Below are positions 1 through 64,000 of a stretch of 64,000 nucleotides of DNA, piece by piece. Below the pieces are notes generated by a model that saw only the letters and a program-made list of their open reading frames with translations, was not told the DNA's origin and made no database searches. This stretch comes from Bdellovibrio sp. NC01 (GTDB lineage Bacteria > Bdellovibrionota > Bdellovibrionia > Bdellovibrionales > Bdellovibrionaceae), in the NCBI RefSeq assembly GCF_006874625.1, contig NZ_CP030034.1, forward strand, positions 1,674,001 through 1,738,000, in the 5' to 3' direction. Within the stretch, counting starts at the first letter, position 1. Every line of letters starts with the position of its first letter. The position numbers and the translations under genes were made by a program.

Positions 1-27
1 TTTCGTCTGCAAAGAAGGAGTTTTGCG

Positions 28-1002
28 ATGTCGCTAGCAGTGTTGAGTCCCGAGCAAATCCAAGCGAAGCTTTTAGAGAAAAAATATCCTGCACAAGAAA
101 CTTATTACGCAATGTATAGCACTTGGTGGGGCGGAGTCGTTAAAAACCCTTCTTTGATGATGGTTCCCATTGATGACCACCTCGTGCACAGAGGCGATGG
201 CGTCTTTGAAGCGATCAAAGTTGTCGATGGCCGCGTTTTTTTAATTGATGAGCATCTGGCGCGCCTAGCGAAGTCCGCAGAGCTTTTATCGTTGGCTTTG
301 CCAATGAGCATCGCTGAAATCAAACGCACGTGTCTTGAATTATCAGCCATCAGCGGTCAGCAAAACCTCATCTTGCGTCTTTACATTTCCCGCGGACCAG
401 GTGGATTCACGACGAATCCGTATGAAAGCGTGTCTTCACAAATGTACTTGGTGGCAACGACGCTGAAGCCAATGCCCGCTGAAAAATACGAAGTGGGTGT
501 GGCGTGTGGTAAAAGCGAGATCCCGCCGAAAGACCCATGGTTTGCGCGCATTAAAAGCTGCAACTATTTGCAAAACGTCTTGATGAAAAAAGAAAGTGTC
601 GACCGTAAGCTTGATTTCACGGTCAGCTTCGATGCCCAAGGCAATCTGACAGAGTCGAGCACTGAAAATATCGTTATTCTGGATAAAAATGGCATTCTTG
701 TTCGCCCAACATTGAATCAGATTTTAAAGGGCACAACAATGATGCGCTCTTTTGAATTGGCCGAAGCCCTTGTGAAGTCTGGTGATATCAAAGCCATCGA
801 AGAGCGTAATATCAGCGAGCAAGACATCTATGCTGCTAAAGAAGTGATGATGATCGGAACGACTTTAGACGTCCTGCCGGTTTCAAGTTTTGAAGGTAAA
901 AAAATCGGACCGGGGATTGCGGGGCCGGTTGCGAAAAAGTTGTTAGCTTTATTAAAAGAAGACATTAAAAAAGGACCGACTTCCACAGCGGTTCCTTATT
1001 AG
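28..1002 (+). CDS. Class IV PLP-dependent aminotransferase
   Basis: A 324-residue fold-type IV aminotransferase, the family of branched-chain and D-amino acid aminotransferases and aminodeoxychorismate lyase. The segment VHRGDGVFEAI near residue 50 is the usual N-terminal signature. Lys176, in the context ARIKSCNYLQN, is the expected Schiff-base lysine for PLP. ESSTENIVI near residue 212 matches the conserved Glu/Asn strand that holds the cofactor. The ATG has a good ribosome site, AAGGAG, 8 nt upstream. It is cytoplasmic and converges on mreB. The exact substrate (branched-chain, D-amino acid or aminodeoxychorismate) cannot be told from the sequence alone, so no symbol is given. Confidence 0.88.
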   Translation: MSLAVLSPEQIQAKLLEKKYPAQETYYAMYSTWWGGVVKNPSLMMVPIDDHLVHRGDGVFEAIKVVDGRVFLIDEHLARLAKSAELLSLALPMSIAEIKRTCLELSAISGQQNLILRLYISRGPGGFTTNPYESVSSQMYLVATTLKPMPAEKYEVGVACGKSEIPPKDPWFARIKSCNYLQNVLMKKESVDRKLDFTVSFDAQGNLTESSTENIVILDKNGILVRPTLNQILKGTTMMRSFELAEALVKSGDIKAIEERNISEQDIYAAKEVMMIGTTLDVLPVSSFEGKKIGPGIAGPVAKKLLALLKEDIKKGPTSTAVPY

Positions 1003-1018
1003 TTCGCAGATATTTCAA

Positions 1019-1049
1019 ATAAAAAAAAGCGCCGAGGTCATCGGCGCTT
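1019..1049 (-). terminator. Rho-independent terminator of mreB
   Basis: Perfect 9-bp arms AAGCGCCGA/TCGGCGCTT with a 5-nt loop. On the minus strand the stem is followed by eight T, just past the mreB stop. The plus strand lacks a T run, so it mainly serves mreB. Confidence 0.85.
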
Positions 1050-1064
1050 ATGCTTTCAGAAGTC

Positions 1065-2108
1065 TTAAACTTCCAATTGAATTTTATCGAGCAATTCAGG
1101 ATCGCTAAGAACCGCCTCACCGCCACGAGCAATCGCAACCAGTGGATTTTCAGCGATACGCACTGGCAGGCGCACTTCATTTTGAATGCGCAAGTCGAAA
1201 TCGCGAATCAAAGCACCACCGCCCGCAAGCACAACGCCTGATTCGATGATGTCTGAAACCAATTCTGGTGGCGTGTGTTCAAGAGCTTTGTGAATCGCAT
1301 TGATAACTTCACCAATGCAGTTATTCATCGCAAGGCCCACGTCTTCAGAGCTGACTTCGATCGTTTTATTCATACCAGTATCAGCATCGCGACCAGAGAT
1401 CGTTGCAGAACGAATGTCTTTTTTTGCAACCGCAGTACCGATTGAAACTTTCAAGTACTCAGCTGTTGTTTCGTTGATATGAAGTTTTTTGTATTTCTTA
1501 AAGTAATCAATGATCGCATCGTCGATACGGTGACCACCAACGCGTACTGCTTGGCAGTAAACGATATCAGCAAGAGCGATAACTGCAACTTCAGTTGTAC
1601 CACCGCCCATGTCGATGATCATGCAACCTTCAGCCGCTTTGACATTCAAACCAGAACCGATCGCCGCAGCCATTGGTTCATCGATCAAGAACACTTCTTT
1701 TGCGCCCGCCGTTTTGCAAGATTCGATAACTGCTTTTTTCTCTACTTCAGTCACACCGTAAGGCAAAGACACAACCACACGGGGGCGAGAGAATGTGTTT
1801 TTCACTCCCGGTTGACTTAAGAAATGTTTCAACATGACTTCAGTTGTTTCGAAGTCAGCGATCACGCCGTCACGAATTGGTTTTTGCGCGAAGATGTTAC
1901 CAGGGTTGTTTGCGAGTTTTTCCTTCGCATCGTTACCGACAGCGATCACACGTTTTTTGCCTGGGCTTGTTTGTTGGTAAGCAATCAACGAAGGTTCATT
2001 CAAAATGATGCCTTTGCCGCGCGCTGCGATCAAAGTGTTCGCAGTGCCCAGGTCAACGTAAAGGTCAGCGGCTGTACCAGCCTCGTCTTTAAAGAGCCAA
2101 GAAAACAT
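1065..2108 (-). CDS. mreB: Rod shape-determining protein MreB
   Basis: A 347-residue bacterial actin that polymerises under the inner membrane and guides lateral wall synthesis. Phosphate-1 motif DLGTANTLI (about residue 19), phosphate-2 motif IDMGGGTTEVAV (about 165) and adenosine motif VVLAGGGALI (about 293) are all intact, and the length is typical. The N-terminal MFSWLFKD could form the short membrane-binding amphipathic segment. The gene starts 1 nt after the stop of the upstream secreted-protein gene, so the two are probably co-transcribed. No mreC or mreD follows, unlike the classic operon. Bdellovibrio is known to carry two MreB paralogues; which one this is cannot be decided here. 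Confidence 0.95.
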   Translation of the reverse strand: MFSWLFKDEAGTAADLYVDLGTANTLIAARGKGIILNEPSLIAYQQTSPGKKRVIAVGNDAKEKLANNPGNIFAQKPIRDGVIADFETTEVMLKHFLSQPGVKNTFSRPRVVVSLPYGVTEVEKKAVIESCKTAGAKEVFLIDEPMAAAIGSGLNVKAAEGCMIIDMGGGTTEVAVIALADIVYCQAVRVGGHRIDDAIIDYFKKYKKLHINETTAEYLKVSIGTAVAKKDIRSATISGRDADTGMNKTIEVSSEDVGLAMNNCIGEVINAIHKALEHTPPELVSDIIESGVVLAGGGALIRDFDLRIQNEVRLPVRIAENPLVAIARGGEAVLSDPELLDKIQLEV

Positions 2109-2109
2109 A

Positions 2110-2724
2110 TTATTTACCGAATCCTTTGCTGCTCTCGAATGGGAAGCTCGCGAAGATAGAGATATATGACCAAGATTTATTTAGATCCAAACCGATCTCG
2201 CCACCCAAAGTAACATTGTTCCACTCGTGATAATGAAATTCTGAACCGATTGCTAGGTTTGTTGCCACGAAATTTTCGTCTTTTGTGTTAAGAAATGTGA
2301 AAGGGATCGCGAAGTATGGAACAGCAAGACCGTAATCTGTGTCGTACTTTTTGCTCAACAATGGAGCCGCTTGAAGTTGTAGAATGTTGTCATCTTCATT
2401 GCGCGCAATGCCTGCGCCCAAACGAATGCCCATTGCTGGTTGCTTATCAACATCTGGAAATGGAACGAACTTAACGCTCGCGAAAGCGTTAAAATCAATC
2501 GTGCCACCACCCAAAACCACGCGGGCACTTGTTGAATCGTTCAGTGGAGCATCAAGCAAGAGGTTGAAGTTTCCTCCGCTGTCTTTATCTGTCAGAAGTT
2601 GCGGTTCGAAACCAACTTGGTATGAACCCATCGGAACCAGTTCACCTGATTCAGCCATGCTCATAAATGCATGCGCTTGCGAACTTAGAAAAAGACCTAA
2701 AACAAAGTATTTAGCAAATTTCAT
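2110..2724 (-). CDS. Secreted envelope protein of unknown function
   Basis: A 204-residue protein with a clear signal peptide (MKFAKYFVLGLFLSSQAHA). The rest alternates polar and hydrophobic residues with many Gly, Asn and aromatic residues (FNLLLDAPLN, ARVVLGGGTIDF, VTLGGEIGLDL), which suggests an outer-membrane beta structure. It ends in Lys rather than the classical C-terminal Phe. It lies directly upstream of mreB with a 1-nt gap and diverges from a glycosyltransferase, so an envelope role is likely. I do not recognise a named family. Confidence 0.75.
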   Translation of the reverse strand: MKFAKYFVLGLFLSSQAHAFMSMAESGELVPMGSYQVGFEPQLLTDKDSGGNFNLLLDAPLNDSTSARVVLGGGTIDFNAFASVKFVPFPDVDKQPAMGIRLGAGIARNEDDNILQLQAAPLLSKKYDTDYGLAVPYFAIPFTFLNTKDENFVATNLAIGSEFHYHEWNNVTLGGEIGLDLNKSWSYISIFASFPFESSKGFGK

Positions 2725-2805
2725 GGAGTAAAACCTTTCACTTCAAAAATGTTAGCGAGTTGCGAATCATTTGACAAGACCTTGATCCAAAGAGACCCTA
2801 AAAGG

Positions 2806-3570
2806 GTGACGAAACTTCCTATTTCTTTAGTGATCATTGCCCTGAATGAAGAAGCGCATATTGAGCGCTGCATTCTTTCCGCTCCTTTTGTAGATGACGT
2901 TGTCGTGGTCGATAGTTTTTCGACGGATCGCACCGTTGAAATTGCCGAACGTGCCGGGGCGCGCGTCTTCCAAGAAAAGTGGAAAGGTTTCGGACCACAA
3001 AAGGCTTTCGCTGCAAGTCAGGCGAAGAACTCATGGATCATCTCTTTGGATGCGGATGAGGCATTAAGTCCCGAGTTGGGGGCAGAGATCATCCAGAAAT
3101 TCGCGAATCTTGATCCCGAGGCGGGCTATCTTTTCCCACGTAAATCGTTTCACTTAGGGCGCTGGATTGGCCATGGTGGCTGGTATCCTGACTACCAACT
3201 GCGTTTGTTTAATAAAGACAAATCTCAATGGAATTCCGCAGCTTTGCACGAGAAGGTTGAAGTAAAGAGAAAGATCGCGATGCACTGTCCGATGTTGCAT
3301 TGGGTGTTTGATTCTTTAAGCGACCAAGTCGTGACGAACGATCGTTATTCCACGTTGGGGGCAGAACAATTGCACAAAGCCGGCAAAAAGTTTTCCTACT
3401 TTAAGTTATTAACGAAACCGGTTTCAAAGTTTATCGAAACTTATATCGTCAAACGCGGATTCTTGGATGGCATGCCGGGGTTTATTATTTCGGTCGGTGC
3501 TTCTTATTCGATTTTCTTAAGGTACGCCAAAATGTGGGAGCTTCAGCGTGTTCGTAAAAAGTCTTCTTAA
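2806..3570 (+). CDS. Family 2 glycosyltransferase, LPS core type
   Basis: A GT-A glycosyltransferase resembling the WaaE/KdtX group that adds glucose to the LPS inner core. The N-terminal strand ISLVIIALNEEAHIERC, VVVDSFSTDRT and the metal-binding SLDADEALSPEL (Asp-Ala-Asp) are typical. The later blocks YPDYQLRLFNK and AALHEKVEV also fit this group. I prefer the GTG start at 2806, just before the first conserved strand. An in-frame ATG at 2749 would add 19 residues without homologous character. The 3' end overlaps the next gene by 23 nt, so the two are co-transcribed. The acceptor sugar is not known. Confidence 0.85.
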   Translation: MTKLPISLVIIALNEEAHIERCILSAPFVDDVVVVDSFSTDRTVEIAERAGARVFQEKWKGFGPQKAFAASQAKNSWIISLDADEALSPELGAEIIQKFANLDPEAGYLFPRKSFHLGRWIGHGGWYPDYQLRLFNKDKSQWNSAALHEKVEVKRKIAMHCPMLHWVFDSLSDQVVTNDRYSTLGAEQLHKAGKKFSYFKLLTKPVSKFIETYIVKRGFLDGMPGFIISVGASYSIFLRYAKMWELQRVRKKSS

Positions 3571-4513
3571 AGTCTCGTCGTTGCTTATTTTTCTTCCTGC
3601 AGTGACTCTGGCAGCTGCGAAGTATCCTCAAGTTGCTGAAGTTCGTGGCAATGTTTTCCTCACAGGGAAAGATGGCAAAAAGCAGGCACTTAAAAAGACG
3701 ACGCCGTTGATTGAGCGTGCCTTATTTGAAACCACTGAAGGTGCAACAGTTAAAGTGTTGCTTGATGCGGATCGCAGTTTCACAGTTCAAGAAGCTTCTG
3801 AAGTTTTACTTCCAACCATCAGTTGGGAGGGCGGGGAAGCGCCCGTGATTCTTTTGAAAAAAGGCGAATTGCGTTGGCAGCAGTTAACGGAAAATAAGCC
3901 CACTTATAATGTGGCATTGCGTTCGGACCTGTTTGAGTTCCTAGCTCCGAAGGGTGACTTTATTTTCTCAATCAATCCTGCAAAAGCTTATGCGGGCGTG
4001 AAGGTCATCAAAGGTTCAATGGAATTTTCCGCCCTTAACGGTGAAGAGTCTTCGCATGTGAAGGCCGGCCAAGAAGCGGGCTTTCAAGGGATCATCGAAT
4101 CAGGAGAGATCGCTTACGATATTTTGCTTAAAGGTAAGAAGATCCCACGCGGCAACCTGACTCCGGTTGTATCCATGAGCAAAAAAGATCTGGATGGTTT
4201 TTCTGATGAAGCGGCGAAAGCTAAGAGAGCCGCCGCCCAAAGAAAAGCGGATGACCGAAAAGCTGCTGAAGAGGCAAAACGTTCCGGTGCGATTTGTTCG
4301 GCTCCATCTGCGAAATTTAATCAGTGCGCTTGGGTGTGTTTGAATAATCCCGCGAAAGAAAAGAAGGCCTGCTTAACGGAAAAAGAGGGCGTTTCTTGCG
4401 TCCGTCGCCGTTGCAACGCCAATGGGGTTTGGGCTGAAGAAAGCCCTGTGGATGCGCAAAAAAGCAGCATCCAATGTAAGGCGCAGCCCGTCGTAGCTCC
4501 TTGTGATTACTAA
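3548..4513 (+). CDS. Exported FecR-domain protein
   Basis: A 321-residue protein that starts at GTG inside the end of the glycosyltransferase gene. A signal peptide (residues 1-23, ending TLAAA) leads into a FecR-like beta domain of roughly residues 27-170 (VAEVRGNVFLTGKDG; VKVIKGSMEFSA). A charged Lys/Ala/Glu-rich helical linker (about 215-245) follows, then a C-terminal Cys-rich part of about 75 residues with eight cysteines. FecR-like domains in exported proteins usually mediate protein contacts. The Cys-rich end is not familiar to me and is probably disulphide-bonded in the periplasm. Confidence 0.8.
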   Translation: MFVKSLLKVSSLLIFLPAVTLAAAKYPQVAEVRGNVFLTGKDGKKQALKKTTPLIERALFETTEGATVKVLLDADRSFTVQEASEVLLPTISWEGGEAPVILLKKGELRWQQLTENKPTYNVALRSDLFEFLAPKGDFIFSINPAKAYAGVKVIKGSMEFSALNGEESSHVKAGQEAGFQGIIESGEIAYDILLKGKKIPRGNLTPVVSMSKKDLDGFSDEAAKAKRAAAQRKADDRKAAEEAKRSGAICSAPSAKFNQCAWVCLNNPAKEKKACLTEKEGVSCVRRRCNANGVWAEESPVDAQKSSIQCKAQPVVAPCDY

Positions 4514-4533
4514 ATAATCCAAAAATCCCCCGA

Positions 4534-4559
4534 AAATCATCAGCTTTGCTGATTTTTTG
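4534..4559 (+). terminator. Terminator after FecR-domain gene
   Basis: Short stem ATCAGC/GCTGAT with a TTT loop followed by a T run, 20 nt after the stop codon. Confidence 0.65.
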
Positions 4560-4614
4560 ATCTTGCACTTTGGCTGAGGACACTGCTATAACTGCATCTC
4601 CCTTTCGGGATTGT

Positions 4615-4691
4615 GGTGGGTATAGCTCAGTTGGTAGAGCATCGGATTGTGATTCCGAGTGTCGCGGGTTCAAGCCCCGTTACTCACCCCA
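4615..4691 (+). tRNA. tRNA-His (GTG)
   Basis: Cloverleaf with anticodon GTG in the loop GATTGTGATTC. The acceptor stem is GTGGGTA/TACTCAC with one G-T pair. An extra 5' G (position -1) opposes C73, the identity element of tRNA-His. The T arm is CGGGTTCAAGCCCCG, and the CCA end is encoded (4689-4691). Confidence 0.95.
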
Positions 4692-4766
4692 AATTTTTTA
4701 TCCAGCCTTCGGCTGACTAAAAAATTTTCTGTCTGCACTCTGACTTCGTCAGAGTAATGTTTTTTC
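4692..4766 (+). terminator. Two tandem hairpins after tRNA-His
   Basis: The first stem is A/T-rich with an AGCC-TTC-GGCT tip (4692-4728). The second is ACTCTGAC-TTC-GTCAGAGT (4737-4755), followed by AATG and six T. Together they form a likely terminator for the tRNA. Nothing else is seen up to 4865. Confidence 0.7.
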
Positions 4767-4865
4767 TCTTCATTTAGATCCCATTTAAAAATATGCATTA
4801 AAAACGCTCGACGTCGTTTTCTATGTTCTTTCGTTCGCGCTGCGATTTCTGTTAGGCTTTCGATT

Positions 4866-5246
4866 ATGAAAATAGAACCGAAACATCAAGGAAGCTGTCA
4901 CTGTAAGGCTGTTAAATTTGAAATTGAATTAGCTAACGGAATTGAAGATCCCAAACGTTGCAATTGTTCTTTTTGTCGTCGCAGAGGCACTATCGTCGCT
5001 GTCGTTCCCAAAGAAAAATTTAAAATTTTAGAAGGCTCTGAAAAATTGAGTCTTTATGAATTCAACACGCGAACAGCAAAACATTATTTCTGTTCGATCT
5101 GTGGAATTCACACTCACAACGTCAGTCGCACAAATCCCAATCAAATTCGCTTCAACGTCGGCTGCCTTGAGGGTGTCGATCCGTTTGAGCTTGGTAACGT
5201 GCCGGTATCTGACGGCGCAAATCATCCGGCTGATCGAAAAGGATAA
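4866..5246 (+). CDS. GFA/CENP-V family zinc protein
   Basis: A 126-residue protein of the glutathione-dependent formaldehyde-activating (GFA) family, a small beta fold with two zinc sites. The metal ligands are visible: GSCHCKAV (Cys11, Cys13), CNCSFC (Cys32, Cys34, Cys37) and FCSICGIHTH (Cys76, Cys79). Length is normal for the family. Many members have no proven formaldehyde-related activity, so the substrate is left open. It is convergent with the HxlR regulator, with 12 nt between the stops. Confidence 0.88.
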   Translation: MKIEPKHQGSCHCKAVKFEIELANGIEDPKRCNCSFCRRRGTIVAVVPKEKFKILEGSEKLSLYEFNTRTAKHYFCSICGIHTHNVSRTNPNQIRFNVGCLEGVDPFELGNVPVSDGANHPADRKG

Positions 5247-5258
5247 TCGCTGAGACTA

Positions 5259-5690
5259 CTAAAACTGTCGCTTGCGAACAGTCTTCGCTTCGACCTCGGA
5301 GTCCTTCTTCGCGCGCGACTTTTTCACCGTGGGCCAATTTTGACCCACCCAGTTTACGAGACCTTGCATCGGTATCAAAATACTTCGACCGAGATCTGTC
5401 AGTTCGTATTCGACACGGGGAGGGACCTCGGGAAAGACTTCGCGGCTGACAAATCCGTCACGCGCTAGCGATTTTAAAGTCGTTGTTAGCATTCTTTGTG
5501 AAATTCCCGGAATACCCTTTTCGATTTCGCTGAAACGGGCGCGTTGGTCGGGGCGTTTAGATAACGAGACGATCAAGAAGATACTCCACTTGTCTCCGAC
5601 TCTTGATAAAAGATCGCGAACATCTCCCGCGTCCTGACCCGAGCAAACGTCCCAGGGGCGTAAGTCTTTGACTCTAGATGATTTTTTCAT
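5259..5690 (-). CDS. HxlR-family transcriptional regulator
   Basis: A 143-residue winged-helix regulator. The order VGDKWSIFLI, RFSEIEKGIPGISQRMLTTTLKSLARDGFVSRE and VEYELTDLG is the canonical HxlR domain. A single Cys (Cys17) lies just before the domain; a Cys near this position is used for redox or aldehyde sensing in some relatives. It is transcribed divergently from the azoreductase gene, 109 nt away, and is a probable regulator of it. The C-terminus is basic (KKSRAKK). The start is supported by a GGAGGTAAC ribosome site. Confidence 0.9.
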   Translation of the reverse strand: MKKSSRVKDLRPWDVCSGQDAGDVRDLLSRVGDKWSIFLIVSLSKRPDQRARFSEIEKGIPGISQRMLTTTLKSLARDGFVSREVFPEVPPRVEYELTDLGRSILIPMQGLVNWVGQNWPTVKKSRAKKDSEVEAKTVRKRQF

Positions 5691-5730
5691 GGGTTACCTC
5701 CAGCTCAGTGACGGTAATTAAAGTGCCTTA

Positions 5731-5759
5731 TTGGGGATCACAAGCTCTCGTTTTATAAT
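5731..5759 (+). promoter_or_regulatory. Predicted azoR promoter
   Basis: TTGGGG, a 17-nt spacer and a perfect TATAAT, ending 41 nt before the azoreductase start. It sits in the divergent region shared with the HxlR gene, where the regulator probably binds. Confidence 0.6.
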
Positions 5760-5799
5760 TAACTCTAGCACAGAGTGTAACTTACTAAAAGGAAGTATC

Positions 5800-6399
5800 A
5801 TGAAAAATGTTTTAATCATCCAATCCAGTCCCGCCGGAGAAAACTCTAAAACCAGACAATTGATTGAAGCGGTCAAGAATCGTTTCAGCAAAGAATATAA
5901 GGAGGTCGAATTTACTGAACGTGACTTGGTGAAAACCAATTTGCCCCACGTTCAATTCGATGACATAGCGACCTTGTTTTCTCACGATGAAAAGTTCCAA
6001 AGCCCTTTCAACACGCGATCTATGGAGCTGATCAACGAGCTAAGGAAGGCCGATATCATCGTCATCGGCATGCCCATGCACAATTTCAGCGTGCCTTCAA
6101 ACTTAAAGGCCTGGATTGATCACACCTCTCGAGCTGGAATCACTTTTACTTACACCGCAGAGGGGCCGCGAGGGACTTTAGGTGGAAAGAAAGCCATTCT
6201 AGTGACCTCAGCTGGCGGAGTGTACAGTTCAGGCCCAGCGCAGTCTTTGGATTTCTCCGAGCCATTTGTCAAAACTTGGCTGCGCGTTCTGGGAGTTGAA
6301 GACATTCAATCCGTCCGAGTCGAAGGACTGTCCGTTCCCGAACTTGCCGTTAATGCTGTCGCGAACGCAATGAGAGATGTTGAACGGTTGAAGTTGTAA
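5800..6399 (+). CDS. azoR: FMN-dependent NADH-azoreductase
   Basis: A 199-residue flavodoxin-like quinone/azo reductase. The FMN phosphate loop IIQSSPAGENSKTRQL opens the protein. PMHNFSVPSNLKAWIDH near residue 95 is the family signature that binds the isoalloxazine ring, and LVTSAGGVYSSG follows near 140. The ATG at 5800 is preceded by AAGGAAG. An in-frame ATG at 5731 would add 23 residues that carry no family features and would overlap the predicted promoter. The divergent HxlR gene is the likely regulator, as in many quinone or electrophile responses. Confidence 0.9.
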   Translation: MKNVLIIQSSPAGENSKTRQLIEAVKNRFSKEYKEVEFTERDLVKTNLPHVQFDDIATLFSHDEKFQSPFNTRSMELINELRKADIIVIGMPMHNFSVPSNLKAWIDHTSRAGITFTYTAEGPRGTLGGKKAILVTSAGGVYSSGPAQSLDFSEPFVKTWLRVLGVEDIQSVRVEGLSVPELAVNAVANAMRDVERLKL

Positions 6400-6423
6400 G
6401 TGTTGTTACGTCGTAAGTAAGCG

Positions 6424-6450
6424 GAGCCTGTTCGGATAATGAACAGGCTC
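6424..6450 (+). terminator. Hairpin between azoR and SDR genes
   Basis: Perfect 10-bp arms GAGCCTGTTC/GAACAGGCTC with a 7-nt loop between two converging genes. T runs are weak on both sides, so it is a bidirectional terminator candidate. Confidence 0.6.
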
Positions 6451-6458
6451 ATCTTTGA

Positions 6459-7187
6459 TTATTCCCCGAAGTATATCTTCCCAGCGAGCTCTTCTAAATC
6501 TCGCGGAGACTTCTGCCAAGTTGCGAACATATCCTTACCAATTCTGTCTGGAACGATATCTTCGATTTCTCTTTCAACCATTTCGATAATATTTTTCGCA
6601 ACCTCGTCAGGGGGAGTCATCTGCATTGTACTGCCCTTATTCATATCTGTATCAATCGCTCCGGGATTGACGATATGGACAGGAATGTTCTTGGCGCTTA
6701 ATTCAATTCTGGCTGCTTGTGATATAGAATATAAAGCTGCTTTGGAAGCCGAATAGCCAGCAATGAACGGAAAGTTCACGTAGCTCGCAATAGAAGCTAT
6801 GTTTACGATTCGGGGTTCTTCATTGTCTGACAGAACTGGCGCGAAAGCTCGCATCATCTCAATGACTGAGAAGAAATTGACCTCCATGTCTTTTCTAAAT
6901 CCATCAACCTCACCTAAAAACACGCTTCCTGGATTTAGCGTTCCAGCATTGTTGATGAGAATTTGGGTGTCTTGGCACTTTTGAGCTGCTGCCTTGATTT
7001 GATCTTTATCAGCAACGTCAAGTTGGATCGAAACGACTCTCGGGTCATCAAATGACGGTAGATTGCCGATATTTCTTGATGTGGCGTAAACTTTTTTTAC
7101 CTCTTTCGCTAGGCAAGCCTTTACTAATGCTTTGCCAATTCCACGATTTGCCCCTGTGATGAGAACGATTTTGTCTTGAAATTGCAT
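6459..7187 (-). CDS. Short-chain dehydrogenase/reductase
   Basis: A 242-residue classical SDR with a Rossmann fold. The cofactor loop is TGANRGIGKA (residues 11-20), NNAG is at 79-82, and the catalytic set Ser132, Tyr145 and Lys149 is in the right spacing (YSASK). An Arg at residue 38 after the second strand (ATSR) suggests NADP(H). It lies 64 nt downstream of a small membrane protein gene on the same strand, and both probably belong to the unit controlled by the divergent MerR gene. The substrate is unknown. Confidence 0.9.
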   Translation of the reverse strand: MQFQDKIVLITGANRGIGKALVKACLAKEVKKVYATSRNIGNLPSFDDPRVVSIQLDVADKDQIKAAAQKCQDTQILINNAGTLNPGSVFLGEVDGFRKDMEVNFFSVIEMMRAFAPVLSDNEEPRIVNIASIASYVNFPFIAGYSASKAALYSISQAARIELSAKNIPVHIVNPGAIDTDMNKGSTMQMTPPDEVAKNIIEMVEREIEDIVPDRIGKDMFATWQKSPRDLEELAGKIYFGE

Positions 7188-7197
7188 ATGTATCTCC

Positions 7198-7216
7198 TTG
7201 AGGTAAGATACCTCAA
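7198..7216. promoter_or_regulatory. Operator-like palindrome upstream of SDR gene
   Basis: Perfect inverted repeat with arms TTGAGGTA and TACCTCAA separated by 3 nt. It overlaps the ribosome site of the SDR gene, so a bound protein or RNA hairpin here could block expression. Confidence 0.5.
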
Positions 7217-7251
7217 AGTGATATTAAATTTCTGGCTGCAATCGGACGTGA

Positions 7252-7632
7252 TCATTCAAGATTTTTTCTAAACCCCAACTGTAAAATCCCAAACGTAATT
7301 TCAAACACAGCGAAAACTCCGACTATCCATGGAGCTTGAAATCCTAGAAGGTAATACATTTGCCACGTGAAAAAGAGCACGCGAGCTATTCCGTCATAGA
7401 GCCCAAAAATCGGGTTATATTGACGAAGGCGCAAAGTCGACCAAACAACAACGACACTTCCCATTAAGTTAGCGAATAGCATGTGCATAGGTAGATATTC
7501 TGGAAGTGTGACGAAATATCCTAATCCGTGATGCACCCACTTGAAGGTCCATGGTGTTGCAAACGGAGCTGATACGATGAGGTCATATAATGCGCTGGCT
7601 TGTACTATTTTTTTATATCTTTTTGAATCCAT
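7252..7632 (-). CDS. Small four-helix membrane protein
   Basis: A 126-residue hydrophobic protein with about four membrane helices (near ALYDLIVSAPFAT, MHMLFANLMGSVVVVW, VLFFTWQMYYLLGF, IVGVFAVFEITFGIL). I chose the ATG at 7632; an upstream in-frame start would run through the divergent MerR promoter. Aromatic residues are frequent. I cannot name the family with confidence; it resembles small DoxX-like or uncharacterised integral membrane proteins. It is transcribed divergently from MerR and upstream of the SDR gene. Confidence 0.75.
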   Translation of the reverse strand: MDSKRYKKIVQASALYDLIVSAPFATPWTFKWVHHGLGYFVTLPEYLPMHMLFANLMGSVVVVWSTLRLRQYNPIFGLYDGIARVLFFTWQMYYLLGFQAPWIVGVFAVFEITFGILQLGFRKNLE

Positions 7633-7649
7633 GGCATAACTGTAAACCC

Positions 7650-7667
7650 TCAAGTATACTTTAGACT
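7650..7667. promoter_or_regulatory. MerR-type dyad in divergent promoter
   Basis: AAGTATACTT (7652-7661) is a perfect palindrome inside a longer imperfect dyad. Read toward the membrane protein gene it lies between TTGAGT and TACAGT boxes about 20 nt apart. Such an overlong spacer is the hallmark of MerR-activated promoters. Confidence 0.5.
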
Positions 7668-7679
7668 CAAGAGGAAAAT

Positions 7680-8033
7680 ATGAAAATTGGTGACCTAGCG
7701 AAAAAAGTCGGATTATCAGTCTCAAGAGTGCGCTATTATGAAACTCTAGGAATCATTCGAGCCAAAAGAGGAGAGTCTAATTACCGTGATTTTCCACCTG
7801 AGTCCGAAAGACTTCTGCTTTTGGTGTTACAGGCGAAAGATTTAGGTTTCACTCTTAAAGAAATTCAAACTCTAGCCAGTGCTCTTCAGCAAGGGGCCTT
7901 AACTAAAAATAGAGTTCGTTCTGAGCTAACCAAAAAGCTTGATGCGTTGGATGAACGAATTGCCATAATTAAAAAGTTTCAAAAAAACGTTCGCCAAATT
8001 CTAGAATCGGCATGTCCATTTGATGTTGAATAA
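7680..8033 (+). CDS. MerR-family transcriptional regulator
   Basis: A 117-residue activator-type regulator. The N-terminal winged helix MKIGDLAKKVGLSVSRVRYY and the wing segment ESNYRDFPPES are canonical. A dimerisation helix follows (about residues 80-110). The only Cys is near the end (ESACPF), so the metal-binding or iron-sulphur sites of MerR, CueR or SoxR are absent and the ligand is likely organic. A GAGG ribosome site precedes the ATG. It faces the membrane protein/SDR unit across a 47-nt gap that carries a MerR-like dyad, and is followed by a strong terminator. Confidence 0.9.
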   Translation: MKIGDLAKKVGLSVSRVRYYETLGIIRAKRGESNYRDFPPESERLLLLVLQAKDLGFTLKEIQTLASALQQGALTKNRVRSELTKKLDALDERIAIIKKFQKNVRQILESACPFDVE

Positions 8034-8034
8034 G

Positions 8035-8067
8035 AAAAAGCCTGATCAGAAACGATCAGGCTTTTTG
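8035..8067 (+). terminator. Terminator after merR-type gene
   Basis: AAAAAGCCTGATC and GATCAGGCTTTTT arms around AGAAAC, directly after the stop. The stem is flanked by A and T runs, so it should also end the converging gene. Confidence 0.85.
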
Positions 8068-8097
8068 ATTTTCCAAAAGTTTAATTATTTAGTTACG

Positions 8098-8637
8098 TTA
8101 TTTTCCCAATCCCAGTTGATTCATATAAGTTTGGTTGTCCCAAAACAGATACTCCTCATCAAAGTTTCCGTCTTTTGTCCAATGAGCAATTGTTGCCATA
8201 GGAAGCTTAAACGATTTCCCTGTGGGCTGAATGACTTTTCCATCCGGAGTCGTCATTGGTTTTGTAAACGTGCCTTCCATGATTCCATAAACGGCTGTCC
8301 AATCACCTTGGCCAATTTTAATCGGATGTTCCTTAATTCTGGTGTCGGGTGCATAGGTGAACATGTATTTTAAATCGGCAATATGTCTGTCGATTCCTTC
8401 TGTGATATGCCCATCCGGCCAGTGTACTTTCACATTTTGCGTGTGACTGCGTTTAAGCTCGTCCCACTTTTGGTTTGAAAACACATTGAAATCGAGATCA
8501 TCGAAGGTGGCGAGACGTTCTTTCACCTTTTTCTCTAACTGTTCAAAGTCTTTTTGTGATTTGTTCTTTGCCTGAGTAGTTGAGACCGCAATCATAGCGA
8601 TGAAAACGATCAATGATTTAAAAATCGTAGTTCTCAT
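8098..8637 (-). CDS. Exported SnoaL-like (NTF2-fold) protein
   Basis: A 179-residue protein with a signal peptide (MRTTIFKSLIVFIAMIAVSTTQA). A mature NTF2-like domain of the SnoaL/ester-cyclase type follows: FNVFSNQKWDEL, HTQNVKVHWPDGHITEGID, WTAVYGIMEGTFTKP, DEEYLFWDNQTYMNQLG. The fold binds small hydrophobic ligands, and many members have no known reaction. Location in the periplasm is less common for the family. A hairpin GTGTC/GACAC (8693-8707) and the palindrome ATCATTAATGAT (8674-8685) sit upstream and may be regulatory. Confidence 0.75.
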   Translation of the reverse strand: MRTTIFKSLIVFIAMIAVSTTQAKNKSQKDFEQLEKKVKERLATFDDLDFNVFSNQKWDELKRSHTQNVKVHWPDGHITEGIDRHIADLKYMFTYAPDTRIKEHPIKIGQGDWTAVYGIMEGTFTKPMTTPDGKVIQPTGKSFKLPMATIAHWTKDGNFDEEYLFWDNQTYMNQLGLGK

Positions 8638-8814
8638 AAATCCTCCATGATGGTGTTTTCTTTTAGCCGATAAATCATTAATGATATTAGGCGTGTCGCT
8701 AAGACACCAAAAGGTGAATTTGCTCTTCCTGCGCAGATACAGGGGATATAATGATAGGGTAACCTAAGTCATATCTTTGTAAATCTTCAGTGCGTTTTTC
8801 TAGCTCGATCGTTT

Positions 8815-9402
8815 TTACTCCGACCAGCCGTGCTCAAGAATTCCAAATAATGCTTTCAGATGAGCCTTTGCATTCGTGACACCAAGTGAACGATGATAAG
8901 CATCCAACACAAAGCGCGCGATCGCTTCAGCTTCTGCGCTCGTCAGTTTTTTCTTCGTTTCCTTTTTGATAGCGGCACCCAAAGCCTTTTCGTGGCGTAG
9001 CCACATTTGTTTGGAATAGGAATTCAGCTCCGGCGTGCTTTCAATCAGAGTCATGAATTTTTTGAAGTTCTTTTTATGACTTTCAGGAATCTCGTCAAGA
9101 AAATGTAGGCCCGCTTCAAGCAGAGCTTTTAAAACAGTCTGGCCTTTTTTGCGCTGAATGACTGCTGCGACCAGTTTTTGTTCAGTTTCAGCATCCTCAT
9201 CAAATACCAAGGATTCTTTTGTCGGGAAATAATTAAACAAAGTGGGTAGTGACACTTCAGCACGTTCTGCGATTTCTGCCGTTGTGATGTTGGCATATCC
9301 GCGTTCTATAAAAAGCTGGGTCGCCATATCCGAGATCGCCTTGCGTGTCTTTTGCTTTTTGAGTTCTCGCAGTCCCATAGTCATACGTCCTTTGCATGCC
9401 AA
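8815..9402 (-). CDS. TetR-family transcriptional regulator
   Basis: A 195-residue repressor. The helix-turn-helix is clear: ITTAEIAERAEVSLPTLFNYFPTKESLV (about residues 40-66). The C-terminal ligand domain is all-helical. Starts at the first ATG or at the internal Met7 or Met9 are all possible, with MGLRELKKQKTRKAI closest to family starts. The gene is divergent from a TetX-like monooxygenase, and the 128-nt shared region is A/T-rich with dyads, so it most likely represses that enzyme and itself. Confidence 0.88.
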   Translation of the reverse strand: MACKGRMTMGLRELKKQKTRKAISDMATQLFIERGYANITTAEIAERAEVSLPTLFNYFPTKESLVFDEDAETEQKLVAAVIQRKKGQTVLKALLEAGLHFLDEIPESHKKNFKKFMTLIESTPELNSYSKQMWLRHEKALGAAIKKETKKKLTSAEAEAIARFVLDAYHRSLGVTNAKAHLKALFGILEHGWSE

Positions 9403-9431
9403 ATCGAATAAAAGCTACCTGAATAATTATA

Positions 9432-9489
9432 TACACTAAAATATTTAAGTAACTATAAAAATATTGAAAGGCTCTGTATTATTAGTGTA
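9432..9489. promoter_or_regulatory. Candidate TetR operator region
   Basis: The divergent region holds an imperfect dyad around AAATATTT flanked by ACT and AGT (9435-9450). It also holds an inverted pair TACACTAA (9432-9439) and TTAGTGTA (9482-9489). These are candidate repressor sites; no footprint is available. Confidence 0.4.
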
Positions 9490-9530
9490 AGACCACGGGG
9501 CTTCGTCAGGTCTATTTAAAAGGAGTCTTT

Positions 9531-10685
9531 ATGAATTCGACAACTCATACACCCATTGCAATCATTGGCGGGGGTCTAGGGGGCTTGGTGCTTGCGCGCG
9601 TTCTGCATGTTCATGGTATTCCTGCGGTGGTTTATGAAGCAGAAGCCTCGCCCCATGCGCGCACCCAAGGCGGGATGCTGGATATTCACGTTAACGACGG
9701 CCAGCAGGCTTTGAAGGATGCGAAACTCTTTGAGGAGTTTTTAAAACTGATCATGCCCGGTGGCGAAGCGACACGTGTGCTGAGCACCACGGGACAAGTG
9801 TTGTATGCTGGTGGGGATGATGGATCGCTTTCGCGCCCTGAAGTAAATCGTGGCGAGCTTCGCAAAATGCTTTTGGATTCTTTACCTGCGGATTCACTTC
9901 GCTGGGGTTATAAGCTTTCATCGATCGAGTCTTTAGGGCATGGTCGCCACAAAGTCATATTCACAAACGGGGTTGAAATTACGACAGACCTGCTCATCGG
10001 TGCGGATGGTGCGTGGTCGAAAGTTCGGGCTCTGTTATCGAACGCAAAACCGCAATATGTGGGCACGACGTTTGTTGAAACTTATCTTTATAATGCTGAC
10101 ACTCTTTATCCTAAGACCGCGCAAGCGGTGGGGGCGGGATCTTTATTTGCGCTTGTGACAGATAAAGGAATTAATGCTCATCGTGAAGCAAACGGAACTT
10201 TGCATGCCTATGTCGCTTTGAAAAAACCAGTAGAGTGGTTTGCAAGTTTTGATCTTGCTAACAAAGCAGATTCATTGGCGCGAATCGCTGACGAGTTTAA
10301 AGGTTGGGCGCCGGAGTTAACAGCACTTATTACTGCAAGCGATACGGCTCCTGTGTTTCGTTCGCTGTATGAGTTGCCCATAGGGCACCGCTGGGGGCGC
10401 GTCCCGGGAGTCACGTTGCTTGGTGATGCCGCCCATTTAATGGTGCCATCTGGTGACGGTGCAAATCTTGCGATGCATGACGGGGCGGAGTTGGCAAAGG
10501 CGATTATTGCTCATCCAGGCGATATGGAGGGGGCACTTGCGGCATATGAAAAAGACATGTTCCTAAGAACTGCAAAGATCGCGGTTGAAGCACGTGAGAT
10601 ATTTAATTTGTGTTATGGCGATAAAGCGCCGCAAAGCCTGGTGGATTTCTTTACCGGGATGAAGTCCTCATCACCAGAGCTGTAA
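9531..10685 (+). CDS. TetX-like FAD-dependent monooxygenase
   Basis: A 384-residue class A flavoprotein hydroxylase. The dinucleotide motif IAIIGGGLGGLVLARVL (residues 9-25) opens the protein, GADGAWSKVR is near 162, and GDAAHLMVPSGDGANLAMHDG starts at Gly298. The region GGMLDIHVNDGQQALKDA strongly recalls tetracycline-inactivating TetX (GGTLDLHKGSGQEAMKKA, from memory), as does the order of the remaining blocks. It could act on a polyketide-like or aromatic compound; tetracycline is only a possibility. The ribosome site AAAAGGAG is strong. The divergent TetR gene suggests substrate induction. Confidence 0.85.
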   Translation: MNSTTHTPIAIIGGGLGGLVLARVLHVHGIPAVVYEAEASPHARTQGGMLDIHVNDGQQALKDAKLFEEFLKLIMPGGEATRVLSTTGQVLYAGGDDGSLSRPEVNRGELRKMLLDSLPADSLRWGYKLSSIESLGHGRHKVIFTNGVEITTDLLIGADGAWSKVRALLSNAKPQYVGTTFVETYLYNADTLYPKTAQAVGAGSLFALVTDKGINAHREANGTLHAYVALKKPVEWFASFDLANKADSLARIADEFKGWAPELTALITASDTAPVFRSLYELPIGHRWGRVPGVTLLGDAAHLMVPSGDGANLAMHDGAELAKAIIAHPGDMEGALAAYEKDMFLRTAKIAVEAREIFNLCYGDKAPQSLVDFFTGMKSSSPEL

Positions 10686-10697
10686 AAAATTCTGGCG

Positions 10698-10730
10698 CAA
10701 GATTTTAGAAAATGAGTTTTTAAAATCTTG
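10698..10730 (+). terminator. Stem-loop after monooxygenase gene
   Basis: Perfect 10-bp arms CAAGATTTTA and TAAAATCTTG with a 13-nt loop, 12 nt after the stop. There is no T run after it, so it is a weak terminator or an RNA-stabilising hairpin. Confidence 0.45.
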
Positions 10731-10760
10731 TGTTAAAGTGCCTGCGAGCTTGATTTTTAG

Positions 10761-10799
10761 ACCTGGAACTCTTTATCAGAGTTTCTTTCCCGTCCAGGT
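10761..10799 (+). promoter_or_regulatory. Nested hairpin in leader of secreted-protein gene
   Basis: ACCTGG pairs with CCAGGT and encloses a second stem AACTCT/AGAGTT directly stacked on its 5' arm, leaving a 10-nt one-sided bulge. It lies 54 nt before the start of the next gene. No known riboswitch was recognised. Confidence 0.35.
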
Positions 10800-10853
10800 T
10801 GTTGGTGGATCAAGTTATGAAAGAAACCTATCTGATCTAATCAGGAGGTTTCT

Positions 10854-11372
10854 ATGCGTTCTTCTCTTTTATCAATGATCACAATATTGTTTTTTGCAAA
10901 TGCGGCACAGGCCAATAGTGGCATTGTTTCGCGCTCGCAAACTCATGGGGCTGGAGTTTTGAATGGGGCCTCTTTGTCGATCGCTGTTGATGCAGTGACA
11001 GCCGATTACAATTCGACATTTGGTGATACAGTCATTTGCACTTACCAAACGCAAGTAGCAATCAACGGCGTGGCAACGGCACTGTCTATTTATCCAGCGC
11101 ATGTTGATACGTCGTATTCGCCCTGTGACAAAGAGATGGGAAAAGCCAATGTCGCTCAGTGGAAGAAGTCCTTAACGAAGGAGGATCTTCCATATACTTT
11201 TGAACAATCAACACTAGTGACTTACGGAAATTCTGGCACGTGGGAAGAGATGCAGCACTGTTATCAACAGACGGAAGTTGAAACGACTGTGATGCTTGAA
11301 GATGGCACGGTCCTGCATGGCACTCACTATCTTCCGCGCATTGAAGTGCCGATGAATATTTGCGAAAAATAA
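10854..11372 (+). CDS. Secreted protein of unknown function
   Basis: A 172-residue protein with a signal peptide (MRSSLLSMITILFFANAAQA) and four cysteines in the mature part (CTYQTQV, SPCDKEMG, MQHCYQQTE, the final CEK), which could form two disulphides. A strong ribosome site, AGGAGG, sits 5 nt before the ATG. The mature sequence is rich in Thr, Ser and Val and looks beta-structured. No family is recognised. A structured leader precedes the gene and it converges on the ASCH-VOC gene with a 2-nt gap. Confidence 0.75.
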   Translation: MRSSLLSMITILFFANAAQANSGIVSRSQTHGAGVLNGASLSIAVDAVTADYNSTFGDTVICTYQTQVAINGVATALSIYPAHVDTSYSPCDKEMGKANVAQWKKSLTKEDLPYTFEQSTLVTYGNSGTWEEMQHCYQQTEVETTVMLEDGTVLHGTHYLPRIEVPMNICEK

Positions 11373-11374
11373 AG

Positions 11375-12097
11375 TTAAAGCGGTGCCTCGAAACCAATGA
11401 TATTTCCAAAGGGATCTTTCACTTGCAGAATCGTTCTTTGGATTTCGGGCACCTTTAGTGGGCCACGATAAACGCTGCCACCAAGAGCTTCAATTCTTTG
11501 CAGTAGCAAATCAAGGTCATTCACAAGCCAATAGGCGACAGATCCACCTGTAGAAAGGGGAGATTTGTCGTCAGCTTGTGCGATATCAAAATTAATTGCG
11601 CCGACTTTGAACGACACAAAATTATCTTGATCTTCGACGGGCTCGATATTGAAAAGCTCTTTATACCAATCGCGACTTTTTTGAATGTTCGTCACGGTGA
11701 TGCGCACAGTTTGTAAAGAACCAATCTGAAGTTTTTCGCCGTCGATATTTAAATCAATTTCATAAATATCACGAGCCGCTAAAACTTTTGATTCGTGCTT
11801 TAAGGGTCTGACATCCGTCAGCTCCCATGAATAGTATCCGGGTTCCCAACGAGTTGCACATGCAGCTAACATGTCGCCCGCCATATAAGGACGAACGTTT
11901 TTAATTTTTACCAGCGCCACCGCACGACCTTCAGGATCCTGCTCGCCGGGCTGACGTAAGAAATGCAGGTTTTCAACAATCAATAAATCACCACTGAAGT
12001 CAGCAGGTGGCTGCCACGATCTGACTTCAATCGTCTTTTCTCCAGACGCAATCTTAGAACCATTGGGATAAACGATAGAGAGGGCTTTATATTTCAT
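11375..12097 (-). CDS. ASCH domain fused to VOC domain
   Basis: A 240-residue two-domain protein. Residues 1-115 look like an ASCH domain, a PUA-like fold that binds RNA or nucleosides: ALSIVYPNGSKIASGEKTIEVRSW is the usual opening, with the GEKTIEVR core intact. Residues 125-240 are a vicinal-oxygen-chelate (glyoxalase/bleomycin-resistance) domain: VRITVTNIQKSRDWYKELF at its start and VKDPFGNIIGFEAPL at its end. ASCH is usually found alone, so the fusion suggests a modified-nucleoside or small-molecule substrate. The reaction is unknown. It converges on the secreted-protein gene. Confidence 0.82.
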   Translation of the reverse strand: MKYKALSIVYPNGSKIASGEKTIEVRSWQPPADFSGDLLIVENLHFLRQPGEQDPEGRAVALVKIKNVRPYMAGDMLAACATRWEPGYYSWELTDVRPLKHESKVLAARDIYEIDLNIDGEKLQIGSLQTVRITVTNIQKSRDWYKELFNIEPVEDQDNFVSFKVGAINFDIAQADDKSPLSTGGSVAYWLVNDLDLLLQRIEALGGSVYRGPLKVPEIQRTILQVKDPFGNIIGFEAPL

Positions 12098-12142
12098 AAG
12101 TTGCGATTTCCTGACATACCGAAACGCTAAAGTTAGCAGTTA

Positions 12143-12162
12143 AAGAATGCAAGCGCATTCTT
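12143..12162. repeat. Perfect inverted repeat
   Basis: AAGAATGC, 4-nt loop AAGC, GCATTCTT. It lies between the divergent ASCH-VOC and lipoprotein genes, so it is either an operator or a leader hairpin. Confidence 0.4.
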
Positions 12163-12220
12163 CTTGCGCTCCCTGCGCTCGGCATTTCATAATTAGAGCT
12201 GATATTCATGCTGGAGATAT

Positions 12221-12517
12221 ATGAAGAACGGTCTTTTAATTATTTATTCGATGGTTGTGTTGTTTTCTGCGGGCTGTGGTTTGAAAGTGGTGAACCCAGA
12301 AGATGAAAAGAATAAAGGCGCTCTTGCTGTTGATTACAGTGGCGGTGGTGTAAAACTTGTCGCAACTTATACTTGTAAGTTGGACTCCATGGGTAATCAT
12401 TTTTCTGCTCTAGGCAAATCCGAAGATGAAGCCAGCAAAGAAGTTCTTGCTCGTTGCAAAGACCGCACAGCGATTTCTTTTTGCCAGCCTGAAAAAATCA
12501 AATGCTTCAAAAACTAA
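12221..12517 (+). CDS. Small lipoprotein of unknown function
   Basis: A 98-residue lipoprotein. The signal peptide ends in the lipobox FSAGC, so Cys19 would be lipidated and the protein anchored in a membrane. The mature part of about 80 residues has four more cysteines (YTCKLD, ARCKDR, SFCQPEKIKC), which could pair. A charged stretch EDEKNK follows the anchor. No family is recognised. Confidence 0.75.
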   Translation: MKNGLLIIYSMVVLFSAGCGLKVVNPEDEKNKGALAVDYSGGGVKLVATYTCKLDSMGNHFSALGKSEDEASKEVLARCKDRTAISFCQPEKIKCFKN

Positions 12518-12584
12518 GATCAGACTCTTCGCTAGATGATAGGCCTGATTGCTGCCGTGCATTTACATATTATTTACATATCCG

Positions 12585-12613
12585 TTGACTCGTCCGTTTT
12601 CCGGACATAAATT
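12585..12613 (+). promoter_or_regulatory. Predicted promoter of three-gene operon
   Basis: TTGACT, a 17-nt spacer and TAAATT. The spacer carries a small dyad (TCCG/CGGA). It would give a leader of about 170 nt that contains a G/A-rich hairpin near 12620-12650 and the palindrome GAACAATTGTTC at 12731-12742. Confidence 0.5.
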
Positions 12614-12788
12614 CAATTTTAAGGGGAGAGAAGCCTTCTTTTCTCCTCTGAAACCGTCAAATTCGTCTTCCAGTGCGGCTGGAGTAGACTTGTAACTTTT
12701 CAAAATGCTGAGTTGAGCTAACAACGGAAGGAACAATTGTTCTTTCTGTGGGCATTGCTTTGTGTTTTTGAAGTAAAAGGAGATCGCC

Positions 12789-12983
12789 ATGGGTGCATTT
12801 AAAGAAATCTATGATGAAGAAGTTTATCTTCCGGAACAACCATCGAATCAAATAGAGTTTAAAGGTTTGCTTGAGTTGTTTACGGGTTTCAAAGTTTACT
12901 CGGCACACGCTGAAGAAAATGAAATCAGCGAAGTCGCTACACCAATTAAACCTCTTTCGAATGACATCGTCATTCGCCTTTAA
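12789..12983 (+). CDS. Small acidic protein of unknown function
   Basis: A 64-residue cytoplasmic protein, rich in Glu (EIYDEEVYLPEQ, HAEENEISEVA), with no Cys and no membrane segment. The ribosome site AAAAGGAG sits 7 nt before the ATG. It is first in a tight operon: 8 nt to a VOC-domain gene and then 10 nt to another small gene. The spacing and the strong ribosome site support it as real. Function not recognised. Confidence 0.65.
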   Translation: MGAFKEIYDEEVYLPEQPSNQIEFKGLLELFTGFKVYSAHAEENEISEVATPIKPLSNDIVIRL

Positions 12984-12991
12984 GGTGTCTT

Positions 12992-13372
12992 ATGGGATTA
13001 GCAGCTATTGGTATCGTCGCAGAAGATGTTTCAAAGTCTTTAAAATTTTATGCATTGTTGGGAATTCAATTTAAACAGTTCCAACAAACAGAGCATTTTG
13101 ATTCGCTTCAAGAATCTGGTGTCAACATCATGCTTGATTCGGCTCATTCCATTAAGCAACTTTATCCGGATTGGAAAAAACCTGTCGGCAGCACGCCGAT
13201 CGTTCTGTGTTTTGAACAGTCATCCGCAAAAGTCGTTGATGAAGTTGTAGCACACGTAAAAGCAAGCGGCTTTCAAGTCATGAAAGAACCTTGGGATGCC
13301 TTCTGGGGGCAGCGTTACGCTTCTGTGCTAGATCCTGATGGAAATCAAATCGACATCTTCGCCAAACTGTAA
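12992..13372 (+). CDS. VOC-family (glyoxalase-like) protein
   Basis: A 126-residue single-domain vicinal-oxygen-chelate protein. AAIGIVAEDVSKSLKFYALLG is the first beta-alpha module, and GQRYASVLDPDGNQIDIFAKL is the classical C-terminal strand with a metal-ligand Asp/Glu region. Members include glyoxalases, dioxygenases and antibiotic-binding proteins; nothing here selects among them. It is the middle gene of a three-gene operon flanked by two small proteins of unknown function. A degenerate piece of a similar protein lies at 25803-25895. Confidence 0.88.
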   Translation: MGLAAIGIVAEDVSKSLKFYALLGIQFKQFQQTEHFDSLQESGVNIMLDSAHSIKQLYPDWKKPVGSTPIVLCFEQSSAKVVDEVVAHVKASGFQVMKEPWDAFWGQRYASVLDPDGNQIDIFAKL

Positions 13373-13382
13373 GAGGTGATTT

Positions 13383-13613
13383 ATGCGACTATTTATTTTT
13401 TCAGAAAGACTTGCGCCCGAGTTACGTGAAAAATCTGTTTTACTTCGTAAAGAATTGCCGGATGTTTTAAAAGAAGTGGAAGAACATCCGGCAGAGGTTG
13501 CTAACAGTCGTGTTGATGCGATCTTGGCATTGATCGGACTTATTCAGCGCTACAAATGCAATCTTTCAGTCTATCAAGAAGACGGCCTTTGTATCACGGA
13601 TCAATATTTATAA
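13383..13613 (+). CDS. Small helical protein of unknown function
   Basis: A 76-residue protein, mostly charged helix (ERLAPELREKSVLLRKELPDVLKEVEEH), ending with a beta-like YQEDGLCITDQYL. No signal peptide. It lies 10 nt after the VOC gene with a GAGGTG ribosome site and is probably co-expressed with it. No family is recognised. Confidence 0.65.
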   Translation: MRLFIFSERLAPELREKSVLLRKELPDVLKEVEEHPAEVANSRVDAILALIGLIQRYKCNLSVYQEDGLCITDQYL

Positions 13614-13620
13614 ATTCTGA

Positions 13621-14511
13621 CTATAAAGCGTTCTTCAATTTTGCTTTAAGAAATTTAATAAACACATCAGCCCGCAGCGAAAGCTGCGCGTTCTTATAAT
13701 AGATCGCGTGGATTTGCTCTTTCTGATCGCTGGTCGCACCTGTTAGAACAGGAACCAAGGCGCCGCTTTCACGATCAGGCCCCGTCATAAAATCACTCAG
13801 GCAGGCAAGTCCCAAACCTTGCCGTGCTAAGTGTAGTAACGTTTCGCCACTTGAGGCTGCAAAATCAGGTTTAATTAAGTAACGATTTGAACCGGAATTT
13901 TTCAGGGGCCATTGATTTAGCTCTTTAGGATCTGTGAAGCCAATCAATTTGTGATTCTGTAAATCCTCAACCGATTTTGGTGTGCCGTGTTTTTTCAAAT
14001 ACGACGGGCTTGCAAGTACGCGCCGTTTGCTTTGTCCTAAGTGCACGGCATGCAAGGATGAATCGGCAAGATTTCCCAAGCGAATGGCGACATCGATGCG
14101 ATTTTCTAAAAGATCGATATTGCGTTCGCTGCTAAAAAGCTCCACTTGTACGTTGGGGTAAAGCTGATGGAACTCGGGGATATAGGGCACAACAGAATGC
14201 AGAATAAATGGTGATGCGGAATCAACACGCAACACACCCGCCGGAGTATTCTTTGAACCGACAGCTTCTTCGGCCGCTTCAAGGGATTGAATAATTTCAC
14301 GCGCGCTATTAAGGAATCTTTCGCCTTCACTTGTGAGATCAAGTTTGCGAGTCGTGCGACGTAACAGGGTGACGTCCAGTTTGTTTTCTAAACGCGCCAA
14401 AGTGCGACTGATACCTGAGGGAGTTTGATCCAGCTCTTCCGCGGCCGCGGTGATGGATCCCAGATCGACTATGGCAATGAAGGTTTGAAGCTCGTCGAGG
14501 GTTGTTTTCAT
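13621..14511 (-). CDS. LysR-family transcriptional regulator
   Basis: A 296-residue LysR-type regulator. The N-terminal winged helix LDELQTFIAIVDLGSITAAAEELDQTPSGISRTLARLENKLDVTLLRR is typical, with a periplasmic-binding-like effector domain from about residue 90. I chose the ATG at 14511; an upstream in-frame start at 14601 would reach the next gene. It is divergent from an MFS transporter with a 90-nt shared region, the classic LysR arrangement, so it probably controls that pump. The subgroup resembles CrgA/DmlR-like regulators. The effector is unknown. Confidence 0.9.
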   Translation of the reverse strand: MKTTLDELQTFIAIVDLGSITAAAEELDQTPSGISRTLARLENKLDVTLLRRTTRKLDLTSEGERFLNSAREIIQSLEAAEEAVGSKNTPAGVLRVDSASPFILHSVVPYIPEFHQLYPNVQVELFSSERNIDLLENRIDVAIRLGNLADSSLHAVHLGQSKRRVLASPSYLKKHGTPKSVEDLQNHKLIGFTDPKELNQWPLKNSGSNRYLIKPDFAASSGETLLHLARQGLGLACLSDFMTGPDRESGALVPVLTGATSDQKEQIHAIYYKNAQLSLRADVFIKFLKAKLKNAL

Positions 14512-14601
14512 TATTGACTCCAGATCAAATATATTTTGCCTATTCATGTCTAAATACTCAACAACAAAGGTGCTAGATTCAGGGAATAAAAGGAGGCTCA
14601 T

Positions 14602-15783
14602 ATGCCTTTAGCGATATATGCTCTGATGATTGGAGCATTTGGGATTGGAACGACTGAGTTTGTCATTATGGGACTGTTGCCACAGATGGCAAAAGACTTA
14701 GGTGTGACTTTGTCTTCAGCGGGGTTGTTGGTAAGCGGTTACGCTTTGGGTGTAGCGATTGGTGCACCGATTTTGGCTCTGTTATCTGCACGCTGGCCAC
14801 GCAAACGTTCGCTGATTATTTTGATGGGGATTTTTACTTTAGGAAATCTGATTTGTGCTCTAGCACCTAATTATTCGGTGTTGATGGTGGCACGCGTGCT
14901 GACCTCATTTGCGCACGGAACTTTCTTTGGTATTGGTTCTGTTCTGGCGACCAGCTTGGTGAAGCCCAATCAAAAAGCAACTGCGATTGCGTTGATGTTT
15001 ACAGGTTTGACGTTAGCAAACGTTCTGGGTGTGCCGTTTGGAACGTGGTTAGGTCAGAATTACGGATGGCATGCGACGTTTTGGGCGGTCACGGCTGTAG
15101 GCCCATTAGCGATGGCAGCATTGATTTTCTTCGTACCTAAAGCGACAGAAAATGCACAACCAAGCAGCATGGCTCATGAAATGAAAGTCATTTTGAAGCC
15201 GCAGGTACTAGTCAGTTTGTTATTAACTGTGATTGGTTTTGCGGGTGTGTTTACAGTCTTTACCTATATCGCGCCGATCTTGACTCAGATTTCTGGATTT
15301 TCAGAAGCCGCAGTGTCGCCAATATTATTGCTCTTCGGTGCGGGACTTATTGTGGGAAATATCGTCGGCGGCAAGTGGGCTGATAAAAATCTCAATGGTT
15401 CACTGGTGGGCTCGTTAATTGGCTTGTCTGTCGTGCTTCTTGGTTTTGGTTTTTTTATGGGCTTTAAAATTGCGGCACTTATCTTAGTTGCACTTTTAGG
15501 ATTTACTGGTTTTGCGACGGTACCACCACTGCAAATGCGGGCGCTGGCGCATGCGGCGGAAGCTCCGACATTAGCGTCGGCACTGAATATCGCGGCCTTT
15601 AATTTAGGAAATGCGATTGGTGCATGGGTTGGTGGCGTTGCGATTGATCACGGAAATTTATTAACAACGACATGGACAGGCTTAGGCATCGCTGTTCTTG
15701 CGACGATTGTTGCATTCATGAGTTCGAAATTTTCAGATGCAAAAGAGCTTAACGACATTGATCGTAGTCTTTTAACACATTGA
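14602..15783 (+). CDS. MFS efflux transporter
   Basis: A 393-residue, 12-helix major facilitator of the drug:H+ antiporter (AraJ/YdhP-like) group. GIGTTEFVIMGLLPQMAKDLG in helix 1 and the loop 2-3 segment LLSARWPRKRSLI fit this group, as does VARVLTSFAHGTFFGIGS in helix 4. The strong ribosome site AAAGGAGG precedes the ATG. It would export small molecules across the inner membrane using the proton gradient. The divergent LysR gene likely regulates it. A hairpin terminator follows at 15793. Confidence 0.9.
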   Translation: MPLAIYALMIGAFGIGTTEFVIMGLLPQMAKDLGVTLSSAGLLVSGYALGVAIGAPILALLSARWPRKRSLIILMGIFTLGNLICALAPNYSVLMVARVLTSFAHGTFFGIGSVLATSLVKPNQKATAIALMFTGLTLANVLGVPFGTWLGQNYGWHATFWAVTAVGPLAMAALIFFVPKATENAQPSSMAHEMKVILKPQVLVSLLLTVIGFAGVFTVFTYIAPILTQISGFSEAAVSPILLLFGAGLIVGNIVGGKWADKNLNGSLVGSLIGLSVVLLGFGFFMGFKIAALILVALLGFTGFATVPPLQMRALAHAAEAPTLASALNIAAFNLGNAIGAWVGGVAIDHGNLLTTTWTGLGIAVLATIVAFMSSKFSDAKELNDIDRSLLTH

Positions 15784-15792
15784 TTTAAAATG

Positions 15793-15821
15793 TCTGCTGC
15801 TCGCGAAGTGTGAGCAGCAGA
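15793..15821. terminator. Bidirectional hairpin terminator
   Basis: 10-bp arms TCTGCTGCTC/GAGCAGCAGA around a 9-nt loop, between two converging genes. A-rich and T-rich flanks are short. Confidence 0.6.
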
Positions 15822-15829
15822 AAATCTTC

Positions 15830-16273
15830 TTATTTACGAGTCGCCGTAAAAGTTCCCATCAATTTACCATCCTCCAGATACGCAGAGCCGCGAAGAACAG
15901 GCTCGGCTTTCAGAGTCGCGGCGCGAATATAATCTTCGCCGTGAATTTCTGCAACATAACGGACCTTGTAGGGTTCGCCACCTTCATTGACTAAAATCGT
16001 AAATTCTAATTCGCAGCTGAGGTTTGCTTCTGAACAAACAGCTTGCCCCTCAAGAGGTGATTCAAAGACCCCTGGGACGACAATATTGCCAGAGATCGCA
16101 CCAGTGAAATTACGAAGAGCTATAGGGCTTGCTCCCTGTAAATTCATTTCGTCGTGAAATAATCTCTGCCCAATCTGCATTTCAACCGCATAGTGGCCAT
16201 CAAGAATTCCGTCAGCCGCGTGGGCGGCTAAGCTTGAAAATAAAATCGTTAAAAATAAGAAGTGCTTTTTCAT
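15830..16273 (-). CDS. Secreted protein of unknown function
   Basis: A 147-residue protein with signal peptide MKKHFLFLTILFSSLAAHA. The start was placed at 16273, where the signal peptide begins; the longer in-frame start at 16327 would put a hydrophilic stretch ahead of it. Two cysteines (AVCSEANLSCELEF) probably form a disulphide. The mature domain is beta-rich (GAISGNIVVPGVFES; GKLMGTFTATRK) and may be a small periplasmic barrel. No family is recognised. Confidence 0.7.
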   Translation of the reverse strand: MKKHFLFLTILFSSLAAHAADGILDGHYAVEMQIGQRLFHDEMNLQGASPIALRNFTGAISGNIVVPGVFESPLEGQAVCSEANLSCELEFTILVNEGGEPYKVRYVAEIHGEDYIRAATLKAEPVLRGSAYLEDGKLMGTFTATRK

Positions 16274-16462
16274 TTCATTCCTCCATTGAAGATTTCTTAA
16301 CCTTTCTATCCTTTGAAGCATTAGCAAAATAGTGAAAAAACGGGGATGTCTTGTTCCTTGTGGTGACAGCTTTGGATATGTTCCAAACGGTCACATGATA
16401 AAGACAACACATCACTTTTATAGAGTCTCAATCCATGGCACATCGTGGGGCAGGAGGTGCTC

Positions 16463-17224
16463 TTGCTTCAGCATCGCTCTATTCGCAAATATAAAAAAGA
16501 TCCTGTCGAGGAAGATAAACTACAACGTATTCTGACGGCGGCAACGCGGGCATCAAGCTCTGGCAATATGCAGGCCTATTCGATCATTGTCACAAGTGAT
16601 GCTGATATTAAAGAAGCCTTGTACAAGCCACACTTTGAGCAAAGCATGGTGATCGAGGCACCGTTGTTATTAACGTTCTGTGCGGACTTTCACCGAATGC
16701 GCGAGTGGTTAAAGATTTCAGATGCACCGATGAATTTCGATAACTTCATGAGCTTTATGATTGCTTCGATTGACGCGATCTTAGCTTCACAAAATGCGGC
16801 ATTGGCGGCAGAGGCAGAAGGTTTAGGGATTTGTTACATGGGGACGACACTTGCAAGTTGTGCTGAAATTGGAGAGATCTTAGGTTGTCCTAAAAATGTG
16901 GTACCAGTCGTCGGTTTTTCTTTGGGATATCCAGATGAATCTCCTGTGTTGCGAGATCGTCTTCCGTTAGAGTCCATTGTTCATCGTGAACGTTATAATG
17001 ATTTTTCAGAGACGCGTTTAAAAGACAGTTATCGCGAAAAAGAGATCGCGGGCATGAAACGTTATTTGAGTGATCCAGAGCTTGCAAAACGTGTTACCGA
17101 AAGTGGTGTAGAAAATCTCGCACAGCTTTACACCATCATGAAGTACACCCGTGAATCGCATTTGCAATATTCGCAAACCGTGCTTTCGTACTTAGAACAA
17201 CAAGGCTTCATGGAAAACATATAA
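16463..17224 (+). CDS. Nitroreductase-family flavoprotein
   Basis: A nitroreductase/flavin reductase of about 253 residues, NfsA-like in layout. HRSIRKYKKDPVEEDKLQRILTAATRASSSGNMQAYSIIV is the FMN-binding N-terminus, and GICYMGTTL plus VVPVVGFSLGYPDE are the later conserved blocks. I favour TTG at 16463, which has GGAGG at 16453-16457, 5 nt upstream. GTG at 16445 is in frame but has no ribosome site. It would reduce nitroaromatics or quinones with NAD(P)H in the cytoplasm, as a dimer. Confidence 0.87.
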   Translation: MLQHRSIRKYKKDPVEEDKLQRILTAATRASSSGNMQAYSIIVTSDADIKEALYKPHFEQSMVIEAPLLLTFCADFHRMREWLKISDAPMNFDNFMSFMIASIDAILASQNAALAAEAEGLGICYMGTTLASCAEIGEILGCPKNVVPVVGFSLGYPDESPVLRDRLPLESIVHRERYNDFSETRLKDSYREKEIAGMKRYLSDPELAKRVTESGVENLAQLYTIMKYTRESHLQYSQTVLSYLEQQGFMENI

Positions 17225-17246
17225 CATTAGAGGAATAGGCAATGTA

Positions 17247-17277
17247 AAAGGCTCGATTTCAGATCGAGCCTTTTTTA
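17247..17277 (+). terminator. Terminator after nitroreductase gene
   Basis: AAAGGCTCGAT and ATCGAGCCTTT arms with a TTCAG loop followed by a T run. The converging SAP gene ends inside it. Confidence 0.85.
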
Positions 17278-17880
17278 TTTCTTCTGGCGATGCCAGGCTT
17301 CGTAATTTTTAGGAATCTCAAGAGTCTTTAGCTTTTCCCAGGCATCCATGGCTTGCGCGCGCGTCGCGTTCTTTTCGTTGGCCAAAAAATCCGTAATAAA
17401 ATTATTAAAACGAGTGGAGGGAATACGCGGCAGACGTTCATCGCCTTCATTCAACTTTACGAACTGCTGAACCAAGTCGCCGTAGGTTATTTTTCGTCCT
17501 TTCGCCATTTCATCTTCACGCCAACGATTCAGCCAATATCGCGCCCCCGATTTTTGCTTCATCTTCGGAGCAATCGTCAAAGCCTCGCGCTCAAGAAAGC
17601 TTTTTGTTTCTTTATTGCTTATGTAATTCATGATCGGAAGTTTTAAAGTCAGGCCTTTTTCAAGATCTGTTTTTTCCGACATGCTTACTTTTTTGGTAGG
17701 GGCGTTCGCAACCTTTCCACTTTTAAGAAAGGCGATAATTAATTTCTCAAGTTGATCCTTGCGGGTCTTTGCGGTCACCGAGATTCCCAAAGACTTAGCG
17801 AAATCTCTTAAATCCGTAGCGTAAAAATAACCATTTTCAAATTCTGTGACCGACATTTTTCGACGAAGCTTCTTTGTCAT
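17275..17880 (-). CDS. SAP-domain protein
   Basis: A 201-residue basic protein. Residues about 15-55 form a SAP-like helix-extended loop-helix (ATDLRDFAKSLGISVTAKTRKDQLEKLIIAFLKSGKV), a DNA- or RNA-binding motif. The C-terminal 110 residues carry a second conserved-looking block (ARYWLNRWREDEMAKGRKITYGDLVQQFVKL) of the type seen in uncharacterised SAP proteins of bacteria. No catalytic motif is visible. It is transcribed divergently from a small membrane protein gene. A role with nucleic acid is inferred from the domain only. Confidence 0.78.
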   Translation of the reverse strand: MTKKLRRKMSVTEFENGYFYATDLRDFAKSLGISVTAKTRKDQLEKLIIAFLKSGKVANAPTKKVSMSEKTDLEKGLTLKLPIMNYISNKETKSFLEREALTIAPKMKQKSGARYWLNRWREDEMAKGRKITYGDLVQQFVKLNEGDERLPRIPSTRFNNFITDFLANEKNATRAQAMDAWEKLKTLEIPKNYEAWHRQKK

Positions 17881-17993
17881 AATATAAGGATAGGATAGAT
17901 CTGTAATCGAGAGAAGTGAAATAGAAGTCTTGCATTTAACAAAATCCTGTAAATACTGAGTGCCAGCACGATGTCGTGTCTCTACAATGAATT

Positions 17994-18482
17994 ATGGCGA
18001 TCCGTTTTAACACCCAACTTGCGCGTAAAATCCTTATTTGGGGTTCCTCAATCGTTCTTGTGTTTTTTGTCGCGACTCTTGTTTGGGGGGTGAGTGACTA
18101 TCACGGTAAAACGGATGCCCTGTTGATCGGTATGTCACTGGCTTTTATCGTGCTTGCGGGCTGGCAGTTGATCAAAGGTCTGCGGCTAAATAAAGAGCTT
18201 GTACTAAACCCAGAGTTTTTCGAAGTTCAAGATGGCCGCGTACAGCGTTCTTATGCTTACACGGACATCGTGGCCCTTGAATCAGATGTGGTAAACGTCA
18301 ATTTTACAATCCGTCTGAATGATGGTTTCTCTTTTTTTATCGATTACGATTTGCGCCTAGAACAAGACTCTTTATCCGCAGAATATCGCGAACTCTTCTA
18401 TAAGCATGGAGAGCTCACTCGGTATCAGAGTTTGCGCTTCCTCAAAGACTTCTTTCAGACAAAAACGGGACTGACTTTGTAA
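17994..18482 (+). CDS. Two-helix membrane protein, unknown function
   Basis: A 162-residue protein with two membrane helices near the N-terminus (about residues 13-32 and 42-62). A cytoplasmic or periplasmic domain of about 100 residues follows, with alternating strands (FFEVQDGRVQRSYAYTDIVALES, VNFTIRLNDGFSFFIDY), a pattern like bacterial PH-type domains. It has no cysteines. Function unknown; the PH-like reading is an inference from secondary structure. Confidence 0.7.
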   Translation: MAIRFNTQLARKILIWGSSIVLVFFVATLVWGVSDYHGKTDALLIGMSLAFIVLAGWQLIKGLRLNKELVLNPEFFEVQDGRVQRSYAYTDIVALESDVVNVNFTIRLNDGFSFFIDYDLRLEQDSLSAEYRELFYKHGELTRYQSLRFLKDFFQTKTGLTL

Positions 18483-18573
18483 GTTCCGCACTTTTTGTAC
18501 TTATTCATGGCGGAATATTAACTAATGGAAACATGAATACGCATATATAGTCTCTGCAACGTCAGGAAAAACA

Positions 18574-18882
18574 ATGCCATTATGTCAGTTTCTAAAAGAA
18601 CAGCGTCAGAAGAGTTGCTTAACTCAGCAAGAGGCTGCAGACCTATTAGGCGATTACAAGTCACAATTTATTTCGAGTGTAGAGCTGGGGCGCCGTAAGC
18701 CATCCATCAAACTTTTGAAACGCATGGCATGTGTTTACGATGTTTGTGAGACAGAAATGTTCAATAGATACGTCGAAGAGGCTGAAGAGCAGGCCGTGAA
18801 GAAAGCCACGGATCGCTGGAATCATAAAGAAGAGCTTGAAATTCCTGTTTTTGGTCTGCTAGCACTGGCTCTTCAATTTTAG
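18574..18882 (+). CDS. XRE-family DNA-binding protein
   Basis: A 102-residue Cro/CI-type regulator. The helix-turn-helix is clear: LKEQRQKSCLTQQEAADLLGDYKSQFISSVELGRRKPSIKLLKRMACVYDV. A short C-terminal helix region of unknown role follows. An AGGA ribosome site precedes the ATG. No toxin or antitoxin partner is visible beside it. Its target is unknown. Confidence 0.85.
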   Translation: MPLCQFLKEQRQKSCLTQQEAADLLGDYKSQFISSVELGRRKPSIKLLKRMACVYDVCETEMFNRYVEEAEEQAVKKATDRWNHKEELEIPVFGLLALALQF

Positions 18883-18949
18883 ATCCCATGTCAGCTAAAA
18901 CCTGCCCGACGAGTCGAGGCGCCGAGCAGGCAGGGACAATTAAAAAATA

Positions 18950-19087
18950 TTATTCAAAGTGCGGATAGATCAAAATTCTAAACGCGATCAAAAGGACGAT
19001 GATTACTCCAAGGATGATAATCCCGCGTGCGTCTTTACTGCCTTCTGGTGGCGCCGTTTTAGAAGAGTTTTTTGTTTGTTGTTCCAT
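18950..19087 (-). CDS. Small single-pass membrane protein (45 aa)
   Basis: An ORF of 45 residues with a hydrophilic, Ser/Lys-rich N-terminus (MEQQTKNSSKTAPPEGSKD) and one strong membrane helix (GIIILGVIIVLLIAFRILI), ending YPHFE. The positive-inside pattern is not strong. It fills an otherwise empty gap. The ribosome site is only moderate (AAGGGA, rather far upstream). Predicted from composition only. Confidence 0.5.
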   Translation of the reverse strand: MEQQTKNSSKTAPPEGSKDARGIIILGVIIVLLIAFRILIYPHFE

Positions 19088-19160
19088 ATAAAAATAAATC
19101 CAATCCCTTCGCTTTGTGCGAAAGACAAATCGTTAAATAACTCATTTGAAAAATGCAGTG

Positions 19161-19484
19161 TTAAACGACGGGCGCGGGTGGCGCGCGTGGATCAGACCAA
19201 GTTGGATTGAAAAGACCGCGATAAAGATAAAGAACAGGATCGCGATAAGCGTAATCAGCTGAAGGGCATTCTAGCGTTACTTCTTTTACGAAGGTATAGT
19301 CGGCTTGATGACGTTCAGATGGTTTTGAAAAACGAAGAGAACTGATGCTTTCAAATGAAAGCGAAGAAGTTGCCGTAAGGGTCTGTGCTTTAAGCGTATC
19401 ACTGCGAATTCCCGCAATGTCGAACTGCGGGAAGCCTGCAAAGAAAATAAACGCTAATATAAAAGGCACAAATAGATGCTTCAC
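19161..19484 (-). CDS. Predicted exported protein, uncertain
   Basis: An ORF of about 107 residues from a GTG at 19484; an ATG at 19520 is also in frame. The start VKHLFVPFILAFIFFAG gives a hydrophobic signal or anchor segment. The rest is Ser/Leu-rich and then Tyr-rich (DYAYRDPVLYLYRGLF) and ends PRAPPAPVV. One Cys. No ribosome site stands out at either start, so it may be a chance ORF. No family is recognised. Confidence 0.45.
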   Translation of the reverse strand: MKHLFVPFILAFIFFAGFPQFDIAGIRSDTLKAQTLTATSSLSFESISSLRFSKPSERHQADYTFVKEVTLECPSADYAYRDPVLYLYRGLFNPTWSDPRAPPAPVV

Positions 19485-19615
19485 TGTACTTGGTAGTCTA
19501 TCTGATATTCCAGGAAGCATCTACTTTTTAAAATGGCGCCAGGCGGCTTACAGGCCTCATACTGTTGAACATCCTCTTTAATCAAAGCAAAATAGAGTTT
19601 TGAAGCAGAGGTCTT

Positions 19616-20308
19616 ATGATCAACAAGGTCGCAGTATTTCTTCCTGGAACTTTATGTGATGAACGACTTTTTGCCGCCCAGGTCCGTTTGTTTTCTCAAG
19701 CTATCGTCGTGGATTTAAGGCATTCTGATAGCGTCGATCAAATGATAGAGGCGGTGGGCGCAGTCAATGTTGCAAAATTCGTATTGTTGGGATTTTCCAT
19801 GGGCGGGTATATCGCTCAGGAGTTTGCACTGAAGTATCCCGAGCGGGTAGAAAAGTTGATTGTGATGGGATCTTCAAGTGAAGGTTATCCAGAAGAAGAA
19901 AAACGTATTGTTGAATCGTCCATTGAAATTATTAAAAAAGGCAAGTTCACGGGGATCACGGACAAAAGATTGAAAGAATATCTTTATCCTTCTTCTTACG
20001 AAAACACTGAGCTTCGACAAGTTATTCACGACATGGCAGGACCTGATGCGAAAGAAGTGTACCTGCGCCAATTGCGCGCCACTTTGGATCGCCGTGAGCT
20101 TAAACATGAAATGAATCATTTGTCTCTACCAGCACTATTCGTTGGTGGGGCTGATGATAAGATCGTGCCGTTTACGTCGATTGAAAGATCTGCTAACGTA
20201 GTTCCTAAGGGTCAACTTGCGAAAATTTCAGAATGTGGTCACTTCATTCCGCTGGAGCAGCCCGAGGCTCTTAATAAGAGCATCACGGATTTTTTGAATA
20301 ACAAGTGA
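19616..20308 (+). CDS. Alpha/beta hydrolase
   Basis: A 230-residue alpha/beta-fold hydrolase without a large lid. The nucleophile elbow is LLGFSMGGYIAQ with Ser61. The acid is Asp180 or Asp181 in GGADDKIVP, and the base is His209 in ECGHFIP. The oxyanion region is FLPGTLCDERLF. Cytoplasmic, no signal peptide. It lies 12 nt before an exported M23 peptidase gene, so the two are probably co-transcribed, though a shared job is not evident. An ester or thioester substrate is likely. Confidence 0.88.
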   Translation: MINKVAVFLPGTLCDERLFAAQVRLFSQAIVVDLRHSDSVDQMIEAVGAVNVAKFVLLGFSMGGYIAQEFALKYPERVEKLIVMGSSSEGYPEEEKRIVESSIEIIKKGKFTGITDKRLKEYLYPSSYENTELRQVIHDMAGPDAKEVYLRQLRATLDRRELKHEMNHLSLPALFVGGADDKIVPFTSIERSANVVPKGQLAKISECGHFIPLEQPEALNKSITDFLNNK

Positions 20309-20320
20309 CGGGAATTTTTT

Positions 20321-21175
20321 ATGAAGCATTTGTCGTCGGTTATTTGTGGCATCGTTTTGTTAATCTCTGGTGAAGCGACTTTTGCCGCGGATGGAAAATC
20401 CGATCCAATGATTATTCACCCGGGTGAAGTTCGTTTTCTCAAAATTCATTCTGAAGTGAAAAACGCGAAGCTTTTCTGTCGTAATCAGGAAGTTCGCGCA
20501 TACAACGACGGCAAGAATGAATATGTTGCCTATATCTCTGAAAGTTATTTTTCAGAACTCAAACCCTTTGAATGTCTATTAAAGGACGGTGAGAAGGAGT
20601 TGGAAAAAGTATCTTTTAAAGTTGAAGCCAAACAATACCAAATCGAAACCTTAAAAGTTCCTCCGCGTTTGGTGAAGCTGTCTGCGAAAGATCAAATTCG
20701 TGTCGATGCGGAAACAAAAATGCTGAAAGAGCTTTATGAAAATTCCAATGCGAAGCCGTACTTCACAGAAGTCTTTAAGCAACCGTTGAAGAGCGTTATC
20801 ACAAGTCCCTATGGTATCAAGCGAGTTTTTAACGGTGATACGAACGGACAGCATCTTGGTTATGATTTTCGCGCAGGTATTGGCAAAAAAATATCTGTTT
20901 CTAATACTGGAAAAGTTGTATTTGCTGGCGAACTTTTCCGCTCTGGCAATATCGTCATCGTCGATCATGGCTTGGGAATATTCACCCAGTATCACCATCT
21001 TTCAAAAATTCTAGTGAAGAAAGATCAAGAAGTTAAACAAGGACAAATCATCGCACTTGCGGGTAACACGGGCAGAGTGTCGGGACCTCATCTTCATTGG
21101 GGTGTAAATGTCCAAGGTGAAGCAGTCGACGGATTTAGTTTAGTCCAGGCTTCCGAATCTGAATTTACTCACTAA
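20321..21175 (+). CDS. Exported M23 (LytM-type) peptidase
   Basis: A 284-residue periplasmic protein with signal peptide (residues 1-22). It has a beta-rich N-terminal domain and a C-terminal M23 domain (about residues 150-280). All zinc and catalytic residues are present: His178 and Asp182 in GQHLGYDF, His257 and His259 in GPHLHWGV. It should cut peptide cross-links of peptidoglycan. In a predator this could act on its own wall during growth or on prey wall; the sequence cannot tell which. It follows the hydrolase gene by 12 nt. Confidence 0.9.
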   Translation: MKHLSSVICGIVLLISGEATFAADGKSDPMIIHPGEVRFLKIHSEVKNAKLFCRNQEVRAYNDGKNEYVAYISESYFSELKPFECLLKDGEKELEKVSFKVEAKQYQIETLKVPPRLVKLSAKDQIRVDAETKMLKELYENSNAKPYFTEVFKQPLKSVITSPYGIKRVFNGDTNGQHLGYDFRAGIGKKISVSNTGKVVFAGELFRSGNIVIVDHGLGIFTQYHHLSKILVKKDQEVKQGQIIALAGNTGRVSGPHLHWGVNVQGEAVDGFSLVQASESEFTH

Positions 21176-21327
21176 ACCAAGGAGTCTTGTTCTAAGAACG
21201 TAGGCCCTGTCAGAATATGTCGAAAATGTCTCGAAAAGAGCAGTTTCACTCCCTAAAAGCGCGTCTTTTTCTTAAGGGATCCCCTCTGAAAACCGATAAT
21301 TAGATACCGGAACGTGCGAGGGGTAGG

Positions 21328-24300
21328 ATGCCTGTATTTACTTATATTCTCACTGCATTAATTTTCCTTTCTCAAGCTGTGTTCGCTTCTCCAGCGACGC
21401 TTGAATATCAAGGGCGTATTTTAAAATCTGACGGCACTCCTTTAGAGTACGGTAACGTTTCGTTTCTTTTTCAAATTACAGACCCCGCTGGTAGTTGCAT
21501 CATTTATCAAGAACTCCGTTCCGGTTATAGCATGGTGAATTCGCGCGGTATTTTTGATGTGCCGATCGGCTCAGGAACCGTGCAATATCCTTTAAGCGGT
21601 GGAACTTCGATTCTTGATATCTTCGACAACTCTGCAAACTTCTATTGTGGTTCTTGTTCAAGTTCTGGCAGTTCGTATACGTGTTCTGCAACGACGACTC
21701 AGTATGCGCCTGTTGTTTCTGATGGTCGTTTGTTGCGCGTATCTTTTTACGATGGCAGTGGTTGGAAAACAATTTCACCAGATAACGTGATTCGTTCAGT
21801 TCCTTATTCTGGTTTCGCTATGACGGCGCAAAAATTAGGAACAAATGTCGCGAGTGATTTCTTGCTTAAAGCTGGGTTGCCAACATGTTCTGCCGGTACA
21901 TTCTTGTCATGGAATGGTTCAAGCTTATCTTGTGCGGGTGTATCAGGTTCAAGTGGTGGTACGGTTACTAACGTTGTTTCAAGCAACGCTTATTTAAGTA
22001 TCGTGAATGGAGCAACGACTCCGACATTAACAGTAAACGTTGGAACAACAGCGAATACAGTGGCTGCCGGTAACGACACACGTATTGTGAATGCAATTCA
22101 AACGGGTGCTTCAGCAGGCGGCGATTTGTCTGGAACTCTGCCTTCCCCAACGGTCGCAAAAATTCAGGGTGTTGCAGTTAGTACAACGGCTCCAGCATCT
22201 GGCAACGTACTAAAATACAGCGGCAGTAACTGGGCACCGACGGCTCTTGCAACCAGTGATGTGTCAGGTCTTGATACTGCGTTAAGTGGTAAGATCAGTG
22301 CTTCGCAAATTTCAGGAAGCTGTGCTGCGAATCAAACTCTTGTGTTTCTTTCACCGACAAGCACTTGGACTTGTACGAATATTTCTTTAAACGATTCGCA
22401 GATCACTTATGCCTCTCGTTCTGCTAATCAATTTTTAGCGTCACCTGATAATGCAAGTGGTGCTCCGACTTTCCGTGCGATGACTTCTGCCGACTTGCCA
22501 GCGGGTACCCTGTCAGGTGCGGGAACTGCGGGATATGTCCCGTATTATAATGCAAGCTCAACACTTACAAATTCAATGCTGTATTATGATGGTTCAAACT
22601 TGGGTCTTAACACTTCATCGCCAGCAGCTAAAGTTCATGTCGTTGATGAAGGCACGGGAGTCGTTTTATTCGATAACTATTCTTCAGTGGCATCAACAAA
22701 TCCTGCGTTGATTGGTCGTAAAGCAGGTGGCACGAAGGCAAGTCCGACGGCTGTGACAAATGCGCAAACATTGATGTTCATTGGTGCTCGCGGTTATACA
22801 GGTACGGCTTTCAGTTCGGCTTCAAAAGCTTCATTGATGATGTCAGCTGCTGAAAACTGGAGTGATACTGCCCAAGGGACGAAGGTTGGCATTTTCACAA
22901 CGACAAACGGTGGAACAACGTCGGCGGAACGCGTGCGAATTGAAAACAACGGTTATGTCGGTATCGGGACGACTACTCCTACTTCACAACTTGAAGTCCG
23001 TGGTGGTCTTGCTGTTTCAAATTCAAATGCGTCGGTAGCCATTGCTTTGAAGCCTGAAGATCCAACGAGCACTTATACAAATACGGCGGATGAACGTTGG
23101 TTTCAATTGATGACGACAACGATCGGGACCGACATCAATTACAAATTCTCGTGGAGAAATGCTGACGGCAGTTCGCGTTCAGACGTCATGAACTTTTTAA
23201 AGGACGGCACCGTAAATTTCCTGAACAAAGTTGGTATTAACACCAATACTCCACGCGTGACTGTAGATATGGCGAATGCGACGGATGCATTGGGTTTGCC
23301 GACGGGGACAACAGCTCAACGTCCGACGACTTTGAACATTGGTATGATCCGTTGGAACAAAGACAATGTCGCTGCAGAAATTTACAATGGCACGGCGTGG
23401 GTCAGCCTTGGCACTTATTCCGGCACTGGTGCCTATTCGAACGTATCAACCATCACGGGTTCAAGTAGTGGTTTGTCAGTTTCTGCGGGTGGTACAAATC
23501 AAGATCTGACTTTATCTGGAACAGGGACGGGGGTTGTTAAAACAGGCTCGGTCATGACCGTGACAAATTCAACGGCTTCGACAGGTTATAATAACGGTGC
23601 TCTTGTAGTCAGTGGTGGTGTCGGCGTCAATGGCAATATCAATGCGAGTGGTAACATCGCGACATCGGGTGCTGTTAGTGGTAGTACACTTTATGCGCCA
23701 CAAATTTATGGTGGCACAACAGCTTCACAAAATATTTCTATTGATTCAACTTCCCATGCAACCAAAGGAAGTATTTTACTCGCTTCCAGTGGTGGCAATG
23801 TGGGCGTTGGTACGGCGACTCCGAATGCGTTGCTAGCGCTCAATTCCACGGACGCTAATGCAACGGGACCTTACTCGATCATTGCACAAACGGGTGTGAC
23901 AAATAATGTTTACGTGAATGGTTTAGCAAATATCACAAGCACAACGACGACGGCGAATTCCGTTTATGGTTCTTTAAACTATGTGACTTTTGCTCCTTCA
24001 GCGAACTCATCAGCAGAAGGTTCAGCGAGTCAAAGTGAAGTCGTCGTACCGGCAACTTCTAATGTTACGCTTTCGAATTATCTTTATGGCGGTCAAGCCA
24101 AGACTGTAAATTTGGGCAGCGGTAATATCACTGGCGGCATGCAGGCGATGTACACGTACGCCGCCAATGCGGGTACAGGAACAGTTGCAAATTTAATGGG
24201 GGCTGCTGCAAATGCCGGTAACTTCTCGACAGGCACTGTGAGCAACCTCTATGGCTTAAGAATTACGACCAACAATTTAGCTGGCGGTACAGTGACGAAT

Positions 24301-25767
24301 GCATATGGTCTGTACGTCGGTGGTCTTGGGGCTGGTGGCGGTACATATACAAACACACCTTATGATATTTACGCTTCGGACTCAGGCGCGAATAATTATT
24401 TTGCTGGTAAAACGGGAATAGGCACGGCGGCTCCGCTGAATAAGTTAGATGTTAGTGGTGGAGTTGTCATCGGCTCAGGTTATGCCGGAGTAAAAACAGC
24501 GCCGACGAATGGTTTGGCTGTTCAAGGTCCTGTCTATGTCAATCAGTCGGCGGCTTATACGACAAACACTATGACGACTCCGATATTTCAAGTGTCAAAT
24601 GTGGGCGATTCGAATGCAGGGTTTAATACATTTAGCAATGCGGGATCTGGTTTTCAAAGTCGCATCTTGCTGAATCGTTCTCGCGGTTCGACTGTCGGTG
24701 ATTTCACAGCGACGCAAAGTGGTGATGGTCTTGGCAGTATTCACTTTGGGGGATCTGATGGCGCGGGACTTTTCACAGCGGCTGTGATTTCGGGCCTTGT
24801 GGATAATACCGTTGCAACGGGCGTTGTTCCGGGACGTCTGACATTCCAAACAGTGAATTCCTCAGGAACATTGATGGAGCGTATGCGTATTGATTCAAGT
24901 GGTAACGTTGGTATTGGTACGACGGCTCCGCCAACGAAGTTAGCGATTGTCCCTAGCGTTTATACCGCAGCCGTAGATGGTGTTCAGTTCATGAGTTCTG
25001 ATAACTCTATTCACAGTATCATTCAGCCGATTAAGGTTGCGAATGGCGCGATGAATTTGTATTTGGGTGCAAACACTTATGCGAGTACGAGCGGAACGGG
25101 CTTGCCGCAATTTAGCAATGCCGTAGCTTCTGCGGGTATCAATATCAGATCCGATAGTGGTGCACTTCATTTCATTACGGGTCCTGTCGGAAGTACGCCA
25201 ACAGTGCAGATGGTATTTAATTCGAGTGGTAATTTAGGTATCGGTACGAGTGGTCCGGGATATCGCTTGGAAGTTCAAGGTGGTGACATTTATACGGGCG
25301 GATACTTCCGTTCGCCCAATGGAACAATTCAAACTTCTGATATTCGTTTTAAAAAGAACATCGCGCCGATTGAAAATGCCTTGGATAAGATCTTATCTCT
25401 GCGTGGTGTGACTTACGATTGGCGCCAAGAAGAATTCCCCGATAAGAACTTTAGCGATAGACATCAAATCGGTGTGATTGCGCAAGAGGTGGAAACTAAA
25501 TTCCCTGAAGCCGTCGCCGTTGATAAACAAGGTTATAAGTCAGTGAACTACGCAGTTCTTGTTGCGCCGTTGATCAATGCAGTCAAAGAGCTTTATGCGA
25601 AAATGACAGGTCATGATGAACAGATCGCCAATGTGACTCGCAGATTAGCGAGCATTGAGGAAAGTAAAAAGACAGATAAAGCTGAAATTGATTCTTTGAA
25701 AAAAGAAAACGCAGCACTGAAGGCATATCTGTGCGCAAAAGATCCGAAAGCTCCAATCTGTCGTTAA
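21328..25767 (+). CDS. Giant secreted fibre with S74 chaperone (MAT-like)
   Basis: A 1479-residue protein with a signal peptide (residues 1-21, ending VFASP). A globular N-terminal domain of about 180 residues contains a CGSCSSSGSSYTC cluster. A long Ser/Thr/Gly/Ala-rich shaft follows. At least seven copies of a module ending like GIGTxxPxxxLEV recur (DNA near 22600, 22960, 23235, 23805, 24415, 24910, 25235). The C-terminus is an intramolecular chaperone of peptidase family S74: SDIRFKKNI with the self-cleavage pair Ser1337 and Lys1342, then YDWRQEE, IGVIAQEVETKFPEAV, YKSVNYAVLVAPLINAVKEL and a coiled coil. The chaperone drives trimerisation and is usually cut off. This is the layout of Bdellovibrio mosaic adhesive trimer fibres that bind prey surfaces. 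Which ligand it binds is unknown. Confidence 0.88.
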   Translation: MPVFTYILTALIFLSQAVFASPATLEYQGRILKSDGTPLEYGNVSFLFQITDPAGSCIIYQELRSGYSMVNSRGIFDVPIGSGTVQYPLSGGTSILDIFDNSANFYCGSCSSSGSSYTCSATTTQYAPVVSDGRLLRVSFYDGSGWKTISPDNVIRSVPYSGFAMTAQKLGTNVASDFLLKAGLPTCSAGTFLSWNGSSLSCAGVSGSSGGTVTNVVSSNAYLSIVNGATTPTLTVNVGTTANTVAAGNDTRIVNAIQTGASAGGDLSGTLPSPTVAKIQGVAVSTTAPASGNVLKYSGSNWAPTALATSDVSGLDTALSGKISASQISGSCAANQTLVFLSPTSTWTCTNISLNDSQITYASRSANQFLASPDNASGAPTFRAMTSADLPAGTLSGAGTAGYVPYYNASSTLTNSMLYYDGSNLGLNTSSPAAKVHVVDEGTGVVLFDNYSSVASTNPALIGRKAGGTKASPTAVTNAQTLMFIGARGYTGTAFSSASKASLMMSAAENWSDTAQGTKVGIFTTTNGGTTSAERVRIENNGYVGIGTTTPTSQLEVRGGLAVSNSNASVAIALKPEDPTSTYTNTADERWFQLMTTTIGTDINYKFSWRNADGSSRSDVMNFLKDGTVNFLNKVGINTNTPRVTVDMANATDALGLPTGTTAQRPTTLNIGMIRWNKDNVAAEIYNGTAWVSLGTYSGTGAYSNVSTITGSSSGLSVSAGGTNQDLTLSGTGTGVVKTGSVMTVTNSTASTGYNNGALVVSGGVGVNGNINASGNIATSGAVSGSTLYAPQIYGGTTASQNISIDSTSHATKGSILLASSGGNVGVGTATPNALLALNSTDANATGPYSIIAQTGVTNNVYVNGLANITSTTTTANSVYGSLNYVTFAPSANSSAEGSASQSEVVVPATSNVTLSNYLYGGQAKTVNLGSGNITGGMQAMYTYAANAGTGTVANLMGAAANAGNFSTGTVSNLYGLRITTNNLAGGTVTNAYGLYVGGLGAGGGTYTNTPYDIYASDSGANNYFAGKTGIGTAAPLNKLDVSGGVVIGSGYAGVKTAPTNGLAVQGPVYVNQSAAYTTNTMTTPIFQVSNVGDSNAGFNTFSNAGSGFQSRILLNRSRGSTVGDFTATQSGDGLGSIHFGGSDGAGLFTAAVISGLVDNTVATGVVPGRLTFQTVNSSGTLMERMRIDSSGNVGIGTTAPPTKLAIVPSVYTAAVDGVQFMSSDNSIHSIIQPIKVANGAMNLYLGANTYASTSGTGLPQFSNAVASAGINIRSDSGALHFITGPVGSTPTVQMVFNSSGNLGIGTSGPGYRLEVQGGDIYTGGYFRSPNGTIQTSDIRFKKNIAPIENALDKILSLRGVTYDWRQEEFPDKNFSDRHQIGVIAQEVETKFPEAVAVDKQGYKSVNYAVLVAPLINAVKELYAKMTGHDEQIANVTRRLASIEESKKTDKAEIDSLKKENAALKAYLCAKDPKAPICR

Positions 25768-25802
25768 CTATCGCGTTCGCGGCGCGCTGGTTAACAAAGT
25801 TT

Positions 25803-25895
25803 AAGAGTAATCACTCTGAATTGCGCTCACTCTTACCTGATCCTGACGGAAATCAAACAAACTTTTGGGAGTTCTTCAGTTATACCACCTCTTAG
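25803..25895 (+). pseudogene. VOC-domain C-terminal remnant
   Basis: Reading frame 25803-25895 ends LLPDPDGNQTNFWEFFSYTTS then stop. PDPDGNxxNFWE is the last strand of vicinal-oxygen-chelate proteins. There is no start codon, ribosome site or N-terminal half, so it is a decayed fragment just behind the fibre gene. Confidence 0.5.
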
Positions 25896-25921
25896 CCATC
25901 AAAAACTTCGAGGAGAATATA

Positions 25922-26383
25922 ATGAAGAAACTTGTCATGTTTGCGCTATTTGTGATCTGTCCACTTATCTCTTTTGCTGGTCCTGAAGATCACACTCCAG
26001 GCGCTGTTTACATCGCAAACGATACAGCTGTTCCGTACTATCTTTTGGAACTAAAATTCGATACGGCAACTCTTTCGCCTGATCATGATTCTTTAACTCT
26101 TGAAGCACGTTACGGAAATTTGTTTGGTCAGTTTCCTGTGACATTCACATCTCGTCACAACGAAGACAGATTGAACTTCAAAGCAGAAAAAACTTTGTTC
26201 AATCGTTGGACGGCGACATGTGGTTTTGCTGAAAAAGCTGTGGCTTATATCGCAGGTGAAGAAGCTTATGGCGAAGTAAATCCAAAGTACTTGGAGATCG
26301 TAGTTGTTTACACTTCGGCTCAAAACGCGTGTGCTGCTGATTCCGTACAGACAAAAGCGATCACGTACAGATTGAACCAATAA
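25922..26383 (+). CDS. Secreted protein of unknown function
   Basis: A 153-residue protein with signal peptide MKKLVMFALFVICPLISFAG. The start at 25922 has a GAGGAG ribosome site; the longer in-frame start at 25865 would run through the VOC remnant. Two cysteines (TATCGFAEKA, QNACAADS) may pair. The mature part looks beta-rich (LLELKFDTATLSP, YLEIVVVYTSAQN). No family is recognised. A terminator follows. Confidence 0.75.
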   Translation: MKKLVMFALFVICPLISFAGPEDHTPGAVYIANDTAVPYYLLELKFDTATLSPDHDSLTLEARYGNLFGQFPVTFTSRHNEDRLNFKAEKTLFNRWTATCGFAEKAVAYIAGEEAYGEVNPKYLEIVVVYTSAQNACAADSVQTKAITYRLNQ

Positions 26384-26393
26384 ATGGTTATCC

Positions 26394-26428
26394 AGGCCTC
26401 CGTTTTCCTTGAACGGTGGCCTTTTCCT
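26394..26428 (+). terminator. Terminator after secreted-protein gene
   Basis: AGGCCTCCGTT pairs with AACGGTGGCCT (one mismatch) around TTCCTTG and runs into TTTTCC. Confidence 0.7.
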
Positions 26429-26566
26429 CATTACTTCTCAAGAATCCTTGAATAAACTGATATCGTCAGCATGCTAATTATAGAAAACTCAATTCTTACT
26501 TAAGCAACCTTCGCATGCGCACTCTAGTATAGACATTTGTTCGATAGTTCCTTAACATATCCTCTG

Positions 26567-27373
26567 ATGAGTACACAGAGATACACAAGCGCCCGAAAGT
26601 TTCTTTTGGACGAGCTAATGAACCGCCAGAAGCGGAACCCTTCTTACTCGCAGCGTGCTTTCGCTCGAGACCTTGGCATCCTTCCTTCGCGTTTAAGTGA
26701 AATGATGACTGGAAAAGTAGGGATTTCGTATCGCAATGCCAACAAGATTGCGCAGCGTCTGGAGTTGTCTGATGAAGATAAAGCGATGTTCTTAGATCTT
26801 GTGCAAAGTGAATACGGAAGAAGTGCGGCGATTCGCCAAGCTTCATCCGAACGACTGCGTGATCGCTTGCAAGAGGCTTACGCCTTTAAGCAAGAAGAGT
26901 TTAACGTGATCTCTGACTGGTATCATGCGGCGATACTGGAATTGGTTGATTTGAAAGACTTTGAAGTGTCAGCGAAGCATGTCGCGAAGCGCTTAGGGAT
27001 TTCTCCAGATATTGCTGGTGAAGCGATTCATCGTTTAGAACGTCTGAATTTTTTAAAAATTAAAAATGGTGGTGCGGAAAAAACTCATCGCAATCGTGCG
27101 ACGACGTTGGATGTTCCTTCTGCGTATATTCGTAAATCTCATGCGCAAGTTTTGAGAAAAGCAGAAGAGGCCTTAGACACTCGTCCCGTTAGTGAAAGAG
27201 ATTATTCATATATGATGTTCGCAATGCCGAAGAAGAAAATTTCGTATCTTAAGAAAGTATTGCTGTCGTTACGAAAAGAACTTGCGAAGGAAATTGAAGA
27301 GCTTGAATCGCAAAACAGCGATTCCGTGTTCTGCGTTGGGATGCAATGTTTTGAAGTGACAGAGAGCAAGTAG
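26567..27373 (+). CDS. DUF4423/TIGR02147-family regulator
   Basis: A 268-residue protein of the TIGR02147/DUF4423 type, found mainly in Bdellovibrio and Fibrobacter relatives. An N-terminal XRE-like helix-turn-helix (YSQRAFARDLGILPSRLSEMMTGKVGISYRNANKIAQRLEL) is followed by a winged-helix-like middle (WYHAAILELVDLKDF, AKRLGISPDIAGEAIHRLERLNFL) and a C-terminal helical domain. I chose ATG 26567; TTG at 26537 is in frame but adds only a non-conserved start. These proteins are assumed to be transcription factors; no targets are known. A pseudo-receiver regulator gene follows on the same strand. Confidence 0.85.
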   Translation: MSTQRYTSARKFLLDELMNRQKRNPSYSQRAFARDLGILPSRLSEMMTGKVGISYRNANKIAQRLELSDEDKAMFLDLVQSEYGRSAAIRQASSERLRDRLQEAYAFKQEEFNVISDWYHAAILELVDLKDFEVSAKHVAKRLGISPDIAGEAIHRLERLNFLKIKNGGAEKTHRNRATTLDVPSAYIRKSHAQVLRKAEEALDTRPVSERDYSYMMFAMPKKKISYLKKVLLSLRKELAKEIEELESQNSDSVFCVGMQCFEVTESK

Positions 27374-27386
27374 CCTGCTCAGCACA

Positions 27387-27407
27387 AGTGGACCATCTTG
27401 GACCACT
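27387..27407. promoter_or_regulatory. Imperfect dyad AGTGGACCA/TGGACCACT
   Basis: Two 9-nt arms with one mismatch around TCT, between the DUF4423 gene and the pseudo-receiver gene. TGGACCA is also a direct repeat. It is a candidate operator or weak terminator. Confidence 0.4.
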
Positions 27408-27473
27408 ATGCTTCGTTCACGTTTTAAAATCATTTAAATTTCATTCATCCTAAGCAAGAGTTTTGTAAGGAAT

Positions 27474-28163
27474 ATGGCGATGTGCAAAATATTATGCTTT
27501 GGCCGATCTGCGGGATCGGAGTTTATTGAAAAATACGTGGCTGAAGGAAAGGGGCAGATCGATCTGGTAACCGTTCCTCATTTGGACAAAGGCGCTGTTC
27601 TTGAAGCAAAGCCAGATTTGGTTCTGTTGACGGAGCCTATCATCGATCGTTTGCTTTCAAATCCATTTTTGCAAGAGCTCGAGTCTGAACATCGTTTTTC
27701 AATTTTTAGTTTTTTAAATAAAGACGATGTGGCTTATCGCTTGAAGTCTTATCAAGTGGGCGCACAAGATTGTTTAAGCCTTGAGATGGTCCCTGAAGAA
27801 TTGCACTTTAAGATGTCTATCTTAACTCGACGTACGAACTTGCTGCGCAATGTTCCACCTACGATCGAACTGAAGAATATGCTGATCTTCCCTGCGTACA
27901 AAAGAGTTTTGATTAATAATCAAGAAGTGCGTTTGGCGAATAAGGAATATGAAATTCTTCTGCTGTTGATTAAGAAGCGCGAACAGTTTGTGACAGCAGC
28001 AGAAATTATTGCGTCGATATGGAAGGGCGCGACGGTTTCTCAAGGAAACATCTACACGCAGATTCATAATCTCAAACGTAAAATTAAAAACTTCGATGGC
28101 ACGATTGCTTCACAATATGGAGTGGGTTTTCGACTGTACGTCGAGCCTCCATCAGATTCTTAA
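27474..28163 (+). CDS. OmpR-type regulator with degenerate receiver
   Basis: A 229-residue protein. The C-terminal half (about residues 128-222) is an OmpR/PhoB winged helix: VRLANKEYEILLLLIKKREQFVTAAEIIASIW, ending QYGVGFRLYVEP. The N-terminal half has the alternating strands of a receiver (KILCFGRS, PDLVLLTEP, FSIFSFLNKDD, QVGAQDCLS). The phosphoacceptor Asp is replaced by Thr53, and the acidic pair after strand 1 is missing. It is therefore probably phosphorylation-independent. No histidine kinase gene is adjacent. The ATG lacks a strong ribosome site; the preceding text is AAGGAATATGGCG. Confidence 0.82.
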   Translation: MAMCKILCFGRSAGSEFIEKYVAEGKGQIDLVTVPHLDKGAVLEAKPDLVLLTEPIIDRLLSNPFLQELESEHRFSIFSFLNKDDVAYRLKSYQVGAQDCLSLEMVPEELHFKMSILTRRTNLLRNVPPTIELKNMLIFPAYKRVLINNQEVRLANKEYEILLLLIKKREQFVTAAEIIASIWKGATVSQGNIYTQIHNLKRKIKNFDGTIASQYGVGFRLYVEPPSDS

Positions 28164-28179
28164 TAGCTAATTAAGAATC
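28155..28179 (+). terminator. Stem-loop over the stop codon
   Basis: Perfect 10-bp arms GATTCTTAAT/ATTAAGAATC with loop AGCTA. It includes the stop codon of the regulator gene. There is no T run after it. Confidence 0.45.
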
Positions 28180-28297
28180 AACTCTGTGAGCCTAAACAAC
28201 GGAAAATGAATTTAATCAAAAATCTAAAAGAGTCGTGACAGAGAAAAAATAATTGGTATTAAGGAACTCTCTCTTCTTAGGGGAGTTCTGGAGCGTG

Positions 28298-28939
28298 ATG
28301 CTATCTCTACTGATTATCTTACTGGCAAGCGTGTCGTTCGCATGGACGGGTGTATGGAATGGGGGCGGCGGCCTTTTAGTTGATGGAGCGCCGGTCACGG
28401 TTGGTTCTGCACTCGAAAAACCAAAAGACAAACTGCAAGCAGCGCAAATTCCTGGTTTAGCCCTGCTTGTAAACTCCATTCATTCTTTAAACTTACCTGA
28501 AGAAGCGAAGAGCGAAGTGCTAAGAGCAATCAACCCTTCGGCTGTTAGGTCTTATTATAAAGTCAGCGACAGCGTTTACCCCGATGTTCGGGAAGAAATG
28601 GTGACTCGTTATTCGCGAGAGCTAGGTGTATCGCGAGATCAAGTGGCGTTATTCGCCTTAACCTATACAGAGAATCATCCATCACAAAAAGGTGAGCGAT
28701 CGGTGTTTTTGTTTCCGCACTTTTTTGCCCTCAAGAAGGAATCGGAGCAAGCAGCGGTTCTTTTTCATGAGGCTCTATGGCAGTTAAAAAGTTTCGCGAC
28801 TTATCAAGAGGTGATTCGTTGTGAAGCATTGATGCAAAAGTATTTGGAGAATCCCAAATCGCGCGAGGCTTATTTTAATTTTATGACTTACTTCATGAAG
28901 AACTTTTTAGCTAACGCGACTCAAAAAGCCGGGACGTGA
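28298..28939 (+). CDS. Secreted protein of unknown function
   Basis: A 213-residue protein with signal peptide MLSLLIILLASVSFAWTG. The mature start is WNGGGGLLVDG, a Gly-rich beginning often seen in small exported Bdellovibrio proteins. The rest is helical, with a segment LFHEALWQLKSFATYQEVIRCEALMQKYLENP. I chose ATG 28298; GTG 28295 is adjacent and equally possible. It contains HEALWQ but no clear zinc protease motif HExxH. Function unknown. Confidence 0.72.
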   Translation: MLSLLIILLASVSFAWTGVWNGGGGLLVDGAPVTVGSALEKPKDKLQAAQIPGLALLVNSIHSLNLPEEAKSEVLRAINPSAVRSYYKVSDSVYPDVREEMVTRYSRELGVSRDQVALFALTYTENHPSQKGERSVFLFPHFFALKKESEQAAVLFHEALWQLKSFATYQEVIRCEALMQKYLENPKSREAYFNFMTYFMKNFLANATQKAGT

Positions 28940-28941
28940 TA

Positions 28942-29244
28942 TCAGTATTTGGCAATAACGTTCATCAAACCTGGAAAATGTTTTTCCAATTCTTTCGTGC
29001 GCAGAGATGTGTATTTATGTTTACCCTCGACGCGCGTCCAGATGATTCCAGCTTCACGTAAAATCTGTAGATGGTGTGAAAACGTGGCTTTCGTCACCGT
29101 GTAACTGAAAGTCCCACAAGCCTTTTCTCCGCCTTTAGCGGCGATAAGCTCGCGCACGGCTGAGAGACGCACAGGATCGCCCAGGGCCTTTAAGACCTGT
29201 TCCATTGTGACATCTTTTAAAGAAGGGTGACTTATTTCATCCAT
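28942..29244 (-). CDS. ArsR/SmtB-family repressor
   Basis: A 100-residue winged-helix repressor. KALGDPVRLSAVRELI, KATFSHHLQILREAGIIWTRVEGKHKYTSLR are the ArsR signature. The metal-binding ELCVCDL motif is not present; the only Cys is in KACGTFSYTVTK. The sensed signal is therefore probably not a thiol-bound metal. I chose ATG 29244: the TTG at 29265 would place the operator palindrome inside the coding region. It is divergent from an MFS pump gene and almost certainly represses it. Confidence 0.9.
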   Translation of the reverse strand: MDEISHPSLKDVTMEQVLKALGDPVRLSAVRELIAAKGGEKACGTFSYTVTKATFSHHLQILREAGIIWTRVEGKHKYTSLRTKELEKHFPGLMNVIAKY

Positions 29245-29265
29245 TGTTAGATAATTATCTAACAA
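29244..29265. promoter_or_regulatory. ArsR operator: 22-bp perfect palindrome
   Basis: TTGTTAGATAA followed exactly by its reverse complement, starting at the ATG of the ArsR gene. The half TTAGATAA recurs at 29305-29312. The length and position fit an ArsR-dimer operator. Confidence 0.75.
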
Positions 29266-29297
29266 AGTTCTTGTGCTCTGTCAAGAGTGGGCGTAGA

Positions 29298-29330
29298 AAC
29301 ATAGTTAGATAAACATCGAACTATGTTCGA
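29298..29330. promoter_or_regulatory. Second dyad upstream of MFS gene
   Basis: AACATAGTT (29298-29306) and AACTATGTT (29319-29327) are perfect inverted arms 12 nt apart. They contain one TTAGATAA half-site between them. TCGAAC-TAT-GTTCGA (29316-29330) overlaps the right arm. Confidence 0.45.
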
Positions 29331-29342
29331 AAGGCTCGTTTT

Positions 29343-30548
29343 ATGACATCTCCAGCTCTCAAAAAAGGTTTTATTCTTCTTTTATCCTTCGCTGTCGGTA
29401 CGATGGCGGCAAATATCTATTATTCGCAACCTATCCTGGCACTGCTTGCGGATTCCTTAGGACTGCGCTCTGATGCCGCAGGTCTTATCATGACGTTCAC
29501 GCAGATCGGTTATGGATTGGGCGTCTTGTTCGTGATTCCTTTAGGGGATTTGCTTGAAAATAAAAAATTGATTCTCTTTATGATAGGCTTAACGATCGTT
29601 GCATCGTTAGTGCTGGGTTTATCGCAGTCAGTTGTCACTTATCTTGCGGCCTCTGTGGCTGTGGGGTTAGGAGCTTCGGCCGTGCAAATCATTATCCCTT
29701 ATACAACGCACCTTTATGACAAAGCCATGCGCGGGCAAGTGCTTGGCAGTCTGATGAGCGGTCTGATGTTAGGGATTATGCTGTCTCGTCCGCTTGCAAG
29801 TTTATTAACTGATTTCGTTTCGCTTCATGCAGTGTTTTACGTCTCGGCTGCTATCATGGCGGTGTTATTGTGGTTGCTAGCTCGCAGTTTGCCGACTCGT
29901 CAACCGGCAGCGACAAGTATGAAGTACACGCAGTTGATCTGGTCGATGAAACATCTCTTCACATCCACACCAACCTTAAGAAGAAGAGCCGTTTATCAAT
30001 CACTGATGTTTGCCGCGTTCTGTTCTTTCTGGACGACGGCACCGCTCATGCTGATTCATTCCGCTTTTCAATTTACGCAAAAAGGTGTTGCAGTATTTGC
30101 CTTGGCCGGTCTTGCTGGAGCAATCGCCGCGCCTTTTGCGGGTCGTCTTGCCGATAAAGGTTACAGTCGTCAAGCGACGCTGGTTGCGTTTGCCGTCGCT
30201 ATTATTTCGTTCTTAATGAATCATTTCATTCAAGAGGGCAGTCTTGTATCGCTGGTCCTCTTAGTGATCTCTGCAAATTTGTTGGATGCAGGTGTGTCTG
30301 CGCATTTAGTGTTGGGTCAGCGTGCGATTTTCATGATTGATCCACACAATCAAAGTCGTTTGAATGGTTTGTACATTGGTATCGTTTATCTGGGTGGCGG
30401 TATTGGTTCTGCATTCGGTGCATGGGCTTACGCCCACGGCGGTTGGGGAGCATCCACACTCGTCGGACTCCTATTCCCAACAATCGCATTGGGTTTGGCA
30501 GTCAGTGAAAAGTATTTTGGTTATCAAGAGGAATTGAAAACCGCGTAG
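29343..30548 (+). CDS. MFS efflux transporter
   Basis: A 401-residue, 12-helix major facilitator transporter. GTMAANIYYSQPILALLADSLGL opens helix 1, IPLGDLLENKKLIL lies between helices 2 and 3, and PFAGRLADKGYSRQATL is the repeated motif in the second half. The group resembles YnfM/YfcJ-like exporters. The divergent ArsR repressor with its palindromic operator implies induction by the exported compound, whose identity is unknown. The hairpin at 30572 follows. Confidence 0.9.
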   Translation: MTSPALKKGFILLLSFAVGTMAANIYYSQPILALLADSLGLRSDAAGLIMTFTQIGYGLGVLFVIPLGDLLENKKLILFMIGLTIVASLVLGLSQSVVTYLAASVAVGLGASAVQIIIPYTTHLYDKAMRGQVLGSLMSGLMLGIMLSRPLASLLTDFVSLHAVFYVSAAIMAVLLWLLARSLPTRQPAATSMKYTQLIWSMKHLFTSTPTLRRRAVYQSLMFAAFCSFWTTAPLMLIHSAFQFTQKGVAVFALAGLAGAIAAPFAGRLADKGYSRQATLVAFAVAIISFLMNHFIQEGSLVSLVLLVISANLLDAGVSAHLVLGQRAIFMIDPHNQSRLNGLYIGIVYLGGGIGSAFGAWAYAHGGWGASTLVGLLFPTIALGLAVSEKYFGYQEELKTA

Positions 30549-30571
30549 TAGTCATTAAGTCTCACTAATAA

Positions 30572-30596
30572 AGAGCGCTCAATAGACGAGCGCTCT
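30572..30596 (+). terminator. Hairpin after MFS gene
   Basis: AGAGCGCTC/GAGCGCTCT with a 7-nt loop, without a long T run. Confidence 0.55.
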
Positions 30597-30632
30597 CGAC
30601 GTCTCAAAGAGACACATAACCATTTCCTGACT

Positions 30633-30660
30633 TAAAGTCCCGTAACGAAAATACCGAATA
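30633..30660 (+). promoter_or_regulatory. Candidate sigma-28 (FliA) promoter
   Basis: TAAAGTCC, a 12-nt spacer and ACCGAATA resemble the flagellar consensus TAAAGTTT/GCCGATAA. The position, 38 nt before the chemoreceptor start, fits a motility gene. Confidence 0.5.
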
Positions 30661-30697
30661 GTCCAGCCGTGCACGTTTGAAATCAGAGGGCGGTTCA

Positions 30698-32371
30698 ATG
30701 GCTTCTTTTTCTTGGCTTCGCGGTATCAAGGGCAAATTATTCCTGTCAGCTTGTCTTCCACTATTTGGTTTTGCAGCGGTGATGTATGTTTCATACACTA
30801 GCCAAAGCACGGCCAGCAAAATGTTGGATGAATCTTACAGCGATGTGATTCCAAATGTTACTTCACTAGGTAATCTCGAGGGCGGTCGTGCTCGCATTGG
30901 CCAATACCTGTGGGGAACAGTCGCAAATTTCAATGCGCCAAAACAGCGCGAAACTTATTTAAAGAAAGCAGAAACTGCGATCGAAGAATATAAGGCCGCA
31001 GTGAAAGAGTACGAAGCAACGCCGGATCAACCGGGCGAGCCTCAATTATATGCTCCAATGAAAGAGCATTACGCTGACTATGTTGCTCGTGTGGAAGACA
31101 TGATTAAAACGTTGCATACGCCGACAGCAGAAAACTATGAAAAGGTTCGTGGTTTAATGTCTGAAGGCACTTACAATGCAGAGTCCGTTGAAATCAAAAC
31201 GACGACAAGCAAAATCATGGGTATTTATAAGCAGCTTGCGATCGACAATAATAAGAAACAAAAAGCAGAGACAGAAAAGTCATTATTTCTTTTGTTTGCC
31301 ATTGGTGCCGCTGCGGGCTTCGGTGTTTTTGCAATGTTGATGCTGATCGCTTCGCGCTTAAGTAAAACTGTGGGTGGCATCGTAAACAATCTGACAGACG
31401 CAGGTTCCCAAGTGAATTTGGCGATCTCGCAATTGTCACAGGCGGGCCAAAGCTTGTCGCAATCTTCAACGTCAGCGGCAGCCTCATTAGAAGAAACAGT
31501 CGCGTCCCTTGAAGAGATGAGTTCTATGGTTAACATGAACTCTGACAATGCCAAACAAGCAGCAGGTTTATCACAAGCTTCGCGTACAGCAGCCGAAGAA
31601 GGTGAGCGCGAGATTAAAAATCTTGTGGCTTCGATGCAGGATATTTCTCAGTCCTCTAAAAAAATTGAAGAGATCATCAATGTTATCGATGACATTGCTT
31701 TCCAAACGAACTTGTTAGCACTGAATGCCTCTGTGGAAGCTGCACGTGCTGGCGATCACGGTAAAGGTTTTGCCGTTGTCGCGGAAGCCGTGCGCAGTCT
31801 TGCGCAAAGATCTGCGGTCGCTGCAAAAGACATTACAAGTCTAATTAAGGACTCTGTTGAAAAAATCGAAAACGGAACTAAGATTGCCGATCGTTCCGGT
31901 GACGTTTTGAATAACATCGTGACCTCCATTAAAAAGGTTTCTGATCTTAATAATGAAATTGCGGCTGCAAGCTCGGAGCAAACAACGGGCATTCAGCAGA
32001 TTAGTAAAGCTATGAATCAATTGGACCAAAGTTCGCAAACGAATGCAGCTTCATCTGAAGAAATCGCCTCTACAGCTGAAGAGATCGCTTCCCAATCAAC
32101 GCAAATGCAAAATCTTGTGGTGAATTTGAATGGATACGTGGCCGGTGAAAAAACGCCTGAAGCAACTGTTTCTGAAGTGAAACCAGCTCCTGCGGCAAAA
32201 TGGTCTGCCAAACCTTCCGCGAAGGGTCAGCCGCAACCGACAGCGAAAAAAGCGGCGAACAAGGTTTTAAAGTTCACACCGCCTGCTAAAAAAACCGTCG
32301 CATCATCGTCTGCTGAAATGATTCCTTTTGATGACGATGAAAGAAAAGTCGGAACCACTGACGGTTTCTAA
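30698..32371 (+). CDS. Methyl-accepting chemotaxis protein
   Basis: A 557-residue chemoreceptor. A first membrane helix (LFLSACLPLFGFAAVMYV), a periplasmic helical domain of about 150 residues of the four-helix-bundle type and a second helix (LLFAIGAAAGFGVFAMLML) precede a cytoplasmic signalling rod. No clear HAMP unit is seen. The conserved hairpin tip is [26 protein letters not shown]. The C-terminus is a Lys/Ala/Pro linker ending in EMIPFDDD and GTTDGF, shared with the receptor at 46113. I chose ATG 30698, which matches the start of that paralogue (LRGIKGKL versus LKGIKGKL). Confidence 0.93.
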   Translation: MASFSWLRGIKGKLFLSACLPLFGFAAVMYVSYTSQSTASKMLDESYSDVIPNVTSLGNLEGGRARIGQYLWGTVANFNAPKQRETYLKKAETAIEEYKAAVKEYEATPDQPGEPQLYAPMKEHYADYVARVEDMIKTLHTPTAENYEKVRGLMSEGTYNAESVEIKTTTSKIMGIYKQLAIDNNKKQKAETEKSLFLLFAIGAAAGFGVFAMLMLIASRLSKTVGGIVNNLTDAGSQVNLAISQLSQAGQSLSQSSTSAAASLEETVASLEEMSSMVNMNSDNAKQAAGLSQASRTAAEEGEREIKNLVASMQDISQSSKKIEEIINVIDDIAFQTNLLALNASVEAARAGDHGKGFAVVAEAVRSLAQRSAVAAKDITSLIKDSVEKIENGTKIADRSGDVLNNIVTSIKKVSDLNNEIAAASSEQTTGIQQISKAMNQLDQSSQTNAASSEEIASTAEEIASQSTQMQNLVVNLNGYVAGEKTPEATVSEVKPAPAAKWSAKPSAKGQPQPTAKKAANKVLKFTPPAKKTVASSSAEMIPFDDDERKVGTTDGF

Positions 32372-32396
32372 GTATTCTCAGGAACTCTACTTACGA

Positions 32397-32429
32397 AGAG
32401 GGTGAGGACAATCTCATCCTCTTTTTTTT
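32397..32429 (+). terminator. Terminator after chemoreceptor gene
   Basis: AGAGGGTGAG pairs with CTCATCCTCT (one G-T pair) around GACAAT, followed by eight T. Confidence 0.85.
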
Positions 32430-32509
32430 GCTTAAAATCTGCTGCTTAACATCAACAATAATTACATTGCACAAGAGTATGAGGAAGTGATTAGGTCTAT
32501 ACTCTACCT

Positions 32510-33298
32510 ATGAAGTCGTTAACGATTGTGCATCTATTTATTGTTATTGCATTTTTAATTGCGCCATTTGCAGGCCATGCGGACTGCAGTCGTATCTTTG
32601 TTGTTGGCACAAACACGGACGCTGTCGCAAAAAAACGCGCTGGAATTAACGCTATTTCCATTGAACTCTTTTCAGAAATAAAAAAGCGCGTGAATTGTGT
32701 TTACAACGAACGCACTCTTTCTTTCACTAAAGCTCTTGAAGAACTTCGTAATAACCGTATTGATATTTTTGCATTTGCATTCAAAGCTCCCGAGTGGACC
32801 GCTGTCACGAATTCGGAAGTTCTTTATTCTGTTTCGCGTATTTTGCTCGTAAGTAAAGGCGTCTATAAAAAAGAGTTCACAATTTCTGATTATATTAAAA
32901 ATCCAAAAATCAAATTCGGTGTTGTTTCGGGTGGCATGTTCTTCACAAATAAAGATGAATTGGATTTGTTAGAAAAAGAAAAACGTGCGGTCTATGATCC
33001 GTTTCCTGACGGCGTCATCGAACTACTGACCCAACGCAAGGTTCAAGCTGTCTTTACATCGCCTACTTTTTATCGTCGTTATGTAAAACAGTTCAAATTG
33101 GCGGAATTGACGGAAGCCATTCCTGATAAAAATAATAATCTGGATTTGACACTGTTCTTTTCAAAAACACGTGTGAAGCCTGAAGAGCAAAAAATCTTTG
33201 CGGATGCGATTAAATCTATGCGCAAAGACGGGTTCATTCGCAAAACTCTTCTGAAGTACGTTCTCGAAGATGATGTAAATAAGTACTATACTTTCTAG
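32510..33298 (+). CDS. Periplasmic solute-binding-like protein
   Basis: A 262-residue protein with a signal peptide (residues 1-24). The fold pattern is that of family 3 solute-binding proteins: ISIELFSEIKKRVNC and LEELRNNRIDIFAFAF, then KFGVVSGGMFF and a C-terminal LTLFFSKTRVKPEEQKIFADAIKSMRKDGFIRKTL. No permease or ATPase genes are nearby, so it may act as a stand-alone ligand sensor, perhaps for a chemoreceptor, rather than in transport. Two other orphan proteins of this kind lie at 38899 and 40439. The ligand is unknown. Confidence 0.82.
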   Translation: MKSLTIVHLFIVIAFLIAPFAGHADCSRIFVVGTNTDAVAKKRAGINAISIELFSEIKKRVNCVYNERTLSFTKALEELRNNRIDIFAFAFKAPEWTAVTNSEVLYSVSRILLVSKGVYKKEFTISDYIKNPKIKFGVVSGGMFFTNKDELDLLEKEKRAVYDPFPDGVIELLTQRKVQAVFTSPTFYRRYVKQFKLAELTEAIPDKNNNLDLTLFFSKTRVKPEEQKIFADAIKSMRKDGFIRKTLLKYVLEDDVNKYYTF

Positions 33299-33409
33299 TT
33301 TGGTTTTCATCTGCCAGTCACTAACTATTCATCTCCATCGTTCGGTTGGAGAAAATTGCCGGTTTATAAAGTGAAGCATTAAGATGGCCTCGCAAAAGTC
33401 GAGGTGTCT

Positions 33410-33682
33410 ATGCAGCAAAAATTCGATTGGTATTTATTAGTCGGGGATCAGGCGGCGACTTCACTCATAGAGGACCGTCTGAAACAGCTTCCGGCGCATG
33501 CTCAGTCCGTGGTTATTATTGAGAACGACACGGAAGCTCTAAAAAACAAAGTCCTTAAAGCGATGTTTCCCCATGGTGACTATTTCACGTGGATTGCTTG
33601 TGACCCACCTTGTGCCGTGGCTCTTAAAGATCTTCTTGTCACTGTCAAAGGCAGTCAGGAAGAATGGATTGAAACGACTTAA
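33410..33682 (+). CDS. Stand-alone SIP-like domain protein
   Basis: A 90-residue protein that matches the C-terminal NAD(P)H-side domain of siderophore-interacting proteins. FDWYLLVGDQAATSLIEDRLKQLP corresponds to DWYLLAGDETALPAI-type sequences, and YFTWIACDPPCAVALKDLL to the later WVWVAGEASAVRALR block. The FAD-binding barrel that normally precedes it is absent, so it is either a truncated gene or a specialised domain. I chose ATG 33410; GTG 33404 is in frame. A GAGGTG element is upstream. Confidence 0.6.
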   Translation: MQQKFDWYLLVGDQAATSLIEDRLKQLPAHAQSVVIIENDTEALKNKVLKAMFPHGDYFTWIACDPPCAVALKDLLVTVKGSQEEWIETT

Positions 33683-33786
33683 GTAATCGCAATTACATCG
33701 CAGGCCACAGTATTTTTTATTTAGTCATAACTTGGAGACTTAGCAAAGCAGGCTTAGGATAGATCTTCTATAGTGGAGGATGTCCC

Positions 33787-34890
33787 TTGAGCTCAATGGA
33801 TTCTTTGTTCAGACCGTTTGAATTAAAAACTTTAAAATTAAGAAACCGTTTTGTGATGGCACCGATGACTCGCGTGTTTTCACCAAACGGTATTCCTACA
33901 AATGACGTCGCTGATTATTATCAACGTCGTGCTGCCGGTGAAGTCGGCCTTATTCTTTCAGAAGGGACCGTGATTAACCGTGTGCCTTCTTCGAATGAAA
34001 AGAACATCCCGCACTTTTATGGCGATGCCGCACTGGCAGGTTGGAAGCATGTGATCGAAAAAGTTCACCAAGCTCGCGGTGCGATGGCTCCGCAAATCTG
34101 GCACATGGGTGTGCAACCTAATTCACAATCGGGTTGGTCGCCTAATAAACCATTTGAAGGTCCTTCGGCTTTGATGGGATCTGGCAAACCAAATGGTGTC
34201 GCGATGACAAACGAAGATATCGAAAACACGATTGCAGCCTATGCCCAAGCTGCGGCTGATTCAAAACGTCTTGGTTTTGATGCGGTCGAGATTCATGGTG
34301 CCCACGGTTATTTGATTGATCAGTTCTTGTGGGATCGTACAAACACACGCACTGACAAGTGGGGTGGTAAATCCTTGGCCGAAAGAAATCGTTTTGCGGT
34401 TGAGACGGTCAAAGCCGTTCGTAAAGCAGTGGGCGAAGACTTTCCAGTTATTTTGCGTTTATCACAATGGAAACCAGCGGATTATTCTTTCAAACTCGCA
34501 CAAACACCGCAAGAGATGGAGTCATGGTTACAACCATTGGCTACTGCAGGTGTTGATATTTTCCATTGTTCGCAACGTCGCTTCTGGGAACCAGAATTCG
34601 CAGGATCTGATTTGAACTTTGCTGGTTGGGCAAAAAAAATCACAGGCAAGGCAACAATCTCTGTGGGCTCTGTCGGTCTGTCTGGCGAGTTCACTGGGGC
34701 ATTTAAAGGCGAAGGTTCCGAGGCGCAAGCGTTGGATCAGTTGCTGGCGAAGTTTGATAAAAAAGAGTTTGATTTGATCGCTGTCGGTCGTGCCTTATTG
34801 GCAGATCCAGATTGGGTTGTGAAAATCAAAGAAGGTCGCAACTCTGAACTCAAAGGTTTTAATCGCGACGACCTTAAGAAGCTCTACTAA
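33787..34890 (+). CDS. Old Yellow Enzyme family oxidoreductase
   Basis: A 367-residue FMN-binding TIM barrel of the NADH:flavin oxidoreductase/OYE family. NRFVMAPMTRVFSPNGIPT is the FMN-binding start. VEIHGAHGYLIDQFLWDRTNTRTDKWGG carries the two substrate-binding His residues and the Tyr proton donor. FDLIAVGRALLADPDWV closes the phosphate site. I chose TTG 33787, which has GGAGGA 6 nt upstream; ATG 33796 is too far from it. It probably reduces electrophilic alkenes or nitro compounds in the cytoplasm. A strong terminator follows. Confidence 0.92.
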   Translation: MSSMDSLFRPFELKTLKLRNRFVMAPMTRVFSPNGIPTNDVADYYQRRAAGEVGLILSEGTVINRVPSSNEKNIPHFYGDAALAGWKHVIEKVHQARGAMAPQIWHMGVQPNSQSGWSPNKPFEGPSALMGSGKPNGVAMTNEDIENTIAAYAQAAADSKRLGFDAVEIHGAHGYLIDQFLWDRTNTRTDKWGGKSLAERNRFAVETVKAVRKAVGEDFPVILRLSQWKPADYSFKLAQTPQEMESWLQPLATAGVDIFHCSQRRFWEPEFAGSDLNFAGWAKKITGKATISVGSVGLSGEFTGAFKGEGSEAQALDQLLAKFDKKEFDLIAVGRALLADPDWVVKIKEGRNSELKGFNRDDLKKLY

Positions 34891-34904
34891 AAAAATATTT
34901 AGGG

Positions 34905-34935
34905 AGGCTGTCTTTTATGGACAGCCTTTTTTTTC
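34905..34935 (+). terminator. Terminator after OYE gene
   Basis: AGGCTGTC/GACAGCCT around a 7-nt loop with a long T run. Confidence 0.88.
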
Positions 34936-35022
34936 GTCTCAGAGCGAAACGATGCTTGATCCTAGGAGCAGTTGATAGAAGTTCTTCTCTAGATATATTC
35001 TCGTAATTCCGAAAAGTTAAGC

Positions 35023-36780
35023 ATGGTACGTACTGGCTTGCTATATCTATCCTGCTTACTGTGCACGGCGTGTGCGTTGGATTTCTCTTTAGAAACTAAA
35101 GTGATTGGCAATCCTTCATCTGTCACTGAAGACGTACTGCCTGTTGGAAATTTTCCAATGGGTGCAGGGGATGTGAAGTTTAAGGCGCTGGCGTTCTTTG
35201 CGATTCTTTCTAATGGCAATTATCTTATCAGCGATAACTATGATCCAAATTGTCCTTTACGCTCAGTAACTACGACATTTACGACGATCACATGTTTTGC
35301 GGTCACTGATCTTATGCGTGTGAAAGTGGATAGCGCAGGTCATGTTTTTGCGATCAATGCAAACTTAGAAAAAATATATAAGTTCGATCAAGATGGTAAT
35401 CTTCTGTTAAGCTTTGGTTCGCCAGGGACTACGAACGGACTTCTGAGCCTTCCAACAGATATTGATGTTGATAGCAGCGGTAATATTTATGTTCTTGATC
35501 GTGGGCTTGCGCCAAGAATTATCAAATACGATTCTTCCGGAAACTTCCTTCGAACAATCGGAACGTACAGTCCTAACGGAATCAATGGCCCTCAGGATTT
35601 TGGAATACCAGAATCGATTGCCATCAGTGCCAGTGACTATGTGTTTGTGGGTGATTTCTCGGCCCATCTTTTGACTTATGATCCTTCAGGCAATTTTGTC
35701 AGTCGAATCAAAATTACCAATCCGGTGAATTTTTTCTTTAATACGATGATGTACGATAATTCGACTTCTAATTTTTATGCGAATGATTTGGCGAATACAC
35801 AAACTTTAAAGTTTAATGCAAGCGGCACCATTCTAACACAGTATGATCCAACAGACTTAGCAAGCGCCCCCTCTCAGTCTTCAAAAGTCGGTTCAGAACT
35901 CTGGGTCGCAGAGGGCAATCGTCTTGCCGTCTATTCAGACACGGGAACTTTTTTGCGAGAGACCAAAAATCAAGGTGGCCTGGGCGTCGTAACACAATTA
36001 GCGATGGGACCAAACTATCATTTTTATTTTGGCTCTGAAGATGGATATGTCAAAGAATATACCTATGACGGTCACTTTGTTCGCTCGCTGATGACCTATG
36101 CGTATATCTCGGGTTTAGCTGTGGACCCTGAAAGTGGCGCAATATTTATTTCGGATGCTGTCAACGGTACGGTGACTCGATACGATGCCGACGGCACGAA
36201 TCCAACAGTGATTGCTTCTGGCGGCACTGGGGCTGCGGATGTCAGTTATCCAATGGGTTTGTTATTTAAAGATGGTGTCCTGTATGTGGCGGATGCTGTT
36301 CATTTACGTATTCAAAAATTTAAAGCGGATGGAACTCATTTAGGTTCTTTTGGAGATACATCGGGACCAGGGCAGATGTCGGCTTATCCAAGTCATGTCG
36401 CCATTGATGCGCAGGGCAGGTTTGTGATCGCGACCTATTCTGGCGGAATTTATCGTTACTCCGCTCAGGAAACATTCATCGATAGTTTTGGTACCCATGG
36501 CAGCTTTGGCGTCGAAAGTGAGATCAACACGCCCGCTGGCATCGTGACCGATAAAGATTCAAACGTTTATTTGCTGGACGCCGTTGATAATAAAATTTTG
36601 AAATTCGACAGCAACGGAAATTTCGTCGGGAAGTTGGGTCGTCCTGCATGTGGAGCGCCCGATTGTTTAGATGCGCCGTCAGGCTTGATTATCGATAAGT
36701 GGGACAATTTGTATTTCGCCGATGGCAATAACGGGCGTATCAGTAAATTCAAAACCGACGGAACAGTTCAATCACAATAA
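35023..36780 (+). CDS. NHL-repeat lipoprotein
   Basis: A 585-residue lipoprotein; the lipobox LLCTAC places the lipidated Cys at about residue 17. The rest is a beta-propeller built from NHL repeats such as LPTDIDVDSSGNIYVLDRG, IAISASDYVFVGDF, YPMGLLFKDGVLYVADAVHLRIQKF, TPAGIVTDKDSNVYLLDAVDNKILKFDSNG and APSGLIIDKWDNLYFADGNNGRISKF. About nine or ten repeats can be read, enough for one large or two small propellers. Such propellers bind proteins or glycans; an enzyme activity is not evident. It is probably in the outer membrane. Confidence 0.9.
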   Translation: MVRTGLLYLSCLLCTACALDFSLETKVIGNPSSVTEDVLPVGNFPMGAGDVKFKALAFFAILSNGNYLISDNYDPNCPLRSVTTTFTTITCFAVTDLMRVKVDSAGHVFAINANLEKIYKFDQDGNLLLSFGSPGTTNGLLSLPTDIDVDSSGNIYVLDRGLAPRIIKYDSSGNFLRTIGTYSPNGINGPQDFGIPESIAISASDYVFVGDFSAHLLTYDPSGNFVSRIKITNPVNFFFNTMMYDNSTSNFYANDLANTQTLKFNASGTILTQYDPTDLASAPSQSSKVGSELWVAEGNRLAVYSDTGTFLRETKNQGGLGVVTQLAMGPNYHFYFGSEDGYVKEYTYDGHFVRSLMTYAYISGLAVDPESGAIFISDAVNGTVTRYDADGTNPTVIASGGTGAADVSYPMGLLFKDGVLYVADAVHLRIQKFKADGTHLGSFGDTSGPGQMSAYPSHVAIDAQGRFVIATYSGGIYRYSAQETFIDSFGTHGSFGVESEINTPAGIVTDKDSNVYLLDAVDNKILKFDSNGNFVGKLGRPACGAPDCLDAPSGLIIDKWDNLYFADGNNGRISKFKTDGTVQSQ

Positions 36781-36782
36781 AG

Positions 36783-36809
36783 AAAAAGGGAGCGCGAAGC
36801 TCCCTTTTA
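36783..36809 (+). terminator. Bidirectional terminator
   Basis: AAAAGGGAGC and GCTCCCTTTT arms around GCGAA, between two converging genes. Confidence 0.85.
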
Positions 36810-36814
36810 AAGTC

Positions 36815-37090
36815 TTAACGGCAAACGTGACCGTGCCATACTTGATTGCCAGTATAGCATTTGCATGGTTGACCGAAAGTATCGTAGTAGCCCATATCGC
36901 AGTAGTTGCCACCTTCACGAATGCAGCAGTAGCGTGATTGAGACATGATGTTCGCATCATTCTCATCAGCAGGCACAGAGGCATTCGCGGGCTGCTCAAG
37001 TTGTACTGGCAGCGTCGGCATTTGATAATCGCTTGCATGAGCAACATTCATCCCTAAGACACACAAAACTGAAACTAGAAACATTTTCAT
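36815..37090 (-). CDS. Small Cys-rich secreted protein
   Basis: A 91-residue protein with signal peptide MKMFLVSVLCVLGMNVAHA. The mature part has a Pro/Asn-rich N-terminus and a compact Cys-rich end: SRYCCIREGGNYCDMGYYDTFGQPCKCYTGNQVWHGHVC, six cysteines, probably three disulphides. This recalls small toxin- or inhibitor-like folds. The minus-strand product at 54534 has a similar layout but no close sequence match. Function unknown. Confidence 0.75.
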   Translation of the reverse strand: MKMFLVSVLCVLGMNVAHASDYQMPTLPVQLEQPANASVPADENDANIMSQSRYCCIREGGNYCDMGYYDTFGQPCKCYTGNQVWHGHVCR

Positions 37091-37127
37091 CGAATACTCC
37101 TTTATTCATGTATTTGCTTTTTTTAAG

Positions 37128-37144
37128 TCAGACTTTTGTCTGAC
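37128..37144. repeat. Perfect hairpin GTCAGAC/GTCTGAC
   Basis: 7-bp arms with a 3-nt loop, between two same-strand (minus) genes; may be a terminator for the upstream one. Confidence 0.45.
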
Positions 37145-37218
37145 GAAATCGTATTGCGACTTGTTTGATTGAAAAAGCACAAAATGAACAGATGGAAAGT
37201 CATGAAACGGAAATCGCT

Positions 37219-37992
37219 CTATTGTTTTCGTAAAGTGCAAAGCGTCGCCAAATGACTTTCCACTTGGCCGCGCAACATTTCAATTTCCTGTGGCAGCTCA
37301 AAGTCCGTCGAAGTTTTGTTTGGTGGACAGACGGCGTAAGCGGGGATCAACGCTTCTAAGCGATTTTCTTTTAAAATGGAATCGGCAACATTTTTTACGC
37401 TGCCTGCATCCAAGCGACCGTTTTTGTATTCATTCACTGCGATATCGAAAGCTGTGTGATAAGCCTTTGCACGTGAAGGAATCTTTTTATCGATAATTTG
37501 ATGAAGATACACTTCTAAGATTTGCGCTGGGAACTTATTCATTAATTGATCAGCTAAAGTCAGACTGGCATCGGAGTTATCAAAGATGACAATAAATTTT
37601 CGACCGGGATGATCGTCAATAATTGTCGCGACGTTATCAATTTTAAACTTTTCTAAATTCATTTGCGTGACCCAATTACGCAAATACAAGCGACGAGACG
37701 GGAACTGTTCTCGCGTCAATAGCGAGTCAACACGATTTTCAAACCAAGTAGCAATCCCACTCACCAAAGAGAAATGTGGATCACGTTCATTTTTTGAAAT
37801 CTCGGAATAAAGAACAGACATCCCGGTGAAGCCGTGATCTTTTTCGAAAATCTTGATGGCTGCTTTTACAAGTCCCGTGTTTTCTGCCTGACGAAGAACA
37901 TCATCAAAACCGCTAATAATATACGCTGACTGCGCAAACGCGGGTGAGGTCAAAACTAAACTGAATAACAGCGAGAACATAGGCGTTTTCAT
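37219..37992 (-). CDS. Exported App1-like protein, degenerate active site
   Basis: A 257-residue protein with signal peptide (ending PAFAQ). The body follows the App1 phosphatidate-phosphatase domain (DUF2183): YIISGFDDVLRQAENT where DxDxT is expected, then GFTGMSVLYSEI, HFSLVSGIATWFENRV, FPSRRLYLRN, GRKFIVIFDNSDAS and FPAQILEVYLHQI in the right order. The nucleophile Asp is Gly28 and the motif Thr is Val32, while Asp30 remains. Catalysis by the usual mechanism is therefore doubtful. A binding or altered role is likely. The family assignment is mine, from motif order. Confidence 0.65.
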   Translation of the reverse strand: MKTPMFSLLFSLVLTSPAFAQSAYIISGFDDVLRQAENTGLVKAAIKIFEKDHGFTGMSVLYSEISKNERDPHFSLVSGIATWFENRVDSLLTREQFPSRRLYLRNWVTQMNLEKFKIDNVATIIDDHPGRKFIVIFDNSDASLTLADQLMNKFPAQILEVYLHQIIDKKIPSRAKAYHTAFDIAVNEYKNGRLDAGSVKNVADSILKENRLEALIPAYAVCPPNKTSTDFELPQEIEMLRGQVESHLATLCTLRKQ

Positions 37993-38086
37993 GCGCCCAA
38001 CCTAATAGCGAATCCACAAAAGGTCTAGAGCAATCTGAGTTTCGCTAAAAACTCAAGTGACAGACTAAAGCATCCGTTATGAAGGA

Positions 38087-38770
38087 ATGCGCAGTGCTCT
38101 TTGGATAATCTTAACCTGGTCTCTTGCTTCGTGCGGATTTTCAGCCGCGCCCGTATCGTCTTTAAGTGACCCACAGACTTCGACGGCACAAACAGTGACA
38201 GTTAGTAATGACAACTTTACAGTGGCCTATGACGGCGAGGGTTCGGTCAGTATAGATTCTCAAGCGATTACGCTGTCACCGAAAGTCGCTACCGTTGCAA
38301 ATGAAACGCATGCTGCGTTAGTATTTTTGAACGATACTTTGAATAAACCCGTTCGCGATTTCGAACTTACGATTGAATTGGAAACGGTTCGCCAACTTCG
38401 TAAAAACACGGCAGCGAATCCGTGGGAAGTGTTCTGGTTGTTTTTCAGCTATAACCAAAACAATGTGAACGATAAAACGACAAATTATTTTTTAAGCAAA
38501 CCACAAAATGGGGGAGAGTTGGGGCTCGCGTTTGACAGTGTCGGCCAAACTTTTCTTTCTGATCTAGCGCCAGCAAAGACTGCGATTGGCGAGCGTCATA
38601 TATTCACCTATCGTCGCAAAGGAAACTTATTTACCGTCGTATGCGACGGAGTAAGCTTTTTTTCATTTGCCGATTCAAGCAAACTCTATAGCGCCAAGGG
38701 GGCGATCGGTTTTTATACCGAAGATGCACTCGTAAAAATCTACTCTGTACGTTATGCCAATCTTGACTGA
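38087..38770 (+). CDS. Predicted lipoprotein with beta-sandwich domain
   Basis: A 227-residue lipoprotein; the lipobox LASCG puts the lipidated Cys at residue 16. The mature part is rich in beta strands and resembles concanavalin-like or DUF1080-type sandwich domains (DFELTIELETVRQL, HIFTYRRKGNLFTVVCDG, GAIGFYTEDALVKIYSVRYANLD). Such domains bind sugars or act as glycoside hydrolase accessories; no catalytic residues are recognised. It precedes a binding protein gene on the same strand. Confidence 0.7.
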   Translation: MRSALWIILTWSLASCGFSAAPVSSLSDPQTSTAQTVTVSNDNFTVAYDGEGSVSIDSQAITLSPKVATVANETHAALVFLNDTLNKPVRDFELTIELETVRQLRKNTAANPWEVFWLFFSYNQNNVNDKTTNYFLSKPQNGGELGLAFDSVGQTFLSDLAPAKTAIGERHIFTYRRKGNLFTVVCDGVSFFSFADSSKLYSAKGAIGFYTEDALVKIYSVRYANLD

Positions 38771-38898
38771 TCTTTAATCTCGAAAAAATTTTACGGAACA
38801 TTACAGAATTGAAGGACATTACAATGTTCGCTCAAGAAGTTGTTAGAACAGAGAACTTTTGTTTGAAAGTTGCAATCTGAATTTTTATATTCAGGCCC

Positions 38899-39651
38899 AT
38901 GAAAATAGCAATCAGTACATTTTGTATGCTCTTGTTAAGTATGTCCGTTTTCGCTGCACAAGTAAAAACGGTGACGTTGGTGTCGATGAATATTCCGCCG
39001 TTTATGAGTCCGGATATTCCAGAAAACGGTGCAGCCATTGTGGGTTTGCGCGAAATTTTCGCAAAGATGGGTTACGAGTTGAAAGTTAAATTCGTCCCGA
39101 TTCAAAGAACACGCAATGTGGGGCTTGAAGATAAAAGTATTGCTGGTTTTTTTCCATCGTTTGTTGACGACGATTTCGTGCAAGGGATGAAGCTGTCTAA
39201 AACGGTTTACAAAACTCCGTGGGTGATCATTGAGCGCAAAGACAATCCGATTAAATGGAAAACAGCCAGTGATCTTTTGAAGTATAAAGGTGGCAACGTA
39301 GGTGGTTACACTTTGCGTTCGCAGGTAGCCCCAGTCTTTAAAGCGCATCCTGAAGCTTTGGAAGATGCTCCAGCCGATGCGCAAAATCTGATGAAGCTTG
39401 CGCTAAAACGCATTGATTATGTGTTCATTGATCGCAATGTTTTTGGTTTTTTAGTGGCGAATGATCCGAACTTACGTGCTCACGCGCAGCAGTTGCAAAT
39501 CAATCCAAAAATTGTTGCGCTGAACGAATATGGCGTCGCATTCAAGACGGATAAAGAAAACGCCAAAATCATGGAGCAATTTAATAAGACGGCGACAGAA
39601 GAAGGCTTCACTCAAAGCGTTGAAGCCTACATCAAAAGAGTGCAACACTAA
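38899..39651 (+). CDS. Periplasmic solute-binding protein, family 3
   Basis: A 250-residue protein with signal peptide (MKIAISTFCMLLLSMSVFAA). The domain pattern fits SBP_bac_3: VSMNIPPFMSPDIPENGAAIVGLREIFAKMGYELKVKFVP, then KYKGGNVGGYTLRS, RIDYVFIDRNVFGFLVAN and ENAKIMEQFNKTATEEGFTQSVEAYI. No transporter genes are adjacent. The ribosome site is weak, and a hairpin CTGAA/TTCAG sits just before the ATG. The ligand may be an amino acid, but this is not shown. Confidence 0.85.
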   Translation: MKIAISTFCMLLLSMSVFAAQVKTVTLVSMNIPPFMSPDIPENGAAIVGLREIFAKMGYELKVKFVPIQRTRNVGLEDKSIAGFFPSFVDDDFVQGMKLSKTVYKTPWVIIERKDNPIKWKTASDLLKYKGGNVGGYTLRSQVAPVFKAHPEALEDAPADAQNLMKLALKRIDYVFIDRNVFGFLVANDPNLRAHAQQLQINPKIVALNEYGVAFKTDKENAKIMEQFNKTATEEGFTQSVEAYIKRVQH

Positions 39652-39654
39652 TTA

Positions 39655-40224
39655 TTAGGGGCGTACGCATTGACCGTTGTGTTGGCAACGAATCATTTCG
39701 TACGAGTAGCCCTTAAGTTCTTTCAAAGTGTAAGGCAACTCCAGATCGTAGCCCGCTTGAACCGCGCCTAATTGACCGATCGTGATAAATTCTTTTACGT
39801 ATTGAAATTGTTCTTTTGCGAATGTCTCAGCAGACGAAGTCGAGCGAAAAATCAAATCTTTGCTCGAGCGCAAATTTTTAAGAAAGCGAGCTCTTTGTTC
39901 GTGCGCTTTATCAAGGCCGTCATTCAGATCTTTCCAGCATTTCACTTCGGCGATTTGGATCACCTTGTTTAAGTTGGTATCGAAAACAATGACATCAAGT
40001 TCGCCAATAACTCGTTCAGCATTGCCGTAAGAAATCCCCGTCATCACATTGTATTGCGGAGCCGGAAATTTCTTTTGCACATTTAAGCGCGCGATTTCTT
40101 CGCAGATCGTTCCTGCCGCCTCGTAAGAGCGTGGTACAGATTTAAGAGCTTCAAAATCCTCTGCCCAAGCACAGAAAGCTTGAAGAGGGGCCAATGACAA
40201 TAAAAGAACAAACAACATTTTCAT
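39655..40224 (-). CDS. Exported PD-(D/E)XK nuclease-like protein
   Basis: A 189-residue protein with signal peptide (MKMLFVLLLSLAPLQAFCAWA). The mature part has the core of a PD-(D/E)XK restriction-like fold: an early helix TICEEIARLNVQKKF, then GELDVIVFD (Glu75, Asp77), a short loop and IAEVKCWKDL with Glu93-Val-Lys95. The rest is helical. Export would place it in the periplasm or outside, where it could attack foreign or prey DNA. Nuclease activity is an inference from the motif. It is convergent with the binding protein gene. Confidence 0.6.
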   Translation of the reverse strand: MKMLFVLLLSLAPLQAFCAWAEDFEALKSVPRSYEAAGTICEEIARLNVQKKFPAPQYNVMTGISYGNAERVIGELDVIVFDTNLNKVIQIAEVKCWKDLNDGLDKAHEQRARFLKNLRSSKDLIFRSTSSAETFAKEQFQYVKEFITIGQLGAVQAGYDLELPYTLKELKGYSYEMIRCQHNGQCVRP

Positions 40225-40438
40225 AAGAGCTGTTTAATGGGAAATTTTCAGACAGGGCAGTCGCCAGTCTGCAAATGAAAAAATTTCTGCTTAAACAAGC
40301 GGTTGGGACAGTCTCTCGGTGAACTTTCGTTGAGAATTTGGCCGCAAACTCGTTGACAATCTTTGTTCATGCGAAAAACTTTGTTCAAAGGCGCAATTGA
40401 AATTTGTCTTAGCAATCGAAGTACGGCACATTGCGCGC

Positions 40439-41194
40439 ATGCGTTTGCAAACGGGTCTTTATTTTCTTGGAATAATTTTGAGCGCGGGGGTTGCGTCGGC
40501 GCAGCCTGCGGCGACTCCATTGGTTGTAGCAATTCCTGAAGGACTTGCAGCACCTATGCTCTTCGTCAAAGAGGGCTCACAACCAACAGGTATCGTGGTT
40601 GATATTTCTAAATCAATTGCCAAAGAGTTGGGGCGTGAGCCTGAGTTGATGTTGTTAACTCATTATCGTTTGCACGACAGTTTGACTTCAGGTCGGGCCG
40701 ATATTCTGTGTTTTGCTAATCCATCTTGGGGCAAGAATGCGGATGCCTATAACTGGTCAAAACCCATGTTTGCAAAGCGCGAAGTCATCTTAGGCCCAAG
40801 CCCAGCGCCCGCTGATGTCAGTGGTTTTACAGGCAAGACGATCGGGACTGTTTTAAATTACACTTATCCGAAATTAGATAAATTGTTTGCGGCGAAATCT
40901 ATTACACGCGAAGACTCGTACGGCGAAACAGCAAATCTATTGAAGCTTGAAAAAGGCCGCTTGCAGTATGCAATCACGGATGAAACTGTTTTGGATTATT
41001 TCAAACAGACTCATCCCGATATCGAAAAAAATCGCCAGCGCTTTCCGCTTCAGGACTATGCGATTTCATGCAATATGAATCGCAAAAGTACGATTAAAAT
41101 TAAAGATCTGAATCGCGCCATTGAGCGTTTAAAAAACTCAGGACGATTCGATCAAATTTTTAAAAGCTACGGCACAAGGTTTGAACCCCTTTAG
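40439..41194 (+). CDS. Periplasmic solute-binding protein, family 3
   Basis: A 251-residue protein. I placed the start at 40439 because a signal peptide (MRLQTGLYFLGIILSAGVASA) begins there. The mature domain fits SBP_bac_3: GIVVDISKSIAKELGREPELM, SGRADILCFANPSWGKN, GKTIGTVLNYTYPKLDKLF, GRLQYAITDETVLDYF and LNRAIERLKNSGRFDQIFKSYG. It overlaps the end of the DUF1304 gene by 4 nt on the opposite strand. No permease genes are nearby. The ligand is unknown. Confidence 0.82.
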   Translation: MRLQTGLYFLGIILSAGVASAQPAATPLVVAIPEGLAAPMLFVKEGSQPTGIVVDISKSIAKELGREPELMLLTHYRLHDSLTSGRADILCFANPSWGKNADAYNWSKPMFAKREVILGPSPAPADVSGFTGKTIGTVLNYTYPKLDKLFAAKSITREDSYGETANLLKLEKGRLQYAITDETVLDYFKQTHPDIEKNRQRFPLQDYAISCNMNRKSTIKIKDLNRAIERLKNSGRFDQIFKSYGTRFEPL

Positions 41195-41559
41195 TGCGCC
41201 GACAACCACACTAAAATCAGTCCAATAAGAGCCGGCATCGCTTGGACGTAAAGAATCTTTTTCCCCACCGTGATGGCGCCATAAATGCCGGCAATCAAAA
41301 CACAGCCTAAAAAGAAAAGCTTCAGTTGAAAGCTAAACTCAGGCTCGGGGTGTAGCAAACTCCACAACAAACCTGCAGCAAGAAAGCCGTTGTAAAGACC
41401 TTGATTCGCGGCAAGAACTGCTGTGTCTTTGGCTTTTTCCAAAGTCATTCTGAATGTCTTTAAACCAAAAGGTTTCGTCCATAAGAACATTTCAAGGACA
41501 ACAATATACCAATGAATGAAACAAACCAGCGCGACAAAGATGTTAGAAATGTTATTCAT
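41191..41559 (-). CDS. DUF1304-family membrane protein
   Basis: A 122-residue protein with four membrane helices (IFVALVCFIHWYIVVLEMFL, GLYNGFLAAGLLWSLL, LFFLGCVLIAGIYGAIT, ALIGLILVWLSAH). FIHWYIVVLEMFLW and AANQGLYNGFLAAGL are typical of DUF1304. I chose ATG 41559; the longer in-frame start at 41607 adds a hydrophilic extension unlike the family. Function unknown; it sits in the inner membrane. Confidence 0.85.
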   Translation of the reverse strand: MNNISNIFVALVCFIHWYIVVLEMFLWTKPFGLKTFRMTLEKAKDTAVLAANQGLYNGFLAAGLLWSLLHPEPEFSFQLKLFFLGCVLIAGIYGAITVGKKILYVQAMPALIGLILVWLSAH

Positions 41560-41706
41560 AAGATAAATGCTAACGAGTTCTTGCCATAGAGTCTTGAAAA
41601 TTCGCAAAATATTTATGCTTGTGAATTCAGCAGCTCTTTGCTATCTTCAAAAGAGATCTCAATAGGATCTTCATTTTTTACAAAGTCTTTATATAGGAGG
41701 GCTGCC

Positions 41707-41757
41707 ATGATTGTAACTCAAGCTTTTATCAATAGCCGCAGCTCTCGATTGTCTTAA
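41707..41757 (+). CDS. Possible 16-residue leader peptide
   Basis: An ORF with the strong ribosome site AGGAGG 8 nt before its ATG, encoding MIVTQAFINSRSSRLS and stopping 78 nt before rsgA. Ser and Arg make up seven of 16 residues. A TTAATTAAGATTAATT run follows the stop. It may be an attenuation-type leader or a short protein; only the ribosome site and position support it. Confidence 0.4.
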   Translation: MIVTQAFINSRSSRLS

Positions 41758-41835
41758 TTAAGATTAATTCCAGACATTTTTAGCTCGCGGCACATATTCT
41801 CAATTTATTAATTCTAAATTTAATTGGAGTTTTGC

Positions 41836-42906
41836 GTGAACGCGAAATCATTTCCTCATTCGTGGGGATGGTCACCTTTTTTCGATGCTTACTTAGAGTC
41901 ACAGCCACATTGGCATATTGCTCGAGTCATCAATCAGGAAAAAGGACTTTATAAAATTCAAACTTCTGATGATGAGACTTTATTGGCTCAACTCAGCGGT
42001 AAATTGTCATATTCAACAACGAATCCTCTCGCGTTTCCGGCGGTTGGCGATTGGATTCAATATTCTTTTAATTCGGGCGATGAGCGCGCGATGATTCAAC
42101 AGGTGCTTGAACGACGCACTTGTTTTTATCGTGGTTCGGAACAAGTTATTGCTGCAAATGTCGATGTCGCTTTCATTGTGACGTCGGCCAATGCTGAAAT
42201 GAATTTGAATCGTCTGGATCGTTATTTAACTTTGTGCTGGGAAAGTAAGGCACAGCCCGTGATTGTGTTAAGCAAGATTGATCTGTGCGAAAACTCACAA
42301 ACACTTGTTGCAGAAATTGAACAGCGTCACGTCGGCGTGGATGTGCTTGCTGTCAGTCTTCAGCAGCCACAAACGCTGTTGCAGCTAAATAAATATCTGC
42401 TACCGGGACAAACAGTGGTGCTCATGGGTTCATCGGGTGTCGGGAAGTCTTCACTTGCAAATGCTTTGATGGGTGGAGAAGTCGCTCTGACGGGTGCTAT
42501 TCGTGACGATGATCAAAAAGGTCGTCACACGACAACGTCACGACAGACGTATCGCCTGGCAGGCGGAGCTCTGCTTATGGATACACCAGGCATGCGTTCG
42601 CTCGCACTGGGGTCGCATGAAGAGGGGCTTGAGCATCAGTTCTCTGACATCGTGGAGCTCGCGCAAAGCTGTCGTTTCAGTGACTGCCAGCATGAAACGG
42701 AGCCCGGTTGTGCTATTCGTGCGGCTTTGGATTCTGGCGACGTCGATCAAGGCCGTTGGTTGAGCTTCCTAAAGCTGCAGCGAGAAGTTTTGCACGAGAA
42801 AATGAAAGAAGATCATGCGCTTCTCGAACAACAGCGCAACAAATGGAAGAAGATCTCTAAGGATCTTCGCGTCCGTATCAAGCAAAAAGCGCGGGGACAA
42901 GTGTGA
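41836..42906 (+). CDS. rsgA: Ribosome small-subunit GTPase RsgA
   Basis: A 356-residue circularly permuted GTPase that helps late maturation of the 30S subunit. An N-terminal OB-like domain precedes the GTPase. The motifs appear in permuted order: VLSKIDL (G4), GSSGVGKSS (G1, Gly198-Ser205), GRHTTTSR (G2) and DTPGMRSL (G3). The zinc-binding end CRFSDCQHETEPGC is intact. I chose GTG 41836 with GGAG 6 nt upstream; the in-frame TTG at 41824 has none. A possible leader peptide lies 78 nt upstream. Confidence 0.95.
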   Translation: MNAKSFPHSWGWSPFFDAYLESQPHWHIARVINQEKGLYKIQTSDDETLLAQLSGKLSYSTTNPLAFPAVGDWIQYSFNSGDERAMIQQVLERRTCFYRGSEQVIAANVDVAFIVTSANAEMNLNRLDRYLTLCWESKAQPVIVLSKIDLCENSQTLVAEIEQRHVGVDVLAVSLQQPQTLLQLNKYLLPGQTVVLMGSSGVGKSSLANALMGGEVALTGAIRDDDQKGRHTTTSRQTYRLAGGALLMDTPGMRSLALGSHEEGLEHQFSDIVELAQSCRFSDCQHETEPGCAIRAALDSGDVDQGRWLSFLKLQREVLHEKMKEDHALLEQQRNKWKKISKDLRVRIKQKARGQV

Positions 42907-43028
42907 GATTGAAAGAGCGCTCTCCCATTCAAAGGTAGAGCGCTCTTTATGTTTTTTATTTTCTTCTTCGCATCGGAAAAGACAATGACGATATGCGCTT
43001 CTATGCTGAGGGAAACAAGGAGGCCAAC

Positions 43029-43175
43029 ATGGCAAAAAACTCAGGCAAATCTCAAATGGGTTCTAAATCAGGTCTTAAAGGAAGCAAAGGTTCTGACAAA
43101 GAAGAAAGAATGGAACGTGGTTCAAGCTCAAGCAGCAGCAGTAGCGGTAAATCTACGAAATCAAGCAGAAGATAG
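43029..43175 (+). CDS. Small basic Ser-rich protein (48 aa)
   Basis: An ORF of 48 residues, almost entirely Lys, Ser, Gly and Arg (SGLKGSKGSDKEERMERGSSSSS). It has the strong ribosome site AAGGAGG 7 nt before the ATG. A similar composition is seen in nucleic-acid- or spore-like binding peptides, but no family is recognised and function is unknown. An in-frame ATG at 42993 would add 12 residues. Confidence 0.55.
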   Translation: MAKNSGKSQMGSKSGLKGSKGSDKEERMERGSSSSSSSSGKSTKSSRR

Positions 43176-43208
43176 TTTCACCTCTTTAAGCCGATCTTTG
43201 TGGTCGGC

Positions 43209-43766
43209 TTAAAGCATTTCAGGCTTAAAGAGTTTGCGTTTATTGATATGTTCACCAGACACCATAAAGATACCATCGCCGCGATAGTGCACAGTGCGCG
43301 GATACCTCGGGCTTGTTGCAACATGGGCCTTCACAACTTCTAAAATAAAAAAGTTATATTTATTCAACAGCGACGTATCGACAACTTTGCATTCGAAGTT
43401 TGCATAACATTCTTTGATCATGGGTGCCGATACCTGAGTTGCGGGGGTTGCCGTTAGATCGAACTCGCTAAATTTATCAACATCAGTGCCGGAGCAATTG
43501 CCAATCCCAACGATCGTATCAATCATGTCGACAGTTGGAATATTGATCACACATTCTTTGCTCTTTTTAATAAGCTCGAAGCTGTGATTAGCTGCCGTAA
43601 TCATACAGCCTACTAGCGAAGGCGAAAACTCCATCACAGTATGCCAACCCATCGTCATGATATTGTGTTCACCCTTATAATAAGAGCTCACCAGAACAAT
43701 AGGACCCACTTCAAGAAAGCGCCTGACTTTCGCTACCGGAAAATCACGCTTTTTATAATTTCTCAT
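43209..43766 (-). CDS. Flavin reductase-like protein
   Basis: A 185-residue FMN-binding split-barrel protein of the flavin reductase-like family. LEVGPIVLVSSYYKGEHNIMTMGWHTVMEFSPSLVGCMI is the FMN-binding start, HSFELIKKSKECVINIP follows, and FECKVVDTSLLNKYNFFILEVV completes the barrel. It reduces or binds FMN in the cytoplasm. The start overlaps the stop of the upstream gene by 4 nt (ATGA type), so the two are translationally coupled. Confidence 0.9.
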   Translation of the reverse strand: MRNYKKRDFPVAKVRRFLEVGPIVLVSSYYKGEHNIMTMGWHTVMEFSPSLVGCMITAANHSFELIKKSKECVINIPTVDMIDTIVGIGNCSGTDVDKFSEFDLTATPATQVSAPMIKECYANFECKVVDTSLLNKYNFFILEVVKAHVATSPRYPRTVHYRGDGIFMVSGEHINKRKLFKPEML

Positions 43767-44182
43767 TTACGAGTCTCGCGGCGCTGCAGTTTTTCATCGG
43801 CATAAGCTAAAGCGACACCCCACGCGACACTGGAAAGAAGCAACATGGTATTGCGATTCTTACTTAATGGCGCAGATGAAAGCGGTGATGTGCTTGCCGC
43901 GGGTAAAAGACCATATTTGCCCCCAGCCCATAAGCCTAAACCAAACAACGCACCTTTTGCCAAGGGATTGATGGGCAGACGGGAAGCCACGGTGGCGTAG
44001 GCCACTCCGAATAAGGCGCCGTATCCATATCTTTCCAGCAGCTTTTTTTGTTCTTGAGGCTCAGTGGGAATGATCTCAGTGTGTTTTTTGCCCGAGATTT
44101 TTCCGAAGAGCTGAAAGAGTCCCAAGGCTGTGGAGCTCGTAGCCATTGTACTCGCTGATATCCCTCGAAGAATGCTGTTCAT
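43763..44182 (-). CDS. Membrane protein of unknown function
   Basis: A 139-residue protein with Gly/Ala-rich hydrophobic segments (YGYGALFGVAYATVASRLP, AKGALFGLGLWAGGKYGLLP, MLLLSSVAWGVALAYAD), consistent with two or three membrane helices. ATG 44182 follows a strong AAGGAGG site. It is co-transcribed with the flavin reductase-like gene (4-nt overlap). No family is recognised; it resembles DUF1440-like Gly-rich membrane proteins in composition only. Confidence 0.72.
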   Translation of the reverse strand: MNSILRGISASTMATSSTALGLFQLFGKISGKKHTEIIPTEPQEQKKLLERYGYGALFGVAYATVASRLPINPLAKGALFGLGLWAGGKYGLLPAASTSPLSSAPLSKNRNTMLLLSSVAWGVALAYADEKLQRRETRK

Positions 44183-44421
44183 AGGGCACCTCCTTCTTAG
44201 CTCTATTTTAGCGAAGCTGCAGGCCAAGTCTTAGTCCCTATGTCACTAAACAATATCTCTACGAAACCAGTGTCTCAGAATGAGATCTGGACGAACTGCG
44301 TGAGCTTCTGTTAAAAACTTGTGCAACGAAAAGCCGCCAAATAGCGCAGAATGCGCAATAGATGGCAACGCCCTTGCAATGAAGCATCAGTGAGAATATT
44401 TAAAATTTCCCTGGAGGAATT

Positions 44422-44727
44422 ATGAAAGCAAAAATGATTATCCTTAGCGTATTGATGTCTTCTTCAGCCTTCGCAGCTGTGCAAGGCAAAGTCTCTATGA
44501 AGATCGATTCCTCAAGCGCGCAAATCATCGTAAAAAACATCTCTGTTAAAGAAGGCGACCGCGTCGCTCTTTACGAAGAAACTTGCCAAGGACCTAAAAT
44601 TGAATTGTGCAGAAAAACGAAAGTAGGAACGGGAGTGGTATCACGCGTGATTTCACAAGACGCTTCTGAAATCAAAGTTGATGGCAATGTAAAACTTAAA
44701 GAAGGTTTGTTGATCGAAAAGGAGTAG
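44422..44727 (+). CDS. Small secreted protein of unknown function
   Basis: A 101-residue protein with signal peptide MKAKMIILSVLMSSSAFAA and a good ribosome site (CTGGAGG). The mature 80 residues look beta-rich (KVSMKIDSSSAQIIVKN, GDRVALYEETC, GVVSRVISQDASEIKVDGNVKL), with two Cys spaced to form a disulphide. The layout recalls small SH3/OB-like periplasmic domains. Function unknown. A hairpin over the stop codon is the terminator. Confidence 0.78.
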   Translation: MKAKMIILSVLMSSSAFAAVQGKVSMKIDSSSAQIIVKNISVKEGDRVALYEETCQGPKIELCRKTKVGTGVVSRVISQDASEIKVDGNVKLKEGLLIEKE

Positions 44728-44743
44728 TCGCAAAGACTACTCC
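44721..44743 (+). terminator. Hairpin over the stop codon
   Basis: GGAGTAGTC/GACTACTCC with loop GCAAA, between two converging genes; no T run. Confidence 0.5.
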
Positions 44744-44753
44744 CATCAAACTC

Positions 44754-45839
44754 TTAGAAGTGGGCTACTGTACCCAAGGTGATCATATGGCCATCTTTAG
44801 TAGCCTCACCATCTGACTTTTGCAAAACAGGCTGATCAGCACTGTCATAACGATACTCTAGATATAAACGCAAATACTCTGACAAGTTAAAGCTTTCACC
44901 CACACTGAAAACCTGAACGCGGTCCGCACCTGGATAGAATACCGGTGAAGCCGTTCCATTGAGTGTATCAAGCATACCCGCGCCCAACACCGATTCATAA
45001 CGAAGTGCAAATACGTTACGACCGTTTGTGTAAGCCAATTGACCGGCAATAGATTGCGCATAGTTTTTAGAACCGTCTTGTGGCTTCATCGATTTTGTAT
45101 CGTAAAAAGCGCTCAACGAAAATTCGTCGTTAAATTTCTCTGTGAACCAAATGCTTGAAGTTTGGCGATCCACTTTGGGATCTGTTCCTGAAGTGCCACC
45201 GTCCGTGCCCCACAGAATACCCGCGTACCACAGAAATCCACCAGCAACACCTGTTGCCGAAGCCTCTGTCGTTTTAGTCGGAGTGTTGTCGTCGCCATAA
45301 GCATTTGTTGGCGTTCTATTATAAGTAGAAACAGTAAGAGCTAACCAATCACCAGGATTGTACTTCGCACGCAAGCCCTCTGCATAACCAGGAAGAATGC
45401 CTTGATAAGAAACCGAGTTTACATAAAACACGTTTTCAGAGCGAGTTAAAGACTCTAAACCAAGAGTGGAAGCCAAGCGACCGAAGCCGATTGAAAACTC
45501 AGGTGTGACCTTATAATAGATCTCTAACTGATCAAGAGTGCCGAACGACGTTTTTGAAGTTGCTGTCGCCGATTGCGCATAATCTGTCGGCTGATAATTC
45601 AAGCGCGCCAGAAAAGACAGCTGATCTGTTTCTTTAGTCAAAACAAGCTGTGCTTGGTTAAAGCGATACTGATTGTTCATCGCTCCGCCTGAGGCTGGAT
45701 AAACGTTATCGCCCGAAGATAAATAGTTATAGTCGAATGAAGCTTCGCCTGACACCTTCATGCCTGCGATATCAGCGGCATGTGCAGAAGTTCCCCAAAG
45801 AAGAAGAGTGGCATTCAGAGCTAAAAGTTTTGTTTTCAA
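44754..45839 (-). CDS. Porin-like outer membrane protein
   Basis: A 361-residue protein with signal peptide (MKTKLLALNATLLLWGTSAHA). The body is alternating amphipathic strands (FDYNYLSSGDNV, QYRFNQAQLVLTKE, LSFLARLNYQP, EFSIGFGRLAS, EFSLSAFYDTKSM, VFALRYESVLG) and ends ITLGTVAHF with a terminal Phe, the classical outer-membrane barrel signature. Loops are rich in Gly, Asn and Thr. It probably forms a diffusion channel of about 16 strands. Substrate unknown. Confidence 0.85.
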   Translation of the reverse strand: MKTKLLALNATLLLWGTSAHAADIAGMKVSGEASFDYNYLSSGDNVYPASGGAMNNQYRFNQAQLVLTKETDQLSFLARLNYQPTDYAQSATATSKTSFGTLDQLEIYYKVTPEFSIGFGRLASTLGLESLTRSENVFYVNSVSYQGILPGYAEGLRAKYNPGDWLALTVSTYNRTPTNAYGDDNTPTKTTEASATGVAGGFLWYAGILWGTDGGTSGTDPKVDRQTSSIWFTEKFNDEFSLSAFYDTKSMKPQDGSKNYAQSIAGQLAYTNGRNVFALRYESVLGAGMLDTLNGTASPVFYPGADRVQVFSVGESFNLSEYLRLYLEYRYDSADQPVLQKSDGEATKDGHMITLGTVAHF

Positions 45840-46112
45840 GGTGGCTCCCTGTAGTCTTTTACTGGTTCTTTATTAAAACCCACACCTTTATCGGGAAAGC
45901 TCGACCAATATTAAGTCTAGTTTTTAGGTGCCCAAAGATGTTGAAATTAAACCTCAACCTACAAGATTTCTTGAGAAGTGAACTCAATTTTGTTGAGAAG
46001 TATTACAAGCGTAGGTTTCTATTGGGAGTCCACGGACTGGACTTATCTATTGCGAACATTCGTCCGAAAAATTGCTTGTTAAGAAATCTTAGTAAGTAAG
46101 AAGGAATCATAC

Positions 46113-47759
46113 ATGGGTAATTTAAGTTTGTGGTTGAAGGGTATTAAAGGAAAGCTTTTGGCTGTTTCAGTTTTCCCATTCATTGCATTTGCGATCATCT
46201 TTGGTTTTACATATTCGGGCCTCAACAAGATCAGTCATTTGGTTGAAAGTGCTCATCAGACAATTATTCCTAATATCTCCGCGCTGGATGATATGCGTAT
46301 TTTCCAGAACCGCTTCGGTTACAGAATGTGGGAAGGCCTAAATAGCGAGGAAGATCGCCCAGGTTCCGTCAAAGAATGTAAAGAGGCGATGGACGGTTTT
46401 AAAGCCGCTTACAAGAAATACACTTCGGCTCCATTTGATTCTGAAGAAAAAGTTTTGTTTGATGAAGTGAAAGACGTTTTCGGTAAATATACAGAGCTTG
46501 CTGACTCTATTCTTGCAGATCTAGATAATGGATCCCAAGAGGCTCAAGCACGTGCAAGAAAAAACTTAGACGAAAATCTTCATCATTATTCTTCGAAGCT
46601 TGAAGATTTTAATGAAAAGGTGACTGCCCACTACGAAAAAAGAGCTGACGCCGAAGCGAAAGATTTTGTCGAAAGCCGTTCGCAAATTATTCATTTGATG
46701 ATGCTTGTGACTCTTTGTGCAGGTTTCGCTATCATGGGTCTATTGCTAGTCATGGCAGCTAAGATCTCAAATTCCGTGGGTCGCATTGCTTCGAATCTCA
46801 GCGGTGCCGGTTCAAAAGTTGTCGATGCCGTTGAACAATTGTCTCAGGCTGGCAACGCTCTTTCACAAAACTCAACAGAAGCCGCAGCTTCTTTGGAAGA
46901 AACAGTGGCAGCTCTAGAAGAGATGTCATCTATGGTGCAAATGAACTCAGACAACGCCAAACAAGCGGCCGCTCTGTCAGCTTCATCTAAAGAAGCTGCC
47001 GAAAAAGGTGAGTCTGAAATCAAATCGTTGATTCAATCTATGAGCGAAATCTCCCACTCATCTAAAAAGATCGAAGAGATTATCTCTGTGATCGACGATA
47101 TCGCCTTCCAAACAAACTTGTTGGCTTTGAATGCGGCTGTTGAAGCAGCTCGTGCAGGTGAACAAGGTAAAGGCTTCGCGGTTGTAGCCGAAGCAGTTCG
47201 CGCTCTGGCGCAAAGAAGTGCCTCTTCAGCAAAAGACATCTCTGCTCTTATTAAAGATTCAGTAGAACAAGTGGATCGCGGCAGTCGCATTGCCGATTCA
47301 AGCGGTGAAGTACTTGCGAACATCGTGAACTCTATTAAGAAAGTTTCTGACTTGAATAATGAGATCGCGGCAGCAAGCTCTGAGCAAACAACAGGTATTC
47401 AACAGATCAGCAAAGCGATGAATCAGTTGGATCAATCATCTCAGTCGAACGCAGCTTCTGCAGAAGAGATCGCTGCAACAACGGGAGAGATCAACAGCCT
47501 TGCGCACACATCTCAATCTTTGACTGTGGAACTAAACGTAGCAGTTATTGGTGTGGATTTATCGAAAACAGCTGCTCACCATGAACCGGTTCCGGTAAAA
47601 GCGGCGCCAAAAGCCGCAAATAAGGTGGTTCCGTTCAAGGCGACTGCGAAAACGACTTCAGTTGCAGCAAAAGCGCCTAAAAACTCAGCAAAAGAGATGA
47701 TTCCTTTTGATGACGATGGTGACCCGCGTTCAAAAATCGGCACTGCAGAAGGATTTTAA
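46113..47759 (+). CDS. Methyl-accepting chemotaxis protein
   Basis: A 548-residue chemoreceptor, paralogous to the one at 30698. An N-terminal membrane helix ([20 protein letters not shown]), a periplasmic domain of about 150 residues with a long acidic helix and a second helix ([19 protein letters not shown]) precede the signalling rod. The tip [26 protein letters not shown] is intact. No clear HAMP unit is seen. The tail repeats EMIPFDDD and ends GTAEGF, as in its paralogue. It binds CheA/CheW through the tip and senses unknown ligands in the periplasm. Confidence 0.93.
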
Positions 47760-47781
47760 TTCCTATTAAATAAGCAAAAAC

Positions 47782-47826
47782 ACCCGATTATGCCCAGTTA
47801 TCGCGCATAATCGGGTTTTTCTTTTT
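47782..47826 (+). terminator. Terminator after second chemoreceptor gene
   Basis: CCCGATTATGC/GCATAATCGGG with an 11-nt loop followed by a T run. Confidence 0.85.
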
Positions 47827-48039
47827 TCTTTTAAAAAAGTCCTTGCCCGCAAAGGGGTCTAAGGCCTATAACCCGGTCTCACTTCGACGTTGATGTTTGA
47901 TTTTCAAACGAACTGAAAGAGCTAACTCTTTGATTTGCATTCAAAAGTTAGATCTTAGGTTTCAACTTGTTTGATAAACGCGAAGAATTTTTCAAAAAAG
48001 ATTTTTTAAAAATTTTTGAGAAAAATGATTTTGAGGTGT

Positions 48040-48068
48040 TGACAGGGCATTAAGCCTTCGATATAAAC
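48040..48068 (+). promoter_or_regulatory. rRNA operon promoter P1
   Basis: Perfect TTGACA, a 17-nt spacer and TATAAA. The 80 nt upstream are very A/T-rich (UP-element-like). Transcription would begin near 48075. Confidence 0.85.
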
Positions 48069-48112
48069 CTTACCTCTCAGCAACGAGTAACTTCGATGTT
48101 GAGAAACGATTC

Positions 48113-48126
48113 GCTCTTTGAAAACT
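48113..48126 (+). promoter_or_regulatory. boxA-like antitermination site
   Basis: CGCTCTTTGAAAA in the rRNA leader resembles boxA (TGCTCTTTAACA). A second copy (GTTCTTTGACAATT) lies at 50064-50077 in the 16S-23S spacer. Confidence 0.6.
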
Positions 48127-48251
48127 GAATAGCTAGATATAATAGATTTTTGGGCTCTTAGTTCTATCAGCAATGATAGGACACAATTTCAAAAAAATAT
48201 TCGAACAAACAACAGCGTAAAAGCTAGCTTGTTTGGGATGAAACAGAATTT

Positions 48252-49773
<1,522 letters not shown>

Positions 49774-49922
49774 TATCCGGTCGATCTTCATCAAGACTTG
49801 ATCTTGATAAGTCAAAACGACCCAATCTTAGGTCAACGCTCCTCTTCCCGAGGAAGCGTGAGTCCCAAAAATCTTTTCTAGCTATTTAGTTTTGAAAGAG
49901 TGAAAACTCTTCGAAGCATCTA

Positions 49923-50003
<81 letters not shown>

Positions 50004-50124
50004 ACTAATTGATCAGTTGGACTGTTGGAATGTTTTGAGGATTTTTGCTTGTGAACGTTTTTCGTTCTTTGACAATTGAATAGATTGATTTAGTTGATTT
50101 TTAGCGAGGTTAGTTCCATTTTTT

Positions 50125-53060
<2,936 letters not shown>

Positions 53061-53309
53061 AAAAAATTTTCTTCTTAACATTGTTAACGAAGTTTTCGTC
53101 TCAAAGACTTTTCCTTCGGGAAAATAGAGACTATCTCTCTGAATAAGTAAGAGAGCTAAATCTGGAACTAACCAGTAATCGCTAAAAATCAGCTAAATCA
53201 ATCATTCAGTTATCAAAATAAAACGTAACTTCTCCATTTGGATTGGAAGAAAGTTGCAAAACGAAAAAGGAAGTACTAAGAATGCTTCCACTTTGATTAA
53301 TAAACGCTT

Positions 53310-53427
53310 TGCTGGTGTTTATAGCAGAGGGGCCACACCTGATCCCATTCCGAACTCAGAAGTTAAGTCCTCTTGCGGCGATGGTATTGCACGGGCAACC
53401 GTGTGGGAGAGTAGCACGACGCCAGCT
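53310..53427 (+). rRNA. rrf: 5S ribosomal RNA
   Basis: About 117 nt. The closing helix GCTGGTG/CGCCAGC and the conserved CCGAACTCAGAAGTTAAG are present. It lies about 250 nt after the 23S gene. Confidence 0.93.
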
Positions 53428-53439
53428 CTTTTTTACTCG

Positions 53440-53474
53440 AACCCGATTAGCCTTAAAACTAATCGGGTTTTTTA
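53440..53474 (+). terminator. rRNA operon terminator
   Basis: AACCCGATTAG/CTAATCGGGTT with an 8-nt loop followed by a T run, just after the 5S gene. Confidence 0.9.
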
Positions 53475-53520
53475 TTATTCTTCATGTAAATAAAATATTA
53501 TTTATATGCATCTTAGTGAT

Positions 53521-53625
53521 CTAATGTTCCTGAATTCTTGATTTCAAAATTTCATAATGTTCCAAAGTTAGGTTCAGTTTTTTCTGACTGTCTTCATCCG
53601 ATTCGCGAGGAGTGGGTGTTGCCAT
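53521..53625 (-). CDS. Possible 34-residue protein
   Basis: A minus-strand ORF of 34 residues, hydrophilic and mostly helical (TPRESDEDSQKKLNLTLEHYEI). It looks more gene-like than background, but the ribosome site (AGAGAAG, rather far) is weak. No family is recognised. Confidence 0.3.
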   Translation of the reverse strand: MATPTPRESDEDSQKKLNLTLEHYEILKSRIQEH

Positions 53626-53976
53626 GAGGTTTTTGCTTCTCTGATGATTCGAGATGAGTCTTGCAAAGTGTCTCATTTAGATACGATGAATAAACTAAAG
53701 TTTAATTGTTAGGGCTCAAAAGAGGTTGATTTTAAGCTCTGTGTCTCATGGCTAAGTTATTGGAATCTCTGTGGTTAGTAATTCTGGACCTGCTCCGAGA
53801 GCTTTTCGTAGGCCGCTGTGGTATTCTGTATCTATCAAACCACGGGAATAAATATTCCTGTTCGCTTTTTAAGTCTTTTTGACGACTGAACTCAAAAAAG
53901 ATCTCTCGGGGGCTCACCCGAGACACGGGATAAAAAAATTGAATACGAGAGAAAGGGTCAGGATGTCGGGTGTCTT
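53626..53976 (+). promoter_or_regulatory. Long structured leader before SMR gene
   Basis: About 350 nt with no convincing gene. It carries the hairpin TCTCGGG/CCCGAGA (53904-53923, loop GGCTCA), GTGGT/ACCAC (53818-53843), GGAATA/TATTCC (53846-53859) and an A/T-rich promoter-like part. It could be a regulatory leader for the efflux gene. I could not match it to the guanidine-I or -II consensus. Confidence 0.4.
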
Positions 53977-54429
53977 ATGGCATACGTATATTTGGCAGCA
54001 GCCATTATCTTTGAGATTTTGGGAACTATTAGTATGAAATACGCAGAGGGATTTACAAAGGTGGTTCCATCCGTACTTATTTTTGTATGTTATGGAATCT
54101 GCTTTGTAGCTCTCACAGTTGCGTTGAAAACTCTTCCAGTCAGCATGGTCTATGCAATCTGGGCGGGTGTGGGAACTGCTATTATGGCAGTTGTTGGTTT
54201 GTTCTTCTTTAACGAACCACTTCCTTTACAAAAAATTATGGCAACAAGTTTAATTATTCTTGGTGTTGTGATGTTGAACTTTAGCGGTAAGCACTCTCAG
54301 GAGACGAAAGAGCAAATTGCTGAAGTGGAAAACGTTCAAGAGTTGAAACGCATTCCTGCAGCGGATGTAAAAACTCCGAACGTGGAGATTCCCCAGCGAG
54401 CACCGCTCGCGAATCGAAACTCTGGCTAA
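53977..54429 (+). CDS. SMR-family multidrug efflux protein
   Basis: A 150-residue protein with four helices in the first 105 residues, EmrE/Qac-like. Glu13 in YLAAAIIFEILGTISMK is the essential proton/cation site, and EGFTKVVPSVLIFVCYGICF and VYAIWAGVGTA match the Qac group. A hydrophilic C-terminal tail of about 45 residues is longer than usual for the family. It would export quaternary cations using the proton gradient. The long upstream leader suggests RNA-level control. Confidence 0.9.
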   Translation: MAYVYLAAAIIFEILGTISMKYAEGFTKVVPSVLIFVCYGICFVALTVALKTLPVSMVYAIWAGVGTAIMAVVGLFFFNEPLPLQKIMATSLIILGVVMLNFSGKHSQETKEQIAEVENVQELKRIPAADVKTPNVEIPQRAPLANRNSG

Positions 54430-54533
54430 CGTCGACTAAATTGATCTATTTCTCGAATGAAAGAAGGAGACTTTGCGGTCTCCTTCTTTTTTTGTGTTGT
54501 TATGAGCAGCGTGAACACACCGACAGAATTTAA

Positions 54534-54806
54534 TTAGTCACAGCAGTGGCATGAGCCAGATGGAAGATCTGCACGGTACGTACGATAACCGCGATGTCTG
54601 CATTCAAACATGCATGCGCGTGGATCTGGTTGAGTGCCGATGTAATCACAAATCATGTTCATGACAGCGCTCTCGTTCGTGTTGCCGATTTGCACAAGTC
54701 TTGAAACTGCTGTCTGAGATTCAGGAAGTGACGATGAAGTCATCGGTGCTGTTTGAGCCATTGCTGTAGTTGAAACCAATAAGAAAAAAAGTACTTTAAT
54801 TTTCAT
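54534..54806 (-). CDS. Small Cys-rich secreted protein
   Basis: A 90-residue protein with signal peptide MKIKVLFFLLVSTTAMAQT. The mature part has a Ser/Thr-rich N-terminus and a Cys-rich end: MNMICDYIGTQPDPRACMFECRHRGY and SGSCHCCD, six cysteines in total. The layout is like the 91-residue protein at 36815, but the sequences differ. Function unknown. It lies between the SMR gene and the TGAG repeat. Confidence 0.72.
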   Translation of the reverse strand: MKIKVLFFLLVSTTAMAQTAPMTSSSLPESQTAVSRLVQIGNTNESAVMNMICDYIGTQPDPRACMFECRHRGYRTYRADLPSGSCHCCD

Positions 54807-54988
54807 AAGATCCCCCGTTTTCCGAGGACCTTAGTAAAGAATATTTCTCATGTAAAGCGAGCCTCATGCAGGTTCTGCTCTAAAAACGCTCGTCATCAAA
54901 GGGCGCACAAACAAACATCTTCACTCAAAACTATATTTGCTCTCAGACATAAAAATCTCTCATCGCCATGCGTGCGTTCAATCACGGA
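54807..54988. other. Intergenic region, upstream of small Cys-rich gene
   Basis: No gene, RNA or strong hairpin is seen here. The minus-strand gene at 54534 has its ATG at 54806, so its promoter probably lies in this stretch. Confidence 0.4.
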
Positions 54989-55070
54989 TGAGTGAGTGAG
55001 TGAGTGAGTGAGTGAGTGAGTGAGTGAGTGAGTGAGTGAGTGAGTGAGTGAGTGAGTGAGTGAGTGAGTG
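54989..55070. repeat. (TGAG)20 tetranucleotide repeat
   Basis: 82 nt of uninterrupted TGAG units, about 20.5 copies. Plus-strand frames stop every 12 nt. On the minus strand it is open and would read Leu-Thr-His-Ser repeats. It lies 183 nt upstream of the Cys-rich gene and 90 nt from the next stop, so a length change could alter nearby expression. Confidence 0.9.
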
Positions 55071-55114
55071 CGGAGAAAGAAATGATGTGAGGGTCGTAGG
55101 AGGTTGTGGTGGGG

Positions 55115-55149
55115 TCATCAGAGAGGTTTGGAGAAATCCTCTCTGATGA
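55115..55149. terminator. Strong hairpin after FMN reductase gene
   Basis: Perfect 12-bp arms TCATCAGAGAGG/CCTCTCTGATGA with an 11-nt loop. It sits 10 nt past the stop of the minus-strand gene; the only T run follows on the plus side. Confidence 0.65.
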
Positions 55150-55158
55150 GTTTTTGAT

Positions 55159-55764
55159 TTAGTGTTGTTTCATTTGGGCTTCTAGGAAGTCAGTGAGTTT
55201 GTCGAATGGGGATTCGGTTTTTGCTGCGTAGTGGACGAAGTTTACTAGTAACTTTGCTAGGCGCTCTTTGTCTTTTGGATCTTTGAGTTGGTCGTTTTCG
55301 TCGAAGGCTTTGTGTGCGAACGCCAAACCAAAATAATCTGGGTAGACGTGGGATTTCAAAACTTGCAGTGGGACTCGGCTGTGGAAGTGGCCTTTCACTG
55401 CGGCGAAATATCCTTGAGAGGCGCCGATTAGTAGAATCTGTTTTCCTTCCCAAGGAACCGGCGCAATACGTGAAACCCAATCGATGGCATTTTTGAATGG
55501 ACCTGGAATGCTACCGTTGTATTCAGGTGATGAGATGATGATTGCATCGGCTTCGTTGATGGCCGCTGCAAGATCTTTAACTCCTGCTGGAAGACCTTGT
55601 TCTGATTCAAGATCGCCGTCGTAGACGGGCATTGGGAATTCGTTGAACTCGCGAAGTTTGACTTTTACTTCGGGAAATCCAGACACGATTTCATGGGCGA
55701 TGCGGATTAATTTTTTATTAAAAGAGCCTTTGCGCAATACCGGCGCGAACATCAAAATTTTCAT
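55159..55764 (-). CDS. NADPH-dependent FMN reductase
   Basis: A 201-residue flavodoxin-like enzyme of the NADPH-dependent FMN/quinone reductase family (Pfam FMN_red). FAPVLRKGSFNKKLIRIA is the phosphate-binding start, ADAIIISSPEYNGSIPGPFKNAIDWVSR is the characteristic FMN-ring motif, and LIGASQGYFAAVKG follows. It acts as a dimer or tetramer in the cytoplasm and reduces FMN or quinones using NAD(P)H. It is divergent from the kdp operon. Confidence 0.92.
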   Translation of the reverse strand: MKILMFAPVLRKGSFNKKLIRIAHEIVSGFPEVKVKLREFNEFPMPVYDGDLESEQGLPAGVKDLAAAINEADAIIISSPEYNGSIPGPFKNAIDWVSRIAPVPWEGKQILLIGASQGYFAAVKGHFHSRVPLQVLKSHVYPDYFGLAFAHKAFDENDQLKDPKDKERLAKLLVNFVHYAAKTESPFDKLTDFLEAQMKQH

Positions 55765-56266
55765 ATTTATCTTCCCGTTTCAAAAATCCTGGCAGTGTTT
55801 CCAAAGCAGATAAAGATGCTAGGTCGCTAACTGTGCAATTACAAGAAATCATGTTTGGTAGAGCCAAAAGAAATGTCGAAAAAAGAGGTTGAAGACTCAT
55901 GCCAAAGACATTCGGCGCTGTCTCAAAAGGATTTAGGCGAGTGCTTTGCGGCATTCAATGGTCTGAATATTTTAGTCCGACTTTTTCTTTAGATAGCTGG
56001 TCGTATTTTCGCCGGAAGTACTTCATTCCTCGGTGGTGGTTGATCCTTTAGGCCGATTCAAGACAGTTGGTTTTCCAGGTTGGTCGGGGGTGTACGGCTT
56101 GGTGGAAAGATGGAGTCGGGAGGTTTGGATTGGGAATGCCTGGTAATGAGGCGAAATCTAGAGGGAAATACGCGATTTTTATATTTTCTTTATGTGGTTG
56201 TGGGGTCTTTTTACGTGGGGTTGAGGGGGCAAGGCGTAGGCTTTTCTTTGGAAAAGGATGCTTGTT
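55765..56266. other. Intergenic region, kdp control region
   Basis: Between the divergent FMN reductase and kdp genes. A 39-residue ORF at 55873-55992 and G-rich text near 56070-56150 are present, but neither is convincing. A KdpE site probably lies here; the sequence does not mark one clearly. No kdpF was found. Confidence 0.4.
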
Positions 56267-57937
56267 ATGACGTTTACCTCTTTTGATATATTACAGATAT
56301 TCGCTGTGCTTGCCGTTGTGACGGTTTTGACTCCGATCTTAGGCCAATACATGTTCAAGGTCTTTACGGGGCAAAATTCGGGGCTTCTGCGCGTTTTTAG
56401 ACCGCTTGAAAAAATCATCTATTTCGTTTCTGGAGTTCAAGAAACGGAAGAGATGAATTGGAAGCAATACACGAAGGCACTTTTGATTTTTAATTTCTTC
56501 GGTTTTGTTTTTCTTATGATTCTGCAGATGGTGCAAAGCCATCTGCCACTGAATCCAGAACATCTTGGTGATTTGTCGTGGCATCTTGCATTCAATACGG
56601 CTGTGAGTTTTGTGACGAATACCAACTGGCAGGCGTACTCTGGCGAAAATACGATGAGTTATCTGACGCAGATGTTGGGCTTGGGTGTTCAGAACTTTGT
56701 GAGTGCCGCGACGGGTTTTGCTGTGATGCTGGCTCTTGCGCGTGGTTTTTCACGCAAACAAACTTCTGAGCTTGGGAATTTTTGGGTTGATTTGACTCGA
56801 AGTACGACTCATGTGTTATTGCCGCTTTCGATTTTACTGACTGTGATTTTGATGGGTCAGGGCGTGGTGCAGAACTTCTCTTCGTACACGCATGTGAAAA
56901 CGATCGAAGGTGTTGAGCAGATTATTCCGCAAGGTCCTGCGGCTTCGCAGATCGCGATCAAACAATTGGGTTCGAATGGTGGCGGCTTCTTTGGTGTGAA
57001 TAGTGCGCATCCCTTTGAAAACCCGACTCCGTTGGCAAATTTTCTAGAGATGATTTCGCTGATCTTATTGGCTTCAGCTTGTACTTATCTTTTTGGTTTA
57101 TTGGTGGGTTCACGTCGTCAGGGTTTGGTTCTGTTTGGAACGATGATGGCGATGATGGTTGTGATTTTGGGACTGTCACTGTGGTCTGAATATTCATTCG
57201 GCACGATGGAAGGTAAAGAGACACGCTTTGGTGTGATGAACACCGTGTTGTGGTCTGTGATGACGACGTCGGCTTCGAATGGTTCTGTGAACGGGATGCT
57301 GTCGAGCATGTCACCATTGTCTGGCGGGATCGCGATGTTAAACATCATGTTGGGTGAAGTCGTGTTTGGCGGTGTCGGTGCTGGGATGTACGGCATTTTA
57401 CTTTACGTGATCCTGACCGTTTTCTTGTGCGGTCTGATGGTGGGTCGTACGCCTGAATACTTGGGTAAAAAAATTGAAGCCAAAGAAATCACATGGGTGA
57501 TTATCGGGGTGCTTGCTCCGTGTATCACGATCCTTGTCGGCAGTGCTTTGTCGATTGTGTTGCCTGCAGGTTTAGCGGGGCTTGGTCATCAGGGACCTCA
57601 TGGTTTAAGTGAAGTGTTTTATGCCTTTGCGTCTGGTGCGGGAAATAACGGCAGTGCCTTCGGCAGTCTTTCTGTGAACTCTGCTTATTACAATGTGGCG
57701 ATTGGTGTTGCGATGTTGATCGGACGCTTCTTGATCATCATTCCGGTGATGGCGATCGCGGGAAGTTTTGTGCAGAAAAAAATTGCGCCTCCGTCAGTGG
57801 GAACTTTCCAAACGGATTCAGTTCTGTTTGCAGGTTTACTTGCGGCTGTCATTTTGATTGTGGGTGCGTTGACATTCTTCCCAGCACTTTCGTTGGGACC
57901 TATTCTTGAGCATTTGTTGTTGTTGGTTAAGGGCTAA
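56267..57937 (+). CDS. kdpA: K+-transporting ATPase subunit KdpA
   Basis: A 556-residue, about 10-helix potassium channel-like subunit of the Kdp pump. The selectivity-filter regions are visible: TNWQAYSGENTMSYLTQ, GSNGGGFFGVNSAHPFENPTP and TTSASNGSVNGMLS, AFASGAGNNGSAFGS. I chose ATG 56267, which has AAGGA 8 nt upstream; ATG 56258 overlaps that site. It is first in the kdpABCDE operon, 9 nt before kdpB. A typical kdpF was not found. Confidence 0.97.
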   Translation: MTFTSFDILQIFAVLAVVTVLTPILGQYMFKVFTGQNSGLLRVFRPLEKIIYFVSGVQETEEMNWKQYTKALLIFNFFGFVFLMILQMVQSHLPLNPEHLGDLSWHLAFNTAVSFVTNTNWQAYSGENTMSYLTQMLGLGVQNFVSAATGFAVMLALARGFSRKQTSELGNFWVDLTRSTTHVLLPLSILLTVILMGQGVVQNFSSYTHVKTIEGVEQIIPQGPAASQIAIKQLGSNGGGFFGVNSAHPFENPTPLANFLEMISLILLASACTYLFGLLVGSRRQGLVLFGTMMAMMVVILGLSLWSEYSFGTMEGKETRFGVMNTVLWSVMTTSASNGSVNGMLSSMSPLSGGIAMLNIMLGEVVFGGVGAGMYGILLYVILTVFLCGLMVGRTPEYLGKKIEAKEITWVIIGVLAPCITILVGSALSIVLPAGLAGLGHQGPHGLSEVFYAFASGAGNNGSAFGSLSVNSAYYNVAIGVAMLIGRFLIIIPVMAIAGSFVQKKIAPPSVGTFQTDSVLFAGLLAAVILIVGALTFFPALSLGPILEHLLLLVKG

Positions 57938-57946
57938 GGTGACCTT

Positions 57947-60025
57947 ATGAATAATTCTTTTTTTGATAAAAAACTAATGAGTGAAGCTGTTAAAGCGAGC
58001 TTTGTAAAATTGAATCCTAAAGTGCAATGGGGCAATCCGGTGATGTTCGTCACGTGGTTGGGTGCTGTTGTTGTGACCTTGATTACTGTGCGTTTAATGA
58101 TAAGCGGACACACGTTTGGTTTTGAACTGCAAATTGCTTTGTGGTTGTGGTTCACAGTGCTATTCGCGAACTTTTCGGAAGCATTAGCGGAAGGTCGCGG
58201 TAAAGCACAGGCGGAAAGTTTGCGTAATGCGCGCTCTAACAGTGTGGCTCGTGTCTTAAAAAATGGCAAAGAGTCTTCACTTCATGCGCAAGACTTGCGT
58301 AAAGGCGACATCGTCGTTTGTGAATCGGGAGATGTGATTCCTGGGGACGGTGAAGTGATTGAAGGTATTGCGACGGTCGATGAATCGGCCATTACCGGTG
58401 AGTCTGCTCCCGTGATTCGTGAAAGTGGTGGGGATCGTAGTGCCGTGACCGGTGGTACAAGAGTTATCAGTGATAAAATTCTTGTGCGTATTACTGCGGA
58501 TCCTGGACAAAGTTTTTTGGATCGTATGATCTCTTTGGTTGAGGGTGCGAAACGTCAGAAAACTCCGAATGAAATTGCTTTAGGTATTTTGTTGATCGCT
58601 TTGACTGTGGTGTTTTTGTTTGGTGTGACCACGCTTAAATATTTTGCAGAGTACTCTGCAAAAGCTGCGAATCAGGATTTATCTAATATCGTGACTGTAC
58701 CTGTATTGATTGCGTTGCTTGTGTGTTTGATTCCCACGACGATCGGTGGGCTGTTAAGTGCAATTGGTATCAGTGGTATGGATCGTCTTGTTCGTAAGAA
58801 TGTCATCGCCAAAAGCGGTCGTGCCGTGGAAGCGGCGGGGGACATCGACGTTTTGATGCTTGATAAAACAGGAACGATCACTTTGGGTAATCGTATGGCG
58901 AGTGCCTTTTATCCAGCGGATGGTGTATCTGAGCAGATGTTGGCAGAAGCGTCACAATTAGCATCGCTGAGTGATGAAACTCCTGAAGGTCGTTCAATCG
59001 TTGTGCTGGCGAAACAAAAGTTTGCATTGCGTGCGGAAAAATTAGAGCCGCATTTGGCAGAGTTTGTGCCGTTTACTGCGCAAACTCGCATGAGTGGTGT
59101 GAATATTAAAACTGATAATGGTGTGCGTGCTTTAAGAAAAGGTGCGGGCGACGCTATTGAAAAATACGTTGCGGGTCTTGACGGTAAATATCCCGAATCA
59201 GTCCGACAAGCCGCTGAAAATGTGGCGCGCAAAGGTGGTACGCCACTGGTTGTTTGCGAAGGCAATAAAGTTCTTGGTGTGATTTATTTGAAGGACATTG
59301 TGAAAGGTGGCATTCGCGAACGTTTTGCTGAACTTCGCAAAATGGGTATTCGCACTGTCATGGTGACTGGTGACAATCCGTTAACAGCGGCGGCGATTGC
59401 TGCCGAAGCCGGTGTGGATGATTATATTGCTCAGGCCACACCAGAAACGAAGCTTTCGCGTATTCGTGAAGAACAAGGTCGTGGTCACTTAGTCGCAATG
59501 ACTGGTGATGGAACGAATGATGCCCCAGCATTAGCGCAAGCCGATGTGGGTGTTGCGATGAATACGGGAACGCAAGCAGCACGTGAAGCCGGCAATATGG
59601 TGGATCTTGATTCGAATCCTACAAAATTAATTGAAATCGTTGAAACGGGAAAACAACTGTTGATGACTCGTGGAGCTTTAACAACCTTCAGTGTGGCAAA
59701 TGACGTTGCGAAATACTTTGCGATCATCCCTGCGATGTTTGCGGGGCTTTATGCGGTGTCTGGCGGGCACGGGCCTTTGGCAAAGTTGAACGTCATGGGT
59801 CTTCACTCTGCACAAAGTGCGGTGTTAAGTGCGGTCATCTTTAACGCTTTGATTATCATTCTGTTGGTACCTCTTGCCCTCCGTGGTGTCGAGTATAGAG
59901 CCATGGGTGCGAATGCTATTTTGAAAAGAAATATTTTAAATTACGGAGTCGGCGGTTTGATCGCTCCGTTTATTGGTATCAAAGTGATCGATCTTATCAT
60001 CGTCGCTTTGGGAGTTGTGTCATGA
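57947..60025 (+). CDS. kdpB: K+-transporting ATPase subunit KdpB
   Basis: A 692-residue P-type ATPase, the energy-coupling subunit. TGES (ITGESAPV), the phosphorylation motif [10 protein letters not shown] and [20 protein letters not shown] are all intact. The Ser in TGES is the site at which the pump of E. coli is inhibited by phosphorylation, and is conserved here. The stop overlaps the kdpC start by 4 nt. Confidence 0.97.
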
Positions 60026-60573
60026 GAACATGGTTAATAGGTCTTCGTATCTTTATTGCTTTAAGTTTATTAACTGGATTGGCTTATCCGTTTTTGATGA
60101 CGGGTGTTGGTGAAGCGATCTTTAAACGCCAAGTAAACGGCTCGCTGTTAGAGCGTGATGGGCAGGTCGTGGGGTCTGAGTTGTTGGCTCAGAAGTTCAC
60201 GAAAAAAACTTATTTTTGGTCACGCTCTTCAGCCAGTGACTATAGTGGCACATCGGCTTCCGCGAGCAATCAGGCGGTCGCTAACGAAACACTGCTTAAA
60301 GCTGTTGCAGAGCGCAAGGCGCAGGGGCTATCCCACGATATGCTATATGCCAGCGGAAGCGGTTTAGATCCACATATTAGCCCCGAGGCGGCGCTAGATC
60401 AGGTGGACCGCATTTCTGTAGAGCGTAAACTTTCTGCCTCACAAAGAGATGTAGTTCTTAAACTGATTAAGGATTATACTGAGGGCAGACAGTGGGGCTT
60501 CTTAGGTGAACCTCGTGTGAATGTTCTTAAATTAAATGCAGCACTTGATGGCGCGTTGGATAAGTCTCTATGA
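60022..60573 (+). CDS. kdpC: K+-transporting ATPase subunit KdpC
   Basis: A 183-residue subunit with one N-terminal membrane helix and a soluble domain. [20 protein letters not shown] and [23 protein letters not shown] are the family signatures. It stabilises KdpA/KdpB and increases nucleotide affinity. It overlaps kdpB and kdpD by 4 nt each. Confidence 0.96.
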
Positions 60574-63257
60574 ATGATGATTATCGTCCCAATCCAGATG
60601 AATTGTTAGAGCGCATTCAGAAACAAGAAGAGGCTTCTTCGCGAGGTCATCTTCGTGTGTTCTTTGGAATGTGCCCTGGAGTGGGAAAAACTTTTGCGAT
60701 GTTAAAAGCAGCGCAGGAGCAGCTTCGCCAAGGCATGGATTTAGTTGTTGGCGTGGTTGAAACACATGGACGTCGCGAAACGGAGGAGCTTGTTCTTGGG
60801 ATGGAAGTGATTCCGCGCAAGAAAACTCCGTATCGTGGTGCCGTTGTTGAAGAGATGGATATCGATGCTATTTTAGCTCGCAAGCCAGCTATTGTTTTGG
60901 TTGATGAGCTGGCGCATACGAATGCTCCAGAATCTCGCCATCCCAAACGTTATCAAGATGTGATTGAGTTATTGGACGCTGGTATCCACGTTTATACGAC
61001 GATCAATGTGCAACATATCGAAAGTCGCGCCGATCTGGTTCAACAAATTACAGGTGTACGCGTGTTTGAGCGTGTGCCTGATTCATTGATCGATCGTGCG
61101 CAACAAATTGAGCTGATCGATATCTCGGCGCAAAATCTGATTAAACGTTTAAAAGAAGGCAAAGTTTATCAAGGTGATCGGGCGGCACGGGCAGAAGAGA
61201 ATTTCTTTAAAGAAACTCATCTGTTGGCTTTGCGTGAATTGTCTTTGCGTTATACGGCCGAGCGCGTGGATCAAGACTTACAAGACAGTATGGTCGTGCA
61301 AAGAGTGCAGGGGCCGTGGAATACGCAAGAACGTTTGCTAGTTGCTGTCGGACATAGTCCTCACTCGGGACGTTTAATTCGTGCGACGCGAAGAATGGCT
61401 TACAACTTAGAGGCCCCGTGGATTGCTTTGTATGTCGATACCGGCAATCAGTTTAAGCCCGACGATCAATCCATGCTGACGAAAAACTTGAATCTGGCGC
61501 GTGAGCTTGGTGCTGAAGTTATTTCTGTTAAAAGCATGAATATTGCGGAAGCTTTGAATCGTGTGTCGCACGAACGCAATGTGACTCAAATAATTATGGG
61601 TCGACCAGAGCGTAATGCTTGGAATCTGATTTGGAACCGTGGTTCGTTATTGGATCAACTAGTACAAAAAACCAGCGCAGTCGATATTCACGTCATTCGC
61701 CAAGAAGATGCGCGTGAAAAGAGAAAGTGGTCATGGAAGTTTCCAGGTCTTTATGCGCCGGGGGCTTCTTATTGGAATACTTTCTGGTTTATGGTGGGGG
61801 TCACGTTCGTCAGTCAGTTGATCGTGCCTTATGTTGGCTACCGTGCTGTAGGTTTTATTTTCCTGATGTGCATTCTGGTTCTTGGTTTCTTAACGTCATT
61901 AGGACCGATTTTGTTTGCGGCGGGGTTGAGTGCATTGATTTGGAATTTCATGTTTATTCCTCCGGTCTTTACGTTTGCGATTTCGCAACCTGAAGACGTG
62001 ATGATGTGCTTGGCGTATTTGTTCGTGGCATTGATGGGTGGTTTCTTAACGGCCAAGGTTCGTAGCCGCGATTTAGATTTGATTCAAAGGGACGAATACA
62101 ATCGTGCTTTGTATGAGCTCGTTAAAGAGATGGCTGCCGCTTTGACTTCTTTGGAAGCGTGTTTGAGTGCTGAGCAAAGTCTTGAAACTCTTCTGAAAGG
62201 AAAAGTAAAAATCATTTTGACCGATAGCGAAGGTAAGCTTTTAAGAAAGACTTATAACTCTGCCAAATTAGATGAGAAGGATTTGGCCTTAGCCTTGTGG
62301 TCTTTTGAAAATCGCAAGAAGGCTGGATGGAAAACGGATACCTTGACGGAATCACGTTGTCTGAGTTTGCCGTTGCGTGGAAAAGAAAATCTTATGGGGA
62401 TTTTGCTTTATTATCCTCGTAAAAATGAAGGCTTGCCTTTAGATCAAGAGAATCTACTTGATACAGTTGTTGTGCAATTGGCGATGGCGTTAGAGCGTTT
62501 AACACTTCAAGAAAAACTTCAAAGTATCAAAATTTTTGAGGCCTCTGAAAAATTGCATCAGGCTTTGTTGAATTCCGTTTCGCATGAATTAAGAACGCCG
62601 CTGACTGCGATCATTGGTTCAGCATCCGCGTTGCAAGATGAAAAGGTGAACAAGGAAGCTGCAATTCAAAAGCAATTGGTCCAGGCTTTGATGGAGTCTT
62701 CGCATCGTTTAGATCAAGTTGTTGAGAACTTACTTGATATGTCTCGTTTAAATTCGGGGGTGCTGACTCCGAAGAAGGAATGGGTCGATTTAGTCGATTT
62801 ACTTGAAGGTTTGCAGCGTAAAGTGCAAGCGGCGGTGGCTCAGCATAACTTAAAGATGAACTTTACGGATGAGCAGTGCTTGGTTCAAGTGGATGAACGC
62901 TTGATGGAACATGTGTTTTTGAACTTGATTACGAACGCAGCCCGCTATGCTCCGCCAGGCACTTTGATTACGGTTAATATCGAGCGAGACAATCGTAAAG
63001 TGTCTGTTCGTGTCACTGATGAAGGGCCGGGTATTCCTGCGAATAATGTCGATAAGATCTTTGAAGCATTTTATCGTGTGCCAGGAAGTGCAGCCGGTGG
63101 CGTCGGGTTAGGCCTTGCGATCGTTAAAGCATTTGTTGAAGCTCATGGCGGACGCGTTTATGCTAGAAATCGAAATGAGCGCAGTGGAGCTGAGTTTGTT
63201 GTGGAGCTTCCGTATGTTGAGCCACCACAGATTTTGTTAGAAGGTCGTGAGTCATGA
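60570..63257 (+). CDS. kdpD: Sensor histidine kinase KdpD
   Basis: An 895-residue membrane kinase. An N-terminal KdpD domain carries the nucleotide site FGMCPGVGKTFAML and IVLVDELAHTNAPESRHPKR. A USP-like domain (about residues 250-375) follows, then four membrane helices (about 400-500), a GAF-like region, the HisKA box SVSHELRTPLTAIIGSASAL and an ATPase domain with NLITNAARYAPPG and VTDEGPGIPANNVDKIFEAFYR. It senses K+ limitation and phosphorylates KdpE. The 4-nt overlaps on both sides imply coupled translation. Full length, unlike the truncated KdpD of some bacteria. Confidence 0.97.
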   Translation: MNDDYRPNPDELLERIQKQEEASSRGHLRVFFGMCPGVGKTFAMLKAAQEQLRQGMDLVVGVVETHGRRETEELVLGMEVIPRKKTPYRGAVVEEMDIDAILARKPAIVLVDELAHTNAPESRHPKRYQDVIELLDAGIHVYTTINVQHIESRADLVQQITGVRVFERVPDSLIDRAQQIELIDISAQNLIKRLKEGKVYQGDRAARAEENFFKETHLLALRELSLRYTAERVDQDLQDSMVVQRVQGPWNTQERLLVAVGHSPHSGRLIRATRRMAYNLEAPWIALYVDTGNQFKPDDQSMLTKNLNLARELGAEVISVKSMNIAEALNRVSHERNVTQIIMGRPERNAWNLIWNRGSLLDQLVQKTSAVDIHVIRQEDAREKRKWSWKFPGLYAPGASYWNTFWFMVGVTFVSQLIVPYVGYRAVGFIFLMCILVLGFLTSLGPILFAAGLSALIWNFMFIPPVFTFAISQPEDVMMCLAYLFVALMGGFLTAKVRSRDLDLIQRDEYNRALYELVKEMAAALTSLEACLSAEQSLETLLKGKVKIILTDSEGKLLRKTYNSAKLDEKDLALALWSFENRKKAGWKTDTLTESRCLSLPLRGKENLMGILLYYPRKNEGLPLDQENLLDTVVVQLAMALERLTLQEKLQSIKIFEASEKLHQALLNSVSHELRTPLTAIIGSASALQDEKVNKEAAIQKQLVQALMESSHRLDQVVENLLDMSRLNSGVLTPKKEWVDLVDLLEGLQRKVQAAVAQHNLKMNFTDEQCLVQVDERLMEHVFLNLITNAARYAPPGTLITVNIERDNRKVSVRVTDEGPGIPANNVDKIFEAFYRVPGSAAGGVGLGLAIVKAFVEAHGGRVYARNRNERSGAEFVVELPYVEPPQILLEGRES

Positions 63258-63949
63258 AAGAAAATCAACGTCGTGTTTTAGTTATTGATGACGAAGCTTC
63301 TATTCGTAAACTTTTGCGTGTCAGTCTTGAAGCTAATAGTTATCACATTGATGAGGCAAAATCAGCGACTGAAGGTTTACAGATGGCTGCAAGTCTTCGT
63401 CCTGAAATCATTCTTTTGGATTTAGGACTTCCTGACAAAAGCGGGCTTGAAGTTTTAAAAGAGATCCGTGCATGGTCGCAAGTTCCCGTGATCGTTCTGA
63501 CGGTTTTAGATTCTGAAAACGATAAGGTCACAGCTTTAGACGGTGGCGCAGACGACTACGTCACAAAACCTTTTAGCGTGCCCGAACTGTTAGTGCGTAT
63601 GCGTGTGGCTTTACGTCATGCCAATGGAATTGTTCAAGATAAAAAAGATCTAAAAAGTGGCCCCTTAGTCGTGGATCTGCCAGGGCACACAGCCTTAGTC
63701 GACGGGGAGTTGATTAAGCTGACAGCGACGGAATTCAATATCTTAAAAGTTTTAATCAAACACAAAGGTAAGGTTGTGACCCACCGGATGATTTTGAATG
63801 AGGTGTGGGGTCCTAATTCGGTCGAACATACTCACTATTTGCGTGTGTATGTCGGTGCGCTTCGTAAAAAACTGAAAACTCGCGATGATATTCCGGAATT
63901 AATTCAAACTGAGGCCGGTGTCGGCTATCGTCTGTTAGATCTTGAATAA
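63254..63949 (+). CDS. kdpE: Response regulator KdpE
   Basis: A 231-residue OmpR-type regulator. The receiver has the acidic pair in VIDDEASIRKLL, the phosphoacceptor in IILLDLGLPDKSGLEVL and YVTKPF. The winged helix (ATEFNILKVLIKHKGKVVTHRMILNEVWGPN; TEAGVGYRLLDLE) binds DNA. It activates kdpABC at low K+. It overlaps kdpD by 4 nt. Confidence 0.97.
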   Translation: MKENQRRVLVIDDEASIRKLLRVSLEANSYHIDEAKSATEGLQMAASLRPEIILLDLGLPDKSGLEVLKEIRAWSQVPVIVLTVLDSENDKVTALDGGADDYVTKPFSVPELLVRMRVALRHANGIVQDKKDLKSGPLVVDLPGHTALVDGELIKLTATEFNILKVLIKHKGKVVTHRMILNEVWGPNSVEHTHYLRVYVGALRKKLKTRDDIPELIQTEAGVGYRLLDLE

Positions 63950-63950
63950 A

Positions 63951-63989
63951 AAAATGCCGAAGTTATGAAACCTCGGCATTTTCATTTTT
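63951..63989 (+). terminator. Terminator of the kdp operon
   Basis: AAAATGCCGA/TCGGCATTTT with a 12-nt loop, followed by CATTTTTT. Confidence 0.85.
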
Positions 63990-64000
63990 TGAACAGTAAA

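Follow-up and report, generated by a model that had tools for sequence, protein, structure and literature searches.

The gene at nucleotides 21328..25767 of the window (the whole 64,000-nt stretch of DNA analysed, from a Bdellovibrio species distinct from HD100) encodes a further member of the already known mosaic adhesive trimer (MAT) fibre family, belonging by its sequence to the S74 subgroup. Judged by its promoter and its relatives, the product is very probably expressed in the attack phase and trims itself to a tip that contacts glycan. Family membership, the S74 dyad, the module layout, chimeric ancestry and a promoter match can be read at the sequence level; prey binding, specificity, trimer formation and self-cleavage would follow by analogy with the family. 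New here are an exact attack-phase promoter that is enriched in the family, a GHACGT element and predicted leaderless paralogues. MAT fibres are the leading candidates for explaining how one predator can recognise prey of many kinds.

Family membership and domain layout

The 1479-residue open reading frame proposed in the initial annotation was confirmed from the sequence; it starts with ATG, and all features given below lie on the same (+) strand. Its identification as a Bdellovibrio MAT fibre was borne out by a match of residues 11-182 to NCBIfam model NF053851, Bdello_MAT_N (205.9 bits, E 3e-61, cut-off 60), by S74 profile matches and, in a phmmer comparison with known Bdellovibrio fibres, by matches to crystallised MATs (8OML, 8ON4, 8OND and 8OL4). 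A putative signal peptide was recognised by inspection at residues 1-20 (21328..21387), where the N-terminus, MPVFTYILTALIFLSQAVFA/SP, has to the eye a hydrophobic core and a credible site for cleavage; it lacks a charged n-region, no positive charge preceding the core. The conserved N-terminal base domain, delimited by the Bdello_MAT_N match and alignment, occupies 21388..21873; it is 47-72% identical to that of 27 of the 29 paralogues and 32-33% identical to that of the other two. An AF2 model of this domain from the single sequence had a pLDDT of 32. The cysteine cluster CGSCSSSGSSYTC at residues 107-119 (Cys107, Cys110 and Cys119; 21646..21684) had been considered unusual for such fibres, which proved wrong: Cys107, like Cys57, Cys187 and Cys202, is invariant in 30/30 MATs of the genome, and Cys110 and Cys119 co-occur in 9 of the 30 as a paired optional insertion. 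Being a family trait among the 30 paralogues, the cluster was ruled out as a special feature of this fibre.

Paralogue comparison divided the shaft into a proximal part (residues 183-561; 21874..23010) and a distal part (residues 562-1170, with capping loops at 635, 825 and 1029; 23011..24837). The former is common to most MATs up to residue 354 and to paralogues L128, L026 and L034 up to about residue 561, and the latter has only weak relatives among the MATs of its own genome. The seven recurring GIGT-type modules noticed earlier were found again, starting at residues 425, 544, 635, 825, 1029, 1194 and 1303 (overall span 22600..25269), and all seven agree with the consensus published for MAT capping loops, V-G-G/N-pi-X-X-P-X-X-X-L (PMC10769870). 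Shaft modules also gave direct sequence matches to the non-S74 MATs Bd2133 and Bd1334 (8OND, 8OML), but those proteins terminate in independent beta-sandwich tips, whereas the present fibre ends in S74.

A putative beta-helix tip at residues 1190-1336 (24895..25335), the counterpart of the crystallised Bd3182 tip, would be exposed after cleavage; a profile of tip plus S74 matches 8OJN (Bd3182) with E 7.6e-13. It is followed by the Peptidase_S74 intramolecular chaperone (25336..25515). An empty Pfam PF13884 search at the C-terminus had been named as grounds for rejecting the annotation, and the search matched residues 1337-1396 with 69.9 bits (E 2.3e-19, cut-off 22). The Ser/Lys pair five residues apart was likewise verified, as Ser1337-Asp-Ile-Arg-Phe-Lys1342 (codons 25336-25338 and 25351-25353). 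Within this SDxxxK dyad S1337, D1338 and K1342 are invariant in 23/23 S74 MATs of the genome, and the Ser, Asp and Lys are present in 8/8 rows of an S74 alignment that includes phage sequences, its 'KNNI' row retaining Ser, Asp and the first Lys. The S74 paralogue alignment was too diverged to give patterns for a viral-contig scan.

The S74 profile reaches both Bd3182 (8OJN) and myelin regulatory factor, MyRF (7DC3). An AF2 monomer run of tip plus S74 (8 rows, including phage) modelled the chaperone alone, with a pLDDT below 50 for the tip; the S74 part gave its best fold match to the MyRF ICA domain (7DC3, E 6e-5) and matched other intramolecular chaperones weakly. MyRF, unlike the Bdellovibrio fibre, is a eukaryotic membrane-bound transcription factor; its cleavage needs S587 and K592, which have the same five-residue spacing as Ser1337 and Lys1342. 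Bd3182 of HD100 self-cleaves at its S74 serine (PMC10769870), and by analogy with Bd3182 S782A and MyRF S587A/K592A autoproteolysis is predicted before Ser1337. Beyond the chaperone, helices or a coiled coil with an LCxxxPxAxxC-type ending (25540..25764) were modelled with pLDDT mostly 65-84. Bd3182 (an S74 MAT; 8ONC, 8OJN and 8ONB; Caulton et al. 2024, PMC10769870) shares an N-terminal beta-rich domain, capping loops and a beta-helix tip preceding an SDxxxK S74 chaperone, but the fibre described here is longer (1479 aa, the Bd3182 construct ending at residue 922), with seven capping loops and a different shaft and tip sequence.

Mosaic ancestry within the MAT repertoire

The genome carries 30 dispersed MAT genes, of which 23 are of the S74 type and seven are not, compared with 21 MATs reported in HD100; together with evidence for exchange of bases and ends, this makes the repertoire comparable between species. 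For the fibre gene the nearest relatives of the base are L128, L042 and L130, whereas those of the C-terminal end are L036 and L031, and the base grouping was rejected in the S74 tree by the AU test (p 1.2e-5 and 4.4e-5). Since the base and S74-end phylogenies conflict, the gene is, by its sequence, a chimera, a mosaic of a conserved base and an exchanged end. Full-length searches found no full-length orthologue among 23 further genomes of this genus, where the best matches cover the base and proximal shaft only, at about 61% identity or less, and none in HD100. The M23 gene upstream has only 51-54% relatives, in three of the 23 genomes, and the downstream regulator gene (27474-28163) has no match in any of them, so that synteny of the locus could not be used in the orthologue search.

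Promoter and 5′ control region

Upstream of the gene, TTAAG-N16-CCGATA (21272..21298) exactly matches the FliA (σ28)-type attack-phase promoter consensus of B. bacteriovorus (PMC3627812). This site, which ends 29 nt before the fibre ATG, is the sole exact match in the window and one of 12 in the genome (backwards control, 0); other exact sites precede FliL, PilZ and T2SSE genes. A FliA gene is encoded in the genome and FliA-type promoters are enriched upstream of MAT family genes. The exact match indicates, at the level of sequence, that the fibre is probably expressed in the free-swimming attack phase. Predicted σ70 promoters and terminators around the gene did not exceed those in shuffled sequence, and no Rfam elements were found there.

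Most promoter-bearing MAT genes have their ATG exactly 7 nt after CCGATAA, predicting a leaderless mRNA. The present gene is not predicted to be leaderless, its ATG being preceded by 29 nt that include a ribosome-binding site, the Shine-Dalgarno-like GAGGGG at 21318..21323. This leader also holds a GHACGT element (GAACGT, 21310..21315), 18 nt before the ATG. A motif count over MAT genes found GHACGT in 86 of 108 (6.8 expected), against two of 50 non-MAT genes of the window, and the fibre gene is the one bearer among the 12 genes with exact FliA-type sites. A protein-level constraint was disfavoured as its cause because the element occurs at MAT gene 5′ ends in three reading frames, sometimes before the ATG, and because ACG makes up 55% of Thr codons at MAT codons 2-9 and 19-21% later.

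We see about even chances that Bdellovibrio MAT genes share a dedicated 5′ control region, consisting of a FliA promoter, a mostly leaderless start and a MAT-specific GHACGT kept as nucleic acid within the first tens of transcript nucleotides, where a common regulator (protein or small RNA) would coordinate or select fibre expression. If this signature of attack-phase promoter, fixed start spacing and GHACGT is functional, it would offer a way to study how the entire set of fibres is turned on and coordinated and would allow MAT genes to be found from DNA alone. No joint description of the attack-phase promoter and the GHACGT element was found in the literature, and a search of titles found nothing relevant on leaderless transcripts in Bdellovibrio.

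Proposed action and alternatives

In the favoured explanation the fibre would be exported, anchored at the predator surface by its conserved base domain, and trimerised along its long beta-helical shaft. The S74 chaperone would drive trimerisation and then excise itself before Ser1337 through the Ser1337/Lys1342 dyad, uncovering the beta-helix tip (about residues 1190-1336) to touch prey-surface glycan; the FliA-type promoter would place expression ahead of prey contact. Surface location, cleavage, trimer, glycan binding and prey role are predicted here from characterised relatives: tested HD100 MATs lie on the attack-phase cell surface (PMC10769870), and binding of prey-surface glycan has been demonstrated in the literature for Bd2439 only. 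The contribution of this one fibre to prey contact may be small, since of six MAT genes deleted singly in HD100, four could be lost without a predation defect (PMC10769870).

That unimpaired predation would also suit a fibre acting after first contact, which might, for example, secure the vesicle or the entry port within the prey cell, or might hold predators to surfaces or to one another. Some HD100 MATs relocate to the deposited vesicle or bdelloplast, the S74-type Bd3182 being seen there late, at 120-180 min (PMC10769870). However, all tested C-terminally tagged MATs are displayed on the surface before prey entry (PMC10769870) and the attack-phase promoter match is exact, which makes such a later role rather unlikely. 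The S74-type tail fibres and tailspikes of phages, among them endosialidase NF and the long tail fibres, also carry a Ser/Lys intramolecular chaperone behind a trimeric beta-helix; the C-terminal part of the present protein matches many PHROG tail-fibre families and S74 relatives were found on viral contigs. Phage fibres are virion parts, though, and no base-domain relative was confirmed in viral contigs; the neighbours examined include no phage genes and the family has 30 dispersed genomic copies. A prophage or domesticated tail fibre is thus hardly credible, and is in practice ruled out by the MAT_N base domain and the signal-peptide-like start. C-terminally tagged HD100 MATs, mostly of the non-S74 kind, were detected on the surface (PMC10769870), as would be expected if the chaperone stayed uncleaved as a tip cap displaying the C-terminal coiled coil. 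This is quite improbable for the fibre studied here, given that Bd3182 is cleaved (PMC10769870) and that every S74 MAT of the genome retains the dyad.

Identity of the fibre and its genomic setting

The open reading frame at 21328-25767 on the forward strand is intact and encodes 1479 residues, counted from the first standard start codon past an in-frame stop. Its product is a further mosaic adhesive trimer (MAT) of the S74 kind, a family already known, and the initial annotation was right about this identity. Residues 11-182 matched NCBIfam model NF053851 ("mosaic adhesive trimer family chimeric fiber protein") at 205.9 bits (cut-off 60), and a phmmer search of the PDB recovered the MAT structures 8OML, 8ON4, 8OND and 8OL4, and also the phage long tail fibre chaperone 6F45. 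A tip and S74 profile, built from the ends of the 23 S74 MATs of the window genome, matched MyRF (7DC3), a phage tail fibre, and Bd2133 and Bd3182 (8OJN), two MATs of B. bacteriovorus HD100. The published MAT layout consists of a signal peptide, a beta-rich N-terminal domain of ∼130 aa, a long trimeric capping-loop shaft and a tip, of S74 or another type (Caulton et al. 2024, PMC10769870), and the parts of it that can be read from sequence were found in the window fibre. All seven capping-loop modules described previously are present, as is a signal-peptide-like start, the latter judged by eye only.

The window genome (3.98 Mb, single contig) has 23 S74 matches and 30 genes with the conserved N-terminal base domain, corresponding to 23 S74 and 7 non-S74 MATs; 13 and 8, respectively, were reported for HD100 (Caulton et al. 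2024, PMC10769870). A Bd2133 fragment had a 100% match in one other genome of the genus (G001), which is therefore treated as HD100 or a strain almost identical to it, and none such in the window genome. Against the 23 other genus genomes, strong matches to the window fibre covered only residues ∼2-480, mostly stopping near 354. The base domain occurs in 118 of 369 genomes of the phylum, including 24/24 of the genus; no relative was confirmed in viral contigs.

An M23 peptidase gene (20321-21175) lies directly upstream of the fibre gene and matches the model of the Helicobacter cell-shape peptidase Pgp3 (E 1.8e-66), under that model's cut-off. Just downstream, 25922-26383 encodes a 153-aa protein with a signal-peptide-like start, for which no family was found in Pfam or NCBIfam. 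Also downstream are genes for a TIGR02147/DUF4423 HTH protein and an OmpR-type regulator (27474-28163), the latter with a match at E 1e-20 in none of the 23 other genus genomes. A complete rRNA operon (16S, tRNA, 23S, 5S) occupies 48252-53427.

Expected cleavage, cysteines and exchange of fibre ends

The Ser/Lys pair noted previously, S1337 and K1342, is present, and the search for an S74 domain matched Peptidase_S74 at residues 1337-1396. All 23 S74 paralogues and the aligned phage rows share the motif's Ser, Asp and Lys without exception. The AF2 model's chaperone part (pLDDT mostly 65-84) matched the MyRF ICA domain (E 6e-5), with weak matches to 3GUD and 3GW6. Cleavage of MyRF requires trimers, and its equivalent dyad, S587/K592, is essential. 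Bd3182 cleaves at its serine, and its S782A variant does not (Caulton et al. 2024, PMC10769870). From the invariant motif, the model and these precedents, cleavage of the window fibre before Ser1337 is expected.

The N-terminal cysteines had been considered unusual. Alignment of all 30 paralogues in the window genome ruled out their being a special trait of this fibre: Cys57, Cys107, Cys187 and Cys202 are invariant, and Cys110 and Cys119 occur jointly, within an insertion, in 9 of the 30, never one alone. This invariance and pairing suggest disulphides.

Residues 7-561 are closest (50%) to the non-S74 paralogue L128, residues 3-400 are closest to paralogue L042 (63%), residues ∼562-1020 gave weak matches only, and residues 1171-1479 are closest to L036 and L031. 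The base-domain tree places the window gene with L034, L042 and the non-S74 L130 (support 97/96); S74 and non-S74 labels are scattered over it and need six changes, close to the mean for shuffled labels. L042 falls in a distant clade of the S74 tree (100/99); forcing together the window gene, L034 and L042 was rejected (p 4.4e-5), as was forcing together the five-member Cys-pair group (p 1.2e-5). MAT bases and ends have therefore been swapped; because support is low for many branches in both trees, the claim is confined to these particular conflicts. L128 itself (G000:C1:3880500-3884500, in the window genome) is a 768-aa MAT with a different tip; by sequence comparison, it and the window fibre are a natural tip-swap pair.

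Promoter and 5′ start region of MAT genes

Beyond the scope of the initial annotation, the most interesting feature near the fibre is a family-wide 5′ signature. Among 140 attack-phase promoters mapped in HD100, 66% carry TTAAG-N16-CCGATA, attributed to FliA (Karunker et al. 2013, PMC3627812). The sole exact match in the window lies at 21272-21298, 29 nt 5′ of the fibre ATG; by simple arithmetic, a site would land by chance in the 100 nt preceding any one named gene ∼1 time in 7000. The window genome, which has a FliA gene, contains 12 exact sites (backwards-read control, 0), and the remaining 11 all have an ORF start within 70 nt downstream, including those of FliL, two PilZ proteins and a T2SSE ATPase. 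Promoter scores of at least 9 of 11 were found for 15/30 of the genome's own MATs versus 2/51 other window genes (p 1.6e-6), and for MATs of other genomes the site test gave 15/25 versus 1 on the opposite strand. At L140 (G000:C1:980356-980382), a T2SSE/CpaF-like ATPase ORF starts 3 nt past an exact FliA site, which may place pilus genes under attack-phase control.

Across the genus, 108 MAT genes, related to one another and with rule-assigned start codons, were compared, and CCGATAA was found in 64, versus 0.7 expected. Promoter scores reached at least 9.5 of 12 in 63 genes, and in 50 of these (L025, L028, L029, L030, L031, L032, L037, L040, L133 and 40 genus loci) the start codon lies exactly 7 nt past CCGATAA. 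Because such spacing in σ28 promoters puts the transcript start at or beside the A of the ATG, it suggests that these genes are transcribed as leaderless mRNAs. The window gene departs from this pattern: 29 nt separate its CCGATA box from the ATG, and it has a GAGGGG ribosome-binding site.

A second element, GHACGT, found post hoc, occurs in 86/108 of these genes versus 6.8 expected from first-order shuffles, 18 for the pattern reversed and 24 for its reverse complement; the genes are the window gene and those at L025-L046, L078-L106, L128-L134 and L163-L222. It lies mostly 10-20 nt past the ATG, in all three reading frames, and 5′ of the ATG in three genes, including the window gene (21310-21315). 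Thr codons are ACG in 55% of cases at codons 2-9 versus 21% in the remaining signal peptide. Conservation of GHACGT as nucleic acid is well supported, and the element is possibly a binding site for a shared regulator. It is present in 2/50 non-MAT window genes and, among the 12 genes with exact FliA sites, in the window MAT gene only. Genome-wide, CCGATA followed by GHACGT gave 36 matches, versus 11 for the backwards control; by their coordinates, 11 of the 36 lie at MAT starts.
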